Of a DNA stretch of 64,000 bases, positions 1 to 64,000 are shown in pieces (positions within the stretch are counted from its first letter, which is position 1; the number at the start of each line of letters is the position of its first letter). A program made the position numbers and the translations under genes. Source of the stretch: Natronosalvus rutilus. Lineage in GTDB: Archaea; Halobacteriota; Halobacteria; Halobacteriales; Natrialbaceae. The notes beneath the pieces were generated by a model that had not been told where the DNA came from, did not search any database, and worked only from the letters and a program-made list of their open reading frames with translations. The stretch covers positions 3,143,451 through 3,207,450 of the forward strand of contig NZ_CP100355.1 of the NCBI RefSeq assembly GCF_024204665.1, given 5' to 3'.

Positions 1-1
1 C

Positions 2-181
2 GAGGACGACGTGCGCGAGGCCGTCCTCGAGGTCGTCGAGCGAAACGCTGATCAGGTCGAGCGCGAGGGAATGCAGGCGTTCTCGGGGCTTATGGGCGAA
101 TGTATGGGCGCCTTGCGTGGAAAGGCCGACGGCGACCTCGTGAGCCAGGTGTTGCGCGAGGAGATTCAGGAGCGGGCCTGA
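2..181 (+). CDS. GatB/GatE amidotransferase subunit, C-terminal fragment
   Basis: The window opens inside a reading frame that ends with TGA at 179-181. The visible 59 residues (for example AFSGLMGECMGALRGKADG, then VLREEIQERA at the end) match the GatB/YqeY tail domain of archaeal tRNA-dependent amidotransferases. These enzymes convert Glu-tRNA(Gln) or Asp-tRNA(Asn) to the amide form in the cytoplasm. The YqeY-like tail recognises the tRNA D-arm. Both GatB and GatE carry this tail, and the part seen does not separate them; GatE seems slightly more likely. The 5' end lies outside the window. Confidence 0.75.
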   Translation, partial: EDDVREAVLEVVERNADQVEREGMQAFSGLMGECMGALRGKADGDLVSQVLREEIQERA

Positions 182-323
182 GTTCGAGACCCGTTTTCAC
201 TCGAGATAGCCGTCGCGAGTCGGCCGTCACGAGTCGAAGTGGTGACTATTACTACACTTTTCGAAGCAGTTTGGTATAAAAACGATAGCGACTCCGCCGC
301 GCCGTTCGAGCACCGCCCAGCCG

Positions 324-1445
324 TCACTCCTCGATCGGGTCGGTCCCGTAGACGGCGGTGACGAGCGCCGCCGACCCGCCGGTCTCGAGGTCGAACGAAC
401 GCGCCTCGCCGCCAAGTCCCGACTCGAGGCGCTCGACGTCGACGGCGGTTTCAGACTCGTAGGTGACTATCACGCGGGCATTCGACTCGGACTCCGCGAG
501 TTGTAGTCCCTGAACGACGCCCGTCGCCCCCTCGAAGGGCGAGAAGTCGAAAGCGACGTCGTCCTCCTGGACCTGGTCGCCCGGTTCGAGGTCGGTGAGT
601 GATTCGCCTGCGCCGGCGAGACACGACGTGATTCCGGTGTTCGCCCCCGCGCGAAGCAATGTCTCGAGCGTCGTGTCCGATTCGTGGGCCGGCGATTGCG
701 ACCCCACGTTCGTCTCGACGATGGCGGAGACGACCGCGAGCGACCGGGCCTGGTCGGCGCCGAACGCGTAGACGAACGCGTCGTCGGTGACGCCAACGAC
801 CTCGCTCGAGGCGTCGTCCGCGAAGACGACGAAGTCATCGGCACCGTCTTCCGCCTCGGCCTGCAGCTCGTAGCCCTCGGCCTCGAGCCCCGAGCGGGCC
901 GTCTCGAGGTCGTACGCACCGTAGAGGGCGTACGCGCCGTCGACGTAGACGAGGGCGGCGTCGTCGGACTCGCCCTCCGCCTCGGCCTGTACCTGTGCGA
1001 TTGGCGATGATCCCAGAGCGAACAGCCCGTAGATGCCGAGCGACACCACGGCGATCGGATTCTGGAGGAAGGGGTCGTCGGGCACCGTTCCCTCGCCCGG
1101 GTCGTCGTCGAGGGTCCCGACGATGGTCGCGAGGTCGACGGCGGTGAAGAAGTACTCTCGCGGCGTCGTTTCGTCGTCGGCCAGCGCGTCGGCCGACGGC
1201 AGCACTGACGCGTAACTGGGGAGTTCGCCACCCTCGAGCCAGGCGGGCGTCGTCTCCTCGTCGGTTTCGTCGATCTCGTCCTCGTCGGCCCCGTCGGTGC
1301 CATCGTCGGCGTTCGATTCTTCGCTATCCTCGTCATCGTTCGGCTCGAGCGACTGATCGGCCTCGTCGGCGAGGTCGGAACAGCCGGCCAGAAGCGTGCT
1401 GGCGGCGCCGAGCATCGCGAGAACGTGGCGGCGGTGTGCGTCCAT
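324..1445 (-). CDS. Predicted Tat-exported surface lipoprotein, function unknown
   Basis: 373 aa. The N-terminus has an RR pair at residues 5-6, a hydrophobic stretch and a lipobox ending at Cys22 (LLAGC), so export by the Tat system and lipid anchoring on the outer face of the membrane is likely. Residues 25-66 form an acidic Asp/Glu/Thr linker typical of haloarchaeal surface proteins. The remaining ~300 residues are a soluble domain I do not recognise; it has alternating hydrophobic and acidic segments and no catalytic motif. The gene converges on the amidotransferase gene and is followed only by a short AT-rich spacer. No function is proposed. Confidence 0.75.
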   Translation of the reverse strand: MDAHRRHVLAMLGAASTLLAGCSDLADEADQSLEPNDDEDSEESNADDGTDGADEDEIDETDEETTPAWLEGGELPSYASVLPSADALADDETTPREYFFTAVDLATIVGTLDDDPGEGTVPDDPFLQNPIAVVSLGIYGLFALGSSPIAQVQAEAEGESDDAALVYVDGAYALYGAYDLETARSGLEAEGYELQAEAEDGADDFVVFADDASSEVVGVTDDAFVYAFGADQARSLAVVSAIVETNVGSQSPAHESDTTLETLLRAGANTGITSCLAGAGESLTDLEPGDQVQEDDVAFDFSPFEGATGVVQGLQLAESESNARVIVTYESETAVDVERLESGLGGEARSFDLETGGSAALVTAVYGTDPIEE

Positions 1446-1528
1446 TGCTCGGTGGTCGTGATCCGAGGACTATATCCCTGGTGGCCACTCCGGGAGTATT
1501 GATACCTCTTCGCGACGGTTCGTACTCC

Positions 1529-2314
1529 TCAGTTCTCCTCACGGTCCGGGCGCTCGGTCGCTCGGCGCAACACGCCGAGCAAGGTGGTGACCTCCTGGAC
1601 CGTGGGATCTGCTCGACCGTGCAGTCGACGAAGCATCCGCATTGTCTTCGCTCGCTTCTCCTCGGGGTGGTTGATCTCCTCGAGGAGGGCCGCCCACTGG
1701 TCGTACAGCCGCTCGAGCGACGGCTCGTCGGCCCGGACGCGCTCGACGTCGGGAAGCTGGACATCTCCGGGATCGAGCGCGATCGTCCGGAGTTCGTAGA
1801 GCGTGATGGTCGCGGCCTGGCCGAGGTTGAGTACCGGGTACTCGGCGCTGGCTGGGATCGAGCAGACCTCGTCCAGGCGGGCGAGTTCCTCGTTCGTCAG
1901 GCCGACGCCCTCCCGACCGAAGACGACGACGGTGTCGGCTTCGACGCGCTCGAGGCGGTCGGCGAGCTCGGCGGGCGTCGTGAACGGAAAGCGCACGTGG
2001 TGCTGGTCGTCCTCGTTCGTGATCGCCGTGGTGCCGACGGTGTGGTAGTTCTCGACCAGGTGGTCGAACGAGACCTCCCGCGCGTTCGGAAGGACGTCCT
2101 CGCGTGCGTGACCGGCGAAGCCGTAGGCCTCCCCGTCGGGGTCGAGTTCGGGCGGGTCGACGAGCAGCAGCTCCGAGAAGCCGAAGTTCTTCATCGCTCG
2201 AGCGATGGTGCCGACGTTGCCGGGCGTCTGGGCGTCGACGACGGCGACAGCGGGCGGATTTCGAGGATGTTCGTCACCGGTTTCCGGCGAAGACGCTCGC
2301 GGGTCGTCGGTCAT
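1529..2314 (-). CDS. trmJ: RNA 2'-O-methyltransferase, TrmJ/SpoU family
   Basis: 261 aa. SPOUT-fold methyltransferase with the expected order of motifs: NVGTIARAMKNFGF near residue 30 (motif 1), VVFGREGVGLTNEEL near 135 (motif 2) and LNLGQAATITLYEL near 165 (motif 3, part of the AdoMet-binding trefoil knot). The C-terminal helical region (ERLYDQWAALLEEI) matches TrmJ-type enzymes, which 2'-O-methylate tRNA position 32; archaeal members act on C32. The start chosen is the ATG whose ATGA overlaps the stop of the upstream gene; longer in-frame extensions are Arg-rich and read as out-of-frame translation. Translational coupling to the upstream gene is likely. Confidence 0.88.
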   Translation of the reverse strand: MTDDPRASSPETGDEHPRNPPAVAVVDAQTPGNVGTIARAMKNFGFSELLLVDPPELDPDGEAYGFAGHAREDVLPNAREVSFDHLVENYHTVGTTAITNEDDQHHVRFPFTTPAELADRLERVEADTVVVFGREGVGLTNEELARLDEVCSIPASAEYPVLNLGQAATITLYELRTIALDPGDVQLPDVERVRADEPSLERLYDQWAALLEEINHPEEKRAKTMRMLRRLHGRADPTVQEVTTLLGVLRRATERPDREEN

Positions 2315-2862
2315 TTCCGGCCCGGATACTCGGCACCGAAATCCACGTCCGCGTTGGCGATGTCCTCGTCGCTCAGGCCGACCCGGTCGCTGATGTCGTC
2401 GCCCATCAGGTCGCCGTGCTCGTCGGGATCGGCCTTCGGCGGCTTCGGCAGGTCCGTCGGGTCCGTCTCGACGTACTCCATGCCCTCGTAGCCCTCGGGT
2501 GCGCGACCGCCCTCGAGGAACCACTCGTAGAACGCCTCCGCGAAGTCGTCGCTGCCGCGGTGGGCGTCGCCGCCCTCCTCGCGGAACCAGTAGACGAAGT
2601 CGGGTTCGTGTTCCTCACAGAGAATGACTTCCGAGAGGGGTTCGCCGTAGACGTACCGCGCCCGGTTGCACGCCTCGAGGTTGTCGTCGCCGTAGATCAA
2701 CCAGCAGCCGTGACACGGTGCGTTGTAGATGACGTCGAGTCGGATCATCCGTTTGCGGGCGTCCTCGGGCATCTGCGCGAGCGGGAGAAAGTCGCCGTCT
2801 TCGTCGAGGATGTCTTCCTCGTCGAAACGCCAGCCGCGCATCCCGATACTCACTTTTCCCAT
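2311..2862 (-). CDS. Conserved haloarchaeal hypothetical, coupled to trmJ
   Basis: 183 aa, acidic and soluble, with no signal peptide or membrane segment. Residues 49-53 contain a CHGC pair, and further Cys/His residues follow (LEAC near 64, ILCEEHE near 82), so a bound metal is possible. The sequence is rich in Trp, Tyr and Asp, with an acidic tail. The stop overlaps the start of the trmJ-like gene by 4 nt (ATGA), so the two are one transcription unit. I do not recognise the family. The co-location suggests an RNA-related role, but that is inference only. Confidence 0.7.
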   Translation of the reverse strand: MGKVSIGMRGWRFDEEDILDEDGDFLPLAQMPEDARKRMIRLDVIYNAPCHGCWLIYGDDNLEACNRARYVYGEPLSEVILCEEHEPDFVYWFREEGGDAHRGSDDFAEAFYEWFLEGGRAPEGYEGMEYVETDPTDLPKPPKADPDEHGDLMGDDISDRVGLSDEDIANADVDFGAEYPGRK

Positions 2863-2922
2863 GGTCGGGGTTTCGGCCGCGAAGACAAAAAGAGACTGTT
2901 CGCTTCCCGAGTGGTCAGGGGC

Positions 2923-3480
2923 TCAGCCCAGCAGGTACCGCATCACCGGGTACCGCTCGACGAGCGCTTCGCCGCGAATCTCCATCTGCTCGATGTAGCG
3001 GTCGAGCCCGAGGATTCGACCGGCGCCGAAGGCGGCGACCGCCAGGAAGACGACCGCGTAGATCAGCGTCGAGTCGAACAGCGCGAGCACGTCGCCTTCC
3101 CAGCCGCCGAGGTAGAAGGCGGTCATCTGGAGCGCGCCGCCGAGGGCCGCCAGTCGGACGAACGCCCCCGCGATGAGGGCGATCCCGATCAGGAGCTGGG
3201 TCGCCGGGATGACGACGTTGATGACGTCCATCAGCGCGGCGTTGGCCGCCATCGTGGCGTAGAGCCCGCTGACCGGGCTGGCCGCGTCGACGCCGTGGAC
3301 GAGGTAGCCGCTCGCGTCGAAGGGCCACTCGCTGACCTTTCCGAGACCGGCGAACAGGATCATGCCGCCAATGACGAACCGAAGGGCGACGACGAACCAC
3401 GCCGACAGGGCGTGGGGGTGACCTTCAAGGGTGATACCGCCGTAACGGCTTTCGAGCCGGTTGAACGTGTTAGTTGACAT
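2923..3480 (-). CDS. DoxX family membrane protein
   Basis: 185 aa with four hydrophobic helices (around residues 32-52, 75-95, 105-125 and 133-150), including FVVALRFVIGGMILFAGLGK, which is the usual first-helix signature of DoxX/TQO small-subunit proteins. DoxX proteins are linked to quinone-dependent thiosulfate oxidation, redox stress or polyketide/quinone detoxification; nothing here says which. The ATG at 3480 is preferred because an upstream alternative adds 14 poorly conserved residues. It is a single-gene unit divergent from the folate gene, with a TAGGC-N-GCCTA palindrome 27-37 nt before the start. Confidence 0.85.
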   Translation of the reverse strand: MSTNTFNRLESRYGGITLEGHPHALSAWFVVALRFVIGGMILFAGLGKVSEWPFDASGYLVHGVDAASPVSGLYATMAANAALMDVINVVIPATQLLIGIALIAGAFVRLAALGGALQMTAFYLGGWEGDVLALFDSTLIYAVVFLAVAAFGAGRILGLDRYIEQMEIRGEALVERYPVMRYLLG

Positions 3481-3506
3481 TGTCTGGTACCTCTTACAGG
3501 TATTCG

Positions 3507-3517
3507 TAGGCTGCCTA
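3507..3517. promoter_or_regulatory. Palindrome in DoxX promoter region
   Basis: TAGGC, one base, then GCCTA forms a perfect 11-nt palindrome 27-37 nt before the DoxX start, where the TATA box or its flank should lie. It is too short for a terminator. It could be a repressor site. No second copy was noticed in the window. Confidence 0.3.
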
Positions 3518-3706
3518 TCCACCTAAGAAGGGGTCGTGGTTCCCGTTCGCTGGGAAACAGCTACACGAGTGGACGTTCGTTTCGCTCGAGGGGCGGTTTC
3601 GTGACCATCTCGACAGGAGACATTCCTGACGGGAGCCCCTGGATCCGACGACTGATCGGTTCGCCGGAATCACGGCCCCTTTGTAGCCGCCCGCTCGAGT
3701 ACCCCC

Positions 3707-4900
3707 ATGGACAGCGTCGACGCCGCGGGACTGGGCATCGGAGACGAGTACCCGCCCCGGATCATGGGCGTGCTCAACGTCAGCGAGGAGTCGCCGTACG
3801 ATCCGAGCGTGTTCGACGACCCCGAAGAGGCGGCCCGGTACGTGGACGAGGAACTCGTCGGCGAGGGAGCGGACATCGTCGACGTCGGCCTCGAGTCGGC
3901 CAACAAGCGCTTCGATGTGCTTAGCGCAGCGGAGGAACTCAAGCGCCTCCACGTCGCCCTCGAGACGATCGATCGCGTCTCCGGAGACGCCGTGTTCTCG
4001 ATCGAGACGCGCTACGCGGCGGTCGCCGACGAGGCCCTCGCAAGCGGCTTCGATATGGTAAACGACATCTGCGGGTTCGCCGACCCAGAGATGCCCGCGG
4101 TCTGTCGGGACCACGACGCCGCCGTCGTGAAGATGGCGAGTCCGCCGGACCTCGAGCGACCAGGTGCCGTCGAGGAGACCGACTGGAGCGTCCGGAAGTC
4201 ACCCGAGTGGGCCGCGTCGGCCGACTACGTCGACCAGGTCTACGAGGCGCTGAAGCAGAACGGGCTGACCGAGAAGACCATCGTCGACCCCGCTTTCGGC
4301 GGCTGGAGCGAGGAGAAGACGCTCGCACACGACCGGGAGACCTTCCGCCGGTTGCGTGAGTTTCGCGCCCTCGGCCGACCAATGTTGGTCTCGATCAACC
4401 GGAAGAATTTCCTCGGCGACCTCGTCGGCCGCGATACGGAGGGTCGACTCCCCGCGAGCCTCGCGGCGACCGCGCTGGCCGTCGACCATGGGGCCCACGT
4501 CGTCCGAACCCACGACGTGGCGGAGACTGTCGACGCCGCGCATATCGGGAAGGCGTTCACCGACCGCGAGCAGGTACTGGAAGACGGTGTTCGAGTAGCC
4601 CGGCTCGAGGTCGAGTCGACGCGCGACCTCCGGGCGCACCTTCGCGAGGGCGGAGTCGATCCGTCGCTGGCCGGCGAACTGTACCAACAGGTTCTCGAAA
4701 TCGACGGCCTCACGCCATCGAAACGCGAACGAGTCGGCGAATTAGCACACGATACGGGCGCAACCCCGGTCGAATTGTCTGACGGACGCATGCTGTTGTG
4801 CGCGTCGGACGATCAACTATCCGGGATTTTCGAGCGCCTCGAGGGCTCAGACGACGAAACCGAAGACGCCTGGAACGCCGTCAGACGGGTGCTCGAGTAA
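3707..4900 (+). CDS. folP: Dihydropteroate synthase-like protein (folate/pterin pathway)
   Basis: 397 aa. A TIM-barrel pterin-binding domain is recognisable from ordered DHPS-like motifs: IMGVLNVSEESPYDPSVF near residue 19, ADIVDVGLESANKRF near 58, MVNDICGFADPEMP near 110, DPAFGGW near 196, SINRKNFLG near 233 and HVVRTHDVAET near 265. DHPS condenses a pterin diphosphate with p-aminobenzoate. Several consensus residues differ (SEES for TPDS, INRK for LSRK), so a methanopterin/folate-like variant or a divergent substrate is possible. About 110 extra C-terminal residues follow the barrel. The next gene on this strand encodes the MptE pterin pyrophosphokinase, which supports the pathway call. Confidence 0.82.
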   Translation: MDSVDAAGLGIGDEYPPRIMGVLNVSEESPYDPSVFDDPEEAARYVDEELVGEGADIVDVGLESANKRFDVLSAAEELKRLHVALETIDRVSGDAVFSIETRYAAVADEALASGFDMVNDICGFADPEMPAVCRDHDAAVVKMASPPDLERPGAVEETDWSVRKSPEWAASADYVDQVYEALKQNGLTEKTIVDPAFGGWSEEKTLAHDRETFRRLREFRALGRPMLVSINRKNFLGDLVGRDTEGRLPASLAATALAVDHGAHVVRTHDVAETVDAAHIGKAFTDREQVLEDGVRVARLEVESTRDLRAHLREGGVDPSLAGELYQQVLEIDGLTPSKRERVGELAHDTGATPVELSDGRMLLCASDDQLSGIFERLEGSDDETEDAWNAVRRVLE

Positions 4901-4941
4901 GAGAAAGCTTATGGCATCCGCTTCGAAAGAGGGAAGTGGAA

Positions 4942-4992
4942 GCCGGGTGGCCTCACGGGTAGGGGTACTTGCGAGGCAACGCTCGGCCCACA
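4942..4992 (+). ncRNA. Possible structured RNA between folP and mptE
   Basis: The 135-nt gap between the two pterin genes can fold. GCCGGG (4942-4947) pairs with CTCGGC (4982-4987), and inside it GCCTC (4950-4954) pairs with GAGGC (4973-4977). Short asymmetric internal loops of 2 and 4 nt separate the stems, and the apical loop is 18 nt. An ACA follows two bases after the outer stem (4990-4992), as in H/ACA RNAs, but the internal loops are too small for a standard pseudouridylation pocket. It could be a leader element for mptE, an sRNA or chance in GC-rich DNA. Confidence 0.22.
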
Positions 4993-5035
4993 AACGGATT
5001 ATTGCGGTCGGCTCTAACTTGGGACAGTGACGACT

Positions 5036-5734
5036 ATGGACTATCACGAGTGGGAACCGGCGTACGACGCGATTCTCGCCGACTTCGGATTCGACCGGAC
5101 GGCCGACGAACGCGCTCGAGACGCCCTCGCCGACCTCACCTCGTCCTTCGACCTCGAGCGACTCGCGTTCGTGCGCGGCGCCCGGGTCGTCCTCGCTGGA
5201 GCGGGACCGTCGCTCGAGACCGACGCGGCCCTCGAGACGGCTCGAGCGGCCGAGGTCGTGATCGCGGCCTCGACGGCAGTGGACGTACTCGAGGCCGCTG
5301 GAGTCGAGGTCGATTGCATGGTGACGGACCTGGATAAGAACCCGGAGACTGTCGAACACCTCACCCGCCGCGGAACCCCGGTAGCCGTCCACGCGCACGG
5401 CGACAACGTTCCCGCCCTTCAAACCGTGGTCCCCGAGTGCGACCAGAAGTTCGTCCTGCCGACAACGCAGGCCGAACCGGCTAGACCCGTCCGCAACTTC
5501 GGCGGCTTCACCGACGGCGACCGGGCGGCGTTTCTCGCGGACCACCTTGGAGCCAGTCGGCTGAGATTCGTCGGCTGGGATTTCGACGACCCCGCCGTCG
5601 ACCCGACGAAATCGAAAAAGCTTTCGTGGGCCGAACGGCTGCTCTACTGGCTCGAGCACCGTCGCGGCGAGAACTTTTCGGTCCTCGACGGCCGCCGCGA
5701 CGCGATTGACGTGCGAGCACTTCCAATCGAGTGA
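5036..5734 (+). CDS. mptE: 6-hydroxymethyl-7,8-dihydropterin pyrophosphokinase, MptE type
   Basis: 232 aa (DUF115/MptE-like). Motifs seen: [11 protein letters not shown] near residue 48, [18 protein letters not shown] near 75, [10 protein letters not shown] near 95, AVHAHGDN near 120 and FVGWDFDDP near 180. The family transfers pyrophosphate from ATP to the 6-hydroxymethyl group of dihydropterin, giving the substrate of dihydropteroate synthase; the archaeal enzyme replaces bacterial FolK. Its position directly after the DHPS-like gene on the same strand fits one pathway. The ATG at 5036 is taken; an in-frame GTG three codons upstream is also possible. Confidence 0.87.
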
Positions 5735-5807
5735 CTCAGCACGAGGGCAACTACTTGTCGTCGAACACCCACCCAGCCGTAACCACATCCAATTACGCCC
5801 GATCGAC

Positions 5808-5816
5808 GGTTATTTG
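5808..5816 (+). promoter_or_regulatory. TATA-like box of the tup operon
   Basis: GGTTATTTG lies ~27-33 nt before the tupA ATG, the usual spacing for a leaderless haloarchaeal promoter. It is flanked by an inverted TACGC (5794-5798) and GCGTA (5825-5829) pair, which is a possible site for the operon's own regulator. The arms are short, so the operator part is tentative. Confidence 0.35.
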
Positions 5817-5840
5817 CAACTGGAGCGTATCGTGGTATCC

Positions 5841-6809
5841 ATGCCGATACAACGCCGTCGGTTCCTGGCCGTCGCCGGATCCGCCGCGGCCGCCGGCGTC
5901 GCTGGCTGTTTCGCGAGCGGCGATTCGGGAAATGACGGGGCCGAGATTGCCGGCGAAACCCTCACACTGGCGACGACGACCAGTACCGACGACACGGGGC
6001 TCCTGGCTGCGCTGAACGAACCGTTCGAGGAGCGCTTCGGCGTGACCGTCCACACCGTCGCCAAGGGAACCGGGGCGGCCCTCGAGACGGCGCGAAACGG
6101 CGACGCCGACGTGGTCATGGTTCACGCCCGCTCGCTCGAGGACGAGTTCCTCGAGGACGGGTACGGGGTGAACCGCCGGGACCTCATGTTCAACGACTTC
6201 GTAATCGTCGGCGAGAGCGACGATCCGGCGGGAATCGGCGGCGAGAGCGAGGTCGAGGGCGCGCTCTCGACCATCGCCGAGACCGAATCCACGTTCGTCT
6301 CTCGAGGCGACAACTCGGGCACCCACACGAAGGAACAGCAACTGTGGGCGGACGCGGGCATCGACCCCGCCGAGAGCGGCGAGTGGTACGTCGAGACGGG
6401 GTCGGGGATGGGCGAGGCACTCACCCGAACGAACGAGATGGGCGGGTACACCCTGGCCGACAGGGGGACCTACCTCTCGATGAAGTCCGAGATCGACCTC
6501 AAGATCCACGTCCAGGGCCCGGTCGGAGGCGGCCCGGAGTCCCTGATGAACCCCTACGGGATCGTCGCAGTGAACCCGGCCGTTCACGAGAACGTGGCCT
6601 ACGACCTCGCGATGGCCTACATCGGCTTCCTGACGAGTCTCGAGGGCCAGGAGGTCATCGAGGGGTACACCGTCTCGGACGAACAGCTGTTCTTCCCCGA
6701 GGCGCTCGCCGAGGAACCGAACTTCGAACAGTACGTACCGACGGCCTGGCGGTCGTCGTCCGACGACTCACCCAGCGGCTCGTCTAACGAGTCGACCGAC
6801 CAGGAGTGA
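5841..6809 (+). CDS. tupA: Tungstate ABC transporter substrate-binding lipoprotein
   Basis: 322 aa. The Tat lipoprotein signal has RRRF at residues 5-8 and a lipobox ending at Cys23. The mature part starts with [13 protein letters not shown], the TTTS oxyanion-binding loop typical of TupA-type tungstate receptors, and contains [16 protein letters not shown] near residue 153, also a TupA hallmark. It binds tungstate outside the membrane and hands it to the permease encoded next. The start is the ATG with the Tat signal; a TTATTTG box at about 5809-5815 lies ~27-32 nt upstream, consistent with a leaderless mRNA. A molybdate-binding role cannot be excluded. Confidence 0.92.
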
Positions 6810-7576
6810 TCACTATTCGGAACGGCTACAATGGTTCCACGGAGATGACGCGGACGATGAGCGAACTGCCACTCGAGGTCCTGTCGATTCCGGCCGTCGC
6901 TTTCCCCTTCGAGTGGCCCTACGTCAGGAGCATTATCGAGGTCTCCCTGTACGTCAGCACCGCCGCCGTCTTAGTGAGCACGCTGCTCAGCCTGCCCATC
7001 GCGCTCGCGCTGGGATTTACTTCGTTTCGCGGGAAGGGACTGCTCACCTCGATTATCACCACCGGGATGGGATTTCCGAGCGTCGTCGTCGGCCTCGTCG
7101 TGCTCTTCGGGGTCTCGAACCAGGGGCCGCTCGGCTCGCTCGAGCTCGCCTTCACGCCGGAGGCGATGATCCTCTCTCAGATCGTCCTCGCGATGCCGGT
7201 CATCACCGGCGTCAGCCTCGCGGCCGTCTCGAGCGTCGACGACGGCGTTCGCGACGCGGCGTTCGCCATGGGCGGCACCCGGCTCGACGTGGCCATCGTG
7301 ACGATCAGGGAGGCCCGCTACGGCATTGCGACGGCCGTCCTTGCCGGCTTCGGTCGGGCGATCAGCGAGGTCGGCGGGGTGCTCATCGTCGGCGGGAACA
7401 TCGTCGTTTCCGGGGAGTCGTACACGCGGACGCTCACGACGGCGATCCAGCTCGAGGCCCGACAGGGACGCTACGAGACGGCGATGATCCTCGGGGGCGT
7501 GCTGGTCGCGCTCGTCTTGCTCGTGAACGCGCTGGTCCTTCGGCTGGGCGACGGCGGGGGTGGGCGGTACCGATGA
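6806..7576 (+). CDS. tupB: Tungstate ABC transporter permease
   Basis: 256 aa if the GTG at 6806 (GTGA overlap with the tupA stop) is used; ATG codons at 6845 and 6857 would remove 13 or 17 residues and are equally plausible. At least five membrane helices are visible. The family's EAA-type cytoplasmic loop appears as [20 protein letters not shown] near residue 150. The helix after it carries [19 protein letters not shown], a conserved sequence of TupB/anion permeases. It forms the membrane channel between TupA and TupC. Confidence 0.9.
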
Positions 7577-8454
7577 GGGTGACAGACGGGGCGGGCTCGA
7601 CGGAGGAGACAGACGAGACGGGCGAGACGGACGGATCGAACGCGACGAACGAGGCGAGCGAAACGAACGCAACGAACGCGCCGAGGGCAACCATCGAGGC
7701 CCGCGACGTCACCCACGGCTACGGCCGCGAGCGCGTCCTCGAGGACGTTACCCTCTCGGTCGCCCCCGGTGAGGTCGTCGCACTCATCGGCCCCTCGGGC
7801 GTCGGGAAGACGACGCTGTTGCGACTCCTCGCCCTTTTCGAGCGGCCCGACGACGGGACGGTTCGTCACGGCGGCGAGGACGTCTGGGCGAACGGTAACG
7901 GCGAACGTCTCGACCACCGTCGTCGCGTCGGCATGGTGTTCCAGGAACCGAACCTCTTCGGCGCGAGCGTCCGGCAGAACGTCGCCTACGGGTTGCGCGT
8001 TCGGCAGGGGTGGCCCGAACGGGTTCGGCACAGTTTCGCCTCGATTCTGGGGAGTGCGTCGACGTCTCCGGCCGTCGCACAGGCCCTCGAGGCCGTCGGC
8101 CTCGAGTCGTACGCCGATCGCGACGTCGATTCGCTCTCGGGTGGTGAGGCCCAGCGCGTGGCGTTCGCTCGAGCGCTCGCGTACGATCCGGACGTCCTCG
8201 TCCTCGACGAACCCACGTCGGAACTCGACCCGCGGAACACGGCGATCCTCGAGGACGCCGTCCGGACGGCCCGCGCGAACGGCATCGGGGTCGCGCTGGC
8301 GACCCACGACATGCACCAGGCCCGGCGCGTGGCCGACCGCGTCGGCCTCCTTCTGGACGACGGCATCGTCGAAATCGACGAGACGGACACCATCTTCGAG
8401 GACCCCAGCGACGACCGAACGCGACAGTTTATCCGGGGGGACCTGGTCTACTGA
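7573..8454 (+). CDS. tupC: Tungstate ABC transporter ATP-binding protein
   Basis: 293 aa; its ATG overlaps the tupB stop (ATGA). After a low-complexity Thr/Asn/Glu-rich N-terminal extension (residues 1-38), the ABC ATPase domain shows Walker [12 protein letters not shown] near 73, a Q-loop in [10 protein letters not shown] near 118, signature [15 protein letters not shown] near 188, Walker [13 protein letters not shown] near 208 and switch His in ATHDMHQ near 245. It powers tungstate uptake at the cytoplasmic face. The N-terminal extension is absent from most family members and its translated repeats (ETDE/TNA) look like replication-slippage sequence. Confidence 0.9.
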
Positions 8455-8457
8455 TCC

Positions 8458-9231
8458 ATGACGATCGAGCGCGGGTATCGAACGGAACTCACCGTCGGCG
8501 AGGTGACGGTCGGCCGCCGCGACGTCGAGATGCTCGAGGCGATCGACGCCCACGGCTCGATGCACGCGGCCGCCGACGCCTTGGGGCGATCCTACGCCCG
8601 ACTCCAGCGCCGGATCGTCGAACTCGAGGACGAACTGGGTCCACTCACCGAGCGCCACCGGGGTGGCGCCGACGGCGGCGGGACCACCATCACCGAGACC
8701 GCGCAGGACCTCCGCCGGCGCTTCGAACGCCACCAGACGGCGCTCGAGGGCGTCGCGAGCGTCACGGAGTCGGTGTTGTCAGGAACGGTCGTCGACCGCG
8801 AGGGCGAACTCGCGACGGTCGAGACCGACATCGGGCTGGTCGTCGCCGTCGCTCCCCAGGAGGCGGAGATGGTCCAAGTGAGCGTCCGATCGGACGCGGT
8901 CGTCCTGTCCGATCCCGGGGAACGGTCGCAACCGGGTCAGACGAGTTTTCGCAACCGGTTCGAGGGCACCGTCGAGCGCGTGGAACAAGGAACCTCGGTG
9001 GCCCAGGTTCGCGTCGGCGTGGACGGAACGCAGGGGCGAATGGGGGCCGACGGAGCCGCACTAAAGGGGCCACGGACCGACGAAGCCGCACTCGAGGCGC
9101 TCGTCACCCGCGCGAGCGTCGACTCCCTCGGTCTCGAACCCGGTCGTCCCATCGTCGCGTCGTTCAAGGCGACCGCGGCGCGGGCGATTCCGCTCGAGGG
9201 CGTGGACGGCTCACCCGCTGATTCGCACTGA
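8458..9231 (+). CDS. ModE-type HTH/TOBE regulator of the tungstate operon
   Basis: 257 aa, starting three bases after the tupC stop. The N-terminal ~90 residues are a ModE-like LysR-type winged helix (EMLEAIDAHGSMHAAADALG, RLQRRIVELEDELG). Two TOBE/MOP-like oxyanion-binding segments follow (VLSGTVVDREGELATVETDIG near 103 and FRNRFEGTVERVEQG near 164). This arrangement fits a one-component sensor that binds molybdate or tungstate and DNA. Its place as the last gene of tupABC argues for local feedback control, which is inference; a candidate inverted repeat flanks the operon TATA box. Confidence 0.83.
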   Translation: MTIERGYRTELTVGEVTVGRRDVEMLEAIDAHGSMHAAADALGRSYARLQRRIVELEDELGPLTERHRGGADGGGTTITETAQDLRRRFERHQTALEGVASVTESVLSGTVVDREGELATVETDIGLVVAVAPQEAEMVQVSVRSDAVVLSDPGERSQPGQTSFRNRFEGTVERVEQGTSVAQVRVGVDGTQGRMGADGAALKGPRTDEAALEALVTRASVDSLGLEPGRPIVASFKATAARAIPLEGVDGSPADSH

Positions 9232-9237
9232 CCCGAC

Positions 9238-10167
9238 TCACTCGTTCGCTATTCCGTACCGGCCGCCCTCTTCGCACTCTACGACGCCGTCTCGCTCGAG
9301 TCGCTCCAGGTGAGCCGCGACCTCGCCGGCCCCGAACTTGGCGTGGATCCCCTCGAGTTCGCCGAACAGGTCCCGAGCGAGGTCCCACGGCGTCGCTTCC
9401 GTGCGCGACTCGAGGGCCGTTTTGACGCGCCGCGTTCGCTCGTCGTGGTGGCCTCGAAGCGCCTCGATCCGCTCGGGGTCGACGGTTTCGCCGTGTCCTG
9501 GGCGGAGCGTCACCGCACCCGATTCGACGCCTTCGCGGGCGAGGAGTCGATCCAGCGTCTCGAGGTAGGTACCGAGCGGGTCCGTGCCGCGCGTCCGCGT
9601 GTCGCTCCCGCCGACGTTGGGGGTGTACGTGGGCAACGCGGCGTCCCCGAGGACGAGCGTCTCGTCGGTCGCGAGCGAGACGTGCCCCGCCGTGTGGCCG
9701 GGCGTCTCAAGCACCTCGAGGCCGGCGACGGTCTGCCCGTCGACCAGCGACTCGACGGGCGTCGCGTCGGGAAGCGGTGAGGGTCGATCTCCCTCGACGA
9801 CTGCGGTAACGACGTCTTCTGGGACGCCCCAGGCGACCATCGCTGCAGCGTCTCGCTCGAGTCGGGCCTCGCGCTCGGCGGCGTAGTCCGCGAGCAGTGG
9901 CGCGTCCCGCTCGCCCATCGCAACCGTCGCGTCGGCGGCTTCGGCGAGGCGCGGCGCCAGCCCGACGTGGTCGGCGTGCCAGTGGGTGCAGACGACGTAC
10001 TCGAGGTCCGCGAGCGCCTCGAGTTCGGCCTCGAGGCCGTTCTGTAGATTCGACCACGCCGACTCAGTCGGCGGTCCAGGATCGACGAGAACCCGTTCGT
10101 CGACGAGGTAGGCGCTGTTGGTTCCTTCGGGCGTCCCGCCGCCGACTGGCACTCGAACTACGGTCAT
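9238..10167 (-). CDS. Metallo-beta-lactamase-fold hydrolase with C-terminal winged helix
   Basis: 309 aa. The zinc site is clear: CTHWHADHVG (HxHxDH) near residue 78, GHTAGHVSL near 178 and LVLGDAALP near 193. The C-terminal ~70 residues (DLFGELEGIHAKFGAGEVAA, then LERLERDGVVECEEGGRYG) form a small helical/winged domain like that of LACTB2-type hydrolases. Glyoxalase II-like thioester hydrolysis or nuclease activity are both known in this fold; the substrate cannot be inferred. The ATG at 10167 puts the start at the first beta strand (TVVRVPVGG); upstream ATGs add unconserved residues. Confidence 0.85.
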   Translation of the reverse strand: MTVVRVPVGGGTPEGTNSAYLVDERVLVDPGPPTESAWSNLQNGLEAELEALADLEYVVCTHWHADHVGLAPRLAEAADATVAMGERDAPLLADYAAEREARLERDAAAMVAWGVPEDVVTAVVEGDRPSPLPDATPVESLVDGQTVAGLEVLETPGHTAGHVSLATDETLVLGDAALPTYTPNVGGSDTRTRGTDPLGTYLETLDRLLAREGVESGAVTLRPGHGETVDPERIEALRGHHDERTRRVKTALESRTEATPWDLARDLFGELEGIHAKFGAGEVAAHLERLERDGVVECEEGGRYGIANE

Positions 10168-10290
10168 AGTCGTCGTTTCGGCGCCCGGTACCTGAGTCGA
10201 ACGGTCCTGGCTCGGTCGGTTCGTGGCGCCCGCGACTGTCATGACGTCCGCAACCGTCGCGACGACTCGAGAACTGAGTCGTCGACAACA

Positions 10291-10296
10291 ATTAAG
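10291..10296 (+). promoter_or_regulatory. TATA-like box pointing to a start at 10321
   Basis: ATTAAG lies 25-30 nt before the GTG at 10321, the spacing seen for leaderless starts elsewhere in the window. It supports the view that translation originally began at 10321 rather than at 10347. Confidence 0.35.
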
Positions 10297-10346
10297 CCCC
10301 TCAAACGGCCAGTGAGAGTCGTGGATCAACGCCTCATCGTCACGAT

Positions 10347-10760
10347 GTGTTTACCGGCTACCTCGTCGGCGGCGCCCTATTCGCCATCGCCCAGTCGGCG
10401 GCCGGCGTGACGTACACGGAGAGCCAGGTCGAGTTCATCGTGCTCGTCGGCTACCTCGGCCCGCTCCTCGTGATGGGGTTCGTCTGGGTGAAGAACTACG
10501 GCTACGGCGCGCCGCTGCTGGTGGGAACGACCGCCACGACCTGCTGGTTCATCGTCTACTTCTTCTTCGTTCACGACAATCCCGCGAACGTCGGTGCCGT
10601 CACGGGTGACGGTTCGGTCGCGTACACCGTCTCCGTCGCCGCGCTCGTCGCGATGTCCCTCGTGACCGCCCTGACCGGGACGTGGCTCTGGTACTGCGAG
10701 AGCGACGGGTTTCGAGAGGCAGTCGACAACGCAATTCGCCCGACGGACGCTCGAGAGTGA
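10347..10760 (+). CDS. Small four-helix membrane protein with apparent 5' slip
   Basis: 137 aa from a GTG at 10347. Four hydrophobic segments are seen (about residues 1-20, 29-47, 52-73 and 88-110). The family is unknown to me. The start is odd: a TATA-like ATTAAG at 10291-10296 predicts a leaderless start at the GTG at 10321, whose frame (VDQRLIVTM) breaks after nine codons. Removing one TG from the TGTG at 10346-10349 would join it in frame to FTGYLVGGALFAIA and complete the first helix. Either the gene starts internally or it carries a 2-nt insertion. Confidence 0.6.
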   Translation: MFTGYLVGGALFAIAQSAAGVTYTESQVEFIVLVGYLGPLLVMGFVWVKNYGYGAPLLVGTTATTCWFIVYFFFVHDNPANVGAVTGDGSVAYTVSVAALVAMSLVTALTGTWLWYCESDGFREAVDNAIRPTDARE

Positions 10761-10793
10761 GAACGAGGGTACGTGCGAGAGCGAGAGCGCGAC

Positions 10794-11180
10794 TCAGCCC
10801 TGAAAACCAGTGAGCGACCAGGTATCGTCGTCGTCAGCTTGCCCCGAATCGAACTCGGGGGCGCTTATCAGCACGAACGCGCTCTCTTCGTCGCCGTTTC
10901 TGATCTGCCGTTCCGCCTCCGGTGCAATCCAGACCGCGTCCCCCTCCTCGACGGGGACCGACTCGTCGTCGACGCGAACCTCCGCGGCGCCTCGAACCAG
11001 GACGTACACCTCTTCGTGATCGTCGCCGGTGTGGTCGTGCGGTTTGCTGTTCCAGTTCGGCGGACACCGGGAGAACGTGACGCCGACCTGGCGACATCCC
11101 AGCGGCTCGCTCAGGAGGTGCATCGCGTCCGAGACCTGCTCGACCTCCTCGTAGTTCACCTTCCGGTAGCTCATGCTCAT
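10794..11180 (-). CDS. Cupin-domain protein
   Basis: 128 aa, single cupin barrel. Motif 1 is seen as HDHTGDDHEEVYVLVRGAAE (metal ligands His, His, Glu) near residue 48 and motif 2 as VPVEEGDAVWIAPEAERQI near 75. Such small cupins bind a metal and act as isomerases, dioxygenases or sensors; the substrate is unknown. Two ATGs (11180 and 11174) are possible; a TTTAAG box at 11204-11209 is 24-29 nt upstream of the first and favours it as a leaderless start. The gene stands alone. Confidence 0.85.
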   Translation of the reverse strand: MSMSYRKVNYEEVEQVSDAMHLLSEPLGCRQVGVTFSRCPPNWNSKPHDHTGDDHEEVYVLVRGAAEVRVDDESVPVEEGDAVWIAPEAERQIRNGDEESAFVLISAPEFDSGQADDDDTWSLTGFQG

Positions 11181-11203
11181 GGGTGAAGTTCGTGACGAGT
11201 TCT

Positions 11204-11209
11204 CTTAAA
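11204..11209 (-). promoter_or_regulatory. TATA box of the cupin gene
   Basis: On the minus strand TTTAAG sits 24-29 nt before the first ATG of the cupin gene. That is the usual distance for a leaderless haloarchaeal transcript and supports the start at 11180. Confidence 0.5.
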
Positions 11210-11283
11210 CGCTCACCCGTGTTAGCTAGCGAAGGAGATCAGCGGATTCGTCCGTCGAAGTTCCCCGGAACCTCGAGCGCGAC

Positions 11284-12288
11284 TCAGCGCCCGGGTGCGA
11301 GCACGTCGATCGTCGCTTCGATCTCCTCGGTCGTGGCCCCCCGCGGGAAGCCGATAGCGAGCGAATCGACGCCGTCGATCGCCTCGAACTTCTCGAGTTC
11401 GGCGCGGGCTCTATCGGGCGTCCCCGCCACGCCGAGGTCGTCGAGCAGGTCCTCGGGAATCAGCGAACACGCCCGCTCGTGGTCGCCGCTCGACCAGGCA
11501 GCCGCGATATCGTTCGCTTCCTCCTCGTACCCCTGCCGGGCGAGGGACTCCCGGTAGTACGTGCCCATCGCGCCGACGTAGAACGCCAGGTGCTGGCGGG
11601 CGAGGTCGCGGGCCCGTTCGCCGTCCTCGAGCGCGCAAGTGGTCAGCGAGAGCGTCACGCGAACGTCGTCGCGCTCGCGGTCACCGAGGTCGATGCCGCG
11701 CTCGAGGTCCTCCAGACGTTCGCGCATGCCCTCGGGCGTGAAGACGATGGCGTGCCAGCCGTCCGCGAACCGGCCAGCCAGTTCGACGGACTTCGGCCCC
11801 ATGCCGGCGACGTCGACGGGAATCGACGTTTCGGGCGGATCACAGCGCAACCGAAAGCCGGCCAGCGAGAATATGTCGCCGTCGTAGTACAGCGTCTCGC
11901 CGCTGGTCACCGCCCGGACGATCTCGAGGTACTCGCGCGTGCGCCGGAGGGGGCGATCGAAGTCGGCGCCGTGCCAGCCCTCGATGACGGCCGGACCACT
12001 GGGACCGATGCCGAGGCGGAGGCGGCCATCGGAGACCTCCTGGAGGGTGGCGGCCGTCTGACCCAGGAGCGCCGGGGAGCGCGAGTAGACGTTGGCGATG
12101 CTCGGGCCAATTCCGATCTCGTCGGTCTCGGTGGCGATTCGCGTGAGGACGGTTACGACGTCGCGCCCCCACGTTTCCGGGACCCACGCGCGTTCGTATC
12201 CCCGCTCCTCGCCCCGTTTGGCGATGTCGACGAGCGACTGGATGGATGGCTGTGCGGCGACGGGCAGGTGAAGCGTTTTTCTGGTCAT
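11284..12288 (-). CDS. F420-dependent luciferase-like oxidoreductase (NP1902A-type)
   Basis: 334 aa, LLM-class TIM barrel. Recognisable segments are GYERAWVPETWGRDVV near residue 34, RIATETDEIGIGPSIANV near 52, QTAATLQEVSDGRLRLGIG near 75 and VDVAGMGPKSVELAGRFADG near 155. These are typical of coenzyme F420-dependent reductases related to Mer (methylene-tetrahydromethanopterin reductase). Haloarchaea use several such paralogues on unknown substrates. A short-chain dehydrogenase gene lies just upstream on the same strand (15 nt gap), so the two probably act in one oxidation/reduction route. Confidence 0.85.
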   Translation of the reverse strand: MTRKTLHLPVAAQPSIQSLVDIAKRGEERGYERAWVPETWGRDVVTVLTRIATETDEIGIGPSIANVYSRSPALLGQTAATLQEVSDGRLRLGIGPSGPAVIEGWHGADFDRPLRRTREYLEIVRAVTSGETLYYDGDIFSLAGFRLRCDPPETSIPVDVAGMGPKSVELAGRFADGWHAIVFTPEGMRERLEDLERGIDLGDRERDDVRVTLSLTTCALEDGERARDLARQHLAFYVGAMGTYYRESLARQGYEEEANDIAAAWSSGDHERACSLIPEDLLDDLGVAGTPDRARAELEKFEAIDGVDSLAIGFPRGATTEEIEATIDVLAPGR

Positions 12289-12303
12289 AGCAGGTATCAG
12301 ATG

Positions 12304-13080
12304 TCAGGTATCGGGGTTCTCCATGATCGCTGGTTTGCCGCCGGCCTCGAGCGTCTGGCCGACGAGGTACGACGAGGCGGGGCTGGCGAGGAACTGGACG
12401 ACGTCGGCGATTTCCTCGACGGTTCCCATCCGTCGGTCGATTTCGTCGCGGTCGACCTCGTCCGCGGCGATCCCCATCTGGGCCTCGACGCCCTTCGTCG
12501 CGACGAAACCGGGAGCGACAGCGTTCACGCGGACGCCCTCACTTGCCCACTCGAAGCCCAGCGACGACGTGAGGGCGTTGACGCCGGCTTTCGCCGCCGC
12601 GTAGTGGCTCATATACGGCGCGCCCTTGATCCCGGCGACGCTCGAGAGGTTGACGACGATGCCGCCGCCGTCCTTGAGGTGGTCGGCGGCCGCGTGGGTA
12701 CACAGGTAGGTTCCAGTGAGATTGATGTCCAGGATCGTTCGCCAGCCGTTCTCGCTGATGCCGTCGAAGTTGGCCATGAAGCTGGCGCCCGCGTTGTTCA
12801 CGAGGATATCTAGTCCGCCGAACGTCTCGACGGTCGCCTCCACGAGAGCCGCGACGGCCTCGCTATCGGTCACGTCGCACTCGACGGCGAGTGTGTTTCC
12901 AGGTCGATCGCTGTCCTCGATGGCGTCGGCGACGGGATCGACGTTCTCCTGCTCGCGCGAACAGATCACGACGTCGACGCCGTCGTCGGCGAATCGCTCG
13001 GCGATGGTCCGGCCGATGCCGCTCGAGGCGCCGGTCACGATGGCGACGTCGCCGTCGACGTGGAACTGTTCGACCGTCAT
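12304..13080 (-). CDS. Short-chain dehydrogenase/reductase
   Basis: 258 aa, classical SDR. The cofactor motif is TGASSGIGRTIAERF near residue 18, the NNAG motif is VNNAGASF near 95, and the catalytic residues are Ser in NVSSVAG (~149) with Tyr and Lys in YAAAKAG (~162-166). The family oxidises or reduces alcohols, ketones or acyl carriers (FabG-like). The reaction is not determined by sequence, but it is transcribed just before the F420-dependent oxidoreductase, which suggests linked redox steps. Confidence 0.88.
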   Translation of the reverse strand: MTVEQFHVDGDVAIVTGASSGIGRTIAERFADDGVDVVICSREQENVDPVADAIEDSDRPGNTLAVECDVTDSEAVAALVEATVETFGGLDILVNNAGASFMANFDGISENGWRTILDINLTGTYLCTHAAADHLKDGGGIVVNLSSVAGIKGAPYMSHYAAAKAGVNALTSSLGFEWASEGVRVNAVAPGFVATKGVEAQMGIAADEVDRDEIDRRMGTVEEIADVVQFLASPASSYLVGQTLEAGGKPAIMENPDT

Positions 13081-13191
13081 CGCTGGTCACTCCGTCTCGT
13101 GGTACCCATGCTCGTGGCCGAATACACAGTCAACTCTCTTAACGTTGTATGTCCCGTGATCGATCGACGGGGGACGATTCTCGAGCCCGTG

Positions 13192-13200
13192 CTAAAAACA
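13192..13200 (-). terminator. U-run terminator candidate after cetZ
   Basis: On the minus strand a run of five T residues (within TGTTTTTAG) lies ~80 nt downstream of the cetZ stop. Archaeal polymerases stop at such U-runs in AT-poor DNA; no stem is needed or seen. Confidence 0.35.
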
Positions 13201-13280
13201 AGGGAGTGGGCACTCGAGGGCGGTGGCGCTAGCGGAACGTCGAAACGGATGGGCGCTCGGCCTTCTCGAACGTCTGGCGC

Positions 13281-14453
13281 CTAGAACAGCGCGTCGAGTT
13301 CACCGCTGGTGTCGAGCAGCGACTCCAGGTCGCCAGCCTGTTCAGCTCGAATCGCCGAGGTCGTCTCCTTGGTCTCGACGGCGACCGACTGAAGTTGCTC
13401 GATGCGGGGTACGTCCGTGACTCCGGAGAGGAGCACGATCGCCCCCACCTCGTCGGCGCCCGGTCGCGGATAATCGCCGCCGCGAATCTCCATGCTCCCG
13501 GTCTCCTCCTCGAGCCAGGTTCGTCCGCGCTCGATTCCCTTCCGGCTCAGTTCGTCCGGCGGGCCGGTCGCCACGACGAGCCCCTTGTCGGCGCTCGCGA
13601 CCGAACAGGGGAGCGTCAGTCGGCCCAGCGTCGCCTTTCGGACGAGACTCGTGATTCGGTTCGTCGCCTCGTGTTCGGTGCCGAAGTGGGTGCTCGAGGA
13701 CGTTCTGGAGACGCGCTCGAGGATACCGGACGTATTCGAATCGACCGACTGAGTCGCGTAGCCGATCGTGGCGATGCCGTTCTCGAGCGTGTTGATGATC
13801 TCGGAGGCGTCGACCACGCTCTCGGCGACGTGGTCGCCCGACGACACCTCGCCGGCGGCGAAGAGTCGACCGACTCGCTCGACGAGTTCCCGGTTGCTCC
13901 GTTCGAACCCGCTCTCCACCGACTCGCCGGTCTGGCGCCAGGCGTCGTTGTCGAAGACGACCAGCGAATCGACCTCGCGCGTGAAAGTCCGGAACGACCG
14001 GGCGGCGTTGAGCGTGTAGATGCCGCCCTCGTCCGTCCCGGGGAGGATGCCGAGGCCGTACACCGGCTCGTTGTAGATCCGTTTGAGGTGCGTCGCGAGC
14101 ACGGGGGCGCCGCCCGATCCCGTCCCGCCACCCAGACCAGCCACGATCAGGAAGGCGTCGAGGTCGTGGACGGGGACGCGGTCGATCGCCGTCTGTATCT
14201 CGTCGACGTCGGCTGCGGCGACCTCGGCGCCCAACTCGTTGTCGGCGCCGACCCCGTGGCCCTTCACGCGAGACTGCCCGATCAGGACGCGATTCTCGGG
14301 AGTGACGTGCTCGAGTCCGCGCAGGTCGGCCGTCGCGGTGTTGACGGCGATCGCCGCCTCGACGACGTGGCCACCGATCGTTTCGTCGAACGCACAGAAG
14401 GCGTCGACGACCTTTCCGCCTGCCTGACCGAAACCGATGAGTGCGAGTTTCAT
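13281..14453 (-). CDS. cetZ: CetZ tubulin/FtsZ-family cytoskeletal GTPase
   Basis: 390 aa. The N-terminus KLALIGFGQAGGKVVDAF (phosphate-binding T1 loop) and the tubulin signature AGLGGGTGSGGAPVLATHL near residue 107 (T4) are clear. VYGLGILPGTDEGG (~138) and DNDAWRQTGESVESGFERSN (~187) match the CetZ group rather than FtsZ. CetZ proteins polymerise with GTP and control cell shape, rod formation and motility in haloarchaea, at the inner face of the envelope. The T7 segment reads SNRELVERVG, whose acidic residue is a Glu. There is no operon partner, and the paralogue number (CetZ1-6) cannot be fixed here. Confidence 0.92.
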   Translation of the reverse strand: MKLALIGFGQAGGKVVDAFCAFDETIGGHVVEAAIAVNTATADLRGLEHVTPENRVLIGQSRVKGHGVGADNELGAEVAAADVDEIQTAIDRVPVHDLDAFLIVAGLGGGTGSGGAPVLATHLKRIYNEPVYGLGILPGTDEGGIYTLNAARSFRTFTREVDSLVVFDNDAWRQTGESVESGFERSNRELVERVGRLFAAGEVSSGDHVAESVVDASEIINTLENGIATIGYATQSVDSNTSGILERVSRTSSSTHFGTEHEATNRITSLVRKATLGRLTLPCSVASADKGLVVATGPPDELSRKGIERGRTWLEEETGSMEIRGGDYPRPGADEVGAIVLLSGVTDVPRIEQLQSVAVETKETTSAIRAEQAGDLESLLDTSGELDALF

Positions 14454-14894
14454 GGCTCTGATTCCAACGGCTACCGCCCGGTATCCCCGCCTTACAGCGC
14501 TCGCCCCGTTCCCGGCGGGCGACCGCCGCGGGAGACCTGTCTGGAAGCCGTATAGTCAGGGCCGCCTATGCGTCCATTGTTATGCCGGCCGTACTGCGAA
14601 CGCCGGGATTCGAGTGAGTGAGTAAGCAGTCGCTACGGCGCGTTTGGGAGCGATTACTCGAGCCGTACACTCGAACCAGAACTCGAGTCTCGACGCTCGA
14701 GTCTGACACTCATTTTCCGTCTCTCGCGTATCGAGCGACTGCAGGGTGCCCACTGGTGATCGTCGTGTTCGGTGAGTTCTCTCTGACGTGACCGAAGGGG
14801 TATCACCCTCGTTCGAGGACGGCAAACTGGCAAAAACACGCAATGTCGACTGAGTAGAAAGTCATATACTGCGCCGTAAGTAACCAGTGAGGTG
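14454..14894. other. 441-bp intergenic region
   Basis: Divergent spacer between cetZ and the binding-protein gene. It holds the two promoters, including CATATACT at 14863-14870, about 25-32 nt before the ATG at 14895. Scattered TCGAG repeats occur at 14658-14710. I see no further gene. Confidence 0.6.
14863..14870 (+). promoter_or_regulatory. TATA box of the family 5 binding protein
   Basis: CATATACT ends 25 nt before the ATG at 14895. GAGGTG abuts the start codon, too close to work as a ribosome site, so a leaderless message is more likely. Confidence 0.45.
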
Positions 14895-16772
14895 ATGGAT
14901 AATCGGGTACGTCGGCGAGACGTCCTGGCCACGCTCGGGGCCGGTGCCAGCGCGTCCCTCGCCGGCTGTTCGGAGTACATCTGGTCGGGAACCAATGGCA
15001 CCTCGCCCGACCCAATCTCGCTCGAGATCAAGACCGTTCCGACCGACGACGACGTCATCGCTCCGAAGATCGCGAACCAGTTGACCAACAACCTCCGTGC
15101 AGTCGGGATCGACACCGATCACGTCCCGCTCGAGGAAGCCGAACTCTACCGAGAGGTGCTAATCGAGCGAAACTACGACGTCTTCATCATTCGCCACCCC
15201 GGCTTCGACGAAATCGACTCGCTTCGATCGCTCCTCCACTCGGACTTCGTCGGCGAGCAGGGCTGGCAGAACCCGTTTCGATTCTCCGACCCGACGGCGG
15301 ACGATTTCCTCGATTCACAGCGCGAAGCGGAGGGAGGCGACCGACGCGAAATTTTCGACTCCCTGTTTACCTACCTCACCCAGGATGATACGGCTCCGTA
15401 CACCGTCGTCGCCCACCACGACCACCTCGGCGCCGTCAACACCGATCTCTCACTCTCTCGGATCCCGTTTACCCCACGGGAGTATCTCGAGGCCGTCACG
15501 AATCCACCCGACGACGAGATCGACCGACCACTCCGCGCCGGCCTGTTCGGCTATCAACGCACGTCACGCCTGAACCCGCTCGTCGTCGACCTGACCGACG
15601 TCCAGACGATTCTGGACCTGGTGTACGATCCACTCGTTCGAAAGTTCGAGGAGGAGTACGTCCACTGGCTCGCCGACGGCATCGAGTGGGAGGAATCCGG
15701 CGGCGCGCTCGAGGCGACGGTGACGCTCCACGACGGCCTCCACTGGCACGACGGCGAGCCAATCGACGCCGAGGACGTCCGGTTCACGGTCGATTTCCTC
15801 TCCGATACCTCGCTCGGAGAAGCCGAGAGCCCCGTCACGGCCCCACAGTTACGGGGTCGGCAGTCGCTGATCGACGAGGTTACCGTCGTCGGCGAGCGAA
15901 CCGCCCGCGTTCGCTTCGACGACGTCTCCCGAGAAGTGGCCCGATGGGCGCTCACGCTCCCGCTCCTTCCCGAGCACATCTGGTACGAGCGGTCAGAACT
16001 CGTCGGCGATCACCAGACTGACGCCCTTGAGTGGGACAACTCCGAACCCATCGGTTCCGGCCTATTCGCGTTCGTCGAGTCCGAAGACGGGGAGTCGGTC
16101 ACCCTCGAGTTGTTCGAGGACCACGTGCTGTACGAACCCGAATCCGCGGACGAAGACGAACCGGCGACGGACGACCCCGTAACGGAGCCCGAGTCAGACG
16201 GTGGCGGGGCCAACGAGACGGACGATGAACTCGAGGATGGGAACGGGGACGGGGATGCAGATGGGGACGATCAGTTCGACGACGAAGACACGTCCACAGA
16301 GACCGACGCCAGATTCGACGGCCTCGAGTTTCGCGTCCTCCCGAACGTCGGCGCCGCTCTCGACGCGCTGATCGACGGCAACCTCGACTTCATCGCCAAT
16401 CAGATTCCGGCGGCCCAACTCGACGAAGTCGCGGACGAGGAAGCCATACGGACGACGACCCAGGACACCGGGGCGTTCTACATGATCGGGTACAACCTGA
16501 CTCACTCCTCACTCGGCAATCCGCGGTTCAGAGGCGTGATATCGCAGTTGATCGACCGCGAAAACGCAGCCGAAGGAATTTTTCACGGGTATGCGAGGGC
16601 GCCAGAGACCCAGAGCGCCTTCGTCGGCATCCCCGACGACCGATGGGACACCGACCGGCGCGCCTCGGGATACGCATTTCCGGGTCAGGACGGGGAACTC
16701 GACGAAGAGCAGGCACGAGGGCTGTTCGAGGAGGCCGGATACAGTTACGTCAACGGCGAACTCGTCGAGTGA
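14895..16772 (+). CDS. Oligopeptide/nickel-type ABC substrate-binding lipoprotein (SBP family 5)
   Basis: 625 aa. Tat signal RRRDVLATLGAGASASLAGC, then two lobes of the family 5 periplasmic-type fold. Diagnostic pieces are LNPLVVDLTDVQTILDLVYD near residue 215, LHDGLHWHDGEPIDAEDVRF near 275 and LIDRENAAEGIFHGYA near 552. A ~50-residue Asp/Glu/Asn/Gly insertion (about 415-470) interrupts the ligand-binding domain and looks like a halophilic surface loop. No permease or ATPase genes follow, so this is an orphan receptor, perhaps serving a transporter elsewhere. The ligand may be peptide or another solute. Confidence 0.85.
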   Translation: MDNRVRRRDVLATLGAGASASLAGCSEYIWSGTNGTSPDPISLEIKTVPTDDDVIAPKIANQLTNNLRAVGIDTDHVPLEEAELYREVLIERNYDVFIIRHPGFDEIDSLRSLLHSDFVGEQGWQNPFRFSDPTADDFLDSQREAEGGDRREIFDSLFTYLTQDDTAPYTVVAHHDHLGAVNTDLSLSRIPFTPREYLEAVTNPPDDEIDRPLRAGLFGYQRTSRLNPLVVDLTDVQTILDLVYDPLVRKFEEEYVHWLADGIEWEESGGALEATVTLHDGLHWHDGEPIDAEDVRFTVDFLSDTSLGEAESPVTAPQLRGRQSLIDEVTVVGERTARVRFDDVSREVARWALTLPLLPEHIWYERSELVGDHQTDALEWDNSEPIGSGLFAFVESEDGESVTLELFEDHVLYEPESADEDEPATDDPVTEPESDGGGANETDDELEDGNGDGDADGDDQFDDEDTSTETDARFDGLEFRVLPNVGAALDALIDGNLDFIANQIPAAQLDEVADEEAIRTTTQDTGAFYMIGYNLTHSSLGNPRFRGVISQLIDRENAAEGIFHGYARAPETQSAFVGIPDDRWDTDRRASGYAFPGQDGELDEEQARGLFEEAGYSYVNGELVE

Positions 16773-16901
16773 TCGAACGCGTCAGTTTTGCACACTCGAG
16801 CCCTCGGTCACAGTGCATACCCGGGCTTTCGGTCGGTCACCGTACACTAATTCGCCCGCGAGCAGATTGTTTTAACCCCGTCGAGAACGTACCGGGAGCG
16901 T

Positions 16902-17792
16902 ATGGCACTCGAAGGAGTCGTGCTGGACCTCGCGCTCGGCGTCGGCGTGATGCTCTGCTCTGCGACGCTGGTCCTGGTCGGGCCGGCACGATTCACCCGC
17001 GCACTCAGGGATGCCGGCTCGCGGTTTCGAAACGCATCCCTCACTCTCGGCACCTTCCTCGGTGTGTTGCTCCTCAGATGGGGGTCCTCCCAGAGCGTCC
17101 CGTGGACCTCCCAGGACGTCATGTCGTGGTTACAGTTTCGCGTCGTCGGCCGAAACATCACGCCGCTGATCGACCGATTCGAGCGGGAACTGTTCGCCGA
17201 GAACCCCGTCATCGTACTCCAGTCGCTCGAGAGCGACCTCCTGACGTCGTTTTTCGTCTTCAGTTACCTCTATGGCTACGCCTTCTTGCTCCTGTTCCCG
17301 TTCGTCGCGTACTTCTCGCTAGGGCGAATGGACCGGTTCAATTCGCTGGTGCTCGCGTTTACGGCGAATTACGCCATCGGCCTGCTCTGTTACGTGTTGT
17401 TCATCGCCTACGGGCCGCGAAACCTGCTCGCCCTCGAGGTCGTCCCGCTCCTCTACGAGTCCTATCCACAGGCCCGGTTCCTGACCAACGAGATCAACCA
17501 GAACACGAACGTCTTCCCCTCGCTTCACACGTCGCTATCGGTGAGCGTCTTCTTCCTCGCGCTGGCGACCCGCGACGAGTATCCGCTTTGGGTGCCCATC
17601 TCGGGCATCCTGGCGCTGAGCGTCGTGGTATCGACGATGTACCTCGGCATCCACTGGTTCTCGGATGTCGCCGCCGGGATCGTTCTCGCGGCCGTGAGCG
17701 TCTACATCGGGCTCAACTTCGACCTCGAGAAGTACCGACGGCCGCTCCTGGCAGCTGCGTCGCGCCAGGCCAGCCGAGTGAACGGGAGGTAG
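16902..17792 (+). CDS. PAP2-superfamily membrane phosphatase
   Basis: 296 aa with six or so membrane helices. The phosphatase motifs in the C-terminal half are the PSLHTS segment (FPSLHTSLSVSVF near residue 206) and LGIHWFSDVAAGIVLA near 248, which supply the catalytic His and the His/Asp pair. This is the PAP2_3 group, which includes inositol-phosphoceramide synthase-like and lipid phosphate phosphatases. The active site faces outward. A role in polar lipid or polyprenyl phosphate turnover is likely but not shown. A TTTAAC box at 16871-16876 precedes the ATG by ~26 nt. Confidence 0.82.
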   Translation: MALEGVVLDLALGVGVMLCSATLVLVGPARFTRALRDAGSRFRNASLTLGTFLGVLLLRWGSSQSVPWTSQDVMSWLQFRVVGRNITPLIDRFERELFAENPVIVLQSLESDLLTSFFVFSYLYGYAFLLLFPFVAYFSLGRMDRFNSLVLAFTANYAIGLLCYVLFIAYGPRNLLALEVVPLLYESYPQARFLTNEINQNTNVFPSLHTSLSVSVFFLALATRDEYPLWVPISGILALSVVVSTMYLGIHWFSDVAAGIVLAAVSVYIGLNFDLEKYRRPLLAAASRQASRVNGR

Positions 17793-17844
17793 GGTATCTG
17801 GGAGTGGACACGGGATTGACCACTCGTCGACACCACGAATCCCC

Positions 17845-18813
17845 TCACTCGGCCCAGTAGGCTTCGCCCGGCCGGTCCGTGAAGACCGCCCGCTCGAGCA
17901 GTTCGATGGCCTTCTCGAGGCCCTCCGTCGAACTCGTGAGCGAGTCCTCGTGCTCGATGCTCAGTACGTCGTCGTAACCGACCATTCGCAGCGTCGAGAC
18001 GATGTCCTTCCAGTGGGCCTCGCCGTGACCGTAGCCGACCGAGCGGAACAGCCACGACCGGTTGGACTCGTCGTCGTAGGCCGTCGTGTCCAGGACGCCC
18101 TTCACGCGCGACTCCTCCTCGTAGATTCGGGTGTCTTTGGCGTGGACGTGGTGGATCGCGTCGCGTTTCCCGAGATGACGGATCGCGTCCGTGATCGAGA
18201 TTCCCTGCCAATAGAGGTGCGAGGGGTCGAAGTTCGCCCCGACGCGCTCGTTGGTCGCCTCGCGTAACTCGAGCAGGCCGCTGGGTTCGTAGACCAGCAT
18301 GTTCGGGTGCATCTCGATCGCCAGGTCGACGCCGTGATCGTCCGCGTACGCGGCCAGGTCGCCCCAGTACTCGCGGGCGACCTCCCACTGGTACTCGTGG
18401 GCGTCGGCGTGTTCGCTCGGCCACGGCGCCGTGATCCAGTTGGGAACCTCGTCCTCCGGCCCGCCTGCTGGGAGGCCCGAGAAACAGGTGACGGTGCCGA
18501 CGGCGAGCTGGTCGGCCAACCCGATCGCCTCCCGGAGTTCCGTATCCGCCTCGCTCGCACGTTCCTCGTCGGGGTGGAGCGGATTGTTGTGGGTCGCGAG
18601 CGCACTGATTCGCATCTCGTGGTCCTCGAGCAGTGCGTGGAGGTCCGCCTGCGCATCCTCGTCGTCGAGGTACTCGTCTCGAGGCAGGTGGGTGTCGCCC
18701 GGGTAGCCGCCGACGCCGGGTTCGATTGCGCCGACGCCCCGCTCGGCGAGGTAGGCGACGGCGTCCTCGAGCGATTCACCGTACAGCGGTGGGGTGTGTA
18801 CGCCGATGTCCAT
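17845..18813 (-). CDS. TIM-barrel sugar isomerase/epimerase
   Basis: 322 aa. AP endonuclease 2-type barrel; metal-binding segments are seen as AIEMHPNMLVYEP near residue 170, GANFDPSHLYWQG near 198, IHHVHAKDTRIYEE near 225 and LSIEHEDSL near 290. IolE/xylose-isomerase-like proteins of this family isomerise or epimerise sugars or inositols. It is the last gene of the sugar-uptake cluster (binding protein, permeases, ATPase, small membrane protein, dehydrogenase), so a role in catabolism of the imported sugar is inferred. The ATG at 18813 is chosen over an upstream one because it starts the first strand (MDIGVHTPP). Confidence 0.85.
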   Translation of the reverse strand: MDIGVHTPPLYGESLEDAVAYLAERGVGAIEPGVGGYPGDTHLPRDEYLDDEDAQADLHALLEDHEMRISALATHNNPLHPDEERASEADTELREAIGLADQLAVGTVTCFSGLPAGGPEDEVPNWITAPWPSEHADAHEYQWEVAREYWGDLAAYADDHGVDLAIEMHPNMLVYEPSGLLELREATNERVGANFDPSHLYWQGISITDAIRHLGKRDAIHHVHAKDTRIYEEESRVKGVLDTTAYDDESNRSWLFRSVGYGHGEAHWKDIVSTLRMVGYDDVLSIEHEDSLTSSTEGLEKAIELLERAVFTDRPGEAYWAE

Positions 18814-18906
18814 ACGTCTCGACCGACGACTGCTGGCGAAATAAAAGGGCGGGTGCACGCAGTCGTCCAGTTCTCGACGTCTCGACGTCGGGACGACCAG
18901 AGGCGA

Positions 18907-20001
18907 TCAGGGGGACTCGAAGTCCATCACGCACCTGCCGATGTCGCTCGAGCGATAGATTGCATCGATCACCTGCTGCACCGCGAACGCCTGGTCGACG
19001 CTGTCCTTGAGCGACCGACCGCTGACGATGGCGTCGAAAAACGCGCGTTGTTCGTCGGCGTGGGTGTCGTTGTGAGCCGTCTCCACGGACGTATCCTCGA
19101 GGTGATGTGGCCCGGCTGCACTCGCGGAGTAAAACGAGAGGTCCCCCTCGAGGAAGTCGAACCGCGCGGCCGCCTCGGTTCCGCGGACGAAGAACTCGTG
19201 GGTCGGCGGGCGGTTCGTCGCCCAGGCGACCTCGAGCGAGATGGTCCGGTTGTCCGCACAGCGAATAAACGCGCTGGCGGAGTCGTCCACGTCGAACTCG
19301 TCCGGCCCGGCGTCGTCGCCCCACATGTCGAGGTAGGCGTACTCCTCCTGGGTACCGAACGCGGTTCGCGTCACGCCGTTTACCTCGACGACCTCGGGGT
19401 ACTCGTGCAGGTAGAGCGCGAGGTCGATGGCGTGGACGCCGAGGTCGATCAACGCGCCGCCGCCCGCGACCGCCCGACGGGTGAACCAGGAGCCACGGCC
19501 TGGAACTCCTCGCCGCCGGACGTAGTTCGCCTCGATGTGGTTCACTCGCCCAAGGTCGCCGCGTTCGATCCGGTCGCGGACGATTCGAACGGTGTTCAGG
19601 AAGCGGTTGTTGAACCCGACCATGCAGACGGCATCGCTTGCCTTCGCGGCGTCGACGATTCGCCTGGCGCTCTCGAGGGAGTGGGCGAGCGGTTTCTCGA
19701 CCAGCACGTGCACGTCCCGCTCGAGTGCGGCGACGGTGTACTCCTCGTGGAACTTGTTCGGCGTGGTGACAATCACGGCGTCGACCTCGTCGTAGAGGTC
19801 GGTGTGGTCGTCGTACGCGTCGACATCGTAGCGGCGCGCGAAGCTCTCTCGAGCCTCCGCGGAGATGTCCATGCCGCCGACGAGGGGGACGCCGAGGTCG
19901 AGCAGGCGCTCGGCATGGTACTGCCCGATGTTACCGAGGCCGACGAGGCCGGTTCGAAGCGTCGTTCGGTCGTGTTGTGGCGTCATGTGCGCTGAGTGCA
20001 T
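18907..20001 (-). CDS. Gfo/Idh/MocA-family sugar dehydrogenase
   Basis: 364 aa (ATG at 20001; ATG at 19986 also possible). The Rossmann motif GLVGLGNIGQYHAE is at residue 18, the EKP motif (VLVEKPLAHSLE) near 103, and the His-containing catalytic helix as GGGALIDLGVHAIDLALYL near 180. The family uses NAD(P) to oxidise sugars, inositols or amino sugars. Immediate neighbours are the sugar ABC transporter and a TIM-barrel isomerase, a pairing typical of inositol or rare-sugar breakdown. Confidence 0.88.
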   Translation of the reverse strand: MHSAHMTPQHDRTTLRTGLVGLGNIGQYHAERLLDLGVPLVGGMDISAEARESFARRYDVDAYDDHTDLYDEVDAVIVTTPNKFHEEYTVAALERDVHVLVEKPLAHSLESARRIVDAAKASDAVCMVGFNNRFLNTVRIVRDRIERGDLGRVNHIEANYVRRRGVPGRGSWFTRRAVAGGGALIDLGVHAIDLALYLHEYPEVVEVNGVTRTAFGTQEEYAYLDMWGDDAGPDEFDVDDSASAFIRCADNRTISLEVAWATNRPPTHEFFVRGTEAAARFDFLEGDLSFYSASAAGPHHLEDTSVETAHNDTHADEQRAFFDAIVSGRSLKDSVDQAFAVQQVIDAIYRSSDIGRCVMDFESP

Positions 20002-20025
20002 CTCCCGGTCGAGTCCAGACTCGAC

Positions 20026-20229
20026 TCAGTACAGCTGTCGTTCCCGTTCGTCCCGCTCGTCTCGTTCCGTCGCGTCGTCTTCGAGACGCCGTCGTCCTCG
20101 GAGGTATCGCCGGATTCCAGGGGCGATCTTGTATCGCACGTCGAGGCCGAACGAGACGATTCCGTAGATCCAGAAGAAAAACAGGACGAGCAGGCCGCCG
20201 TAGTAGATCGCGATGACGAGGTTGCTCAT
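20026..20229 (-). CDS. 67-aa single-pass membrane protein in the sugar operon
   Basis: The frame starts MSNLVIAIYYGGLLVLFFFW and ends in an Arg/Asp/Glu-rich tail. One helix (residues 4-24) is followed by a charged cytoplasmic tail (RGRRRLEDDATERDERDER). Its ATG overlaps the stop of the ATPase gene by 4 nt (ATGA), so it is translated with the transporter. No homologous function is known to me. It may assemble or regulate the ABC complex, which is inference. It lies between the ATPase and dehydrogenase genes. Confidence 0.72.
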   Translation of the reverse strand: MSNLVIAIYYGGLLVLFFFWIYGIVSFGLDVRYKIAPGIRRYLRGRRRLEDDATERDERDERERQLY

Positions 20230-21434
20230 GAGTAGCTGTCGGATTCCGCTTCGGTCGGCGTCGTGTCGTCGCCTCGGGGCTGTTCGGCGAGCGTCTCGAT
20301 GCCGTGGGCGAGCGCCTCGCCCGACCTGGTGTCGAAGAGGTGGATGCTCGAGCGATCCAGGACGACACTGGTCTCCTGGTCTTCCTCGATCGGCGTGTCG
20401 GGGTCGAGGCTCATGAGCAACTCGCCCATCGATGCCCCGGCGACGTCCTGGTCCATCGTTCGACTCGGACCGTCCGCGAGGCGCAGGTAGACGAACACCT
20501 CGTTGCCCATCGGCTCCAGGACGTCCGTGGTGACGGGGATCTCCCGTGTGGCGGTCGAGAGCGACTCGGTTCGATCGGCCAGGTGGACGTCCTCCGGCCT
20601 GACGCCGAGCGTCACGGGGTCGCCCACCGTGACGCCCTCGACCGCGGACGGGTCGAACGAGACGTCGAACCACTCGCTTCGGAATCCGTCCTCGGCGAGT
20701 TCGCCCTCGACGAAGTTCATCGACGGCGAGCCGATGAAGCCGGCGACGAACAGATTGGCAGGTTCGTTGTAACAGATCAGCGGCGGATCGATCTGCTGGA
20801 GTTCGCCCGCGTTGATGACGGCGATGCGATCGGACATCGTCATCGCCTCGGCCTGGTCGTGGGTGACGTAGATGATCGTCGTCTCGAGCTGTTTGTGCAG
20901 GCGCTGGAGTTCGGTCCGCATGTGTACCCTGAGCTTGGCGTCGAGGTTCGCCAGCGGCTCGTCCATCAGGAAGACGTCCGGTTCGCGGACGATTGCCCGC
21001 GCAATTGCCACACGCTGGCGTTGTCCGCCGGACATCTCGTCGGGCATCCGATCGAGCATGCCCTCGAGCTGGACGATGTCGGCGGCCTGGTCGACCCGGC
21101 GGTCGATCTCGTCCTTGTCGTACTTCCGGAGCCGGAGGCCGAACGAGATGTTCTCGTAGACGTCCATGTGCGGGAACAGCGCGATGTTCTGGAAGACCAT
21201 CGACACCCCGCGATCCTTCGGCGGCAAGTTCGTGACGTCGACGTCGCCGATGTGAATCGTCCCTTCCGTGGGCTTCGTGAGGCCAGCGATGGTCTCCATC
21301 GTCGTCGACTTCCCACAGCCCGAGGGACCGACGAGGCAGACGAACTCCCCATCTTCGATCTCGAGGTTCATGTCGTCGACTGCGGTGACGTCTTCGTAGC
21401 GTTTCGTGACGTGTTCGAGTGTTACGCGTGCCAT
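20226..21434 (-). CDS. Sugar ABC transporter ATPase, UgpC/MalK type
   Basis: 402 aa. Walker A GPSGCGKSTTM near residue 37, Q-loop VFQNIALFPHM near 80, signature MSGGQRQRVAIARA near 133, Walker B VFLMDEPLANLDAKLR near 154, and His in YVTHDQAEAM near 190. The C-terminal half carries the TOBE/OB regulatory domain seen in carbohydrate importers of the CUT1 class (GFIGSPSMNFVEGEL near 250; LGVRPEDVHL near 291). It drives the two permeases encoded upstream. It overlaps the 67-aa gene and follows the permease by 3 nt. Confidence 0.9.
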   Translation of the reverse strand: MARVTLEHVTKRYEDVTAVDDMNLEIEDGEFVCLVGPSGCGKSTTMETIAGLTKPTEGTIHIGDVDVTNLPPKDRGVSMVFQNIALFPHMDVYENISFGLRLRKYDKDEIDRRVDQAADIVQLEGMLDRMPDEMSGGQRQRVAIARAIVREPDVFLMDEPLANLDAKLRVHMRTELQRLHKQLETTIIYVTHDQAEAMTMSDRIAVINAGELQQIDPPLICYNEPANLFVAGFIGSPSMNFVEGELAEDGFRSEWFDVSFDPSAVEGVTVGDPVTLGVRPEDVHLADRTESLSTATREIPVTTDVLEPMGNEVFVYLRLADGPSRTMDQDVAGASMGELLMSLDPDTPIEEDQETSVVLDRSSIHLFDTRSGEALAHGIETLAEQPRGDDTTPTEAESDSYS

Positions 21435-21437
21435 GAT

Positions 21438-22496
21438 TTACTCCTTGAGTGCGCCGGCGGTCAGTCCGCTGACGATGCGTTCCTGGGCGACGACGACGAG
21501 GATCACGACGGGCAGGACCCCGATGATGCTCGCGGCCGCCATCAGGTTGAACTCCGTCGAGTACTGGGTCTGGTAGCTCAGGATGCCCCCGACCAGCGGC
21601 GACCAGTTCTGGGGCTCGTTCCCGATGGCCATGATCGAACTGAAGAAGTACTCGTTGTAGACGGCGATAAAGGTGAGCACGGCCGCCGTCGCCACGCCGG
21701 GCGCCGACAGCGGCATGATCACCCGGAACAGCGCTCCCAGCCGCGTCGTCCCCTCGACGCGCGCCGCATCCTCGAGGCCGTCGGGAATCTGGGCGTAGAA
21801 CGTCGTCAGGATGAAGATCGCCAGCGGCAAGAACAGCGCGCTGAACGGCAGGACCATCGACGGCGGGCTGTTGACCAGCCGCGGCGACTGGAACAGTTCG
21901 ACGCCAAGGAACGGAATCACGACGGCGTTGCCGGTGAACGCCTCGAACAGCGGCACCAGAAATGCCGCCGGCGGGAAGTACGAAATCGCCAGGATCCCGA
22001 GCATCAGCGCCCCCCGACCGGGGAACTCGAGGCGCCCGAAGACGTAGCCGGCGAGGCTCGCGATCATGATGACGATGACGGTCGTGATCAATGCCAGCAC
22101 GAAGCTGTTGAAGACGTAGAGGTGGAACGGGATCACCTCGAAGACCTGGACGAACGACTCGACGCGGAACGCCTGCGGCGTCGGGAACGGGATCTCGAGG
22201 CCCAGGAACGAGAGCGTCCAGTCGCCTGCGATGATCTCCGTGTTGGGCGTCAGCGCGAGTACGAGCAGCCAGTAGAACGGGAACAGCGTCGTCGCCAGGA
22301 AGAAGATCGCGACGACGTAAAACAGCGCCCGGTAGAGGCGGTCCCGACTCCCCGAGTCGGTGAGCACCGACTGCGTCCAGCGCTCGAGCGGCCCCCCTCC
22401 GCCATCTTCGTCCTGTCTGCGCCGGGTTTCCGACACGGCGTCGGGGGTTCCGGACTCGGCTCGAGGCGGCGTTCCAGTTCCTGATTCGGACCCCAT
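21438..22496 (-). CDS. Sugar ABC transporter permease (UgpE/MalG type)
   Basis: 352 aa; an N-terminal disordered stretch of ~50 residues precedes six helices. The EAA loop is seen as EDAARVEGTTRLGALFRVIM near residue 265, followed by PLSAPGVATAAVLTFIAVYN. Such CUT1 permeases pair with a second permease (encoded directly upstream, stop and start adjacent) to form the channel. The binding-protein gene is the first of the operon, so gene order is receptor, permease, permease, ATPase. Confidence 0.88.
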   Translation of the reverse strand: MGSESGTGTPPRAESGTPDAVSETRRRQDEDGGGGPLERWTQSVLTDSGSRDRLYRALFYVVAIFFLATTLFPFYWLLVLALTPNTEIIAGDWTLSFLGLEIPFPTPQAFRVESFVQVFEVIPFHLYVFNSFVLALITTVIVIMIASLAGYVFGRLEFPGRGALMLGILAISYFPPAAFLVPLFEAFTGNAVVIPFLGVELFQSPRLVNSPPSMVLPFSALFLPLAIFILTTFYAQIPDGLEDAARVEGTTRLGALFRVIMPLSAPGVATAAVLTFIAVYNEYFFSSIMAIGNEPQNWSPLVGGILSYQTQYSTEFNLMAAASIIGVLPVVILVVVAQERIVSGLTAGALKE

Positions 22497-23492
22497 CTAC
22501 AATCCCTCCTTGTACTGCTGGTAGACGACGATCAACACGACCGCGCCGATGATGCCCGCCGTGACGAACGCGATCGCCGAGGCGAGTCCGCGCTGGTTCG
22601 TGAACGTCGCGACGACCATGCACGTCAGCGAGGGCACGGCCGTACAGCCGGCAGTCGAGTCGATCAGCCCGTAGACGCGCATGGCGTCGATCGTTCGAAA
22701 GAGGATGGCGATTCCCAGCGTCGGCACGATGAGCGGGAACGTGATGAGCTTGAACTGCTGCCACCGCGTGGCGCCCGCCACCTTCGCGACGTCGTAAAGG
22801 CTCCGATCGATGCTTTGGAGCCCCGCGAGAATCAACAGTGCCATGAACGCCGACGTCTTCCAGATGTCCGCGACGGTGACGATGATCAGCCCACTCGAGG
22901 GATCGTTCAGCGTGTTCTCCTGGGCGACGATGCCGAGCGCGGCGACCAGGTCGGCGGCGAAGCCGGTGCTCGGGTGGAACATGAGGTAGAAGATCATCCC
23001 CTGGATGACGATGGGGATCGCCCACGGGATGATGATCGCCACGCGAACCCAGCTCCGGCCCCGGAAGTCCTGGTCCAGAACGAGCGCCTGGCCGAACCCG
23101 ATGATCGTCTCGAAGAAGACGCTCACGAACGTGAAGATGAGCGTCACCATCAGGGCGCTCCGGAAAATCGCACTGCCGGTGAGAGCGGTCGGCAGGAACG
23201 TCGACGACCCAGGGAGCCACCGGTCCGCATCGCCGGTGAACAGACTCACGTAGTGATCGAGGCCGACGAACTCTCCCGATCCCGCGCCGATGAGGTCCGT
23301 GAACAGCGACATCTCGAAGGTTCGCAAGAGTGGGTACAGCGCGATGGCCCCCAGAAGGACGAAGACGGGCGTCAACAGGAGGTAGGCGAACCCGGTCTCG
23401 CCGAGGTTCTCCATCCACCTGGTGAGTGCGACGAGCGGCCCCGATCGTTTCGATTCGCGAGTCGGGCCGCTCGATCCTTGTTCGGTGCTCAT
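22497..23492 (-). CDS. Sugar ABC transporter permease (UgpA/MalF type)
   Basis: 331 aa, six or more helices (for example FAYLLLTPVFVLLGAIALYP near residue 35). The EAA loop appears as LYDVAKVAGATRWQQFKLIT near 239. An ~80-residue external loop follows the first helix (TDLIGAGSGEFVGLDHYVSL), as in MalF/UgpA. It forms a heterodimer with the next-encoded permease. It starts 8 nt after the binding-protein stop. Confidence 0.88.
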   Translation of the reverse strand: MSTEQGSSGPTRESKRSGPLVALTRWMENLGETGFAYLLLTPVFVLLGAIALYPLLRTFEMSLFTDLIGAGSGEFVGLDHYVSLFTGDADRWLPGSSTFLPTALTGSAIFRSALMVTLIFTFVSVFFETIIGFGQALVLDQDFRGRSWVRVAIIIPWAIPIVIQGMIFYLMFHPSTGFAADLVAALGIVAQENTLNDPSSGLIIVTVADIWKTSAFMALLILAGLQSIDRSLYDVAKVAGATRWQQFKLITFPLIVPTLGIAILFRTIDAMRVYGLIDSTAGCTAVPSLTCMVVATFTNQRGLASAIAFVTAGIIGAVVLIVVYQQYKEGL

Positions 23493-23500
23493 AGGTTACG

Positions 23501-24952
23501 TCACCCCGACTCGATGTCCTCGAGCGCGGACTGGAGGTCAGCGGCGGCGGCCTCTGGATCCTTCGAGCCGGAGACCGCACTGTTGGCCTCCTCGGCGATC
23601 CGCGTCGACTCGGTACCCCAGACCTCCGTGACGGGGCGGGGCATCGTGTTCTCGCCGGCGAGGCGAAGCGTGTTCATGTACGCGCCCATCGGCTCGGCGC
23701 TCTCGGCCTCCTCGGACTCGAAGAGTTCGGGTTTGGGCGGGAGCCAGCCCCAGATGTCGAGGATGCCGAGGAGTAAGCCGTCCTCCATCGACACCCGCAA
23801 TACCTCGCGGGCCTGCTCGAGGCGGTTCGAGTTCGGGTTGAGCACGATGTGCCAGCCCCCGAGGGCGGAGGTTGTGCCGCCGGTACCGGGCTGGTTCGCC
23901 TCGTCCTCGGTGACGGCGTAGGGAATCGGCATCGTGCCGACGTTGTCGACCCCGTGTTCCTCGGCGGCGGCGCGGATCGCGTACGGCCAGTTGCGGTGAA
24001 ACGCCGCGTTGCCGTTCTCGAACTCGGGGAGGGACTCGTCCTCGGTCCAGGAGGTGATGTCGGAGGGGGCCACGCCGGATGCGTAGCCCTCGAGCGCGTC
24101 GCCGTACTCGGGATCGACGAAGGTCCGCATCATCCGGAGCGAGTCCACGAATTCCGGTTCGTCGACGGTGACCGGCCGTTCGCCGACCGGGCCGAACAGG
24201 TTTTCTCGGCCGCCGAAGTAGGCGCCGCCCCACGAACTCAACACCTCGTTGAACGTACAGCACGAGGTCCCCTCGTAGACGTCCCACTGCGTCGAGAGGC
24301 CGAACTCGGCGTCGGAGGCGCCGACGACTTCCTCCACGAGGTTCGACCACTCCTCCCAGGTTATCGGTTCAGTGGCCCAGGACTCGAAGTCGCCGTCCTC
24401 GTAGCCGGCCTCGCGGGCGTAGTCTTTCCGGTAGATCATCACGGGAAAGTCCGGAAAGAGCGGTACGCCGTAGAGGTCTCCGGATTCGGGATCGCGAGCC
24501 GTCGCGGTGAACCCCTCGAAGTACTCGTCGCTGACGCGCTGGACGTCCTCCTCCTCGAGTTCCTCGGTCAGGTTCGCGATGAGTCCCTGCTGGATGAAGA
24601 CGTTGACCCAGCCGTTGTCCATCAGCATCAGGTCGGGTTCGGCCTCGCCGGTGTCGAGGGCCGTCTGGTAGTTGTCCCGGCGTTCGTCGCTGTTATCCGC
24701 CCCGGGGCGGAACTCGATCTCGATGTCCTCGCTCAGCCCGTTCTCGTGGTACAGGTTCTCAATCTCGTCACCCACTTCGTTCGCCGCGCTCGGGTCGAAG
24801 CCGAACGAGATGGCTCCCTCGGAGCCGTCGCCACCGCCGTTGCCGTAGATGCACCCGGCGAGTCCTACCGCACCGGAGGCACCCGCTGCGGCGACGAACG
24901 TCCGACGGGAGACCCGCGAGCGTGGCGCGTTTCGGGGCCGATTTCCAGACAT
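23501..24952 (-). CDS. Sugar ABC transporter substrate-binding lipoprotein (family 1)
   Basis: 483 aa. The Tat lipoprotein signal reads RVSRRTFVAAAGASGAVGLA, then the anchoring Cys (residue ~34), then a Gly-rich linker. Family 1 solute-binding features include the linker/lobe segments DPESGDLYGVPLFPDFPVMI near 155 and ENGNAAFHRNWPYAIRAAAE near 312. This is the receptor of the CUT1 sugar transporter. The ATG at 24952 is preferred; an in-frame extension of 76 residues upstream lacks any signal. A TATA-like TATTAC lies ~35 nt upstream on the minus strand. Confidence 0.9.
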   Translation of the reverse strand: MSGNRPRNAPRSRVSRRTFVAAAGASGAVGLAGCIYGNGGGDGSEGAISFGFDPSAANEVGDEIENLYHENGLSEDIEIEFRPGADNSDERRDNYQTALDTGEAEPDLMLMDNGWVNVFIQQGLIANLTEELEEEDVQRVSDEYFEGFTATARDPESGDLYGVPLFPDFPVMIYRKDYAREAGYEDGDFESWATEPITWEEWSNLVEEVVGASDAEFGLSTQWDVYEGTSCCTFNEVLSSWGGAYFGGRENLFGPVGERPVTVDEPEFVDSLRMMRTFVDPEYGDALEGYASGVAPSDITSWTEDESLPEFENGNAAFHRNWPYAIRAAAEEHGVDNVGTMPIPYAVTEDEANQPGTGGTTSALGGWHIVLNPNSNRLEQAREVLRVSMEDGLLLGILDIWGWLPPKPELFESEEAESAEPMGAYMNTLRLAGENTMPRPVTEVWGTESTRIAEEANSAVSGSKDPEAAAADLQSALEDIESG

Positions 24953-25434
24953 AACGTGCACTCGTGTGCGGGGACCGGCCATTGTAATAGAGAGAATACA
25001 CGTCCCAGCCCCGTCGCTTCCGGCGTGTAATCTCGAGTTACTCGTCGAGAAATCCAGACGCCGACTCGAGGACGGAATGGAACGGTTCCGACCCCGCGTT
25101 TCGCCAGGAGTGTTCGGCTCACGTCGTTCGTCGACGCCCGTCGCTGTCGACAGATTTCCGGACAAGATACCGTTGGACATCAGCGAGGAAGTGTAACGAG
25201 AGGTTCTCTGGGACTACGGAACCGTCGGTCGTCGATTGCTAGTTTTCGGTCGTCGGTTGCCAATTATCGGTCTCGATTATCGTTCATCGTTCGTCGACCC
25301 GTCGACTCGAGCGGTAATGCCGACTACCCAATCCAAATCCGGTTTCAAATCTCAATCCGGACCTGTCTCTGACGCTGAACACGAATTACGCCGGAATAAT
25401 AAGGCTTAACAATTCCATGGTGCCGAATTATTAC
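24953..25434. other. 482-bp divergent intergenic region
   Basis: Separates the sugar operon from the NikR-like gene. It holds both promoters. At 25226-25267 two imperfect 21-nt tandem copies (CGGTCGTCGRTTGCY-type) occur, followed by a more degenerate third. The start of the sugar operon has a GTGCAC-containing palindromic stretch at ~24957. I see no gene here. Confidence 0.5.
25226..25267. repeat. Two 21-nt imperfect tandem repeats
   Basis: Both copies begin CGGTCGTCG and agree at about 17 of 21 positions (25226-25246 and 25247-25267). A weaker third copy follows from 25268. They lie midway between divergent promoters and could be slippage products or regulator sites. Confidence 0.4.
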
Positions 25435-25857
25435 ATGGCCGTCGTAAGCGTCTCGATGCCGGATGCGTTGCTCGAGCGAATCGATCAGTTCGCCGACGAT
25501 CACGGGTACACGGGTCGGAGCGAAGTCGTCAGGGAAGCCTCCCGAAACCTCCTCGGCGAGTTCGAGGACACTCGACTCGAGGGTCGCGAACTCATGGGCA
25601 TCGTCACCGTCATGTTCGACTACGAGACGACCAGCGTCGAGGAGCGGATGATGCGCCTTCGCCACGAACACGAGTCGCTCGTCGCCTCGAACTTCCACAG
25701 CCACGTCGGCGATCACTTCTGCATGGAACTGTTCGTCCTGGAGGGCTCGCTCGAGGACATCTCGACGTTCGTCGGCAAAATCCGGGCGACCAAGGACGTG
25801 CTCTCGGTCGATTACTCGGTCAATCCGGTCGACGGACTCGAGACGATCAGCGAGTGA
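25435..25857 (+). CDS. nikR: NikR-like nickel-responsive ribbon-helix-helix regulator
   Basis: 140 aa. N-terminal ribbon-helix-helix ([20 protein letters not shown] then [17 protein letters not shown]) followed by the ACT-like metal domain. The nickel site pattern is complete: His in RHEHE (~71) plus HSHVGDHFC (H-x-H-x5-C, ~86-94), matching the His/His/His/Cys set of NikR. NikR represses nickel uptake genes when nickel is bound. No nickel transporter, urease or hydrogenase gene lies in the window, so its target is unknown. The ATG at 25435 starts the beta strand and has a CTTAAC box ~27 nt upstream. Confidence 0.8.
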
Positions 25858-25994
25858 CCGTTCGTCGCTCGTAGCGCGACCTTCGATAGATTTTGGGCTC
25901 CGTCGAAACTCTCCTCGGTAGATGCTTCACGGGGTGGATTTCCGGTCACTGCGGATGTGAGCTGTGCATACCCGATACTGCCTTTCGCCTGAAA

Positions 25995-26318
25995 TCAGTC
26001 ATCTGAGTCGGGTGCTGACCGCTGGTCGTCCGTCGGCTCTGGCTGTAACTGGCGGACGAGATTCAAATGCATCAAGTGAAGGTGCATTCCAATGCCGTAC
26101 AGGATGGTCCCCAGTCCAACGAACGTAAGCGGCATCAGTATCGACTCGATTGCCTGTGATGGACTGTCAAGATTTGCAGGAAGGACGACACCAACGGCCA
26201 ACAGAAACGCAGTGAGGATGATTATCAATCCTATACGGACCGCGCGGGAGTATTTCCCAATCTGTTGAATGCGACTTTCAATCTCCTCTCGGGTGGGTGG
26301 TGCTGTCTCACGAGCCAT
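25995..26318 (-). CDS. Two-helix membrane protein, unknown
   Basis: 107 aa. A charged N-terminus (residues 1-27) is followed by two hydrophobic helices (about 28-48 and 61-82) and a polar tail rich in Gln, Asp and Pro. No motif suggests a function. The base composition is slightly less GC-rich than in neighbouring genes. It sits between nikR and the copper-storage gene. Confidence 0.6.
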   Translation of the reverse strand: MARETAPPTREEIESRIQQIGKYSRAVRIGLIIILTAFLLAVGVVLPANLDSPSQAIESILMPLTFVGLGTILYGIGMHLHLMHLNLVRQLQPEPTDDQRSAPDSDD

Positions 26319-26417
26319 AGCGTATGATTTCTAGCATCGTACAGGGTTATTCAGGCCGACAATGCGCTGGTGACGAAAACAAAGGGGTTTGTGGACGGGC
26401 AGGAATGGTTGCGAGTT

Positions 26418-26771
26418 CTACGTCGACATCATCTCCCGGCAGGATTCGGCACACTCGCGAAGCACGTCAGCACAGACCTGACAGTGTTCTTCATCGTGTT
26501 GTTCGCACTCCTCGGCACACTCTTCGCATGCACCAGCACAGGCCTCTGCGAGTTGCGTGCTGTAGTTCGAGTTCCGTGCCATGAAGCGTGCGTGCAGCGT
26601 CGTGAGATCGGCGACATCCCGGCAGAGACGGAGGCACTCGGCCATCCCTTCGCCTTCACCAGCACATTCATCAGCGCACCATTCACACGCTTGCGCGGCT
26701 TCGAGACAGGTATCGATGCACTCGCCCATCTGGTCGTTCTCACCTACGTGGTCGATTTGAGTTAACACCAT
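26418..26771 (-). CDS. csp: Four-helix Cys-rich copper-storage protein (Csp family)
   Basis: 117 aa. Cysteines recur in helical spacing, as in CIDTCLEAAQACEWCADECA, CLRLC, ACAGACEECAEECE and CQVCADVLRECAESC; about 15 Cys plus His residues. This is the four-helix bundle (DUF326) of cytosolic copper-storage proteins, which bind many Cu(I) inside the bundle. No signal peptide is visible, so it is cytosolic. The ATG at 26771 is used; the codon before it is a GTG. An inverted repeat (TTCCAGC/GCTGGAA) lies just upstream. Confidence 0.85.
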   Translation of the reverse strand: MVLTQIDHVGENDQMGECIDTCLEAAQACEWCADECAGEGEGMAECLRLCRDVADLTTLHARFMARNSNYSTQLAEACAGACEECAEECEQHDEEHCQVCADVLRECAESCREMMST

Positions 26772-26780
26772 CACTCACTG

Positions 26781-26815
26781 TTCCAGCATCTTACGGCCTA
26801 AAAGCGGGGCTGGAA
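26781..26815 (-). promoter_or_regulatory. Inverted repeat before the copper-storage gene
   Basis: TTCCAGC (26781-26787) and GCTGGAA (26809-26815) are exact 7-bp inverted arms with a 21-nt spacer, ending 9 nt before the csp ATG. The spacer contains TTTTAGG on the minus strand, a TATA-like box. The arrangement fits an operator around the promoter, perhaps of a copper-sensing regulator, which is inference. Confidence 0.4.
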
Positions 26816-26964
26816 TAGGCAACCGTTCGCTGAACACGCTCTACTGATAATTGACAGTATCAAACAGGTACGCGTTGTGGACTGCAACAGAAGCTGATCC
26901 TGAATTTGACGACCGACTCGAGTCCTTCGACAGCTACAAGCCGTCCATCGCCCACGTTCGTCGT

Positions 26965-27960
26965 ATGCCCGGCAAAGTCCACCCCGACGACCTCGTGGCA
27001 CATGTCTTCGGCCGAACCGGCGACGCCGACGACGCCGTCCTGCAGGGTCCGGCGACGGGCGAGGACGCGGCGGCCATCGACTGGCCCGGCGGCCACCTCG
27101 TCGTAAGTTCCGACCCCATCTCGCTCGCTGCCAGCGAAGTCGGCACCCTCGGCGTTCACGTCGCCTGTAACGACGTCGCCGCCAGCGGGGCCGACCCCCG
27201 CTGGCTCACGACCGTCATCTTGCTCCCCCCGTCGGCGGCCGACGACGGGGACGACACCCTCGAGATCGTCACCCGCGACCTGGACGCGGCCGCTCGCTCG
27301 CTGGGGGCGACCATCGTCGGCGGCCACTCCGAGTACGTCGACGCCCTCGAGCGCCCGCTAGTCTCGCTGACGGCGATGGGCGCCGCCGAACGCGTCCTCG
27401 AAACCGGCGGCGCCAGACCTGGCGACCACGTACTCCTGACGAAGGCCGCCGCCATCGAGGGGACGGCCATCCTGGCGGCGGACTTCGGCGAGCAACTCGA
27501 CGTCGACGAGGCGACGCGCTCGAGCGCCGAGGCGTTCCTGGCGGAGGTCAGCGTCGTCTCCGACGCCCGAGTCCTCCGGGAGTACGCGACCGCGATGCAC
27601 GACCCGACCGAGGGCGGCGTGACGGCCGGCCTGCTCGAACTCGCGCAGGCCTCGGGCGTTCGACTCGAGGTCGACCGCGACGCGATTCCGGTCCGGCCGG
27701 AGACGGCGACCCTCTGTGGGGCCGCCGGCGTCGATCCGCTGCGAATCTTCGGTTCGGGAACCCTGCTCGCGACGGTCCCCGACGACGACCTCGAGGCGTG
27801 TCTCGACGCGCTTTCGGCGGCCGACCTTGAGGCGGCGGTCGTCGGTCGCGTTCGGGCTCTCGATGACGCCGAACGACCGTCGCTCGTCCTGGACGGGGAA
27901 TCGATCACCGACCCGGTGATGGACGACCTGTATCCGCTCTGGGAGGGGAACGACTCCTGA
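26965..27960 (+). CDS. AIR-synthase-fold protein, HypE/ThiL/PurM-related
   Basis: 331 aa. N-terminal AIRS domain with HLVVSSDPISL near residue 42, GVHVACNDVAASGADPRW near 57 and ATIVGGHSEYVDAL near 108. The C-terminal part has AMHDPTEGGVTAGLLELAQA near 210. This resembles HypE (hydrogenase maturation) and thiamine-monophosphate kinase-like ATP-binding enzymes. The HypE C-terminal Cys that carries the cyano group is not present (the tail ends LWEGNDS), so it is a HypE-like protein of unknown reaction. An upstream extension of 38 codons is in frame, but the ATG at 26965 precedes the conserved start. Confidence 0.75.
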   Translation: MPGKVHPDDLVAHVFGRTGDADDAVLQGPATGEDAAAIDWPGGHLVVSSDPISLAASEVGTLGVHVACNDVAASGADPRWLTTVILLPPSAADDGDDTLEIVTRDLDAAARSLGATIVGGHSEYVDALERPLVSLTAMGAAERVLETGGARPGDHVLLTKAAAIEGTAILAADFGEQLDVDEATRSSAEAFLAEVSVVSDARVLREYATAMHDPTEGGVTAGLLELAQASGVRLEVDRDAIPVRPETATLCGAAGVDPLRIFGSGTLLATVPDDDLEACLDALSAADLEAAVVGRVRALDDAERPSLVLDGESITDPVMDDLYPLWEGNDS

Positions 27961-28100
27961 GACCGTCGACGTGGGTTCACTCGAACAACGGGGCGGGGAA
28001 CGTTCGCGGGAAACGTACTGGCCGATCCCGCACAGTGCGAACAGTTGACACCTGACGATACGCTTTTCTCTCTCCGCGGCTGAGGTGGCGCTGTTAGCAG

Positions 28101-28601
28101 ATGCTCCGTGACCGAGTGATGCGCGTACAGGACCGAGTACGCCGTGCGCTCCGAGAGGCGTGGGAAGAGGACCACACGCCACACGAGGTCGGAGTGAGCT
28201 TCGCTATCGGCATCTTCGTTACAGCCCTGCCGACCGGCGGGCTCGGAATCGGCTCGTTTTTCCTGTTCGCGTACTGGTGGTCCTGGATTTCGAAGCCCGC
28301 GATCTTCTCCTCCGTGGCCGTGTTGAACCCCGCCATCAAACCTGCCGTCTACGCCGGGAGCATCTACGTCGGGGCCGTCCTCTTCGGCACCGACCCACTC
28401 ATCGTAACCGAATGGAGTCATCTCGAGACGGCCCTGCTCGTGATCCAGTTGCTCCTCATCGGGAACCTCATCCTCGCGGTGGTGCTCGCCGGCGTCGGCT
28501 ACGTCGCGGCGTACTATCTGACCCGGAGCTACGTCGAGCACGCCGACCAGCAGACGGTCTCCCCATCCAGCGACCTCCCCACTCCGTTTTGGCGGAAGTA
28601 G
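28101..28601 (+). CDS. DUF2062 membrane protein
   Basis: 166 aa. The DUF2062 domain is recognised from HEVGVSFAIGIFVTALPTGG near residue 27, VAVLNPAIKPAVYAG near 73, and helices at about 28-60, 75-95 and 110-140. The function of DUF2062 is not established. It is preceded by a ~140-nt spacer and is not in an obvious operon. Confidence 0.78.
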   Translation: MLRDRVMRVQDRVRRALREAWEEDHTPHEVGVSFAIGIFVTALPTGGLGIGSFFLFAYWWSWISKPAIFSSVAVLNPAIKPAVYAGSIYVGAVLFGTDPLIVTEWSHLETALLVIQLLLIGNLILAVVLAGVGYVAAYYLTRSYVEHADQQTVSPSSDLPTPFWRK

Positions 28602-28864
28602 ACGTTTTCGCCCGTTCTGCGCCTCGCCCCCGTCGTCAATGGATAGCCAACGCGTTCAGCTACGTTCACACCGATGCTCACAGCCACGCTCACGCCTAAA
28701 TCCATACTTCGAGACGATCAATCGCATCCCGAGACTCGAGGTACAGCGCTGGTTGACAGTCTTAGGCACCAAAACGGTGGGGATAGAATTAACTCCCCCC
28801 GGACGGATTCCCAATCAGTTGTGGACCGTGCTGGACCAGCACGGTTCGCGTCCATCACGCATCT
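28602..28864. other. 263-bp leader region of the HEAT-PQQ gene
   Basis: Contains GAATTAAC (about 28785-28792), a TATA-like stretch, and the perfect 21-nt palindrome at 28825-28845 described separately. No coding sequence is evident. Confidence 0.5.
28825..28845 (+). promoter_or_regulatory. Perfect 21-nt palindrome before the HEAT-PQQ gene
   Basis: Arms ACCGTGCTGG (28825-28834) and CCAGCACGGT (28836-28845) flank a single A. It ends 19 nt before the ATG at 28865 and lies downstream of a TATA-like box (~28785), so it would be in the 5' leader or over the transcription start. It can act as a dimer-binding operator or as a leader hairpin controlling translation; the sequence alone does not decide. 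Confidence 0.6.
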
Positions 28865-31800
28865 ATGCCACGAAACGACCCTTCGAACCCGGACGACCCC
28901 GTGCTCGGGGAGCCGGACGACGACCTCGAGGTCACCCTCGGGATCGACCAGTTACAGCTTTTTCTCTCGGCCGACGACCCCGACGTTCGTACGTACGCGG
29001 CCAGCACGCTCGCCGACGAGGCGGCCGATCGACCGCGCGAGGTCTGTTCGGCGGTTCCGGCACTGATCGATCGACTCGAAGACGAACCGTCGGTTCGTTC
29101 CCACGCGACGGCGGCGCTCGCGGCAATCGCCCGGGACCACCCGTCAGAAGTCGAGGCCGCCGTTCCGGCGCTGACCGATCGACTCGAGGGATCGACCGTC
29201 GTCCGCGCCGACGCCGTCGACGCGCTCGCAGCGATCGGTGACGCAGAACCGATGACGTTGCTCGAGTCGGTCGACGCGCTCGCGGCGATCGTCTCCGGCG
29301 AGGACCAGGACGAGGACGAACACGAGGACACGTTCGTCTGCCGGCGAGCGACCGCTGCACTGGCGGCCGTCGCCGACGTCGACCCCGAGGCGGTCAGGCC
29401 CGTGGCAGCCTCGATCGCCGCGGCCGCCGACCACGAGGACGAGGCAGTTCGCGGACACGCCGTACGAGCCCTGCGGGCCGTCGCCGAATCGGACCCGACC
29501 GCGCTCGCCGAGACGACCGACGCCGCCTCGCCCCTGCTCGAGCGACTCGGCGACGACGGAGTGATCCGGGCCGACGCGATGGCCGCACTCCGCGCGCTCG
29601 CGGTCGAAGACGATCCCGCACCGATCACCGTCGAACCCGTCGCGGAACGGCTCGACGACGAGAGCCAGGGTATCCGCGAGGACGCCGCGATCACGCTGAT
29701 GGCGGTCGCAACCGAGACGCCGGAGCGAGCGTCGACCGCACTCGATCCGCTCACGGCGGCGCTCGCTGATGCCCCTTCGATTCGCGAACCGACCATCCGC
29801 GCACTCCGGCACGTCGCCACTGCAGATCCTACGCTGGCGGGCCTCGAGTCGTCCGTTCCGGCCGTCACCGATCGCCTGGCCGACGTCAAGACGGCCGTCC
29901 GAACCGACGCGGCGGCGACCCTGCGCGCCGTCGCCGACGAACGGCCAGCCACCGTTCGGTCGTCGGTCGTCGCGCTCGCTGCCGTTCTCGAAGACGACGC
30001 GATCGAAACCCGCGAACACGCTGCCGCCGCAATCGAGGCCGTCGCCGAAGAACATCCCGACGCCGTTGCGCCCGTCGTGGCGGAGCTCGCGGCTCGCCTC
30101 GAGGACGAGGACGAAGAGGGGACGTCGGTGCGGGCAGACGTCGCTCGAGCCCTGGCCGCCGTCGCGGTGGCCGACCCCGATGCCGTTCGCGTCGTGATTC
30201 CCTCCCTCGCCGCGTGTCTGGACGAGCCGAACGAGTCGGTCAGACGACCGGCTGCCGACGCGCTCGGTGCCGTCGCAAGCGACGGCGACGTCGACCAGGC
30301 GGTCGTCGAACGGTCCCTCGCACGGCTCGAGGAGGAGCGAGGCGACGAGACCGACGCGTGGCGACAGGGCCATGCCGCCCGGTCGCTGGCGGAGGTCGCC
30401 GAGGAGCAGGTCGCGGGCGTCCACCCGGCCGTTCGATCCCTCTCGACCCGACTCGCAGCCGACGCCGTCACCGTTCGGCGAGCGGCCTCCCGCGACCTCG
30501 CCGGCGTCGCCACGGAACGGCCGCGAGACGTCCGTTCGGCCGTCGAACCGCTGGCGGCTCGCCTCGAGGACGACGACGCGAGCGTCCGCAACAACGCCGC
30601 GATCGCCCTCCGGAGACTGGGGGAGGCCTACCCCGAGGACGTCCGGTCGGCGCTGGGCGCGCTGTTCGGATCGGTGGACGACCCCGATCGGACCGTCCGG
30701 ACGAACGTCGTCGCCGCGCTCACCACGATCGGTCCCGACGGCGATCACGTTCGCTCGCCAGCCCGATCACTGGCCGTCGCCGAAACGACCGCCGACGACG
30801 CGACGATTCGAACCGGCGCACTCGAGGCCCTCGGCGTGTTGCTCCCGGAGACCGGCGACGAGACGGCCGTCGTCGTCGACGCCGTCCTCGATCGACTGGC
30901 CGACGACTGTCGACCAGCCGAACGGAGTGCCGCGCTCGAGGCCCTCGAAACCCTCCTCACGAGACCCATCAAGACCGATCCGACGCCGGCCGAGGCGGTT
31001 CTCGACCAGTTCGACGACGGATCGACGGCGAGGACGACCACCCTGGCCCGTTCGCTGGCCGACCTCGCTCGCGTCGATACAGCCATCGTGGAACCGCTCG
31101 CCTCGAGCCTGCTCGAGCGACTGGCGAACGCCGGACGACTCGAACGCCAGGCCCACCTTCGAACCCTCTCGGCCGTCGCCGATGGGTCGGGTCGGTCCGT
31201 CGTGGCGCTCCTCCTCGATCGCCCAGGTGATCGACCGATGGAGGCAGTCGCGGCCGACATCGCAACGCTCGCCGTGGTCGAACCCGAGGCAGTGAGCCAG
31301 AGCGCAGACGCCGTCGCCGACCTCCTCGAGCACGAGACGCCGGCCGTTCGCGGCTACGCGACGCTCTCGCTCGCAACTGTCGCCGTCCTCCAGGACGACT
31401 CGACGCTCGAGACGGAAACCGACGCCGTCGAGGATCGACTGGTCGACGCCGCGTCGCTCGTAGCCGGTGGGGAGACGCCGACGCACACGGACGCGATCAA
31501 CAATCAACTCTCTGGACTCGGCCGCCGCGTCGATGGCGACCCCTGGGCGGCCGGAATCGCAGTGCTGGCGCTGTCGGTGCTCGCCGAGTGCTCCGAGCGG
31601 TTGCGACCCACGGCGATCTCGAAAATCGCCGCCGGACTCGCCGTCGATTCACCCGTGGTTCGGGTTACGGCGGCCCGAACCCTCGCGGCGGTCGCCGAAG
31701 AGGACTCCAACGGGTTCGACTCCAGCGTCTCGGCACTCGTCGACGCGCTCGAGGACGAGGACGACAGCGTTCGAGCGTTCGCGACTCGCACGCTCTCCAC

Positions 31801-33187
31801 ACTGGCGCCTCGCGGGGACGTAGACCTCGCGGAGGCGGTCGACGTCCTCGTCGCTCGACTGGCCGATCCCGATAGCCGCGTCAGGGAACAGGCGTGTCAC
31901 AGCCTCGGGTTCGTGGCCGTCGAGCCGTCGACCCTCGACCCGCTCGGAGCCGATCCGGTTCCGTCCGTCGCCGAGGCGGCCGTGCGGGCACAGAACCGGG
32001 CGACGAGTGCGCGCGAACCAATCGACGACCACGACGATTGGGGCGACTGGAGCGCCGCTCGAGCCGACGCCGCGCGGACCGGGGCCGTTCCCGACGGCAA
32101 CCCGCTCTCGTCGGCAGTCGACGTCCAGTGGCGGTTCGACCCGGACGTGCGAACGGCCGCACCGACCGTCGTCGGCGACACCGTCTACGTCGGCACCGAC
32201 AGCGGTCGCGTGCTGGCGCTCTCGCTCGAGACCGGCGACGAGCGCTGGGGGTATCAGACCGACGGCATCGTGACCGGGTCGCCCGCGGTCGTCGCCGACG
32301 AGGTCTACGCCGCGAGCGCGGACGGGACGGTGTACGCGCTCGACCGGGAGACCGGCGAACGAAGCTGGCAGTACCGGCTGGACGCGACCTGCCGGGTCGC
32401 TCCAGTCGTCGCCGACGGAACTGTCTACGCCGCCGACGACGACGGATCGGTGTACGCTCTCGAGGCCGAATCGGGACGCGTCGAGTGGACGCTCGCGACC
32501 GACGAGACCGCGGCCGTCGCGGAGGTCGCCGTCACCAGCGGTGGCGTCTTCGCCGGAACCACTGACGGCGTCGTTCGACGCATCGACGGTGAAACCGGTT
32601 CGCTCGAGTGGACGCGCGACCTCCAGATAGCGGTCGACGTCGATGGCAACGGTGACGGCGACGTCGACGCTGGCCCAGGCGACGAGAGAACCAACTATAT
32701 AGCCGCCACGGGCGATCTCGTCGTCGCCACGGACGGTGACAGTCTCTACGCCCTCGAGGCGGCCGACGGCACGATTCGCTGGCGATTCGACACCGGCGGC
32801 GCCCTCGAGGCCCCGGCGGTCGCCCACGGCACAGTCTACGTCGCCAGCGGCGATCTGAGCGTGTACGCGGTCGACCTGGTCTCGGGCGCCGAGCGGTTCC
32901 GGTTCGACACCGGTGGCGCGACGCCGACCGCGCCGGCCGTGGTCGACGGCACTTGCTGTGTCGGTACCGACGAGGGGGTCATCTACGCGCTGGATGCGAC
33001 CGACGGCGCGGCCCGGTGGCGATACGACACCGAAACCGGGGCGGCCCTCGAGGGGCTGACGGTCGCGAGCGGCCTGCTGTGTACCGCCGGCCCCGGCGGC
33101 ATCGCCGCCCTCGGCGACGACCAGTCCTCGTGGGCCGATCGCATCGGGTTCTCCGGGCTGTTCACCCGGTTCGGCGCGAACCAGTAG
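28865..33187 (+). CDS. Giant HEAT-repeat protein fused to a PQQ beta-propeller
   Basis: 1440 aa, no signal peptide. Residues ~20-1045 are a run of two dozen or so HEAT units, each ~40 aa, marked by motifs such as VRSHATAALAAIA, VRGHAVRALRAVA, VRTDAAATLRAVA and VRRAASRDLAGVA. From ~1055 (WSAARADAARTG) to 1415 lies a PQQ-type beta-propeller, about seven blades with repeats such as GTVYAADDDGSVYALEAESG. HEAT arrays are elongated protein-binding scaffolds; PQQ repeats form an 8-bladed fold used by quinoprotein dehydrogenases and BamB-like scaffolds, but no quinone-binding or catalytic residues are evident and cytosolic location is implied. A perfect palindrome precedes the start. Function unknown. 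Confidence 0.88.
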   Translation: MPRNDPSNPDDPVLGEPDDDLEVTLGIDQLQLFLSADDPDVRTYAASTLADEAADRPREVCSAVPALIDRLEDEPSVRSHATAALAAIARDHPSEVEAAVPALTDRLEGSTVVRADAVDALAAIGDAEPMTLLESVDALAAIVSGEDQDEDEHEDTFVCRRATAALAAVADVDPEAVRPVAASIAAAADHEDEAVRGHAVRALRAVAESDPTALAETTDAASPLLERLGDDGVIRADAMAALRALAVEDDPAPITVEPVAERLDDESQGIREDAAITLMAVATETPERASTALDPLTAALADAPSIREPTIRALRHVATADPTLAGLESSVPAVTDRLADVKTAVRTDAAATLRAVADERPATVRSSVVALAAVLEDDAIETREHAAAAIEAVAEEHPDAVAPVVAELAARLEDEDEEGTSVRADVARALAAVAVADPDAVRVVIPSLAACLDEPNESVRRPAADALGAVASDGDVDQAVVERSLARLEEERGDETDAWRQGHAARSLAEVAEEQVAGVHPAVRSLSTRLAADAVTVRRAASRDLAGVATERPRDVRSAVEPLAARLEDDDASVRNNAAIALRRLGEAYPEDVRSALGALFGSVDDPDRTVRTNVVAALTTIGPDGDHVRSPARSLAVAETTADDATIRTGALEALGVLLPETGDETAVVVDAVLDRLADDCRPAERSAALEALETLLTRPIKTDPTPAEAVLDQFDDGSTARTTTLARSLADLARVDTAIVEPLASSLLERLANAGRLERQAHLRTLSAVADGSGRSVVALLLDRPGDRPMEAVAADIATLAVVEPEAVSQSADAVADLLEHETPAVRGYATLSLATVAVLQDDSTLETETDAVEDRLVDAASLVAGGETPTHTDAINNQLSGLGRRVDGDPWAAGIAVLALSVLAECSERLRPTAISKIAAGLAVDSPVVRVTAARTLAAVAEEDSNGFDSSVSALVDALEDEDDSVRAFATRTLSTLAPRGDVDLAEAVDVLVARLADPDSRVREQACHSLGFVAVEPSTLDPLGADPVPSVAEAAVRAQNRATSAREPIDDHDDWGDWSAARADAARTGAVPDGNPLSSAVDVQWRFDPDVRTAAPTVVGDTVYVGTDSGRVLALSLETGDERWGYQTDGIVTGSPAVVADEVYAASADGTVYALDRETGERSWQYRLDATCRVAPVVADGTVYAADDDGSVYALEAESGRVEWTLATDETAAVAEVAVTSGGVFAGTTDGVVRRIDGETGSLEWTRDLQIAVDVDGNGDGDVDAGPGDERTNYIAATGDLVVATDGDSLYALEAADGTIRWRFDTGGALEAPAVAHGTVYVASGDLSVYAVDLVSGAERFRFDTGGATPTAPAVVDGTCCVGTDEGVIYALDATDGAARWRYDTETGAALEGLTVASGLLCTAGPGGIAALGDDQSSWADRIGFSGLFTRFGANQ

Positions 33188-33827
33188 TCGTTCTCGAGCC
33201 GTCTCGAGTCCCCGACCGAACAGCGGCCGTTTTCGCGAGGATCAGTATCCAGACGCCGAAGGCGACGGCGGCGACGAACTCTGGAACGGCGAACCAGTGT
33301 CCCGGGTCTGCCGCCGCGGATCGAACGAGGAGCCAGCCGAGCCAGCCGGCCAGGTGGGCGACGCCGAGCCAGATCGACGCGACCGCGATCCACCGATCGC
33401 CGGCCAGCACCTGTCCCGTCCCGGTGAGCAGTTGAGCGATCGGGGCGACGCCGAACACCATCAGCGCGGCGAGGCCGTGCAGGCTCGACTCGAGGTAGTA
33501 CGCCGTGTGTCCGAGGAAGAAGATTCCCACACCGACCATGCCGAGGACGGCGACGCCGGTGAGCACGATGCCGATTCGCTCGAGCCGATTGCGAGCGCCC
33601 GTCCAGAGCAAGGCGACGAACGGTGTACCGAGGAGGCCGCCGAGGATCAGCCCGCCGTTGAAGAGCCAGAAAGTCCGCGCGGTGACTCGGCCCATGTCCG
33701 AGAGCGCGCGCGTTTGCCAGGTGAACGTCTCGGGCGCCGCGACGAACGTCGACAGGACGATTCCGGCCAGCGCGACGTTCGGAGCGGCGACGCCACAGCG
33801 GATCGCCAGCGTCCGGCGATCGGTCAT
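33162..33827 (-). CDS. DUF998 family membrane protein
   Basis: 221 aa, six hydrophobic helices. LSDMGRVTARTFWLFNGGLI near residue 43 matches the DUF998 pattern. The family has no firm biochemical role. Its stop overlaps the 3' end of the HEAT-PQQ gene by 26 nt (convergent), and its start overlaps the upstream surface-protein gene by 4 nt (ATGA), so it is co-transcribed with that gene. Confidence 0.82.
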   Translation of the reverse strand: MTDRRTLAIRCGVAAPNVALAGIVLSTFVAAPETFTWQTRALSDMGRVTARTFWLFNGGLILGGLLGTPFVALLWTGARNRLERIGIVLTGVAVLGMVGVGIFFLGHTAYYLESSLHGLAALMVFGVAPIAQLLTGTGQVLAGDRWIAVASIWLGVAHLAGWLGWLLVRSAAADPGHWFAVPEFVAAVAFGVWILILAKTAAVRSGTRDGSRTTTGSRRTG

Positions 33828-35329
33828 CGCGCACCTCCGGCGAGGACGGCGTCGCGAGCCGTCGATCGTGCGTCCGACAGCGCGTCGCCAGGCGAAGGAC
33901 GCGCCGGCCGTACTGCCGGTTGGGTCGTTTCGGTCACTTCGCTCGAGGACAGGCGTCGACTCGAATCGGCCGACGACGCCGTCGAGTCCCGCTCGTCGAA
34001 CGCGACCTGGACGTCGCCGGTCGCCGAAACCTCCTCGAGGCTCACCGACTCGACGAACGCCTCGTCACCGGCGAACAGGACGAGCGTTTGGTCGTCGGCG
34101 TGCTCGAGGCTGAAGGCGTACGACTCGGTTCGCCAGCGCGTCGTCGTCGGCGTGCGATTCGATGTGTGGGTTCCGGACTCGGCCTCGAGGCTCGTCGCCC
34201 GGCGCTCAAGCGCCGTGGCCATCGCGTCCGTCGCGAGCGAGGCGTTCGATTCGTCCTCGAATCTGATCGCCCAGGCGTAACTGTCGACCTCGTCACCGCT
34301 ACTATCGTCGCCAGCCATGGCCCCGTCATTCGAGATCCGTCGCACGCGATCGTACGACCAGCCAGCGGCAGCGTCTCTCGCCGCGTCCGTGTCGAGTTCC
34401 GTCGCGAGTACCTGCTCGAGGACGAACGACCCAACGACGTCCGTCCCGGTAGGGTCGCTCTCCCAGCCAGCGGATTCGGCGTCGACGCCGACCTCGATCT
34501 CGAACGGTTCGAGTTCGGCCTCGCCCATTGCGATGGCGGGCTCGCCGCGGCGAACCTCCTGCATCGTCACCGGCGGCGTCTCGTAGACGCTCCAGTGGGT
34601 CGCCGGCGAGTCGGCGGCCGCTGCGACGTACCGACCGCCGTGGTGGTACGGCCCCCAGGAAAGCCTGGTTCCCGGGCTGGCGTTCGGATACAGCGACTCG
34701 AGCAGGTCGTCCTCGGGCGTCACGGGCAGGTCGTAGGCCTCGGTGTACGCGCTCGAGACGTAGACGGCGCTTCCCTCGATCAGGCTCGTCACCGTCAGCC
34801 TGGCGTCGGTCGTTCCGCGGTGTTCGGCCGGGATCTCCGCCTGGACTCGTTGCGGGGCTCCTCGCTGGAACTGCGCGGTGTGGACCAGTTCGTGAACGAA
34901 CACCTGTTCGATCTCCGCCGGCGAGGCGTCCGCCTCGGGCAGGAGGTACACCGCCTGCATCGCACTCGAGACGCCACCGACCCGGAGTTCCTCGGCCCCG
35001 TCGGTCGGATCGGGTGCCGGGATTCCCATCACGGCGTAGAAACTCGAGGGGTCCTGGACGGCTCGTGGCGGCCGCTCGATGGGCTCGTCCACGTATACCG
35101 TCGGCGGCCGGAGATCGATTGCAAGGAGCGACTGCACCCGGTCGAACGTCGCGTTCGCGTCGAGGGGCAGGTCTCCGTGGACCTCGAGGGTGCGTTCGCC
35201 GGTCGCGCGGTCGTCACCCGTCGAGCCGTCGACGCTACCCACGTCTGCCATCGGCGCCGCACAGCCGGCGAGCACCACCGACAGCAGTACGACGAGCGTC
35301 GCCATCCGCCGCCCTCCCGACTTCGTCAT
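33824..35329 (-). CDS. Hvo_1808-type surface lipoprotein with metalloprotease motif
   Basis: 501 aa. Signal: MATLVVLLSVVLAGC, a lipobox ending in Cys ~23, then a Gly/Asp linker. Around residue 150 the sequence IEQVFVHELVHTAQFQRG has an HExxH zinc site; the remaining domain matches the haloarchaeal Hvo_1808 family. It is exposed on the cell surface and may be a membrane-anchored peptidase, although the family is uncharacterised. The ATG at 35329 is chosen; a GTG three codons earlier is possible. It is the first gene of the pair with the DUF998 gene (ATGA overlap). Confidence 0.78.
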   Translation of the reverse strand: MTKSGGRRMATLVVLLSVVLAGCAAPMADVGSVDGSTGDDRATGERTLEVHGDLPLDANATFDRVQSLLAIDLRPPTVYVDEPIERPPRAVQDPSSFYAVMGIPAPDPTDGAEELRVGGVSSAMQAVYLLPEADASPAEIEQVFVHELVHTAQFQRGAPQRVQAEIPAEHRGTTDARLTVTSLIEGSAVYVSSAYTEAYDLPVTPEDDLLESLYPNASPGTRLSWGPYHHGGRYVAAAADSPATHWSVYETPPVTMQEVRRGEPAIAMGEAELEPFEIEVGVDAESAGWESDPTGTDVVGSFVLEQVLATELDTDAARDAAAGWSYDRVRRISNDGAMAGDDSSGDEVDSYAWAIRFEDESNASLATDAMATALERRATSLEAESGTHTSNRTPTTTRWRTESYAFSLEHADDQTLVLFAGDEAFVESVSLEEVSATGDVQVAFDERDSTASSADSSRRLSSSEVTETTQPAVRPARPSPGDALSDARSTARDAVLAGGAR

Positions 35330-35407
35330 ACCTGTCACTGTCGATGGACGTCGTATAAATACTCCGGCACCCCAACGGTTTTTCCGTCACCCGCACTCGA
35401 TTTGGCC

Positions 35408-35758
35408 ATGGCTGGCATCGTCTTCTTCGGCACCGAATCGCTCGAGCCAATCGTCGACTTTTACGTCGCGGAAATCGGCGCGGAACGGTGGCTCGAACAG
35501 CCCGACTGTACGATCCTTACCTACGACAACCTCCTGATCGGGTTCTGTGCCCGCGAGAACGCCGACATGGACGGCACGATCACGTTCGTCTTCGACACCG
35601 TGAACGAGGTCGACGCGATGTACGACCGCCTCACGGATCGAGCACTCGGCGAACCGGTCGAGAACGACCGCTATCGAATCTACCAGTTCTTCGCCGAGGA
35701 TCCGGACGGGCGGACGCTCGAGTTTCAGACGTTTCGCCACGAGACCGACTCGATCTAA
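35408..35758 (+). CDS. VOC-superfamily protein (glyoxalase-like)
   Basis: 116 aa, single vicinal-oxygen-chelate module. Start MAGIVFFGTESLEPIVDFYV and the tail FAEDPDGRTLEFQTF with the C-terminal metal-type Glu are typical of the fold. Two modules or a dimer normally make the active site. A first His ligand at the expected N-terminal place is not obvious, so it may be a binding protein rather than an enzyme. Confidence 0.78.
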   Translation: MAGIVFFGTESLEPIVDFYVAEIGAERWLEQPDCTILTYDNLLIGFCARENADMDGTITFVFDTVNEVDAMYDRLTDRALGEPVENDRYRIYQFFAEDPDGRTLEFQTFRHETDSI

Positions 35759-35765
35759 GCAGCGG

Positions 35766-36944
35766 TCAGTCTGCCGAACTCGAGGCCGTCTCGGAGGTCG
35801 ATTCGACGGCGTCGACGCGCTGGTCGGCGGGGAACCACGCCAGGTCGTGGTCGGCGGTCACCCTGACGGCGACGCGCTCGTCCAGGTCGATCCGATCCGA
35901 GTGGTTGTGCATGCACTCGATGGTCTCGCCGTCGTCGAGTTCGACGCGGTAGAGGATCGTCGGGCCGAGGTAGCGCCGGTAGACGACCGTCCCGTCGGCC
36001 TCGGGGCCGCTCGCGGGGTAAGCCGTCACGTCGTCGGGTCGGAGGAGGAGGTCGACGTCAGTCCCGTCGTACTCGGTGACGAGGCCGTCGACGTCCGCTC
36101 GCAGGACGCGACCCAGGGCCGTCGAGACGTGATCGCCGCGGACGGTTCCCGACAGGAAACTCGCGTGCCCGAGAAAGCCCGCGACGAACCGCGATTTGGG
36201 GTGCTGGAAGACGCGTTCGGGTTCGTCGATCTGCTCGAGGTCGCCGTCGTTCATGACGGCCACCCGGTCGGACACCGAGAGCGCCTCCTCCTGGTCGTGG
36301 GTGACCGAGACGGCCGTTACGCCGGTTTCTTTGATGATGCGCCGAACCTCCTCACGCATCTCGACGCGGAGGTCGACGTCGAGGTTCGAGAACGGTTCGT
36401 CCAGCAGCAACATCTCGGGTTCGGGGGCGAGCGAGCGAGCGAGCGCGACCCGCTGTTGCTGGCCGCCGGAGAGTTCCTCGGGATAGTCGTCGCCGTGCTC
36501 GCTCAGGTTCACGAGGGCGAGCAGTTCGTCGGCGCGGGCCTCCCGCTCGTCCGCGGGCCAGTCGGTGAGCCCGAACGCGACGTTCTCCCTGGCCGTCAGG
36601 TGCGGAAAGAGCGCGAACTCCTGGAACACGATGCCGACGCCACGTTCTTCCGGCGGGACGAACGAGCCGTTCCCGGCTACGGACGTTCCGTCGAGACGAA
36701 TCTGGCCGCCGTTGGGTCGCTCGAGGCCCGCGATGAGCCGGAGCGTCGTCGTCTTGCCACAGCCGGACGGGCCGAGGAGGGTCAGGATCTCGCCCTCGCG
36801 GACGGTGAGTGAGAGGTCGTCGATGACCGCCTCGGAGCCGTAGTGCTTCGCGACGCCCTCGAGTTCGAGGACGACGTCGCTGGTCGGCGGTGCGTCCGCG
36901 AGTCGGTCGTCGGCCGTCGACGTGAGCAGGGATTCGTGAGCCAT
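35766..36944 (-). CDS. Orphan iron-type ABC transporter ATPase (FbpC/PotA-like)
   Basis: 392 aa. Walker A GPSGCGKTTTLRL near residue 57, Q-loop VFQEFALFPHL near 103, signature LSGGQQQRVALARS near 155, Walker B MLLLDEPFSNLDVDLR near 176, His in VTHDQEEAL near 215, then a C-terminal TOBE-type domain (LLRPDDVTAYPASGPE near 308). FbpC/CysA/PotA-type ATPases energise Fe(III), sulfate or polyamine uptake. No permease or receptor gene adjoins. The upstream DtxR-type operator argues for iron. The ATG at 36944 is used. Confidence 0.82.
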   Translation of the reverse strand: MAHESLLTSTADDRLADAPPTSDVVLELEGVAKHYGSEAVIDDLSLTVREGEILTLLGPSGCGKTTTLRLIAGLERPNGGQIRLDGTSVAGNGSFVPPEERGVGIVFQEFALFPHLTARENVAFGLTDWPADEREARADELLALVNLSEHGDDYPEELSGGQQQRVALARSLAPEPEMLLLDEPFSNLDVDLRVEMREEVRRIIKETGVTAVSVTHDQEEALSVSDRVAVMNDGDLEQIDEPERVFQHPKSRFVAGFLGHASFLSGTVRGDHVSTALGRVLRADVDGLVTEYDGTDVDLLLRPDDVTAYPASGPEADGTVVYRRYLGPTILYRVELDDGETIECMHNHSDRIDLDERVAVRVTADHDLAWFPADQRVDAVESTSETASSSAD

Positions 36945-36962
36945 TGGCAACCGCTGTCTTCG

Positions 36963-36981
36963 TTAGTTTAGGCTACCCTAA
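36963..36981 (-). promoter_or_regulatory. DtxR/IdeR-type iron box
   Basis: The plus-strand 19-mer TTAGTTTAGGCTACCCTAA differs from the DtxR/IdeR consensus (TTAGGTTAGSCTAACCTAA) at only two positions. It lies 19-37 nt before the ATPase ATG, and a TATA-like TATAAGT lies just beyond it (~36985-36991, minus strand). An iron-loaded repressor would block the promoter when iron is plentiful. Homologous regulators (SirR/Idr) are known in haloarchaea. Confidence 0.72.
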
Positions 36982-37038
36982 ATCACTTATAGCTGCCGGT
37001 CCGTTCCCGGCAGGTCGGAACTGAGTCCCGGCGAGCGA

Positions 37039-37512
37039 CTACAGTTCGACGCCGCTCGGGATCAGGCTCCGATGCCGGAGCAGGTCGCCGTCGTCGTCGT
37101 AGACGAGGAACGTGCGCTTGTCGTACTCGACGAACGGTTCGCCGTCGAGGGTGATCGTGACGTGGTAGCGCCCGCCGTCGTCGGTCGTGTCCTCGCCGTA
37201 GCCGCGAGCGGCCCGGATGAACTGCAAGACGTCCTGGGCGGGGACGTTGAGTTCGAGGACGAACTCGCCGGTCACGCGGTTCGTGACGCTGACGACGCCG
37301 TCGGTATCCTCGGCATCGACCGGACCCTGGAGTCGAAGCGCGGCGTCCGTCTGGCTAGCCTTGAGTGGCTCGCCATCGGGGTCAGTGAGACGATCTTGGA
37401 GAAGTGTCGCTGGACCGGTACAGTCGATTGTTACGGCGGGTTTCTTCGGATCACTGTCGGTCTCGATCCAGTCGACGTTGCTGGCAGTTAGCGTGAAGTG
37501 CTCGCGCTTCAT
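37039..37512 (-). CDS. Haloarchaeal uncharacterised protein (likely DUF5793)
   Basis: 157 aa, acidic, no signal peptide or membrane segment. Order of segments: MKREHFTLTASNVDW at the start, DRLTDPDGEPLKASQTDAAL near 43, VSVTNRVTGEFVLELN near 76, FIRAARGYGE near 100, and a beta-rich tail (YHVTITLDGEPFVEYDKRTF). It resembles the DUF5793 family from memory. Function unknown. It is divergent from pilB, with an IR in the intergenic region. Confidence 0.7.
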   Translation of the reverse strand: MKREHFTLTASNVDWIETDSDPKKPAVTIDCTGPATLLQDRLTDPDGEPLKASQTDAALRLQGPVDAEDTDGVVSVTNRVTGEFVLELNVPAQDVLQFIRAARGYGEDTTDDGGRYHVTITLDGEPFVEYDKRTFLVYDDDGDLLRHRSLIPSGVEL

Positions 37513-37672
37513 TACGCAACGACGACTTCGCACTCACGGGGTATGAACGTAACGCCCATTGTGCGTTTTCTGCACATCCGGACAAAACAGTCCAGCGGGG
37601 AGACGGTGCTGACGTCCGTCGAATCCGTGCGTCGGATACTCGGCAGGTGGCCATCTGATTTAAGACGATACG

Positions 37673-37691
37673 GTCTCTCCCTAGAAGAGAC
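37673..37691 (+). promoter_or_regulatory. Inverted repeat at the pilB promoter
   Basis: GTCTCT (37673-37678) and AGAGAC (37686-37691) flank a 7-nt spacer. A TTTAAG box at 37659-37664 lies just upstream and the pilB ATG is 15 nt downstream. It could be an operator or a leader hairpin. Confidence 0.35.
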
Positions 37692-37705
37692 TGCGAACAG
37701 AGACG

Positions 37706-39655
37706 ATGGAACCATACAGCGACACCGATGCAGGGGCCGAACTCGACACCACCGCGGACACTACCGAGAACGCGAATGCCCCCGCGAGCGACACGTGGTC
37801 GGCAACCGACGCGAACGAAGAGAGCGGTGCCAACGATGCGACGGCCGCGGGCCTCGAGGACGCCGGAAATGTCGGAATCGCCGAGGATGCCGGGAGCGGC
37901 GGGAACGCCGGAACCGACGAAATCCCCTCGGACGTCGATGACGACGCGACACACCCTCCCGACTCGACGCTCGAGTTCACATTCGACCAGATTCGGCGCA
38001 CGCTACGTCGAGTAGTCGACGTACTGCAGGGCTCTCACATCGACGTGACGGCCTACGATCCTGCGGCGCATGGCCCGCTCGTCACGTTCGACGACGCGGA
38101 CGACCTCGAGGAAGTCGATCGCTACTGGGTGAACGCCCCCTTCTCGTTCGTCGTGATCCAGTACGACGAGGCGGCCAACCACCACCGCTACCGAACGGTC
38201 GAACCCATCCTCACCGACGAGGAACGACTCGTGCTCGAGACGCTGCTCGAGGACGTGCGCGATCCGCTCCTCTACCGACAGACGGACGACGAAGACGTGG
38301 AGGAACTGCTTCGATCCACCGTCCGCGAGTACCTCGAACGCTACGGCGCCGAGGTCGACATGGCGACGTTCTACCGGCTCTTCTACTACATCTTCAGGGA
38401 CTTCCGGGGATACGGACGGCTCGACCCGATCATGCACGACCCCCACGTCGAGGACGTCTCCTGTGACGGGTACGACCTCCCCATCTTCGTCTACCACGGC
38501 CAGTACACGGACGTCGAGACCGACGTCAGCTTCGGCGAGGACGAACTCGATCGGTTCGTCGTCCGCCTCGCCCAGCACTCCGGGCGCCACATCTCCATCG
38601 GCGACCCGATGGTCGAGACGACCCTCGAGGACGGCTCCCGGGCGGAACTCGCCCTCGGAACGGAGGTCACGCCGCGCGGGTCGGCGTTCACTATCCGGAA
38701 GTACGCCGATGAACCGCTCACGCCGGTCGACCTCGTTCGGTACGGGACGTTCAGCGTCGAGCAGATGGCCTACCTCTGGCTGGCCATCGAGCACAACAAG
38801 AGCCTGCTCTTCGCCGGCGGGACCGCCTCGGGGAAGACGACGAGCATGAACGCCATCTCGATGTTCGTCCCGCCGCGCTCGAAGGTCCTCACCATCGAGG
38901 ACACCCGCGAACTCCAGTTGCACCACGACAACTGGCTCTCCTCGGTCACTCGCGAGCGCATCCACGAGGGAAAGAACGTCACCATGTACGACCTCCTGCG
39001 GTCGGCCCTTCGCCACCGCCCCGAGTACATCGTCGTGGGGGAGGTTCGCGGCGAGGAGGCCATCACGCTCTTCCAGGCGATGAACACCGGCCACACGACC
39101 TACTCGACGATGCACGCCGACTCCGTGCAAACGGTCATCAACCGCCTCGAGAACGAGCCGATCAACGTGCCCCGGGCGATGGTCCAGAGCCTGGACATCC
39201 TCTCGGTGCAGACGCTCACCAGGCTCGGCGGCGAGCGCGTCCGGCGGAACAAGGTCTTCGCAGAGATCGAGGGCATCGACCAGCGAACCGGCGAACTGGA
39301 CTACTCCACCGCCTACTCCTGGGACGGCGAGACGGACACGTTCACCGCCGAAACCAGCCACGTCGTGGCCGAGATTCAACACGAACGCGGGTGGACCCAG
39401 CGGGAACTCCTGACCGAACGACGCAACCGGGAACGATTCCTCGAGTACGCGCTCGAACACGAGATTTCGGACTACCGACGATTCACGGCGCTCGTCAACG
39501 AGTACTACGCCGACCAGGAACGCGTACTCGAGCGGATCGAGGACGCGAGCGAGAACAGCGAAACTGAGGGCAGGGAAACCGAGAGCGACGAAAACAAGAA
39601 CGACACGGACGCGACACCACCGAACCGACCGGGCGACTCGCTCGAGACGAACTGA
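37706..39655 (+). CDS. pilB: Type IV pilus assembly ATPase
   Basis: 649 aa. An acidic N-terminal ~75 residues precede a type II/IV secretion ATPase core: Walker A FAGGTASGKTTSMNAIS near residue 370, Walker B / Asp-box VLTIEDTRELQLHHDN near 394, VVGEVRGEEAITLFQAMNTG near 443 and the conserved MHADSVQTVINRLE near 471. It hydrolyses ATP to drive pilin polymerisation at the membrane. Its partner PilC follows 28 nt later. No pilin or prepilin peptidase gene is nearby, so pilins are encoded elsewhere. The C-terminus is a charged low-complexity tail. Confidence 0.92.
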   Translation: MEPYSDTDAGAELDTTADTTENANAPASDTWSATDANEESGANDATAAGLEDAGNVGIAEDAGSGGNAGTDEIPSDVDDDATHPPDSTLEFTFDQIRRTLRRVVDVLQGSHIDVTAYDPAAHGPLVTFDDADDLEEVDRYWVNAPFSFVVIQYDEAANHHRYRTVEPILTDEERLVLETLLEDVRDPLLYRQTDDEDVEELLRSTVREYLERYGAEVDMATFYRLFYYIFRDFRGYGRLDPIMHDPHVEDVSCDGYDLPIFVYHGQYTDVETDVSFGEDELDRFVVRLAQHSGRHISIGDPMVETTLEDGSRAELALGTEVTPRGSAFTIRKYADEPLTPVDLVRYGTFSVEQMAYLWLAIEHNKSLLFAGGTASGKTTSMNAISMFVPPRSKVLTIEDTRELQLHHDNWLSSVTRERIHEGKNVTMYDLLRSALRHRPEYIVVGEVRGEEAITLFQAMNTGHTTYSTMHADSVQTVINRLENEPINVPRAMVQSLDILSVQTLTRLGGERVRRNKVFAEIEGIDQRTGELDYSTAYSWDGETDTFTAETSHVVAEIQHERGWTQRELLTERRNRERFLEYALEHEISDYRRFTALVNEYYADQERVLERIEDASENSETEGRETESDENKNDTDATPPNRPGDSLETN

Positions 39656-39683
39656 CACGGAGAGATCGACCGCATCCACAACC

Positions 39684-41762
39684 ATGACCCGCGCAAACTT
39701 CCTCCCGCTCGCGTTCGCGGTCGTTCTCTGTTCGCCGATCCTGCTTGCGGCCGTCAACCGGGGGGTCGACACCCTCCTCGCCCGGATGGCGGACCGGTTC
39801 TTCGGCCCCTACGTCGAGGAGTTCAGGTCCGAACACCCCGGAAGACAGGACGCGCTTCGAGCGGCACACATCCCGACCACCTACCGCGAGTACGGGGCGA
39901 AGTCCCTCCTCTACGCCGGCCTGCTCGCCGTCGTCGGCAGTATTCTCGGCATCTACGTCAGCTGGGGACTCCTGCTCGTCCTCTCGATCGAACCCGCGGT
40001 GATGCGCGAGCAGCTGCCGGGTGCGCTCTTCTTTCTCGCGAACGTCGCCGGCATCCCGGCGCTCTCGGCGCTCGAGTTATTCGGGCTCCTGCTCGTCTCC
40101 TGTCTGACCCTCGGGGTGCTCGCCGGCGTCGGCACCTACTGGTTCCGGTGGTGGTACCCGGGCTACGTCGCCGACAACCGCGCACGACGGATCGAGTACA
40201 CCCTGCCATCGACCGTCGCGTTCATTTACGCTCTCTCACAGAGCGGGATGGAGTTCCCCACGGTCGTCCGTATCGTCGCCGCTCACGACGACACCTATGG
40301 GGAGGCCGCGAGCGAGTTTCGCGTCGCCGTCCGGAACATGGACACCTTCGGGACGGACGTGATCACGGCGCTGCAGACGATGAACCGACGTTCCCCGAGC
40401 CCCCAGTTCCGCGAGTTCTCCGAGAACCTGATCAGTGTCCTCAAGAGCGGCCACAGCCTCTCGTCGTTCCTCGAGCGCCAGTATCATGACTACCAGGAGG
40501 AGTCGGAGTCCCAGCAAGAACGCATGCTCGACTTGCTCGGTACGCTCGCGGAGTCGTACGTCACCGTCCTCGTCGCCGGGCCGCTGTTTCTCATCACGAT
40601 CCTGTTCGTCATCGGCATCTCCGTCGGCGACACCCTCGGCCCCATGCGGGGGTTGATCTACGTCATCCTGCCGTTTGGCAACCTGGCCTTCATCGTCTAC
40701 TTGAGCATGGTTACCGACTCGGTCAACCCCGGCCGAACGATCAACGAGGGCGACGTCGACGACCCGGGACCGTACCAGCAGGCCCTCGCCCAAACCGACG
40801 GTGGATTCCGAAATGACACCCCGCCGAACGTCGAGCGAATTCACATCTACAAGCGTCTCCGAGCGGTTCGAGAGCGACTGGGATCCCCGCTCGAGACGCT
40901 ACTCGAGCGGCCGGCACGCTCGCTCCTGGTGACGGGGCCGGTCGCGCTCGGGTTGATCGCCTGGCGACTCCCCGAGGCGACGACCGAGACCGGAATCGAC
41001 GCGGCCGTCATCGACGATGTCCTGGTCGTCGCCGGCCTCCTCGTGGGCACCACGTTCGCCGTCCTGTATGCGATTCACCGGCGGCGGGTCGACGCCGTCG
41101 AAGCGGCCATCCCCGACTTCCTCGACCGCCTTGCGAGCGTCAACGAGGCCGGGGTGGCGCTCGTTTCGGCGATCGGTCGCCTTCGCGAGTCGGACCTCGG
41201 CGCGCTCGACGTCGAACTCGAGCGCATCTGGGCGGACGTCCAGTGGGGGGCCGACCTCGAGACGGCGCTGGTCCGGTTCGGTGCGCGAGTTCGGACGCGG
41301 GCGGCTTCCCGCGTCGTGACGCTCCTGACGGAGGCGATGAACGCCAGCGGGAACCTCGCCACCGTGTTGCGAATCGCCGCCCGGCAGGCCGCGGCCGACC
41401 GGCGGCTCAAGCGCGCCCGCCAGCAGGCGATGCTCGAGTACATGGTCGTCGTCTACATCTCGTTTCTCGTCTTCCTGTTCATCATCGCCGTCCTAGCAGG
41501 CTACATGCTCCCGACGCTCCAGGCGGCCGCCGTCGAGGGCGGCGGCGAGTCGCTCGAGGCGTCCCAGGTCGACGGGCTGTCGGGGCTCGGGAACGTCGAT
41601 GCTTCGACGTACACGCTCCTGTTCTACCACGCGACGCTCATTCAGGGGGCGCTCTCGGGGCTGATCGCCGGGCAGTTGAGTACAGGAGACCTGAAAGCCG
41701 GGGTGAAACACGCCGTGGCGATGGTCGCGCTCTCGTTCGTGCTGTTCGTGGTCGTTATTTGA
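39684..41762 (+). CDS. pilC: Type IV pilus assembly membrane protein
   Basis: 692 aa. Two GspF-type domains with membrane helices at roughly 5-25, 74-100, 120-150, 290-330, 410-465 and 580-615. Halves correspond to YALSQSGMEFPTVVRIVAAH (~180) and LASVNEAGVALVSAIGRLRE (~480), the repeated F-domain starts. The C-terminal part has FLVFLFIIAVLAGYMLP near 595. As platform protein it recruits the ATPase and pilins. It is longer than bacterial PilC, as usual for archaeal PilC. Confidence 0.92.
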   Translation: MTRANFLPLAFAVVLCSPILLAAVNRGVDTLLARMADRFFGPYVEEFRSEHPGRQDALRAAHIPTTYREYGAKSLLYAGLLAVVGSILGIYVSWGLLLVLSIEPAVMREQLPGALFFLANVAGIPALSALELFGLLLVSCLTLGVLAGVGTYWFRWWYPGYVADNRARRIEYTLPSTVAFIYALSQSGMEFPTVVRIVAAHDDTYGEAASEFRVAVRNMDTFGTDVITALQTMNRRSPSPQFREFSENLISVLKSGHSLSSFLERQYHDYQEESESQQERMLDLLGTLAESYVTVLVAGPLFLITILFVIGISVGDTLGPMRGLIYVILPFGNLAFIVYLSMVTDSVNPGRTINEGDVDDPGPYQQALAQTDGGFRNDTPPNVERIHIYKRLRAVRERLGSPLETLLERPARSLLVTGPVALGLIAWRLPEATTETGIDAAVIDDVLVVAGLLVGTTFAVLYAIHRRRVDAVEAAIPDFLDRLASVNEAGVALVSAIGRLRESDLGALDVELERIWADVQWGADLETALVRFGARVRTRAASRVVTLLTEAMNASGNLATVLRIAARQAAADRRLKRARQQAMLEYMVVVYISFLVFLFIIAVLAGYMLPTLQAAAVEGGGESLEASQVDGLSGLGNVDASTYTLLFYHATLIQGALSGLIAGQLSTGDLKAGVKHAVAMVALSFVLFVVVI

Positions 41763-41920
41763 GGTAGCGTTCGTGGTCGTGATCTGAAGCCTGCGTCGCC
41801 GTCGGGAGTTAACGAGAGTTGGGTCAGGGACGTCGTTCCAGAGCTGCCGCTACCGCCTCCCGTTCGTCGGGGGCGTACTCGAGTCACCCTCTCTACGCTC
41901 TCCACGACGGCGTACTCGAG

Positions 41921-42319
41921 TCACTCTTCTTTAGTGTGACCGTCGGAATCGGAATCGTCGACGGTGATCTGCCGCGGCTCGACGGGTTCGTCGTTCCCGC
42001 CCTTGCTCCCGCCGACCGGAATCTTCGTCTGCAACTCGCTGGCGAACGACTGCACCCGGTCGAGCAGCGTCTCGACTTCCTGTTCGAACTCCTCGACGGA
42101 TCGTTCGACGTAGTGGACGCGACGGGTCGGGATCCGCCGGACGATGTCGTGGCCCTCCTCGTCCTCGTTGGTCTTGATGATCCAGTGGTCCTGGAAGTAC
42201 GCGACGTGTTCGTTCGGGATCGTCTTTCTGACGGTTCCCTCGTCCGGTTCCTCGTAGACGATCGTGGCCTCGCCGAGATCGCGCTGGATCTCGAGGTCGT
42301 CGTCGACAGCGTCGGTCAT
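41921..42319 (-). CDS. Haloarchaeal hypothetical, soluble
   Basis: 132 aa, acidic and hydrophilic. The middle contains ATIVYEEPDEGTVRKTIP and HDIVRRIPTRRVHYVERSV, followed by a coiled-coil-like segment (FEQEVETLLDRVQSFASELQ). No motif for catalysis or binding. The stop lies ~160 nt from pilC, on the opposite strand. A role in the pilus system is not supported. Confidence 0.62.
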   Translation of the reverse strand: MTDAVDDDLEIQRDLGEATIVYEEPDEGTVRKTIPNEHVAYFQDHWIIKTNEDEEGHDIVRRIPTRRVHYVERSVEEFEQEVETLLDRVQSFASELQTKIPVGGSKGGNDEPVEPRQITVDDSDSDGHTKEE

Positions 42320-42509
42320 GGGCAAATGTGCGCCACGAGCGGGTGTAGGGATTGTGCTTGCAACGGAGCAGTTAGCTACCCGCTGGAGAAGTCGATGGAG
42401 TCCACGACTTCTGGCAGTGTCGACGCTGCACACCGACCGACGCGTTCGAACGTGCCCTATCATGGCAGGAACGAACGTTTTTGGTTCGACGCCACTGACC
42501 TCGAGCCAG

Positions 42510-43160
42510 ATGGACAGACGGAGCGAGGTACGGGAGACGTACGACCGGATCGCTACCCACTTCGCGTCCACGCGCGAGTACGCCTGGCCGGAGGTGGAAG
42601 CGTTCGTCGACGAGGACGTCGGCGGTGCAGACAGCCCGAAATTCGGTCTCGACCTCGGCTGTGGCAACTGCCGGCACGCCGAGGTGCTCGCCGAGCGGAT
42701 TCAGCGCGTCGTCGGTCTGGACGTCAGCCGCGGGTTACTCGAGACCGGTCGGGATCGCGCCCTCGAGCGTAACTTCTCGGTGGATCTCGTGCAGGGCGAG
42801 GCCGCGTCCCTTCCGCTCCGAAGCGACGTCGTGGATGCCGCCGTCTACGTCGCGACGATTCACCACCTGCCGACCAGGAGGGCGCGCGTGGCGAGCCTCG
42901 ACGAACTCGCTCGCGTGCTCGCCCCCGGGGGCATAGCCCTCGTGAGCGCCTGGAGCACCGCCCACGACGCCTTCGACGAGACCGCGGGCTTCGACACGAC
43001 CGTCGAGTGGACCCTTCCCGGCGGTGAGGCGGTCGACCGCTTCTATCACATCTACGACCCCGGCGAGTTCGAGGCCGATCTCGAGGCGAGTGCTCTCGAG
43101 ATCGTTTCCCTCGAAATCTCGAGCGGGAACTGCTACGCGGTCGTTCGACCGTCACCGTGA
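42510..43160 (+). CDS. SAM-dependent methyltransferase, Trm9-like
   Basis: 216 aa, class I fold. Motif I is LDLGCGNCRHAEVLAE near residue 49, followed by VVGLDVSRGLL near 69 and VDAAVYVATIHHLPTRRARV near 108. The N-terminal segment (EVRETYDRIATHFASTREYA) and these motifs recall Trm9/ALKBH8-type methyltransferases, which methylate wobble uridines on tRNA. Archaeal members often lack a partner TRM112, so specificity is uncertain. The ATG at 42510 is used; ATG at 42462 is an alternative. Confidence 0.78.
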   Translation: MDRRSEVRETYDRIATHFASTREYAWPEVEAFVDEDVGGADSPKFGLDLGCGNCRHAEVLAERIQRVVGLDVSRGLLETGRDRALERNFSVDLVQGEAASLPLRSDVVDAAVYVATIHHLPTRRARVASLDELARVLAPGGIALVSAWSTAHDAFDETAGFDTTVEWTLPGGEAVDRFYHIYDPGEFEADLEASALEIVSLEISSGNCYAVVRPSP

Positions 43161-43179
43161 CGCCGAGTTATCGTGACGC

Positions 43180-43818
43180 CTAGTCGACACACTCCTCAGC
43201 GAACCAGCGAGCGACCGCCGACTCGGCACGGTGGAGCACGTCGCTGCAGGTCGACTTCGTGACGTCGAGGGTGGACGCCACCTCCGTGAGCGTTGCACCC
43301 CGTGGGACGTCGTAGTATCCCAGTTCCATCGCCGTCAGAAAGACCTCGAGTTGTCGGTCGGTCAGGAGCCGACGAGCGCGGCCCGACTCGAGTTCGTGAA
43401 CGTACTCGAGGTTGTACTGAATTCCGTTCTTCTCGAGCGCCGTATTGAGCGCGGAGAGCCGATCCGAGCTCGTCGTCAGCTCCCAGCGGACCGTCCCGTC
43501 TTCGACCTCGAACGGCGTCCGAATCGGGACGCCCGCTCGCTGCATCGGCGTTAGCAGCGACGGATCCGTCGTTTCGACCTGTAGAATTACCATCTCGTCG
43601 TGTTTCCACAGAAGCTCGAGTTTCTCGACGTCCGCTCGGTCGTCGATCGCGGCGAGTATTGGAACCGGGTTCGAGGTTGTCAGCTCGACGATTCCAGTTG
43701 CGCTGTTCGATCCCAGCATTACCGAACTCACTCGAAACGTCACGTCGGGATTGGCCGTCGAAATCCCGTGGATCCAGATACCTTCCGGGAGGTGTACGGC
43801 GAGCTTCGCTCGTGGCAT
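43180..43818 (-). CDS. HTH_10 (bacterio-opsin activator-type) regulator
   Basis: 212 aa. C-terminal winged helix: LTDRQLEVFLTAMELGYYDV near residue 150, then GATLTEVASTLDVTKSTCSD near 175, the HTH_10 pattern of haloarchaeal BAT-like regulators. The N-terminal domain is a beta-rich sensor lacking the Cys cluster of NarO; only two Cys occur in the C-terminal half. The ATG at 43818 is preferred; ATG at 43866 would add 16 residues and lie within a palindrome. Divergent to an NnrS-like gene, so local control is likely. Confidence 0.8.
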   Translation of the reverse strand: MPRAKLAVHLPEGIWIHGISTANPDVTFRVSSVMLGSNSATGIVELTTSNPVPILAAIDDRADVEKLELLWKHDEMVILQVETTDPSLLTPMQRAGVPIRTPFEVEDGTVRWELTTSSDRLSALNTALEKNGIQYNLEYVHELESGRARRLLTDRQLEVFLTAMELGYYDVPRGATLTEVASTLDVTKSTCSDVLHRAESAVARWFAEECVD

Positions 43819-43858
43819 CGATACCGACGCTTGGACGCCGACGATGGTAACCGACCTT

Positions 43859-43872
43859 TCGAACATGTTCGA
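43859..43872. promoter_or_regulatory. 14-bp palindrome between HTH_10 and NnrS-like genes
   Basis: TCGAACATGTTCGA is a perfect palindrome in the intergenic region of two divergent genes. It contains CGAAC and GTTCG separated by 2 nt. From memory, NarO-controlled denitrification promoters in Haloferax carry CGAAC-N4-GTTCG repeats; the spacer here is shorter. It is a good candidate operator for the regulator encoded alongside. Confidence 0.55.
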
Positions 43873-43928
43873 TCGAGGGTGACGCGTCCGCGGGAACCGA
43901 TACGGGCAAGCTACTCGAACGAACGCGT

Positions 43929-45227
43929 ATGACCACTGGCTCGACCGAGCGCCGACGCGTGTTCGCCACTGGACATCGACGTGTTGACGGATCGCCGCTT
44001 ACGATGACTCCGTTTCACGTCGCTGGTATCGGCTTCCTGCTCGTCGGTCTCGGACTGGCGCTTTATCAGGGACTCCAGCAGTTCGGACTGGTGCCGCGCG
44101 TGTCGTGGATCACCTGGACGCACATCCACTTCGTCACCGTCGGCGCGTTCACCCAACTGCTCTTCGGCACCCTCCCGCAGTTGATGGCCCAAAAACTCGA
44201 GCACCCAACTCCGTCGCCGCGAGTCAACGGAGCAATCTTTCTCGGACTGAACAGCGCCCTCGTCGTCGCCTGGTACGGTCGCGCCTTCGGTCACTCGCTG
44301 TGGTTCGACGTCGGGCTCGCGACGCTCTGGCTCCTCACGCTCTGGCTCCTCCTCACGCTGCTTCGAATGGTTCGTCGGAGCGACGGCGACCGGACGCGCG
44401 ATGCGACCGTCGGATTCTACGTCCTTTCTCCGTTCGTCTACCTGATCGGCCTGTTCTTCGCGTTCGGCCTGTTCAGCCACGGTTGGGACGTTCCCGGCGG
44501 CTGGTACGGACTCCGGGAGGCGCACGTTCACGCCAACGCCTGGGGCTTTCTGGGACTCGCGGCGATCGGCACCCTGTACGACGTCTTTCCCCGACTCGTC
44601 GACGCGGACCTGTACAGCGAGCAGCTGAAGCGCTACTCCCTCCCGCTGTTCGCACTCGGTATCTTCCCCCTCGTCATCGGCCCGGTGCTCGGCATGGGAA
44701 AGACTGTAACCGGAACCGGACTCGTGCTGTACGCCGCCGGGTACCTCCTCTACGTCTACACGCTCACGAAGACGTACCGGGCCGGGACGTCGAACGGGAC
44801 GGCCCTCTCGGTGCTCGTCGCACAGCTCTGGATCCTCGGCCCGGCCGGGTTCGCCCCGTTTATCCTGTTCGGCGTCCCGCTCGGAATTCCGGAACCGTGG
44901 ATCGAAACGGGCGCGCTCCACTTTTTCTTCTTGGGGTGGGCGCTCCCGATCGCGCTCGCGGGCGTCCTGCTCTTCGTCGACGAGAGCGGACCGCTGGTTG
45001 GAACCGATGGAACCGATGGAGAACGTGGCGGTCGCCGTCTCGACAACGGCGTCTCCTCGGTGATGACCACCTGGACCGTGGTCCTCTGGAACGTCGCCGT
45101 CGTCGCCGTGGGCATCGGCTTCTTCTACCAGGATCAGTTCTGGGCGGCGCCCATCCAGGCCCCCGGGTACGCCATCTTGCTCGCGATCTGGGCGGCCTAC
45201 CTGCTTCACGTCGTCGGACGTCGATAG
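43929..45227 (+). CDS. NnrS/heme-copper-oxidase-like membrane protein
   Basis: 432 aa, about 12 helices. Conserved His clusters appear as WTHIHFVTVGAFTQ near residue 61, EAHVHANAWGFLG near 197 and GALHFFFLGW near 331; these resemble heme ligand positions of cytochrome oxidase subunit I, NorB or NnrS. The copper-site pattern of a true oxidase is not complete, so NnrS-like (nitric-oxide-related, heme/copper protein) is the favoured call. It is divergent from the HTH_10 gene. Function is inferred from fold and context. Confidence 0.7.
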   Translation: MTTGSTERRRVFATGHRRVDGSPLTMTPFHVAGIGFLLVGLGLALYQGLQQFGLVPRVSWITWTHIHFVTVGAFTQLLFGTLPQLMAQKLEHPTPSPRVNGAIFLGLNSALVVAWYGRAFGHSLWFDVGLATLWLLTLWLLLTLLRMVRRSDGDRTRDATVGFYVLSPFVYLIGLFFAFGLFSHGWDVPGGWYGLREAHVHANAWGFLGLAAIGTLYDVFPRLVDADLYSEQLKRYSLPLFALGIFPLVIGPVLGMGKTVTGTGLVLYAAGYLLYVYTLTKTYRAGTSNGTALSVLVAQLWILGPAGFAPFILFGVPLGIPEPWIETGALHFFFLGWALPIALAGVLLFVDESGPLVGTDGTDGERGGRRLDNGVSSVMTTWTVVLWNVAVVAVGIGFFYQDQFWAAPIQAPGYAILLAIWAAYLLHVVGRR

Positions 45228-45340
45228 GGGCTGCGAACTCGAATCACCGCGGTTCGAGCCCCCTCGAGGGAACGCTGAGCGGGGAACCTCACCCGAGTAC
45301 GACCGGAACCGTTTATTTGAATCCGTTCGTCAACCCGCAC

Positions 45341-45637
45341 ATGGCCGATCTGAATCCCATCGCGAAGCGCATCCACAACGTCTCGCCCAGGCCGGTTCGA
45401 CTCACCCTCGAGGACGGCACCGAGGCCGTGTTCGAGATGGACTGGGTCGAGTTCTTCCAGCAGGAGTTCAAAGCCGAAGGAAGCCGCGAGGACGAACCCG
45501 ACGCCGAGTACCGGTTCGTCTCGAGCGCCGACAATGAGTCGGTACTCGTCGGTCGGCGGGCGTCGAGGGAAGAGGGGGACGAGGAGGGCTGGTCGATGGT
45601 CGGACGAGTGCTCGAGGCCGAGGCGGTCGACGAGTAA
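45341..45637 (+). CDS. 98-aa haloarchaeal hypothetical
   Basis: 98 aa, acidic. It begins MADLNPIAKRIHNVSPRPVR and contains LEDGTEAVFEMDWVEFFQQEF; small beta-sheet type protein with no signal or membrane segment. GTTTATTTGA at 45311-45320 sits 21-30 nt before the ATG, as for a leaderless message. Homologues are common in haloarchaea but I do not know their role. Confidence 0.68.
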   Translation: MADLNPIAKRIHNVSPRPVRLTLEDGTEAVFEMDWVEFFQQEFKAEGSREDEPDAEYRFVSSADNESVLVGRRASREEGDEEGWSMVGRVLEAEAVDE

Positions 45638-45669
45638 CGTCAGTCACCGCCCGTCGATCTCCTCGATCG

Positions 45670-46542
45670 TCACTCCGGTGGTCCCTGCCACGCCGTCGCG
45701 TCGTCAGCCGGGTCATAGCCGATGACCTCGCGTGCGTGCTCGAGGTCGAACCAGCTCCGGTCGCTCGCACTGCGGCCGTAGAAGACGTCGAACTCGCCCC
45801 GTTCGTCGTCAGTCTCGGCTCGAGCGACCTCCGCCCCACGCTCGAGACAGCGAGCGACCTCCCGGGCGAGGTCCCGACGCGACTGCCACATACACTTCTG
45901 GCGGGCGACCTGCTCCTCGTAGGCACCGCTGTCTCGCTCGTACTCGCCCCGGTCGACGCCGCGCTCGGCGTCCCCGTAGGGGTGGTCGTACTCCGGGTCC
46001 CGAACCGAACAGATCCGAATCGCATAGCAGTTCACCCCGTGGGCGTCCGCCGCCAGCTGTCCCATCGCCTCACCGAAGACCTTGACGATGCCATAGCGGG
46101 AGTCGGGCCGCGGCGGGGCAGTGTGATCGATCTCGAGGTCGAAATCCAGGCCGTAAATCTCGGGAGCGTTCTGCACCTCGTACATGCCGACCGCGTGGTT
46201 CGACGAGGCGTAGACGACCGTGTCGACACCCTCACTGGTCGCCGCCTCGAGGACGTTGCCGATCGCCTGGCAACTCGCGGCGAATCCCTCGCTCCAGGCG
46301 AGCGAGCGCGAACCCGGACCACCGAGGAAGTCGGGCATCCCCAGGTGGACGACGGCGTCCTGGCCGACCATCGCCTCTCGGACGGTCGCGTAGTCGGTGA
46401 CGTCCCCCATTGTCGTCTCGTACTCGGGGTGGGGTTCGATGTCGATCCAGGTGGGCTCGAGGGTTGCGTCGAGTTCGGACTCGAGGTGTTCACGGAGCGC
46501 GGTGCCGACTGTACCGTTCGCGCCGGTAACGAGGACGTTCAT
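45670..46542 (-). CDS. NAD-dependent epimerase/dehydrogenase, extended SDR
   Basis: 290 aa. Rossmann motif MNVLVTGANGTVGTALREHL at the start, Ser and Tyr-Lys pair in YASSNHAVGMYEV and SRYGIVKVFGEAMG near residues 115 and 150. It resembles uronate dehydrogenase/NAD-dependent sugar dehydrogenases and the haloarchaeal glucose-6-phosphate dehydrogenase Azf group. It is probably involved in sugar or sugar-nucleotide metabolism; the exact substrate is not shown. The island begins just beyond its start. Confidence 0.8.
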   Translation of the reverse strand: MNVLVTGANGTVGTALREHLESELDATLEPTWIDIEPHPEYETTMGDVTDYATVREAMVGQDAVVHLGMPDFLGGPGSRSLAWSEGFAASCQAIGNVLEAATSEGVDTVVYASSNHAVGMYEVQNAPEIYGLDFDLEIDHTAPPRPDSRYGIVKVFGEAMGQLAADAHGVNCYAIRICSVRDPEYDHPYGDAERGVDRGEYERDSGAYEEQVARQKCMWQSRRDLAREVARCLERGAEVARAETDDERGEFDVFYGRSASDRSWFDLEHAREVIGYDPADDATAWQGPPE

Positions 46543-46852
46543 ACGGGCTGTACGGGAGCCTCGTACAAAGCATTCAGTAGAGAGTCGCGACCTCTAACTC
46601 AAGTGGCTCTGGCCGTTGATCGTGAATCGCCGCTCGAGACTGTTCACCAGTAAAGCAGCTTCGTTGAGATCATTCGTAGATGGTACTATTTGCCTGCTGA
46701 ATCGAGAGGATGGATGCAGCACGTCAACTTCGTTTGTTTCACGACGAAAGCGGTGAACCGTCCGCTCACTACACGTGCGGAGATACCCGTTATTCCGCAC
46801 TATGGCTGAACGATGAGAATGTATTTGTATACTCCTCACATCATTATCACAG
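46543..46852. other. 310-bp AT-richer spacer at the island start
   Basis: Base composition drops sharply compared with neighbouring genes. An 81-codon frame on the minus strand (46594-46839) is possible, but it has no recognisable domain or promoter. The end holds TATTTG at about 46822-46827, which fits a leaderless promoter for the HAD gene at 46853. Confidence 0.45.
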
Positions 46853-47377
46853 ATGATTGACTCGTACGACGCCGTCGTTTATGACCTCGATGGGACTTTG
46901 GTTCAACTCACAGTAGATTGGAAGGAGACTGCCGAGCAGATTAAGCCGATAATTCGACAATACGGTGGGGATACGGATGCTGACGATGCATTGGACTTTT
47001 TGCCCATCGTAGATGAAATTGGTGCTACAAAAGAGATTGAGCCACACTTAGCTTCGGCAGAACGCGACGGCGCACGCCGGTCTGAGCGGCTTCCGGTCAT
47101 GGATGAACTCGTTGAATCAACAGTTCCAGTCAGCATCTGCTCGCTCAATTGTGAAGCAGCGTGTCGTGATGCGTTGGATGCACACAGCATCTCTAAAGAC
47201 GTTGGAGCGATTGTCGGTCGAGACTCGGTCACTGAACGAAAACCGCATCCCGAGCCACTACTTGCCGCCGTCAATAAACTGGGAGCGACTCCCGAGCGAA
47301 CGCTCTTTGTCGGAGACTCAGACAGTGACGAAATAACTGCTCGCAGGGCAGGGACCGCGTTTCGGAGAGTCCCATAA
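46853..47377 (+). CDS. HAD-family phosphatase
   Basis: 174 aa. Motif I DLDGTL near residue 11, motif II Ser in VSICSLNCEAA near 94, motif III Lys in TERKPHPEPL near 125, and motif IV GDSDSDEITARRAG near 148; the catalytic set is complete. It is shorter than typical phosphoglycolate phosphatases because the cap is small. Lower GC than adjacent chromosomal genes suggests transfer; it sits next to an IS element. Substrate unknown. Confidence 0.82.
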   Translation: MIDSYDAVVYDLDGTLVQLTVDWKETAEQIKPIIRQYGGDTDADDALDFLPIVDEIGATKEIEPHLASAERDGARRSERLPVMDELVESTVPVSICSLNCEAACRDALDAHSISKDVGAIVGRDSVTERKPHPEPLLAAVNKLGATPERTLFVGDSDSDEITARRAGTAFRRVP

Positions 47378-47477
47378 AGGTATAGTTATTGCTCCCGACC
47401 CGTTGCTCAGTGATTTCCTGCTGTTAGACTTATCCTCTGTACTTATCGACCATTACCCTCGCAGATTAGCTTTCAGT

Positions 47478-47498
47478 TTGTGCCACATTCGCGCCCTG
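47478..47498 (+). repeat. 30-nt repeat copy A, left part (interrupted by the IS)
   Basis: With the IS removed, 47478-47498 joins 48442-48450 to give a 30-nt sequence starting TTGTGCCACATTCGCGC. It matches copy B at 49012-49041 in 27 of 30 positions, in the same orientation. It could be an ancient target, an IS end or a recombination site. Confidence 0.55.
47490..47498. repeat. Target-site duplication, left
   Basis: CGCGCCCTG here and at 48433-48441 flank the IS exactly. A 9-bp duplication fits an IS5-group transposition. Its integrity suggests that the insertion is fairly recent. Confidence 0.7.
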
Positions 47499-48432
47499 GG
47501 TCTTGTTTAGACGCGCGAAATCAGTGGTTTCAGAGCCTCACGGCTTGCTCAATGTTTCTGACGGCAGCCTTTAGGACGAGCTCTCTGAACTGGCCAAACC
47601 ACGTTCTCGCCCGCACCGTCTCGCCGAACCGATGCTTCAGCGCAAAGAAGATCGCTTCGACGATCGAGCGGCGGTGATAGACGTTCTCGTCGTGGCGAGC
47701 GTTGTGCGCTTTGTCAAGTCCATAGAACTCACGATGTTTGATCACCGGGCGGATGCCAGCCTCCCTGAGTTCGTGCCGGAGAGCGTCCCAGTCGTAGCTT
47801 TTGTCGGCGGTGATCGTGGTCAGTCGTGCCAGATTTCTCCTGAGCACTTGCCGTCCAACCTGTGTGTCGTGTGGCTGTTTCATCGAACAGTGAATGTCGA
47901 GGATAGCACTGGTGTCACAATCGACGAGCGCCGTCGTTTTGATGTCGTCAAAATTGTAGCCCACGCGGAGGACGTAGTGACGGCTGGCTTGATGGCGTTT
48001 GAACCCGGTCGCGTCGATCGCTTGAACATCGCCGAGGTCGTGCAGTGAGACAGACAGCCGCAGTAACACCCGCCAGATCCGCATTTTGAGATCCTGTTTC
48101 CGCGTACAGACGGTCGTGAAATCCGGTAGCTGATCCACCGAAAGTCCGAGTTTCGCGGTGATTCCGGGCATCTCGTGCAGCATGTCGAGCAACCGGCGGT
48201 AGGGCTGGTTCAGGTACTCTCGGAGGCAGTGGATCGAGACGATTACCCAGTCAGCGTAGCCGCCATCACCCTTCTCAATCGCTGGCGCTGGCTCGTCGAT
48301 GACAGCGTTCTGGGACAAATCGACGCAGCAGTCGGTGAAACGGGCAAGTTGAGACGGCATACTCGCTACTTCCTCGCTCAACTCCACATAATCCCGGTCG
48401 AGACGTCAACTGAGCGGCGTCTAAACACGGCC
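47499..48432 (-). mobile_element. IS5-family insertion sequence, 934 bp, complete
   Basis: Left end GGTCTTGTTTAGACGC and right end (reverse complement) GGCCGTGTTTAGACGC match at 14 of 16 positions as terminal inverted repeats. They enclose a DDE transposase gene and are flanked by a 9-bp direct repeat (CGCGCCCTG). All the parts needed for mobility are present. It is inserted within a copy of a 30-nt repeat. Confidence 0.85.
47530..48387 (-). CDS. IS5-family DDE transposase
   Basis: 285 aa (ATG at 48387; an internal ATG at 48360 gives 276 aa). The catalytic triad fits: Asp in VQAIDATGFKRH near residue 123, Asp in TITADKSYDWD near 195, and Glu in SIVEAIFFALKHRFG near 246. The N-terminal helical part (DWVIVSIHCLREYL) matches haloarchaeal IS5-group transposases (compare ISH1-type). 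No frameshift or stop is seen, so the protein could be active. Confidence 0.88.
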   Translation of the reverse strand: MELSEEVASMPSQLARFTDCCVDLSQNAVIDEPAPAIEKGDGGYADWVIVSIHCLREYLNQPYRRLLDMLHEMPGITAKLGLSVDQLPDFTTVCTRKQDLKMRIWRVLLRLSVSLHDLGDVQAIDATGFKRHQASRHYVLRVGYNFDDIKTTALVDCDTSAILDIHCSMKQPHDTQVGRQVLRRNLARLTTITADKSYDWDALRHELREAGIRPVIKHREFYGLDKAHNARHDENVYHRRSIVEAIFFALKHRFGETVRARTWFGQFRELVLKAAVRNIEQAVRL

Positions 48433-48441
48433 CGCGCCCTG
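48433..48441. repeat. Target-site duplication, right
   Basis: Second copy of CGCGCCCTG, directly after the right terminal repeat of the IS element. Confidence 0.7.
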
Positions 48442-48661
48442 TATTCAGCAGACGGTGAATAAACTCCTCAACTGCTGTCAGTAACGGAGTGCGAGATACA
48501 GAGAGGGTCTGCAGCATAACGGTTCGGTTATTTCAGACTGCCTGAATTGTTTCGACCGCAACGATGGTGCCTGCGTATCGATTGGCGTGAGACAGGTCAA
48601 GCCAAACTGAGGGAGAAGCCGAATCAAAACAATCTTTGGAAGTAGTGGGAGTACTATACAT
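48442..48661. other. Island spacer downstream of the IS
   Basis: 220 bp of AT-richer sequence carrying the remainder of repeat copy A (48442-48450). No open frame with recognisable content. Confidence 0.4.
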
Positions 48662-48865
48662 ATGTCCTCCGAGAAGGTCTGTCCGGACTGCAAGGAATCA
48701 TTAGAGCAAATGGAGTTACGAGGAACCGACGTCATGGGAACACTCTCTATCGTTTCAGAAGCATCAGACGACGGATTTCTTAGCAGCCTCCGGGCAGATG
48801 AAACCCTCACACCAATTCCATACGTCTGTCCCGCGTGCCGGCGGACTCTCGTGTATGCGGAATAG
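48662..48865 (+). CDS. 67-aa zinc-ribbon protein
   Basis: CPDC (residues 7-10) and CPAC (~56-59) are the classic paired CxxC knuckles of a small zinc ribbon; the segment between is polar and Ser/Asp-rich. Such proteins bind zinc and often contact nucleic acids or proteins. GTACTATAC directly precedes the ATG but is too close for a leaderless TATA box. It lies in the island; function unknown. Confidence 0.7.
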   Translation: MSSEKVCPDCKESLEQMELRGTDVMGTLSIVSEASDDGFLSSLRADETLTPIPYVCPACRRTLVYAE

Positions 48866-49197
48866 TGACCGAGAAACCGGGCGCAAAACACCACAACCTG
48901 CATCGTACGCTAGGCCGAGAATTCGGCCCATAAGCTGTGCTGCCTATCCACTGAGCGATTAGCGAATCTCCGGTACTAAACGAACACAATCCGATTTGAT
49001 CAGTCTTCGACTTGTGCAACATTCGCGCTGTGTATTCAGCACGACCGCTGAAATATATATCTGGTAGCGGGATTCAAAAAGACCGGTAAATCGAAATCCG
49101 TGCGCTGCTCGAGTCCCGATTACTCGAGATCAGGACTCTCAGGTGTCACCCGCGCTCGAGAGAGGGCCACTGCTTGAGATGTGTGTCGTCCACCGAC
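48866..49197. other. 332-bp spacer
   Basis: AT-richer sequence containing repeat copy B (49012-49041) and a TATATATA-like stretch after it (~49050). Multiple CTCGAG/ACTCGAG motifs appear towards the tRNA. No gene is seen. Confidence 0.4.
49012..49041 (+). repeat. 30-nt repeat copy B (intact)
   Basis: Begins TTGTGCAACATTCGCGCTG. It matches the reconstructed copy A at 27 of 30 positions in direct orientation. The copies are 0.6 kb apart (1.5 kb with the IS) and enclose the zinc-ribbon gene. Confidence 0.55.
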
Positions 49198-49276
49198 TGC
49201 GCAGTCCGGGATTTGAACTCGATGACGAGACCTCATTCCGTTCGGTCTCGCGTAGTTCAAATACCATAGTCGCGCA
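49198..49276 (-). pseudogene. tRNA-like remnant with copy of the tRNA-Gly 3' end
   Basis: Positions 49198-49220 match the 3' end of tRNA-Gly (49306-49328) at 21 of 23 bases, exactly 108 bp away and in the same orientation. On the minus strand, TGCGCG at 49271-49276 (read 5') pairs with the 3' TGCGCA segment and GAGACC/GGTCTC makes a second stem, giving a tRNA-like outline of 79 nt. The T-arm stem is not intact, so it is non-functional: either a decayed tRNA or an attachment-site scar. Confidence 0.5.
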
Positions 49277-49305
49277 TTTTCTCCTCACGTCCGTTCGTCG
49301 AAAAG

Positions 49306-49377
49306 TGCGCGGTCCGGGATTTGAACCCGGGTCATCAGCTTGGAAGGCTGAGGTCATAGCCGCTAGACCAACCACGC
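49306..49377 (-). tRNA. tRNA-Gly(TCC)
   Basis: 72 nt on the minus strand. Acceptor GCGTGGT pairs with ACCGCGC, discriminator A, CCA not encoded. D-arm GGTC...GACC, anticodon stem TCAGC/GCTGA with loop CTTCCAA (anticodon TCC, reading GGA), T-arm CCGGG/CCCGG with loop TTCAAAT. It marks the edge of the small island; the 3' end is partly duplicated 108 bp downstream. Confidence 0.93.
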
Positions 49378-49497
49378 AGGCACCCGGTTGTTGGGCACCC
49401 TGGTTTAAGGGCGTTCCCTTTTCGGACGCTACTTATACACCGACGCCCGGGATACACAAACCCTATCGATAAGGGCACGGGCGTCGAAGAATACCCC

Positions 49498-50442
49498 ATG
49501 AAGCTTCGATCCGCCCTCGGAGCGGCCGTCGGAACCGTCGGCCTGACCGCACTCGGGAACCGCCTCCTGGCGTCCCGCGCCGGCCCCCTCGAGAACCCCG
49601 TTCCCGGCGTCGAGCGAACCTACCACTGGCGAGGGATGGACGTCAGGTACACGGTCGCCGGCGAGCCGGACGCCCCGGACATGGTGCTGGTCCACGGCAT
49701 CCACGCCGCGGCGAGCGGGCGAGAGTTCGCCGACGTCGTCGAGGAGCTCGCGGACACCTACCGCGTGACGGTCGTCGACCTCCCCGGATTCGGGCGCTCC
49801 GACCGTCCGCCGCTCGTCTATTCGTCCGAACTCTACGCGGAGTTTCTCGAGGAGTTCATCCGCGACCAGACCGAGACCCCGATCGTCGTCACCTCCTCGC
49901 TCTCGGCGTCGTTCGCCGTCGACGCCGCGTCCGAGGTCGACCTCGACCTCGAGCGCCTGATCCTGATCTGCCCGCTGGCCGATACCACCGAGCGCCGGCC
50001 GTGGATCCGGTCCCTGTTCCGGACCCCGCTCGTCGGCACCGCGCTGTTCAACGTCCTCGTGAGCAAACCCTCAACCCGGTACTTCTACGAACGCGACGGG
50101 TACTACGACGCCGACCGGATCGACCCCGCAGCCCTCGAGTACGCCTGGCAGAGTGCCCACCAGCCCGGGGCGAAGTACGCGCCGGCCTCGTTCGTCGCCG
50201 GCACGCTCGACCCCGATTCCGACTTCGACCTGGCGACCGAACTCGCGGCCCTCGAGACCCCGACCACGCTGGTCTGGGGGCGAGACGCCGAACTCGTTCC
50301 GCTCCGGGACGGCCGGGAGCTCGCGGACGCCGCCGACCTCGACCTCGTCGTCATCGACTACGCGACGCAGATGCCCCACGCCGAACACCCGGAGAAGTTC
50401 CTCGAGTACGTCTCGGCGGAGTTGCCGAGAACGGATTCCTGA
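49498..50442 (+). CDS. Alpha/beta-hydrolase-fold protein
   Basis: 314 aa. A hydrophobic N-terminus (residues 3-26) may anchor it. Core: DMVLVHGIHAAASG (oxyanion strand, ~60), DLPGFGRSDRP (~95), and nucleophile elbow TSSLSASFAV (~133), where S-x-S replaces the usual G-x-S-x-G. The C-terminal part supplies Asp (VWGRDAEL ~258) and His (QMPHAEHPEKFL ~295). It could be an esterase or haloalkane/epoxide-type hydrolase. It precedes the VOC gene by ~55 nt. Confidence 0.82.
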   Translation: MKLRSALGAAVGTVGLTALGNRLLASRAGPLENPVPGVERTYHWRGMDVRYTVAGEPDAPDMVLVHGIHAAASGREFADVVEELADTYRVTVVDLPGFGRSDRPPLVYSSELYAEFLEEFIRDQTETPIVVTSSLSASFAVDAASEVDLDLERLILICPLADTTERRPWIRSLFRTPLVGTALFNVLVSKPSTRYFYERDGYYDADRIDPAALEYAWQSAHQPGAKYAPASFVAGTLDPDSDFDLATELAALETPTTLVWGRDAELVPLRDGRELADAADLDLVVIDYATQMPHAEHPEKFLEYVSAELPRTDS

Positions 50443-50497
50443 TTCCGCGTTCGCTCGAGGTCACTCGAGGGAAATTCGAACACGAACCAAACTGAAG

Positions 50498-51520
50498 ATG
50501 CTCACCGACACTCCCGGACTCCACCACGTCACGACGATCACGGGCCTGCCCCAGCCGACGCTCGACTTCTATCTCGAGACGCTCGGGCTGACCCTGTGCT
50601 GTCGGACGGTCAACTTCGAGGACATCCTCGCTCACCACCTCTACTTCGGCGATCCGTCGGCGACACCGGGAGCGATCCTGACGTGCTTTCCCTACGGCGA
50701 CGTCGATCCAGGACGCCTCGGTGCGCCCCAGCCGACGGCCGTCGCCTTCACGATCCCGTCGGGTTCGATCTCGTCCTGGCGGCAGCGACTCGCGGATCGG
50801 GGCCACGAGGTCGCGGAGGAAACCCGGTTCGACGAACGCGTGCTCTCGATCACTGATCCCGACGGAACGCCGATCGAACTCGTCGAGCGGTCGTCGGCGA
50901 TCGCGGGGTCCTCACCGATCGAGGCCCGGAAGGACGGCCCCGTCCCGTCGTCCGTCGGCATCCGCGGACTCCACGGCGTGACGCTCACGCCGGTCGACCC
51001 CTACGCGACCGCAGCCACGCTTGAGACCCTGGGGCTCGAGCGAGTCGGCCAGGAGGGGGACCGAATTCGCTATCGCGCGGAAGGAACCCACGCGAGAGTT
51101 ATCGATATTCTCGACCGATCCATGCCCTACGGCCGCGAGGGCCCGGGGACGATTCACCACGTCGCCGTCCGGGCCGCGAGCGTCGACGAACTCTACGAGT
51201 GGCACGACCTGTTCCGTGAACGCGGGTACGAAACGTCCCGGGTGAAAGACCGTCACTTCTATCACTCGCTGTACGTCCGCGGGCCAGGCGGCGTGCTGTT
51301 CGAACTCGCGACCGAGTCGCCCGGCTTCGACGTCGCCGACTCGAGTCCCGACGCGCTGTACCTGCCGCCTCGGTTCGAGGCCGACCGTGAGCTCATCGAG
51401 AGCCAGTTACCACCGGTGACGATCCCCGGTGGCGACGGGCGTACCGAGGATGAATCAGGGACCGATGAGACAGACGAGGCGGTGGCAGACGAGACCGGCG
51501 ACCAGGTCGATCGGTCGTGA
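50498..51520 (+). CDS. Ring-cleaving extradiol dioxygenase, MhqO-like (VOC)
   Basis: 340 aa, four VOC modules in two halves. Metal ligands: His in GLHHVTTITG near residue 8, His in HHVAVRAAS near 215 or the equivalent HGVTLTP near 157, and Glu in GVLFELATES near 265. Such enzymes cleave hydroquinones or catechols using Fe(II). The C-terminal ~40 residues are an acidic tail. It overlaps the downstream carboxylesterase by 4 nt (GTGA). The pair recalls Bacillus MhqO-MhqD, which degrade quinone-like toxins. Confidence 0.8.
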   Translation: MLTDTPGLHHVTTITGLPQPTLDFYLETLGLTLCCRTVNFEDILAHHLYFGDPSATPGAILTCFPYGDVDPGRLGAPQPTAVAFTIPSGSISSWRQRLADRGHEVAEETRFDERVLSITDPDGTPIELVERSSAIAGSSPIEARKDGPVPSSVGIRGLHGVTLTPVDPYATAATLETLGLERVGQEGDRIRYRAEGTHARVIDILDRSMPYGREGPGTIHHVAVRAASVDELYEWHDLFRERGYETSRVKDRHFYHSLYVRGPGGVLFELATESPGFDVADSSPDALYLPPRFEADRELIESQLPPVTIPGGDGRTEDESGTDETDEAVADETGDQVDRS

Positions 51521-52227
51521 GCCGAGATCGAGCCCCCTCGCACGCAACCGAGCCGATTCTCCAGGCCGGAGCACCGGCGAGAGCGAGCCGTGGTGCCCTC
51601 GTCGTCGTTCACGGCCGGGGCGCGACCGCACAGGGGGCAATCAACCTCTTCGAGCCCCTCTCGCGCCACGGTCTCGCGGTCTTTTCCCCTCAGGCGTTCC
51701 GAGGCCGGTGGTATCCGTCGACGCCTGGAACGGAACTCGAGCCGGACGACCCCTGGCTCACAGCGAGCGTCGACCGCGTCGAGACGTGCCTCGAACGAGC
51801 GGCGAGTGTCGGCGTCGGTGCCGAACGAACGGTGCTCGTCGGCTTCTCCCAGGGGGCTCGCGTCGTGGCCGAATTTCTGTGCCAGTTCCCTCGACGCTAC
51901 GGCGGTGCCGGCATCCTCGCGGGAACCGTTCCTGGCACCTCGGGCGAGTCCGACGGACCGCCGGATCGCCATTCGCGGTCTCGGTCTCGGCCGCGGTCTC
52001 GGCCACCCGACGACACGCTCGAGGGAACCCCAATCTTGCTCGCGTTCGGCGACGACGACCCGTCCGTCTCCCCGGCGGCCGCGCGAGCGAGTGCGACGAT
52101 CTTCGAGGAAGTAGGCGGTGACGTCGAGGTGATGGCCACGCCGGACACCGGCCACGCCGTCAGCGACGAGGCGTTCGCCTGGCTCGAGCGACGGATCGAG
52201 ACAGTGCTCGAGTCGGCGACTCGGTAG
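51517..52227 (+). CDS. Phospholipase/carboxylesterase, MhqD-like
   Basis: 236 aa. GTG start overlapping the dioxygenase stop (GTGA). Catalytic Ser in VLVGFSQGARVVAEF near residue 110, Asp in FGDDDPSVS near 180 and His in TPDTGHAVSD near 213 form the triad of this alpha/beta-hydrolase group. An Arg/Ser/Pro-rich insertion (about 150-165) interrupts the fold. Together with the upstream dioxygenase it fits quinone/aromatic detoxification; the substrate is not proved. Confidence 0.83.
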   Translation: MSRDRAPSHATEPILQAGAPARASRGALVVVHGRGATAQGAINLFEPLSRHGLAVFSPQAFRGRWYPSTPGTELEPDDPWLTASVDRVETCLERAASVGVGAERTVLVGFSQGARVVAEFLCQFPRRYGGAGILAGTVPGTSGESDGPPDRHSRSRSRPRSRPPDDTLEGTPILLAFGDDDPSVSPAAARASATIFEEVGGDVEVMATPDTGHAVSDEAFAWLERRIETVLESATR

Positions 52228-52243
52228 CGGGCCTCTCGAACGC

Positions 52244-52555
52244 CTACATCCCCATGTCCGCTGCAGGCTCCGGAACCGGTAGCTCGTGTGGCGCCACCCC
52301 CAGGCGCTCGGCGACGTGATCGAGGGCCATGTCGAACCCGTAGTAGCGCTCGAGTTCGTCGCCCGTCGCGGTCGGTCGAACCTTGAGCATCGCGTATCCC
52401 TCGCGGTTCTGGGCGACCGCCGCCGTCGTTCCGTCGCGGTCGAACTCGAGCACCCGTTCGTCGTCCGTTTCGCTGTAGGCCGCGGTGATTCCGTTCGCCT
52501 CGGCACGTGTTTCGGCGTCAGCGTCGCCGTCGCCATCCCCTCGCTCGTCGGTCAT
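52244..52555 (-). CDS. Uncharacterised haloarchaeal protein
   Basis: 103 aa, acidic. LKVRPTATGDELERYYGFDM near residue 58 and DHVAERLGVAPHELPVPEPA near 78 are the conserved-looking parts. No signal or membrane segment. Small stand-alone gene between the esterase and cupredoxin genes. Confidence 0.62.
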   Translation of the reverse strand: MTDERGDGDGDADAETRAEANGITAAYSETDDERVLEFDRDGTTAAVAQNREGYAMLKVRPTATGDELERYYGFDMALDHVAERLGVAPHELPVPEPAADMGM

Positions 52556-52714
52556 ACGACGCGATTCCGGGGCCGGGTACGCGAAGGTATCGGTTCCGGG
52601 TTCCTGGACAAACGACCGACTCGTCTCGACAGTGGTGTCGAATCGCGTGATAATCAGTCCTTGACGAGAGTATGGATCCCGTACTTATTCGACCGGCTCT
52701 CGAGTGTCGATCCG

Positions 52715-53407
52715 ATGACGCGCTCGAAACTCGTTTCGCGACGCCGGTTCGTGGCCCTCCTCGGAGCGACTGCGGGTTCGTCGCTAGTGGCCGGGTGTCT
52801 GGCAGAGGGAGACCCGGAATCCGACGACAGTCCGGAGGACGAACGCAACGACACAACGACCGAATCGAACGATTCTGATGGCGACTCTGCGACCGGTGAG
52901 AGCGAACCGGACGACGACGAATCCGATAGCGACGACGAATCCGATAGCGACGGCGAAACGGCAGAGGACGACGGCCGGTCGGATTCCGAATCCGACGCGA
53001 ACGGTGATACCGAGGATGGCGACAGCGATGAAACGGGAGAAACGAATGGCTCCGACGAGAGGGCCCCGGCGGACGTCGACGAGTTCGTCTTCGAGGCCCG
53101 GACGTCTCACTTCACGGGGCTCGAGCCGTCCGCCATCGCCGACGAACGGAACCCAACGCTCGTGCTCACCGAGGGAGAGCGGTACACGATCACCTGGAAC
53201 AACGCGGACGGACACGTACACAACGTCGAAATCCGGGACGAGAACGAGGACGTCGTCCAGGACTACCGAACTGAACCAACGGACGCCGAGTCTCAGTCGC
53301 TCACGTTCGAGGCGACCGCGGATGCGGCAGCATACGTCTGCGACCTGCACGCTTCGTGGGGCCAGCGCGGGTCCATCGACGTCGTTTCCGACGGCGGTGA
53401 CGCGTAG
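52715..53407 (+). CDS. Cupredoxin (halocyanin-like) lipoprotein
   Basis: 230 aa. Tat signal RRRFVALLGATAGSSLVAGC, lipobox ending at residue ~28, then a ~90-residue Asp/Ser/Glu linker. The C-terminal copper domain has ligands His in NADGHVHNVEI (~168) and Cys-His in YVCDLHASWGQRG (~209); the usual axial Met is missing and Gln or another residue may replace it, as in stellacyanin. It is anchored outside the membrane and may carry electrons. A TATA-like CTTATTC lies ~30 nt upstream. Confidence 0.8.
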   Translation: MTRSKLVSRRRFVALLGATAGSSLVAGCLAEGDPESDDSPEDERNDTTTESNDSDGDSATGESEPDDDESDSDDESDSDGETAEDDGRSDSESDANGDTEDGDSDETGETNGSDERAPADVDEFVFEARTSHFTGLEPSAIADERNPTLVLTEGERYTITWNNADGHVHNVEIRDENEDVVQDYRTEPTDAESQSLTFEATADAAAYVCDLHASWGQRGSIDVVSDGGDA

Positions 53408-53582
53408 CCGGCGCTCGGAACTCGTCGTGGACGCGAAAACACGGACAGGAACACGGACACCAGAGCACGAACAGCGAGCGCGACACAAGCGCACTCGAGT
53501 CGACCACTGTCTCGTCGAAGCGACAGCCATCCGAACCGATACCCCTAACTCGTTCGTCACGAACTGCCACCTGTTCGCAGCC

Positions 53583-54533
53583 GTGACCGCTACCGACGAC
53601 CGATCGGCCTACCAGCACCTCTCGAGCCTGCGGGCTCCGCGATCGGCTGCCGGCCGCTGGGCGCTCTGTTCGGCGGTCGCCTTCCTGTACAGCTGGTACG
53701 TCGCACTCGACCTCCACGGTGCCGCTCTCGGCCGTCCGTTCGACGGCGTCGTCGTCGATCCGTCGGCCCTGGCGAGTGGACTCGAGGTCGTCGCGCTCGT
53801 CGTCGGCGCGTTCTTCGTCGTCGCCGTTCCCCACGAACTCCTCCACGGCGCGGTCATGCGCTACTTCGGCGGCCGACCGCGCTACGGCATCCGGACGGCC
53901 CGGTTCGGGATTCCCTACGCCTACGCCGAAACGCAAACCGACTACGGCCGCAACCAGATGGTCGCGATCCTGGTCGCCCCCATCGTCGTCATTTCGGTCG
54001 TCGGATTCGCGCTCGCGGTCGGCCTGGACGCCCGATGGCCGCTCGTCCTCCTCGCCGCCAACGTCGCGGGATCTGTCGGGGACTGCTGGATGGCCAGCCG
54101 GCTGCTCGAGTACCCCGAGTGCGTTCGCGTTGGGCCGCCGCCGGCCGATGGGGGCGGGAACGAAGGTGGAGACGGCGACGAAGATGGGGCCGAGAATAGG
54201 GACGAGGACGGAGCACTCGCAATCTACAGCCGTTCCGCAATCCCCCAATCGAGGTCGCCCGCTCGAGTCGTCCACTCCTTTCTCGTCGGGACCGTCGGAA
54301 CGGTCGTCGTCCTCGCGCTGGCGCTCGTCGTCCTCGTGTTCGCCTCGCTCGCCTTCGATTCGGGTGCCGTCGTACTCGCTGACGGCGACGGGAACTGGCT
54401 CCTCTTCCGTCACGAACCGACGGCTGACCGGGGCGTATTGATCGAGGTCGGCCACCGCGTCGTCGCGGCGCTCGGAGCGGTGGGTGGAGTCCTCTGGCTC
54501 GGCGTCGGCAGGGGACTCGAGGCGCCACGTTGA
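53583..54533 (+). CDS. DUF3267-type membrane metalloprotease
   Basis: 316 aa (GTG at 53583). Helices near residues 20-40 and 55-82; the zinc motif HELLHG (~85) follows in VVAVPHELLHGAVMRY, with further helices near 120-140, 140-155 and 240-265. DUF3267 proteins are intramembrane zinc metallopeptidase-like proteins of unknown substrates. A Gly/Glu/Asp-rich cytoplasmic loop (~185-205) is a halophilic insertion. An ATG in a better context was not found, so the exact start is uncertain. Confidence 0.75.
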   Translation: MTATDDRSAYQHLSSLRAPRSAAGRWALCSAVAFLYSWYVALDLHGAALGRPFDGVVVDPSALASGLEVVALVVGAFFVVAVPHELLHGAVMRYFGGRPRYGIRTARFGIPYAYAETQTDYGRNQMVAILVAPIVVISVVGFALAVGLDARWPLVLLAANVAGSVGDCWMASRLLEYPECVRVGPPPADGGGNEGGDGDEDGAENRDEDGALAIYSRSAIPQSRSPARVVHSFLVGTVGTVVVLALALVVLVFASLAFDSGAVVLADGDGNWLLFRHEPTADRGVLIEVGHRVVAALGAVGGVLWLGVGRGLEAPR

Positions 54534-54641
54534 GAGCGAATCGAGTTCGACAATCGACCATCACGAGAGTTCTGTGCGAGCGTTGGGGCACTCAGACCAG
54601 CAGAGAGCTGTTCAGGACAGCTCAGACATATACAGATCAGC

Positions 54642-55601
54642 TCAGACCAGCTTCTTGACGAGCCCGTAGGCGGCGTCCCGGAGGCTGTCGGGAAGAAAGC
54701 GCGCGTAGAGGCCGTACTCGGCGAGCGGGCCGACCGGGTACCGGGCCGGCGGCTCGGGACACGTTCCCGCGTGGACGATGGCCGCGGCCACATCCTCGGG
54801 ATCGGAAGCGAGTGGCCCGCCACCGCCGACAAGTTGGCTCTCTTCGATGATCTCGTAGAGCGACTCGTACGCCGGCGTTTGGTCGTCCGGCACTTCCTCC
54901 TCGACCCGTTCGGTGAACGAGGTCTCGACCGGCCCGGGTTCGATCACCACGACGTCGATCCCGAAATCCTCGACCTCCGCGCGGAGCGCGTCGCTCATCG
55001 CCTCGAGCGCGTGTTTCGACCCCGAATAGGGGCCGGTGCCGGCGAAGGAGAGGCGACCGAGTACGGAGGAGACGTTGACGATCCGGCCGGACCCCTGCGC
55101 TCGCATATGCGGAAGTGCTGCGCGAGCGAGGCGATGTGGGCCGTAGACGTTCACGTCGAACTGGTGGTGGAGGTCGGCCGTCGACGTGTCCTCGATCGGC
55201 CCCATCTGGGCGTAGCCGGCGTTGTTGACCAGACAGTCGATCGCGCCGCCAATGTCGACTGTCCGCTCGACGACGTGAGCGACCTGGTCGGGATCGGTGA
55301 CGTCCAGTTCGAGCGTCTCACACCCGGCGTCGGCGAGGTCCTCGATGTCGGACGTATCGCGAGCGGTCGCAACGACCCGCCAGTTCTCGTCCAGGAACGC
55401 GCGGGCGGTCGCCCGCCCGATTCCGGACGAGCAGCCGGTGATCAGGACGCATCGCTTCCGTGTGTACCCCTCGTCCGCGTCTCGAGCGGCTTCGTCCGTC
55501 CCCGGGCGGGACGCGTCTGCGGTCCGGTCGATACCCTCGCGGTCGGCGGATGGCTCGTCGGTGGCCACCCCGTCTGCGTCGTCCGCCGCTGCCTTCGTCA
55601 T
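54642..55601 (-). CDS. Short-chain dehydrogenase/reductase
   Basis: 319 aa. Disordered N-terminus of ~50 residues, then cofactor motif GCSSGIGRATARAF, VNNAGYAQ near 135, Ser of NVSSVLG (~183) and Tyr-Lys of YSGSKHA (~197-201). The C-terminal region (ESLYEIIEESQL then YPVGPLAEYGLY) is typical of retinol-dehydrogenase-like SDRs. Substrate not determined. It is a single-gene unit. Confidence 0.87.
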   Translation of the reverse strand: MTKAAADDADGVATDEPSADREGIDRTADASRPGTDEAARDADEGYTRKRCVLITGCSSGIGRATARAFLDENWRVVATARDTSDIEDLADAGCETLELDVTDPDQVAHVVERTVDIGGAIDCLVNNAGYAQMGPIEDTSTADLHHQFDVNVYGPHRLARAALPHMRAQGSGRIVNVSSVLGRLSFAGTGPYSGSKHALEAMSDALRAEVEDFGIDVVVIEPGPVETSFTERVEEEVPDDQTPAYESLYEIIEESQLVGGGGPLASDPEDVAAAIVHAGTCPEPPARYPVGPLAEYGLYARFLPDSLRDAAYGLVKKLV

Positions 55602-55743
55602 AGGAGACTGATTCGATCGAGGGGGCCTAAGTATCGACGGTTTGTCGCGCTGCGTGGAATCACTCGAGCGAGAACGAACTCGAGGAAAGAGGATTCGGGC
55701 GTGCGAGGACGAACTCGAGGCGAAAACGGGCGACCCCGACGAA

Positions 55744-55750
55744 CTTTTAT
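55744..55750 (+). promoter_or_regulatory. TATA box supporting the GTG start of the LysE gene
   Basis: CTTTTAT lies 27-33 nt upstream of the GTG at 55777, giving leaderless spacing and supporting this start over upstream in-frame codons. Confidence 0.4.
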
Positions 55751-55776
55751 CGCTGCCGACACGAGAGACGGTAGCT

Positions 55777-56457
55777 GTGTCGCCGACTCTCACCTCACTC
55801 GCTGCGGGCGTCGTCTTCGGAATCGCCCTCGCCGCACCGCCCGGCCCGATGAACGCGATTATCGCCGAAGAGAGCGTGCTTCGAGGCTGGGGCGCCGGAT
55901 TCAGGGCCGGCCTCGGGGCGATGATCGCCGACGTGCTCTTTCTCGTCCTCGCGTTCGTCGGCGTCGTCGCCGTCGTCGAACGCTACGGCGCCCTCCAGTC
56001 GGCGCTCTACCTCCTCGGGGGCGTCCTCATGCTCGTCTTCGCGGTTGGCGCCTGGCAGGAGGCCCGCGGTGCCGCATCGTTCACCGACGACCTCGAGGCG
56101 GGAGCAACCGGCTTCCAGAAGGCGTTCGTCCTCGCCGCGACGAACCCGTTCCAGATCGGCTTCTGGCTCACCGTCGGCGTCGGTCTCATCAAGCCGGGCA
56201 CGCTCGACGTGCTCGCCCACGTACCCGGAATCGGCGATGCGCTCGCCGGATCGTTCGTCGTCGAAACCGGCAGTTTCGCCCTGCTTGTCGGCTTTTTCGG
56301 CGGGATCGTCCTCTGGATCACGACCTACCCCGCGGCCCTGGCTCGAGCGGGTCGACGCGTCGACGCTTTCGCCCCTGCGGTGGCGCTCGTCAGCGGCCTC
56401 GTTCTCGCGGGCTTCGGCATGCTGTTTCTCGCCCTCGGCGTGATGGGCCTCGTGTGA
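55777..56457 (+). CDS. LysE/RhtB-family amino-acid exporter
   Basis: 226 aa, six helices. GIALAAPPGPMNAIIAEESV near residue 13 is the LysE/RhtB signature, followed by AGLGAMIADVLFLVLAFVG near 45 and TNPFQIGFWLTVGVGLI near 125. The family exports amino acids or related compounds. Start GTG at 55777 supported by a TATA box at 55744-55750. Longer in-frame starts add Arg/Glu-rich residues without hydrophobic content. Confidence 0.85.
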   Translation: MSPTLTSLAAGVVFGIALAAPPGPMNAIIAEESVLRGWGAGFRAGLGAMIADVLFLVLAFVGVVAVVERYGALQSALYLLGGVLMLVFAVGAWQEARGAASFTDDLEAGATGFQKAFVLAATNPFQIGFWLTVGVGLIKPGTLDVLAHVPGIGDALAGSFVVETGSFALLVGFFGGIVLWITTYPAALARAGRRVDAFAPAVALVSGLVLAGFGMLFLALGVMGLV

Positions 56458-56521
56458 GAAGGTTCCTCTGTCGTTCCGGTTGGAACAAGCGTTTATAGGC
56501 TCCATCGAGAAGGAGGAACCA

Positions 56522-57427
56522 ATGACCCTCGGAATCGATACTCTCGATCCGATCCAGTCAGCGATTCCGGACTGGCAGGCCATCGTGGTTGCTCTGCTCA
56601 CCCAGCTCGGCGACGTCTGGTTCGTCGTCGCCGTCCTCCTGGGGCTGTACTGGTTCCACCCGTCGAAACGCCGCCAGGTCGCTACACTCGCCGGGGTGAT
56701 GCTCGCGGGTATCGGTATCTATCGCGGCTTCAAGTCGCTATTCGCGATTCCGCGTCCGGATCAGCCGCTCCGGGACCCGGAGACGGTCTCGACGATGGTC
56801 CAGCCGCTGTACGAGGCGACCGCGACCGCGTCGGGTTACGGGTTCCCGAGCGGTCACGCGACCACGAGCACGATCCTCTACTTCGGCCTGGCAGGCGTCC
56901 TCGCCGTCGGAAGCCGACGGACGCGATACGCCGCTGCCGCCGCCCTCGTCGCTATCGTTTCAGCGACTCGCGTCGTCCTCCGTGTCCACTACCTCCAGGA
57001 CGTCGTCGCCGGCGTTGCCCTCGGGTTGACGCTGCTGGCCGGGACGCACCTCGTCCTCTCTCGCGTCGACACCGACGAACCCGCGGCGACCTTCGGGCTG
57101 GCGATCCTGTGTAGCGGGTTCTACCTGTACACCAGCGCCGCCGAGCCGGACGCAGTACTCCTGGCCGGAGCCACTCTCGGCGCGTTCATCGGCTGGCAGG
57201 CGACCCGAATCGACGGCAGCCGGATCCGGATGACGCCGTTCGGTCGCCCCGTCTCGAGTCGCGCGCTGATCGCGGTGCTGTCGCTGGGCGCAGCCCTCCT
57301 CGCCATCGTGACGTTTACCCGGGTTCCCGCGCTGGCCGCGAGTCTCGTTGCAGGCCTGTTCACGGCGTTCGCGATCGGTGCACCCGTCGTGCGCCCCTCG
57401 AGCCTCGAGAGCGTCGTTCCCTCGTGA
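56522..57427 (+). CDS. PAP2-superfamily phosphatase
   Basis: 301 aa, seven or more helices. Acid-phosphatase motifs: KSLFAIPRPDQP near residue 75 (KxxxxxxRP), GFPSGHATTS near 111 (PSGH) and SATRVVLRVHYLQDVVAG near 151 (SRxxxxxHxxxD-like). All catalytic His and Arg residues are present, unlike the first PAP2 gene, where the first motif is not clear. It may recycle polyprenyl or lipid phosphates at the membrane exterior. Confidence 0.88.
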   Translation: MTLGIDTLDPIQSAIPDWQAIVVALLTQLGDVWFVVAVLLGLYWFHPSKRRQVATLAGVMLAGIGIYRGFKSLFAIPRPDQPLRDPETVSTMVQPLYEATATASGYGFPSGHATTSTILYFGLAGVLAVGSRRTRYAAAAALVAIVSATRVVLRVHYLQDVVAGVALGLTLLAGTHLVLSRVDTDEPAATFGLAILCSGFYLYTSAAEPDAVLLAGATLGAFIGWQATRIDGSRIRMTPFGRPVSSRALIAVLSLGAALLAIVTFTRVPALAASLVAGLFTAFAIGAPVVRPSSLESVVPS

Positions 57428-57462
57428 TCTGTCTGGGAGGTCGCTAGAGAAAACATATAGTG

Positions 57463-57483
57463 GATAGCGAATAACTGGCTATC
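57463..57483 (+). promoter_or_regulatory. Inverted repeat at the membrane-anchored winged-helix gene
   Basis: GATAGC (57463-57468) and GCTATC (57478-57483) with a 9-nt spacer lie between a TATA-like CATATAG (57454-57460) and the ATG at 57491. The placement suits an operator at the transcription start, potentially bound by the DNA-binding domain encoded downstream. Confidence 0.5.
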
Positions 57484-57490
57484 TGAAGGT

Positions 57491-59254
57491 ATGGTTTCGT
57501 CGAGTACCCGTCTCGTCATCAGTATTCTTCTCGTCTTCGTCGTGACCGTGGTCAGTGTCACGGGAATCGTCGCCGGTGCCGCGGCGATTGCCGCGGAAGA
57601 CGACAGTAGCGATGGCTCGAGTGCAGGCACGCTCCTCGACTCGGCGACCCTGTCAGTCGATTACCTGGACGACGACTTATATGGCGATTTAGACGACGAT
57701 CTGGACGACGAACTCGAGGAGACGACGAACGAGACGGACAACGACACGACTGACGTCAGCGAAAACGTAACTGAGGGTGCTGACGATACCACCGACTCCG
57801 TCGAAAATACGACGGAAGAGACGACTACCGATACGACCGATACTGTCGAGAACACGACCGATACTGTCGAAAACACGACCGACGGGACCACTGAGGCAGC
57901 CAACGACTCCGGCGACACGGTCGAGAATACGACCGATTCGATAGAGACGATCGCCGATACGGCAGAAAACACTACTGAAACCGTCGAAGACACCGCCAAC
58001 GAGACGGTCAGCACCGTCGAAAATGCGACTGACGAGACGACCGACGCAATCGAGGACACGGCCGACGAGACGACTGACTCGATCGAGAATACGACTAACG
58101 CGTCCACTGAGGTAATCGGGGAGACGACTAACGAGACCACTGGCGCAATCGAGAAAACGACCGACGAGATTGATGACACCACGACCATCGACCCCGTAAT
58201 CGAACTCGAGACCACGACCACGACAACGCTCACGGGCACTCCCCTGCTCGAGACGCGACTCGACGCCGATGTGAGCGTCGACGCGTCCGTCGGTGACACG
58301 GACTCCGATGACGACGCAGACGAATCACTCGAGGGAACTGAGACGGAGGTCGACGGGGCACCTGACAGGAACGAAACCACCGAAGGCAGCGAGAATCGAG
58401 ACGACGACGCCACGACCATCACCGACGATAGCGGATCCGGATTCGGCTCCGCCTCGAGTCCCGAGTCACAAAATGCCGTCAACGGTGTGCTCGTTGGGTT
58501 ACTCGGTGCGATAGCCGTGTCGGGAATGGGAGCTAGCGCCGGTGCCGGTGCCGGTTCCGGCGCTGCTGCCGGAGTAGGTGCTAGTGCCAGTGCGAGCGCA
58601 ACGAGCGCGGTCGCCAGCTGGACCGGCCGCCAGCCTCGTCGATGGCTGGCCCTGCTCCGGGGCGTGCTTCCGATCGAGGCGCTGGCTCTGCTCCGGTACA
58701 GCCGCTACGACGACTCGGATCCGCTCGAGAACGACCACAGGCGAACCGTCTTCGACACGATCACCGAGGAGCCGGGACTGTACCTCTCGGCGCTCAGCGA
58801 CCGAAGCGGCGTCGCCCTGTCGACCGTTCGCCACCACGTCCGGGTGCTCGAGGACGAGAATCTGCTCACTTCGGTCAAGGTCGGCGGTAAGCGGCGCTAC
58901 TTCCCGATCGAGACGGACGGGACAGACGGGATGGACGGAGTGGGCAGGACGGACGGGGCCGACCACGAGCGATACGCCATCCTCGCCGAACCGGCCCGCC
59001 GACGGGTGCTCGAGGAACTGGCCATACTCGAACACGCACCCAACGGGCGCCTCGCCGAGGCGCTCGACCTCGATCCGAGCACCGTCTCCCACCACCTCTC
59101 GACGCTCGAGGAGGCGGGCTTCGTCGTCCGCGAGCGGGACGGGCGGGCCGTCCGCAATCGACTCTCGGACGACGCCAGGTCGGCCCTGATCGAGACCGAG
59201 GCCGACGCCGACTCGAGCGATCCGGCGTCGGCTCCGGCCCCGGCGGACGACTGA
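57491..59254 (+). CDS. Membrane-anchored winged-helix protein with glycosylation-rich stalk
   Basis: 587 aa. A signal/helix at residues 9-35 is followed by an exterior stalk (~65-235) built from repeats such as DTVENTT; at least 14 N-x-S/T sequons lie here. A second helix/Gly-Ala-Ser-rich stretch (~330-375) leads to two winged-helix domains (ITEEPGLYLSALSDRSGVAL near 415; LEELAILEHAPNGRLAEALD near 505, both ArsR-like with VRHHVRVLE and VSHHLSTLE recognition helices). The sequence implies an exterior domain joined to a cytoplasmic DNA-binding tail. It may act as a one-protein signal relay; topology is inferred. Confidence 0.8.
   Translation: MVSSSTRLVISILLVFVVTVVSVTGIVAGAAAIAAEDDSSDGSSAGTLLDSATLSVDYLDDDLYGDLDDDLDDELEETTNETDNDTTDVSENVTEGADDTTDSVENTTEETTTDTTDTVENTTDTVENTTDGTTEAANDSGDTVENTTDSIETIADTAENTTETVEDTANETVSTVENATDETTDAIEDTADETTDSIENTTNASTEVIGETTNETTGAIEKTTDEIDDTTTIDPVIELETTTTTTLTGTPLLETRLDADVSVDASVGDTDSDDDADESLEGTETEVDGAPDRNETTEGSENRDDDATTITDDSGSGFGSASSPESQNAVNGVLVGLLGAIAVSGMGASAGAGAGSGAAAGVGASASASATSAVASWTGRQPRRWLALLRGVLPIEALALLRYSRYDDSDPLENDHRRTVFDTITEEPGLYLSALSDRSGVALSTVRHHVRVLEDENLLTSVKVGGKRRYFPIETDGTDGMDGVGRTDGADHERYAILAEPARRRVLEELAILEHAPNGRLAEALDLDPSTVSHHLSTLEEAGFVVRERDGRAVRNRLSDDARSALIETEADADSSDPASAPAPADD
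57838..57879 (+). repeat. 21-nt tandem repeats in the stalk-coding region
   Basis: GATACTGTCGAGAACACGACC and a near-identical following copy encode DTVENTT twice. Degenerate copies continue to about 58180. They suggest growth of the stalk by slippage or unequal exchange. Confidence 0.5.
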
Positions 59255-59363
59255 CGCTTCACGTGCTCGCAGGCACGTACAGCCGCGGCGTCCGTCGGTT
59301 TCCCCGAAAGGGTTATCCGGGGCTCGGTCGTACCGGGGTCCAATGATCGTGCCTCGAGGACCG

Positions 59364-59371
59364 GGAGGTGA
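59364..59371 (+). promoter_or_regulatory. Shine-Dalgarno site fixing the GTG start of topA
   Basis: GGAGGTGA is a full match to the 16S rRNA 3' end complement, 6 nt before the GTG at 59378. It supports this start; most genes here lack such a site. Confidence 0.75.
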
Positions 59372-59377
59372 GACGCC

Positions 59378-61864
59378 GTGGAGCTAATTATCACGGAGAA
59401 GGACAACGCGGCGAGACGTATCGCGGACATTCTGAGCGGCGAGTCTGCCGACGCGACCCGCGAAAACGGCGTGAACGTCTACGAGTGGGGCGGCAAGCGC
59501 TGCGTCGGGCTGTCGGGCCACGTCGTCGGCGTCGACTTCCCGCCGGAGTACTCGGACTGGCGTGACGTCGAACCCGTCGAACTCGTCGACGCCTCGATCG
59601 AGAAGACGCCCACGAAGGAGAACATCGTCGCGACGCTTCGTATCCTGGCCCGCCAGGGCGACCGCGTGACCATCGCGACCGACTACGACCGCGAGGGCGA
59701 ACTCATCGGCAAGGAAGCCTACGAGATCGTTCGCGAGGTCAACGAGGAGGTTCCGATCGACCGCGTTCGATTCTCCTCGATCACCGAAAACGAAGTCCAG
59801 AGTGCGTTCGCCGAACCCGACGAGATTGACTTCGACCTGGCCGCGGCGGGCGAGGCGCGCCAGATCATCGACCTGGTCTGGGGAGCCGCGCTCACCCGGT
59901 TTCTCTCGCTGTCGTCGGGCCAGCTCGGCAATGACTTCATCTCCGTCGGGCGAGTCCAGAGCCCCACCCTCAAGCTAATTGTCGACCGCGAGCGGGAGAT
60001 CGAGGCCTTCGACCCCGAGACCTACTGGGAGCTGTTCGCCGACCTGATCAAGGATGACGACCCGTTCGAGGCCCAGTACTTCTACCTCGACGAGGACGAC
60101 AACGAGGCCGAACGCGTCTGGGAGGAATCGGCGGCCGAGGGCGCCTACGAGACGCTCTCGAGTGCCGACTCGGCGACGGTCACGTCGGTCAACGCACGAA
60201 CGCGGACGGACACACCGCCGGCGCCGTTCAACACGACGCAGTTCATCCGCGCGGCGAGCGCCATCGGCTTCTCCGCGAAGCGGGCCATGTCCATCGCGGA
60301 GGACCTCTACACCGCCGGCTACATCACCTACCCTCGGACTGATAACACCGTTTACCCCGACGACCTCGAGGCCGAGGAACTGCTCGATTCGTTCGTCGGT
60401 CACCCAGTCCTGGGCGAGTCCGCCGAAGACTTGCTCGAGGGCGACGGCGACCTTGTTCCCACGGAGGGCGACGAGGAGACGACCGACCACCCGCCGATCC
60501 ATCCAACCGGCGAGATTCCAGCCCGCGGCGGAGACGTCGACGAGGACGAGTGGCGGGTCTACGAACTGGTCGTCCGTCGGTACTACGCGACGGTCGCCGA
60601 GCCGGCGATCTGGGAGCACCTCAAGGTGGTCGCCGAGGCCGACGGCCGTCAGCTCAAGGCCAACGGCAAGCGACTCGTCGAAGCGGGCTACCACGACGTC
60701 TACCCGTACTTCAATACCTCCGAGAACTACGTCCCCGCCGTCGAGGAGGGCGAGGAACTCGCCATCGGCGACGTCGAACTCGAGGAGAAGGAGACCCAGC
60801 CACCGCGGCGATACGGCCAGTCACGCCTCATCGAGACCATGGAGGACCTCGGTATCGGAACGAAGAGTACCCGACACAACACCCTCGAGAAGCTCTACGA
60901 CCGGGGGTACATCGAGAACGACCCACCACGACCGACCCAGCTTGCCATGGCGGTCGTCGACGCCGCGGAGAACTACGCCGACCGCGTCGTCAGTGAGGAG
61001 ATGACGGCCCAGCTCGAAGCCGACATGGACGCCATCGCGACGGGCGAGGCCACCCTCGAGGACGTCACGGACGAATCCCGCGAGATGCTCGAGGCCGTCT
61101 TCGAGCAGCTGCGGGCCTCCCGCGACGAGGTCGGCGATCACCTCCGTAAGTCGCTGAAGGCAGACAAGCGACTCGGTCCGTGCCCCGACTGTGGCGAGGA
61201 CCTGCTCGTTCGTCGGAGTCGCTACGGCTCGTACTTCGTCGGCTGCGACGGCTACCCCGACTGCGAGTTTACCCTGCCGCTCCCCTCGACGGGCAAGCCC
61301 CTGATCCTCGAGGAGACCTGCGACGACCACGACCTTCACGAGGTGAAGATGCTCGCCGGGCGACAGACGTTCGTCCACGGCTGTCCGCTCTGCAAGGCCG
61401 AGGAGGCCGGCGAGGGGCCGGTGCTGGGTGCGTGTCCCGATTGTGGTGAGGAACACGGCGGCGAACTCGCGATCAAGACGCTCCAGAACGGCTCCCGGCT
61501 GGTCGGCTGTACCCGCTACCCCGACTGCGAGTACTCCCTGCCCCTCCCGCGCCGGGGGGACATCGAGGTCACCGACGAGCGCTGTGACGAACACGACCTG
61601 CCCGAACTCGTCGTCCACAACGGCGACGAGCCCTGGGAACTGGGCTGCCCCATCTGTAACTACCGCGAGTTCCAGGCTCGAGAGGCCGAGAGCGGGTCGG
61701 CCCTGGAGTCGATCGAAGGAATCGGCGCGAAGACCGTCGAAAAACTCACCGCGGCCGGGATCGAGTCGATCGACGACTTGCTCGAGGCCGATCCGGAGTC
61801 GCTCGCCAGCACGGTCGAGGGCGTGAGCGAGGATCGCGTCCGGACCTGGCAGACGGCGGCCTGA
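59378..61864 (+). CDS. topA: DNA topoisomerase I
   Basis: 828 aa. TOPRIM domain: ELIITEKDNAARRIA at the start and TDYDREGELIGKEA near residue 107; active-site Tyr in AGYITYPRTDNT near 315. The C-terminal part has zinc-finger pairs (CPDCGEDLL near 605, CDGYPDCEF near 627, and CPDCGEEHGG near 685, CTRYPDCEY near 708), then a helix-hairpin-helix (SIEGIGAKTVEKLTAAG near 774). It relaxes negative supercoils. GTG start is supported by the ribosome site at 59364-59371. Confidence 0.95.
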   Translation: MELIITEKDNAARRIADILSGESADATRENGVNVYEWGGKRCVGLSGHVVGVDFPPEYSDWRDVEPVELVDASIEKTPTKENIVATLRILARQGDRVTIATDYDREGELIGKEAYEIVREVNEEVPIDRVRFSSITENEVQSAFAEPDEIDFDLAAAGEARQIIDLVWGAALTRFLSLSSGQLGNDFISVGRVQSPTLKLIVDREREIEAFDPETYWELFADLIKDDDPFEAQYFYLDEDDNEAERVWEESAAEGAYETLSSADSATVTSVNARTRTDTPPAPFNTTQFIRAASAIGFSAKRAMSIAEDLYTAGYITYPRTDNTVYPDDLEAEELLDSFVGHPVLGESAEDLLEGDGDLVPTEGDEETTDHPPIHPTGEIPARGGDVDEDEWRVYELVVRRYYATVAEPAIWEHLKVVAEADGRQLKANGKRLVEAGYHDVYPYFNTSENYVPAVEEGEELAIGDVELEEKETQPPRRYGQSRLIETMEDLGIGTKSTRHNTLEKLYDRGYIENDPPRPTQLAMAVVDAAENYADRVVSEEMTAQLEADMDAIATGEATLEDVTDESREMLEAVFEQLRASRDEVGDHLRKSLKADKRLGPCPDCGEDLLVRRSRYGSYFVGCDGYPDCEFTLPLPSTGKPLILEETCDDHDLHEVKMLAGRQTFVHGCPLCKAEEAGEGPVLGACPDCGEEHGGELAIKTLQNGSRLVGCTRYPDCEYSLPLPRRGDIEVTDERCDEHDLPELVVHNGDEPWELGCPICNYREFQAREAESGSALESIEGIGAKTVEKLTAAGIESIDDLLEADPESLASTVEGVSEDRVRTWQTAA

Positions 61865-61932
61865 GACGCCCGCTCCGAGGCAGGTCGGTACGACCGTGAC
61901 TCCCTCGGTTCACTATTCTCGACGAGGGAACG

Positions 61933-62718
61933 TCAGTAGTGTCCCATCACCCCGAGCCGCCGGGCCCGACGAACCAGAAGGTGAAAGACCGCGAACCCAG
62001 CCAGCAGGTACGCGACCCCGTTGAGTGCCAGCGCGGCGAGCTCGAGTCCGGGCATCGACCAGAGGGGGACGCCGTCGACCATCGCCCGGTAGAGCAGGTC
62101 GCTCCCGAGACTGAACGGGACGACCAGCAGGGTGCTCGAGTCCAGCGCACCGGGGGCGGCGATCAGCCCGATGAAGGCGAACTGGAGGAGTTGCTGGACG
62201 TTCTCGATCCGCTTGTACAACAGTGAGAGTCCGGCGAAGAGAAAGCCGAGGCCGATCGCCGGGAGGATCGTCACGAGCACGAGTGGGACGATCGTCAGCG
62301 GGTCGACGGTGAGCGTTCGGTCGGTCGTCAGCAACATGATCGCGAGCAGCGCCATCGCAATAGTGGTGCTGAAGACCACGTTGAAGAGCGTCTTGGCGAG
62401 CAACACCCGGCCGATCCCGAACGGCGACATAAACAGCTGCTCGAGGGTGCCCCACTGGGCTTCCCGCATCACGTTGCCGGCGACGTCGAAGTAGGCGGCC
62501 GTCACCGCGAGAAAGAGGAAGAAGCCGACCACGAGCCCGTCGAGGGTGCCGTCGAAGGCGGGGCCAGCGGCGGCCTGACCGCCGAAAAAGATCACGGCGA
62601 AAAACAGGTAGAAGCCGACCAGCATCATCGTCGTGTTGATCCAGTATCGACGCAAGAGGATGAGCTGTTTCTCGAAGATGGCTCGCGTCAGCCCGACGTA
62701 GCCGGTTGCAGAGCTCAT
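61933..62718 (-). CDS. ABC-2 type exporter permease
   Basis: 261 aa, six helices. ABC-2 features: start KQLILLRRYWINTTMMLVG, the first-loop MREAQWGTLEQLFMSPFGIG near 90 and the C-terminal ELAALALNGVAYLLAGFAVF near 228. Its ATG overlaps the ATPase stop (ATGA). Substrate unknown; related systems export drugs, polysaccharides or lipids. Confidence 0.85.
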   Translation of the reverse strand: MSSATGYVGLTRAIFEKQLILLRRYWINTTMMLVGFYLFFAVIFFGGQAAAGPAFDGTLDGLVVGFFLFLAVTAAYFDVAGNVMREAQWGTLEQLFMSPFGIGRVLLAKTLFNVVFSTTIAMALLAIMLLTTDRTLTVDPLTIVPLVLVTILPAIGLGFLFAGLSLLYKRIENVQQLLQFAFIGLIAAPGALDSSTLLVVPFSLGSDLLYRAMVDGVPLWSMPGLELAALALNGVAYLLAGFAVFHLLVRRARRLGVMGHY

Positions 62719-63878
62719 CGGTTCTCCCTGTGCTCGACCCGCGGCTCTCCGCCGGACTCCTCGGGCCGTCCGGTTCCGCGCCCTTCGAATGTGTGGCGCT
62801 GCCTCGATCCGACGTCGTCGGTAGTAGCCCCGCCGCCGGTCACCTCGAGAAACACGTCCGCGAGGTCGGGTTCGATGGTCTCGACGCCGAGGAACGTACA
62901 GTTCGTCCGCTCGAGAACGGCCACGAGGTCGTAGAACGCGTCGCCCTGGAGCGCCACCTCGAACGACCGCTCCGGGCCGCGTTCGGTCCACTCGTCGACG
63001 CCGAACCGTTCCGCGAGGGTCCGCCTCGCGGCGTCCGGTACCAGGGCCTCGAGCGTGAACCGGTAGGTGCGAGTCTGAAACACGTCGACGAGTTCGTCGA
63101 CCGTCCCGTCGGCCACGATCCGGCCGTCGTTCATGATGATCACCCGGTCGCAGACGGCCTCGATCACGTCCATGTCGTGACTCGAGAGGACGACGGTTCG
63201 GGACTCTCGTTCGACGAGGTCGCGGAGCTGGCGCCGCAACTCGAGTGAACTCTCGACGTCGAGACCGAGCGTCGGCTCGTCGAGGAACGCGATCGGGGTG
63301 TCCCGGATCAGGGTGCACGCGAGTGAGACCTGCTGTTTCATCCCGCGAGAGAGTTCGTTGACCGTGGTGTCCGCTTTCGCGGTGAGCCCCACCTGCTCGA
63401 TGAGGGCGTCGATCCGGTCGGCGTCGGCCGGTCGATCGGCCAGTCGGGCGAAAAAACGGAGGTTCTCCCGGACGGTGAGCCGCCAGTAACTGTTTCGCGC
63501 GCCCTCGAGCATGGCGCTGACGGAGCGGTAGCTCGCGCGGGGGTCGTCGATGGGATCGGTTCCGTCGACCCGAACCGTCCCCGCATCGGGGATGATCAAT
63601 CCCAGCAAGAGCTTGATGGTCGTGGTCTTGCCGGCCCCGTTCGGCCCCAGCAGGCCGACGACGGTCCCACGTTTGACCTCGAGGTCAATCCCGTCGACGG
63701 CCTCGACGGCGTCGTCGCCGTCGCCGTACGTCTTCGTGAGGCCGGTTGCCGAGAGGATCGGCTCGGTCGACCGGGAATTGGCCGTCGATTCGGCGCTCGA
63801 GGACCGACTCGCTTGAGGGTCGCGATCGGCCCCCGGCGACGGCTCGAGACGGTCCGATGATTGGCTCATTGACAGCAT
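62715..63878 (-). CDS. ABC-2 exporter ATP-binding protein
   Basis: 387 aa (ATG at 63878; a second in-frame ATG is at 63869). After a 50-residue low-complexity N-terminus, Walker A GLLGPNGAGKTTTIKLL near residue 76, signature LSRGMKQQVSLACTL near 176, Walker B PIAFLDEPTLGLDVESSL near 196 and His switch in VLSSHDMDVIE near 228. A C-terminal ~100-residue domain typical of ABC-2 drug/lipid exporters follows (LVPDAARRTLAERFGVDEW). It overlaps the permease gene and forms one exporter. Confidence 0.88.
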   Translation of the reverse strand: MLSMSQSSDRLEPSPGADRDPQASRSSSAESTANSRSTEPILSATGLTKTYGDGDDAVEAVDGIDLEVKRGTVVGLLGPNGAGKTTTIKLLLGLIIPDAGTVRVDGTDPIDDPRASYRSVSAMLEGARNSYWRLTVRENLRFFARLADRPADADRIDALIEQVGLTAKADTTVNELSRGMKQQVSLACTLIRDTPIAFLDEPTLGLDVESSLELRRQLRDLVERESRTVVLSSHDMDVIEAVCDRVIIMNDGRIVADGTVDELVDVFQTRTYRFTLEALVPDAARRTLAERFGVDEWTERGPERSFEVALQGDAFYDLVAVLERTNCTFLGVETIEPDLADVFLEVTGGGATTDDVGSRQRHTFEGRGTGRPEESGGEPRVEHRENR

Positions 63879-63977
63879 CTCCGTCGCCGGTTGTTGTAAC
63901 TATTTCCCGAAGTCGCTCTGGAGGGATTGTCGCTATCGCGGCGTGACGTCGGTCGGGCGGGCTGATGTCGCTCACTA

Positions 63978-64000
63978 CCCGTTGACGATCTGCTGCCGGT
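63978..64000 (-). CDS. Possible end of a gene at the window edge
   Basis: On the minus strand a frame entering the window reads RQQIVNG and stops at TAG (63975-63977). It may be the C-terminus of a gene continuing beyond the window. Only seven codons are visible, so this is weak. Confidence 0.15.

Follow-up and report, generated by a model that had tools for sequence, protein, structure and literature searches.

A vertically inherited HEAT-propeller fusion gene of the Natrialbaceae with a conserved upstream region and a possible scaffold role

The window analysed here, a 64,000-nucleotide stretch of Natronosalvus rutilus DNA, contains an ordinary chromosomal gene of the Natrialbaceae (coordinates 28865..33187, + strand) that is vertically inherited and encodes a 1440-aa protein, in which a long HEAT-like alpha-solenoid is followed by an eight-bladed PQQ-type beta-propeller and a short conserved tail. 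We give about an even chance to the reading that the product is a cytosolic, non-enzymatic scaffold under conserved regulation of its own, perhaps located at the membrane periphery. No description of this fusion was found in a literature search. Sequence comparison points to three newly noticed features: an extremely conserved segment within the solenoid, an amphipathic C-terminal tail, and a putative private regulatory region comprising a conserved box and a positionally conserved hairpin.

Gene structure and domain architecture

The gene is defined by its reading frame, Pfam matches and an orthologue alignment. The frame is open throughout from an ATG start, which together with the Pfam matches bears out the earlier note's description of a single uninterrupted frame with a HEAT array preceding a PQQ propeller. 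Orthologues keep the length and domain order, and a frame error fusing two genes is therefore ruled out. The absence of a signal peptide, also claimed in that note, holds as well: the N-terminus is hydrophilic, the start methionine is invariant among 20 aligned orthologues, and the frame extends upstream only as far as a stop 25 codons before the ATG, with no other ATG in the 24 intervening codons, which excludes a signal peptide hidden further upstream. The protein is strongly acidic (pI ~4.1-4.3).

Structure prediction, which the earlier note had proposed as a check, gives a solenoid, a disordered linker, an eight-bladed propeller and a disordered tail (AlphaFold2 models built on native alignments). 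The solenoid spans residues 27-1049 (28943..32011, +) and has 59 helices, corresponding to roughly 27 HEAT-like units at a mean pLDDT of 88, in agreement with the two dozen or so counted originally. Pfam HEAT_2 matches in 10 stretches (E=9.7e-36, 122 bits against a cut-off of 27.7), and the HEAT profile also matches Cnd1-type HEAT families.

Conservation among the orthologues is maximal at residues 21-80, 861-920 and 1421-1440. The first of these is an N-terminal cap (28925..29104, +) with invariant columns, of the form EVTxGIxxLxxFLxADDPxVRxYAAxTLA. The second falls in a non-canonical unit at residues 856-920 (31430..31624, +) that includes the loop GGETPxHTD and W894, and this unit is the most constrained segment of the HEAT part, with a dN/dS of 0.06-0.15 versus ~0.27-0.33 over the whole gene, which is itself under purifying selection. 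The third falls in the C-terminal tail, which is discussed below.

A linker at residues 1050-1085 (32012..32119, +), mostly disordered in the model (pLDDT 24-40 at residues 1051-1079), leads to the propeller at residues 1086-1417 (32120..33115, +; mean pLDDT 83), where PQQ_2 matches with E=1.3e-43 (149.7 bits against a cut-off of 27.6). The earlier note had recognised the PQQ type correctly, but its count of about seven blades was slightly low and is replaced by eight on the AlphaFold2 strand pattern, the eighth blade being completed by the N-terminal strand. An acidic disordered loop in the propeller, of the VDVDGNGDGDVDAGPGDE type (32627..32689, +; alignment and AlphaFold2), is found only in N. 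rutilus and its two closest relatives. The pTM of the models is only 0.53-0.56, and the relative placement of the domains is therefore not fixed by it.

Comparison with known proteins

The best Foldseek match of the propeller is BamB (E=4e-19, TMt ~0.8, ~20% identity). The likeness to BamB (YfgL) lies in an eight-bladed PQQ-type propeller with no known cofactor and a role, presumed for the protein here, as a protein-binding platform. BamB, however, is a secreted periplasmic lipoprotein of bacterial outer-membrane assembly, whereas the propeller described here is a cytosolic one that follows a HEAT array of 1000 residues; the BamB equivalog model TIGR03300 scores 144.8 bits against a required 285.2, and there is no signal peptide. 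For the HEAT part the closest solved folds or profiles are those of CAND1, karyopherins and PP2A-A, but these lack a propeller and have just the repeat type in common with it (full-length TM-scores of ~0.2 at 12-15% identity), the solenoid resembling CAND1 and the karyopherins in global shape only.

Raptor and Vps15 are eukaryotic scaffolds with the same order of domains as here, their HEAT solenoid preceding a propeller located towards the C-terminus. Their blades are of the WD40 rather than the PQQ type, and they carry extra kinase- or caspase-like domains that are absent here; the comparison is one of domain order and presumed scaffold function. AfsK-type kinases likewise use a PQQ propeller as a sensor or binding module, but the HEAT-PQQ protein has no kinase domain. 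Among haloarchaeal proteins, the ESCRT-associated Halo_adaptin proteins have WD40/PQQ-like propellers that probably bind cargo (PMC10936438), but there the propeller is N-terminal and joined to Ig-like domains, the genes lie in ESCRT loci, and there is no HEAT part (PMC10936438). No ESCRT genes were identified among the annotated neighbours of the HEAT-PQQ gene.

A conserved box and a putative leader hairpin upstream of the gene

A near-invariant box, GGGATAGAATTAACT (the TAGAATTAACT box; 28780..28794, +), is conserved in 36 loci at 70-89 bp 5' of the start codon and is a candidate core promoter. A whole-genome scan finds one exact copy and one copy with a single mismatch, and the reversed-pattern control gives one, a copy number on which a regulon site was rejected. 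Non-carrier genomes contain no box remnant beyond chance-like 2-mismatch matches.

Between the box and the start codon is a putative leader hairpin formed by the inverted repeat TGTGGACCGTGCTGGACCAGCACGGTTCGCG (28820..28850, +). In stem strength and in position it far exceeds shuffled sequences (z 8.3, with four controls null). The global folding energy of the leader is only weakly below shuffles (mean z -1.0 versus -0.64 upstream), so that the case for the hairpin comes from the inverted repeat itself and the constancy of its position. Covariation, in the alignable subset only, is limited to one doubly changed pair and is not above shuffles (144/500), and the leader has just a chance match in Rfam (20 bits against a gathering score of 90). 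The arrangement is best explained by a conserved promoter belonging to the gene alone, as its upstream sequence suggests, rather than by co-transcription with topA, and the leader hairpin may contribute to the gene's regulation.

A possible cytosolic scaffold and the putative role of its tail

A cytosolic platform, as the earlier note had proposed, fits the protein because it lacks a signal peptide and an enzyme-family match above the cut-off and both of its domains are of binding type; the example of a defence complex given with that proposal is not supported, the locus being fixed and vertically inherited and plasmid copies absent. The profile search returned HEAT and PQQ/BamB matches with no protein-specific enzyme family above its cut-off. 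The closest folds, BamB for the propeller and CAND1/karyopherins for the solenoid, likewise belong to scaffolds that bind proteins. HEAT and propeller folds also serve other roles.

If the protein is a scaffold, its long flexible solenoid would hold a client, most likely contacted through the cap at residues 21-80 and the non-canonical unit at 856-920, the two most conserved surfaces. The flexible linker would connect the solenoid to the BamB-type propeller, which could present a second protein-binding face, and the conserved tail, folding into an amphipathic helix, may dock the whole protein either to a membrane or to another protein that acts as its partner. Expression would be driven by the gene's own promoter and leader hairpin and not by co-transcription with topA.

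The tail, residues 1418-1440 (33116..33184, +; SISGLFTRFG or GFSGLFTRFG), is among the most conserved stretches of the protein and yet is predicted to be disordered. It is amphipathic in all 20 aligned orthologues, with moments computed over the best 11-mer, which flatters the values, and some of the 12 named orthologues have a degenerate tail. Its sequence is compatible with either a membrane or a protein as target. The motif has one further DNA match in the genome, at no evident protein end. A PCNA-binding (PIP) motif was considered and set aside because the conserved glutamine and aromatic pair are missing.

A narrower form of the scaffold explanation places the protein at the membrane periphery, in the envelope or in division, with the tail as a true membrane-targeting sequence like those of FtsA or MinD. 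We hold this tentatively, as possible but rather unlikely. It draws on a tail that is conserved though predicted disordered, with hydrophobic residues at i, i+3/4 and i+7 and conservative F/L/V/I swaps, and on FtsA, for which membrane binding by a C-terminal amphipathic helix is established (PMC8187382). The predicted helix is short, however, with only ~10 residues of which one or two are basic, and in a few orthologues the tail is degenerate. A protein-binding peptide would look identical, and sequence alone cannot prove membrane binding.

Inheritance beside topA

Orthologues of ~1400-1490 aa are present in 37 of 125 Natrialbaceae genomes. An order-level genome search with a profile of residues 640-1440 revealed no complete HEAT-propeller fusion outside the family, and no plasmid record holds one. 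The search for other haloarchaeal fusions that the earlier note recommended was thus positive within the Natrialbaceae and negative elsewhere in the order; homologues are many, as that note had considered, but no assigned function was found for them.

The ancestral upstream neighbour is topA, encoding DNA topoisomerase I (59378..61864, +; Pfam Topoisom_bac and synteny). Outside the three closest genomes the gene lies just downstream of topA in 18 of 18 loci, on the same strand and within ~3.3 kb, directly adjacent in 13 and separated by other genes in five, whereas in the window's clade it is displaced by ~26 kb and still intact. Genomes without the gene all retain topA, with an empty site behind it, and in many of them the flanking genes are present as well. 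The gene and topA trees have 11 of 16 splits in common. These comparisons are best explained by a dispensable gene that has probably been lost repeatedly.

The linkage raises the alternative that the HEAT array is a condensin-like or topoisomerase-associated platform, a partner of topoisomerase I or the chromosome. The constant neighbourhood could still reflect shared function, and the HEAT profile does match Cnd1-type families, but common ancestry by itself can account for the linkage. The displacement in the window's clade and the empty site in non-carriers argue against a strict operon partnership and, with the intervening genes in five loci and the gene's own conserved promoter box, against this reading; strong acidity also counts against it, though most haloarchaeal proteins share that property. 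We consider a topoisomerase or chromosome partner unlikely.

A role in defence or conflict, as an intracellular sensor or recruiter whose repeats recognise an invader product, appears improbable to us. Conflict systems commonly contain HEAT and propeller repeats as superstructure-forming components (PMC7159879), and PADLOC gives weak matches at 34.7 bits to OloA and at 27 bits to HEAT-ARM_XIII, but these are partial and cover HEAT repeats only. The protein has no effector or NTPase domain, and its ten neighbours include no defence family or partner, save an ordinary ABC ATPase that cross-matches. The fixed topA-linked place and the empty site in non-carriers argue against a mobile defence island, which was rejected together with a mobile or plasmid-borne origin, the trees being congruent and plasmid copies absent.

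A quinoprotein-type enzyme, in which a PQQ-dependent dehydrogenase would have shed its signal peptide, is scarcely credible: the eight-bladed PQQ-family propeller does match dehydrogenase profiles, but partially and far below their cut-offs (TIGR03075, 71.7 versus 480 bits; TIGR03074, 45.9 versus 833), the best structural match, BamB, binds no PQQ, the genome search gave no PqqC match (in a search with no positive control, in which no control genome matched), and known PQQ dehydrogenases act outside the cytoplasm.

Implications

Many haloarchaeal transcripts are leaderless, and the promoter box and hairpin offer a concrete, testable case of a leadered haloarchaeal mRNA with a structural element. 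A more far-reaching reading, to which we attach a low probability, is that of a lineage-specific, membrane-docked HEAT-propeller scaffold that would organise a haloarchaeal complex as its eukaryotic counterparts do, with its synthesis controlled by an undescribed structured mRNA leader whose hairpin would keep its place and pairing while the sequence turns over. Alpha-solenoid and propeller proteins are building blocks of eukaryotic scaffolds, and if the HEAT-PQQ protein is such a scaffold, the Natrialbaceae would have kept a giant cytosolic archaeal example by vertical inheritance, providing a genetically tractable case outside the eukaryotes.

Domain organization of the HEAT-PQQ protein

The HEAT-PQQ gene (28865-33187, forward strand) is a real, single open frame of 1440 aa, as the earlier note had it, with Pfam matches to HEAT_2 (E=9.7e-36, 10 stretches) and PQQ_2/BamB (E=1.3e-43) and close relatives of the same length in most of eight genus genomes. 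AlphaFold2 models of the solenoid and propeller, built with native alignments, show a HEAT-like solenoid of 59 helices in ~27 units (residues 27-1049; mean pLDDT 88.4), a disordered linker (residues 1051-1079), a propeller whose first strand closes the last blade (residues 1086-1417; mean pLDDT 82.8), and a disordered tail (residues 1419-1440). The proposed succession of HEAT units and PQQ propeller thus stands, with eight blades rather than about seven. The propeller includes a disordered acidic loop (DVDGNGDGDVDAGPGD; residues 1255-1275, window 32627-32689) that is Asp/Gly-rich, resembles a calcium-binding loop, and is confined to the window and its two nearest relatives. Elsewhere in the same genome (G000:C1:3527104-3530868, outside the window) there is an open frame of ~3420 aa with several PQQ-propeller stretches.

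No signal peptide is present, as claimed earlier, nor is one encoded further upstream: an in-frame stop lies 25 codons before the ATG with no other ATG between, and the initiator methionine is invariant in 20 orthologues. Foldseek places the propeller with BamB, whereas the solenoid resembles CAND1 and karyopherins in repeat type only (TM ~0.2); its scores fall short of those for PQQ enzymes. The protein is best read as a putative non-enzymatic cytosolic scaffold, and the cytosolic platform suggested before is plausible given the lack of a signal peptide, the failing PQQ-enzyme score, and the BamB-like propeller. In such a scaffold the solenoid would bind a client through conserved patches, the propeller would present a second face, and the tail would dock the assembly.

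Sequence constraint and the C-terminal tail

Whole-gene dN/dS is ~0.27-0.33, falling to 0.06-0.15 at residues 856-920; that of topA, encoding DNA topoisomerase I, is ~0.08 (window versus G007, a genome of the same genus). Conservation is highest at residues 21-80, 861-920, and 1421-1440, such that the tail is among the most conserved stretches although it is predicted to be disordered. Its motif, W..SISGLFTRFG, of which variants exist, has hydrophobic positions at i, i+3, i+4, and i+7. Hydrophobic moments are 0.52-0.66, which places all 20 orthologues among the highest 4% of shuffles, although these values are flattered by the choice of the best 11-mer. This spacing and these moments suggest that the tail forms a helix docking onto either a membrane or a partner. 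A convergent DUF998 gene (33162-33827, reverse strand) extends into the tail, sharing its final codons (33162-33187) with HEAT-PQQ.

Distribution, gene neighbourhood, and inheritance

HEAT-PQQ is carried by 37 of 125 Natrialbaceae genomes in 6 of 29 genera, including Natronosalvus, Natronorubrum, Natrinema, Natronolimnohabitans, and Haloterrigena. When a profile of residues 640-1440 was searched against 117 genomes sampled across the order, full matches were confined to Natrialbaceae, and genomes of other families matched the propeller part alone. In plasmid records, matches to the protein never reach 80% coverage. Among the family genomes, the G031 copy is fragmented (a stop and broken matches) and some matches stop early (G033, G108, G114), a pattern consistent with the gene being dispensable.

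At all 18 loci examined beyond the window, G002, and G003, which are the three closest genomes, HEAT-PQQ lies downstream of a same-strand gene of 826-847 aa, directly at 13 and with one or two genes inserted at five. The window copy of this gene is topA (59378-61864; Pfam), and the two are separated in all three closest genomes, by ~26 kb in the window. The order in G007 is topA, HEAT-PQQ, DUF998, a lipoprotein-like gene, DUF5793, and PilB3, which suggests how the window's present arrangement originated. Window positions 33824-35338 encode a protein of 504 aa whose N-terminus resembles that of a lipoprotein (VLLSVVLAGCAAP) and to which Pfam assigns no family with confidence; its gene stays beside HEAT-PQQ and DUF998 in four Natronosalvus genomes. 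A type IV pilus pair, comprising a PilB3-type secretion ATPase and a T2SSF (PilC-like) membrane protein (37706-41762), is near HEAT-PQQ in Natronosalvus genomes only.

Genomes lacking HEAT-PQQ retain topA, in many cases followed by the same flanking families, and tblastn found no HEAT-PQQ remnant in them; the HEAT-PQQ and topA trees have 11 of 16 splits in common. From the fixed topA-linked place, the empty sites in non-carriers, and the tree agreement, HEAT-PQQ is a chromosomal gene that is vertically inherited and repeatedly lost, and is not part of a defence island. A defence role, raised previously, is unlikely on the same grounds, as there is also no defence protein among ten neighbours other than a generic ABC ATPase cross-match. 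The linkage to topA most simply reflects shared ancestry, because HEAT-PQQ has survived where it is unlinked and retains a promoter box of its own.

A conserved upstream box and leader hairpin

The regulatory region is upstream of HEAT-PQQ, outside 28865-33187. All 20 loci first compared carry the box TAGAATTAACT, exactly or with one base changed, while the DNA around it diverges. In a targeted scan allowing up to two mismatches, 36 of 37 loci had the box, located 70-89 bp ahead of the start codon. There is one exact copy in its own genome, which rules out a regulon site and identifies the box as a predicted private promoter element of HEAT-PQQ.

Box and leader hairpin together span 28780-28850, the near-invariant box being followed, across 36 orthologous loci, by an inverted repeat that changes in sequence but is fixed in place ~28 nt before the ATG. 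In 16 representatives, which are related to one another, the best stem scores 20.6 versus 14.9 in dinucleotide shuffles (z 8.3, 0/200), and its position spreads over 7 nt versus 14 nt. No stem signal was seen in two upstream stretches, the topA leader, or the first 70 coding nt. The window leader folds at z -2.9 and overall leader folding energies are only slightly better than the control; the alignable subset shows no significant covariation, and the leader matches no Rfam family. The repeat is possibly a DNA palindrome, and in the window it is a 19-bp palindrome (28826-28844).

HEAT-PQQ would be a variant of HEAT/propeller scaffolds that are themselves known; literature searches found no description of its conserved leader, and this leader is the most testable lead.

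Follow-up and report, generated by a model that had tools for sequence, protein, structure and literature searches.

A candidate membrane-tethered tandem winged-helix regulator with a sequon-rich stalk, conserved in salt-loving archaea

Transmembrane transcription regulators (TTRs) such as ToxR, CadC and TcpP combine a DNA-binding domain and a membrane span in one chain and by design use no separate kinase; in ToxR and CadC the DNA-binding end is N-terminal. In SREBP and ATF6 processing, two successive cleavages free a transcription factor. Metal ligands of ArsR/SmtB repressors are Cys close to the recognition helix, or Asp/His within the final helix. To our knowledge, the kinase-free conversion of surface events into transcription has been little studied in haloarchaea. 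A census defined TTRs as single chains with a predicted DNA-binding domain and one or more predicted membrane segments, and counted 1,384 archaeal TTRs; in the portion of its text consulted, none of the named families resembles the regulator described here (PMC10269533). ArnR and ArnR1 of Sulfolobus, which regulate surface structures, are also archaeal membrane-bound one-component HTH regulators; both are phosphorylated by a kinase, and ArnR has an N-terminal HTH, a putative HAMP and sensing domain and two C-terminal spans (PMC6396743). A halobacterial membrane-bound regulator, arCOG00381, has been named (PMC4858521), and HVO_0163 is described, in the excerpted text, only as being of ArsR type and increased by hypochlorite (PMC10294847). 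Control was stated as unknown both for secreted halolysins (PMC6085418) and for gas-vesicle clusters without gvpDE (PMC4390858). In titles and abstract openings of the open-licence literature (subscription papers and supplements lay outside this scope), no description of a family such as the present one was found.

The window analyzed here is a stretch of 64,000 nucleotides within a 4.3-Mb genome, the relatives of which are haloarchaea. It carries an open reading frame of 587 codons with an ATG start at 57491-59254 (+), exactly the coordinates given by an earlier sequence-only reading. In order, the protein comprises an N-terminal signal, an acidic stalk of 304 residues, a second hydrophobic segment (aa 332-350) and two winged helices. 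The features are as follows.

57491..59254 (+): whole gene of the putative membrane-tethered tandem winged-helix regulator, 587 aa (ORF, domains, same-genus orthologues 77% identical)
57512..57595 (+): N-terminal signal or first hydrophobic segment, aa 8-35 (Kyte-Doolittle 2.85; AlphaFold helix 4-25)
57614..58180 (+): sequon-rich stalk with 11-residue helical period, aa 42-230, probably outside (98-degree power, sequon excess, tandem arrays)
57932..58174 (+): predicted long rod helix, aa 148-228 (AlphaFold, pLDDT block means 52-78)
58181..58477 (+): acidic flexible linker, aa 231-329 (helical period absent; pLDDT <50 nearly throughout)
58484..58540 (+): second hydrophobic segment, putative membrane span from out to in, aa 332-350 (Kyte-Doolittle 1.79)
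58541..58693 (+): Gly/Ala/Ser-rich stretch and basic juxtamembrane helix, aa 351-401 (charge; AlphaFold helices 380-392 and 395-401)
58697..58729 (+): juxtamembrane motif YSRYDDSDPLE, aa 403-413 (conservation)
58730..58921 (+): winged helix 1 (PF24266), aa 414-477 (Pfam; C-terminal structure model)
58973..59185 (+): winged helix 2, ArsR/SmtB fold, aa 495-565 (NF033788; CzrA 6cda)
59378..61864 (+): topA, 123 bases downstream of the regulator, a neighbor in its own genus only (Pfam)

The signal helix proposed earlier is present, the best 19-residue Kyte-Doolittle mean being 2.85 at aa 9. Pfam and NCBIfam searches of the N-terminal half gave nothing convincing, and apolipoprotein, phasin and ZorA models stayed below cut-off. 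A bacterial promoter scan was uninformative, the host being an archaeon. The regulator precedes topA in all five same-genus loci (L038-L042); topA as a partner was rejected, since it adjoins the regulator only in this genus.

Computation covered the architecture and its conservation, the sequon excess, the helical period, the charge flip, the folds of the winged helices and the neighbors. A full-protein search of 61 relatives, own genome included, matched 48 genomes at E<=1e-5; the weak matches were mostly to the winged helices alone. The C-terminal alignment was built from a first comparison set of 19 loci with long frames (the window and L038-L055) and searched against 243 genomes of the order, 80 of which had matches at E<=1e-25, a count that takes in soluble relatives. 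A single-sequence scan of named genome contigs returned no relatives. The alignment scan of named contigs returned 61 loci, reduced to 57 haloarchaeal ones after four bacterial loci (L209-L212) had been dropped. Merged with further loci, these gave a family set of 93 distinct members; domain scores <110, exact duplicates and short-frame matches (short or soluble versions, e.g., in G114, G164, G168, G178, G240, G230, G214, G160, and G194) were left out. Orthologues of the same domain order had been proposed as a check, and all four parts of the window protein were found together in 82/93 members, a ratio that, owing to the rows left out, is not a population frequency. Among the remaining 11, nine had no signal found (contig end, broken frame or short form), one had no stalk and one a short stalk. 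The four-part architecture is widely conserved in salt-loving archaea. Among the 82 full members, stalk length varies between 138 and 1272 residues, with a median of 240, and the stalk sequences can hardly be aligned, whereas conservation is strong in the winged helices and the YSRYDDSDPLE motif. The longest stalk belongs to a protein of 1532 aa (L052:4178-8773, +). The window genome also encodes a 239-aa relative (L002, G000:C1:1142252) with two hydrophobic segments, a tandem winged helix and almost no stalk. Soluble relatives with two winged helices occur in the same genomes as the membrane form; they have no signal, stalk or span and lack most of the juxtamembrane motif, and two from the same genus (L056 and L057) have neither signal, stalk nor the YSRYDD part.

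Winged helix 1 was assigned to HTH_HVO_0163_N (PF24266) at aa 414-477, with a whole-protein score of 47.7 against a cut-off of 31; above this Pfam cut-off it is shared with soluble tandem winged-helix proteins of the HVO_0163 type. Winged helix 2 matched HTH_20/HTH_5 in Pfam (aa 498-547) and HTH_metalloreg in NCBIfam (NF033788, aa 495-565; 84.6 bits against 55). The nearest folds of the C-terminal structure model were ArsR/SmtB and MarR repressors, with CzrA 6cda at Z 13.2 (rmsd 1.9, 93 residues aligned) and SmtB also matched; as the Foldseek and VIA lists were filled by winged helix 2, these searches barely tested winged helix 1. Two ArsR-like winged helices had been claimed: two are present, but only the second is clearly ArsR-like. 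It is kept in 19/19 alignment rows, contrary to the absence in orthologues that, if this was the helix meant, had been named as evidence against the reading. In contrast to CzrA and SmtB, the protein has no Cys in its 587 aa and no His after the wing, and its ArsR/SmtB-like domain is fused to a rod and another winged helix. Metal sensing was rejected, the ligands being missing. Directly before the winged helices, Y403, S404, R405, D407, D410, P411 and L412 are invariant in 18 rows, and the motif pattern recurs in 79/82 full members.

Of 18 Asn residues in the window stalk, 15 lie in N-x-S/T (x not P), compared with 5.6 expected from shuffled stalk letters (p = 0.0005), in agreement with the 14 or more sites read earlier; none of the four Asn in the C-terminal half does. 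For the 82 stalks pooled, 539 sequons were observed versus 210 expected, with 76/82 stalks above expectation and 55/82 at p<=0.05. Thus, 539/795 Asn (68%) are in sequons in the stalks versus 19/244 (8%) in the inner halves; comparison proteins gave 1/9 (one MutS), 3/21 (one TopA) and 0 to 18% (five secreted subtilases). The stalk would be glycosylated, as the sequon excess suggests; four of the 82 full members (L171, L172, L177, and L201) are sequon-free, so glycans would not be essential to the family. The repeating DTVENTT units were recovered as six regex matches, three of them exact, and the stalk DNA contains tandem arrays of 21 and 33 bases.

The earlier reading had described the stalk as repeating; the repeats stand, but part of the stalk is now predicted to be helical. 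Mean autocorrelation of V, I, L, M, and F over the 82 stalks peaks at 4, 7, 11, 15, 18 and 22 residues, a hendecad pattern; an 11-residue tandem repeat need not by itself give peaks at 4 and 7. In the pooled stalks, power is highest at 98 degrees per residue (z about 20 versus 100 shuffles), and a further peak near 164 degrees is another harmonic of the 11-residue repeat. Sequons lie about 154 degrees from the hydrophobic stripe, with an excess vector of 437 versus a maximum of 98 in 100 shuffles, in which sequons were held fixed and hydrophobic positions shuffled. Individually, 39/82 stalks have the period at p<=0.05 and 32/82 at 0.01, and in 43/82 it is weak or absent; in the window stalk, 98-degree power is high in windows from aa 42 to 228 (p=0.005 for the stalk) and lost from there to the membrane. 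Because members and repeats are related, the p values overstate significance. This helical period of the stalk is new here. An AlphaFold model from 18 sequences gave one 81-residue helix (148-228), disorder to 329, a short low-confidence helix at 330-344, and both juxtamembrane helices and winged helices; with an overall pLDDT of 56 and pTM of 0.32, the model is only a hint. The sequon-rich part is accordingly predicted, from periodicity and model, to be a helical rod with glycosylation sites on one face. A mucin-like disordered stalk was rejected for that part of the window stalk on the helical period and AlphaFold, and kept for the linker.

With a probability of roughly two in three, the gene encodes a membrane-tethered one-component transcription regulator, its rod outside and its DNA-binding end inside. 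Winged helices and a Kyte-Doolittle membrane segment in one chain agree with the TTR sequence definition, and the regulator is best read from its sequence as a new variant of TTRs. Compared with ToxR, CadC and TcpP, its DNA-binding end is C-terminal, behind a signal, and its putative ectodomain is a sequon-rich rod without a recognised ligand fold. Compared with ArnR, the order is the opposite (signal, rod, one span, two winged helices), so that it does not share the ArnR layout.

We infer dimerisation, DNA sites and a signal for the regulator in the following way. A Sec-type signal would export the N-terminal half, and the second hydrophobic segment would stop transfer, leaving the two winged helices in the cytoplasm. 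Outside, N-glycans would sit on the side of the acidic helical rod opposite its hydrophobic stripe, leaving the rod able to form a coiled-coil pair. In the cytoplasm, the tandem winged helix would bind DNA close to the membrane, probably in dimeric form. An external change, be it association of rods, clipping or contact with a partner at the surface, may then alter pairing and, with it, promoter occupancy. The most likely targets would be the regulator's own promoter and nearby genes, in several lineages those for secreted proteins. Since the helical period ends about 100 residues before the membrane in the window protein, rigid twisting transmitted to the DNA-binding end is doubtful, and the non-helical linker of that length favors association, local concentration or clipping. 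With such an architecture, a surface event could act on genes directly, perhaps without a kinase, as the sequence-only reading had proposed; that reading is partly supported here. The family is a conserved single-gene candidate for a surface-to-transcription link with a testable layout and an unusual putative ectodomain, a helical rod with glycosylation sites on one face.

The stalk would lie outside and the winged helices in the cytoplasm, as the sequence-only reading had proposed; this topology fits the sequon excess, a charge flip at the second segment and an A-x-A-like site near the signal end (82/82 members, the pattern being loose). Net charge in the window protein changes from -3 before the second segment to +4 after it; across the full members it is negative before in 74/82 and positive after in 77/82, the other five being net 0 or negative after it. 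Membrane segments were called by Kyte-Doolittle hydropathy only. Absence of the second membrane helix from orthologues, another possible reading of the evidence named against the proposal, was not observed, a hydrophobic segment lying between stalk and winged helices in 82/82 full members, although the best-scoring stretch of that region is selected by rule, so that the value matters more than presence. This value is moderate in the window protein (1.79), ranges from 0.82 to 2.03, reaches at least 1.0 in 80/82 members, falls below 1.0 in two, and is weak especially outside Natrialbaceae. Such modest hydrophobicity and the long Ala/Gly stretch that follows would suit an arrangement with both halves on one side of the membrane, the second segment being no span or a Gly/Ala/Ser-rich third segment flipping the C-terminus. 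The conserved winged helices and their recognition helices, the basic flank after the segment and the contrast in sequons (68% to 8%) argue against this arrangement and make it very improbable.

The same segment is rich in small residues, with G336 and G339 nearly invariant, and its conserved glycines bear on release by proteolysis, in which an outside protease (in some lineages the neighboring subtilase) would clip the stalk and an intramembrane cut would free the tandem winged helix. A subtilase gene (PF00082) is the 5′ neighbor within 700 nt in 15/93 members, seven of these pairs being same-strand and eight divergent. On the tree, this label needs 7 changes and lies outside the gvp-linked group. 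With 5-19 subtilase matches per genome in seven genomes examined, chance adjacency is small. Homologues of rhomboid, S2P and SPP are known in Haloferax (partial text of PMC9263693), and a gene for a DUF3267 putative peptidase lies upstream in the window and in two same-genus genomes (L038 and L039); however, this neighbor occurs in only 2/5 same-genus loci and in 0/13 other loci compared. Nor is a subtilase found near the window gene or in gvp-linked Natrialbaceae, and the adjacency is more simply explained by the subtilase being a target, as a divergent or operonic gene more often is; release was given lower weight for this reason and is unlikely. By analogy with SREBP and ATF6, a secreted subtilase, whose gene adjoins that of the regulator in several lineages, might read or clip the glycan-faced coiled-coil rod, with intramembrane cleavage at the glycine motif freeing the tandem winged-helix factor. 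This version is more doubtful again; if true, cell-surface proteolysis would be written straight into transcription. Gas vesicles offer a further possibility, namely that the regulator serves as local control of gas-vesicle genes in place of the missing GvpD/GvpE.

For such control, gvpO lies within the fetched stretch in 30/93 members, typically as mutS, regulator, gvpO and in many Natrialbaceae. The gvpO-neighbor label takes 8 changes on the tree versus 25.5 in shuffles, the window genus being nested in that group, and a second group near gvp lacks mutS (L054, L121, and L122). The vac regions of Natrialba, Natrinema and Halopiger also lack gvpDE, their control being stated as unknown in the portions cited of PMC4390858 and PMC3403918. 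Against it, a gvpA-family gene is absent from 12/27 member-bearing genomes checked, including G001 of the window genus; G084 keeps mutS and the regulator though gvp is gone; and mutS stands near gvpO without the regulator in 11/20 fetched gvpO loci, that of the window genome included, so that inherited gene order suffices. Unlike GvpD and GvpE, the window regulator is not encoded in a gvp cluster, gvpO being 240 kb away. Compelling by synteny, gas-vesicle control fails on co-occurrence; the pattern reflects inherited gene order or, at most, a role restricted to certain lineages, and as a general reading gas-vesicle control is quite improbable.

Other neighborhoods were recorded as well. A dCTP-deaminase-like gene is the 5′ neighbor in 20/93 members. 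In nine members (L145, L146, L147, L192, L193, L196, and L197; also L053 and L148), an acidic signal-bearing protein, a candidate outside partner, is encoded 5′ of the regulator, on the same strand in 7/9. The DUF3267 putative zincin peptidase of the window (53451-54530, +), 3 kb upstream, contains HELLH as well as several hydrophobic segments. In the window genus, soluble relatives are found within runs of peptidase genes: L215 has two subtilases, the regulator and an M14-like peptidase, and L214 the regulator and an M14-like peptidase, M14 being assigned by reading the sequence. Eight subtilase matches occur in the window genome; a pair of them lies 126 kb from the regulator gene, with no regulator beside them. 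In L122 (G135), membrane and soluble forms are encoded next to each other, together with three subtilases and a gas-vesicle cluster. The gvp genes of the window genome are split, with gvpO and one gene of gvpA type adjoining mutS near 3.44 Mb (L076, G000:C1:3434500-3450500) and further gvpA/J-type genes near 3.57 Mb and, in one case, at 1.30 Mb (L080, L082, and L083), unlike related genera, which have a single gas-vesicle cluster.
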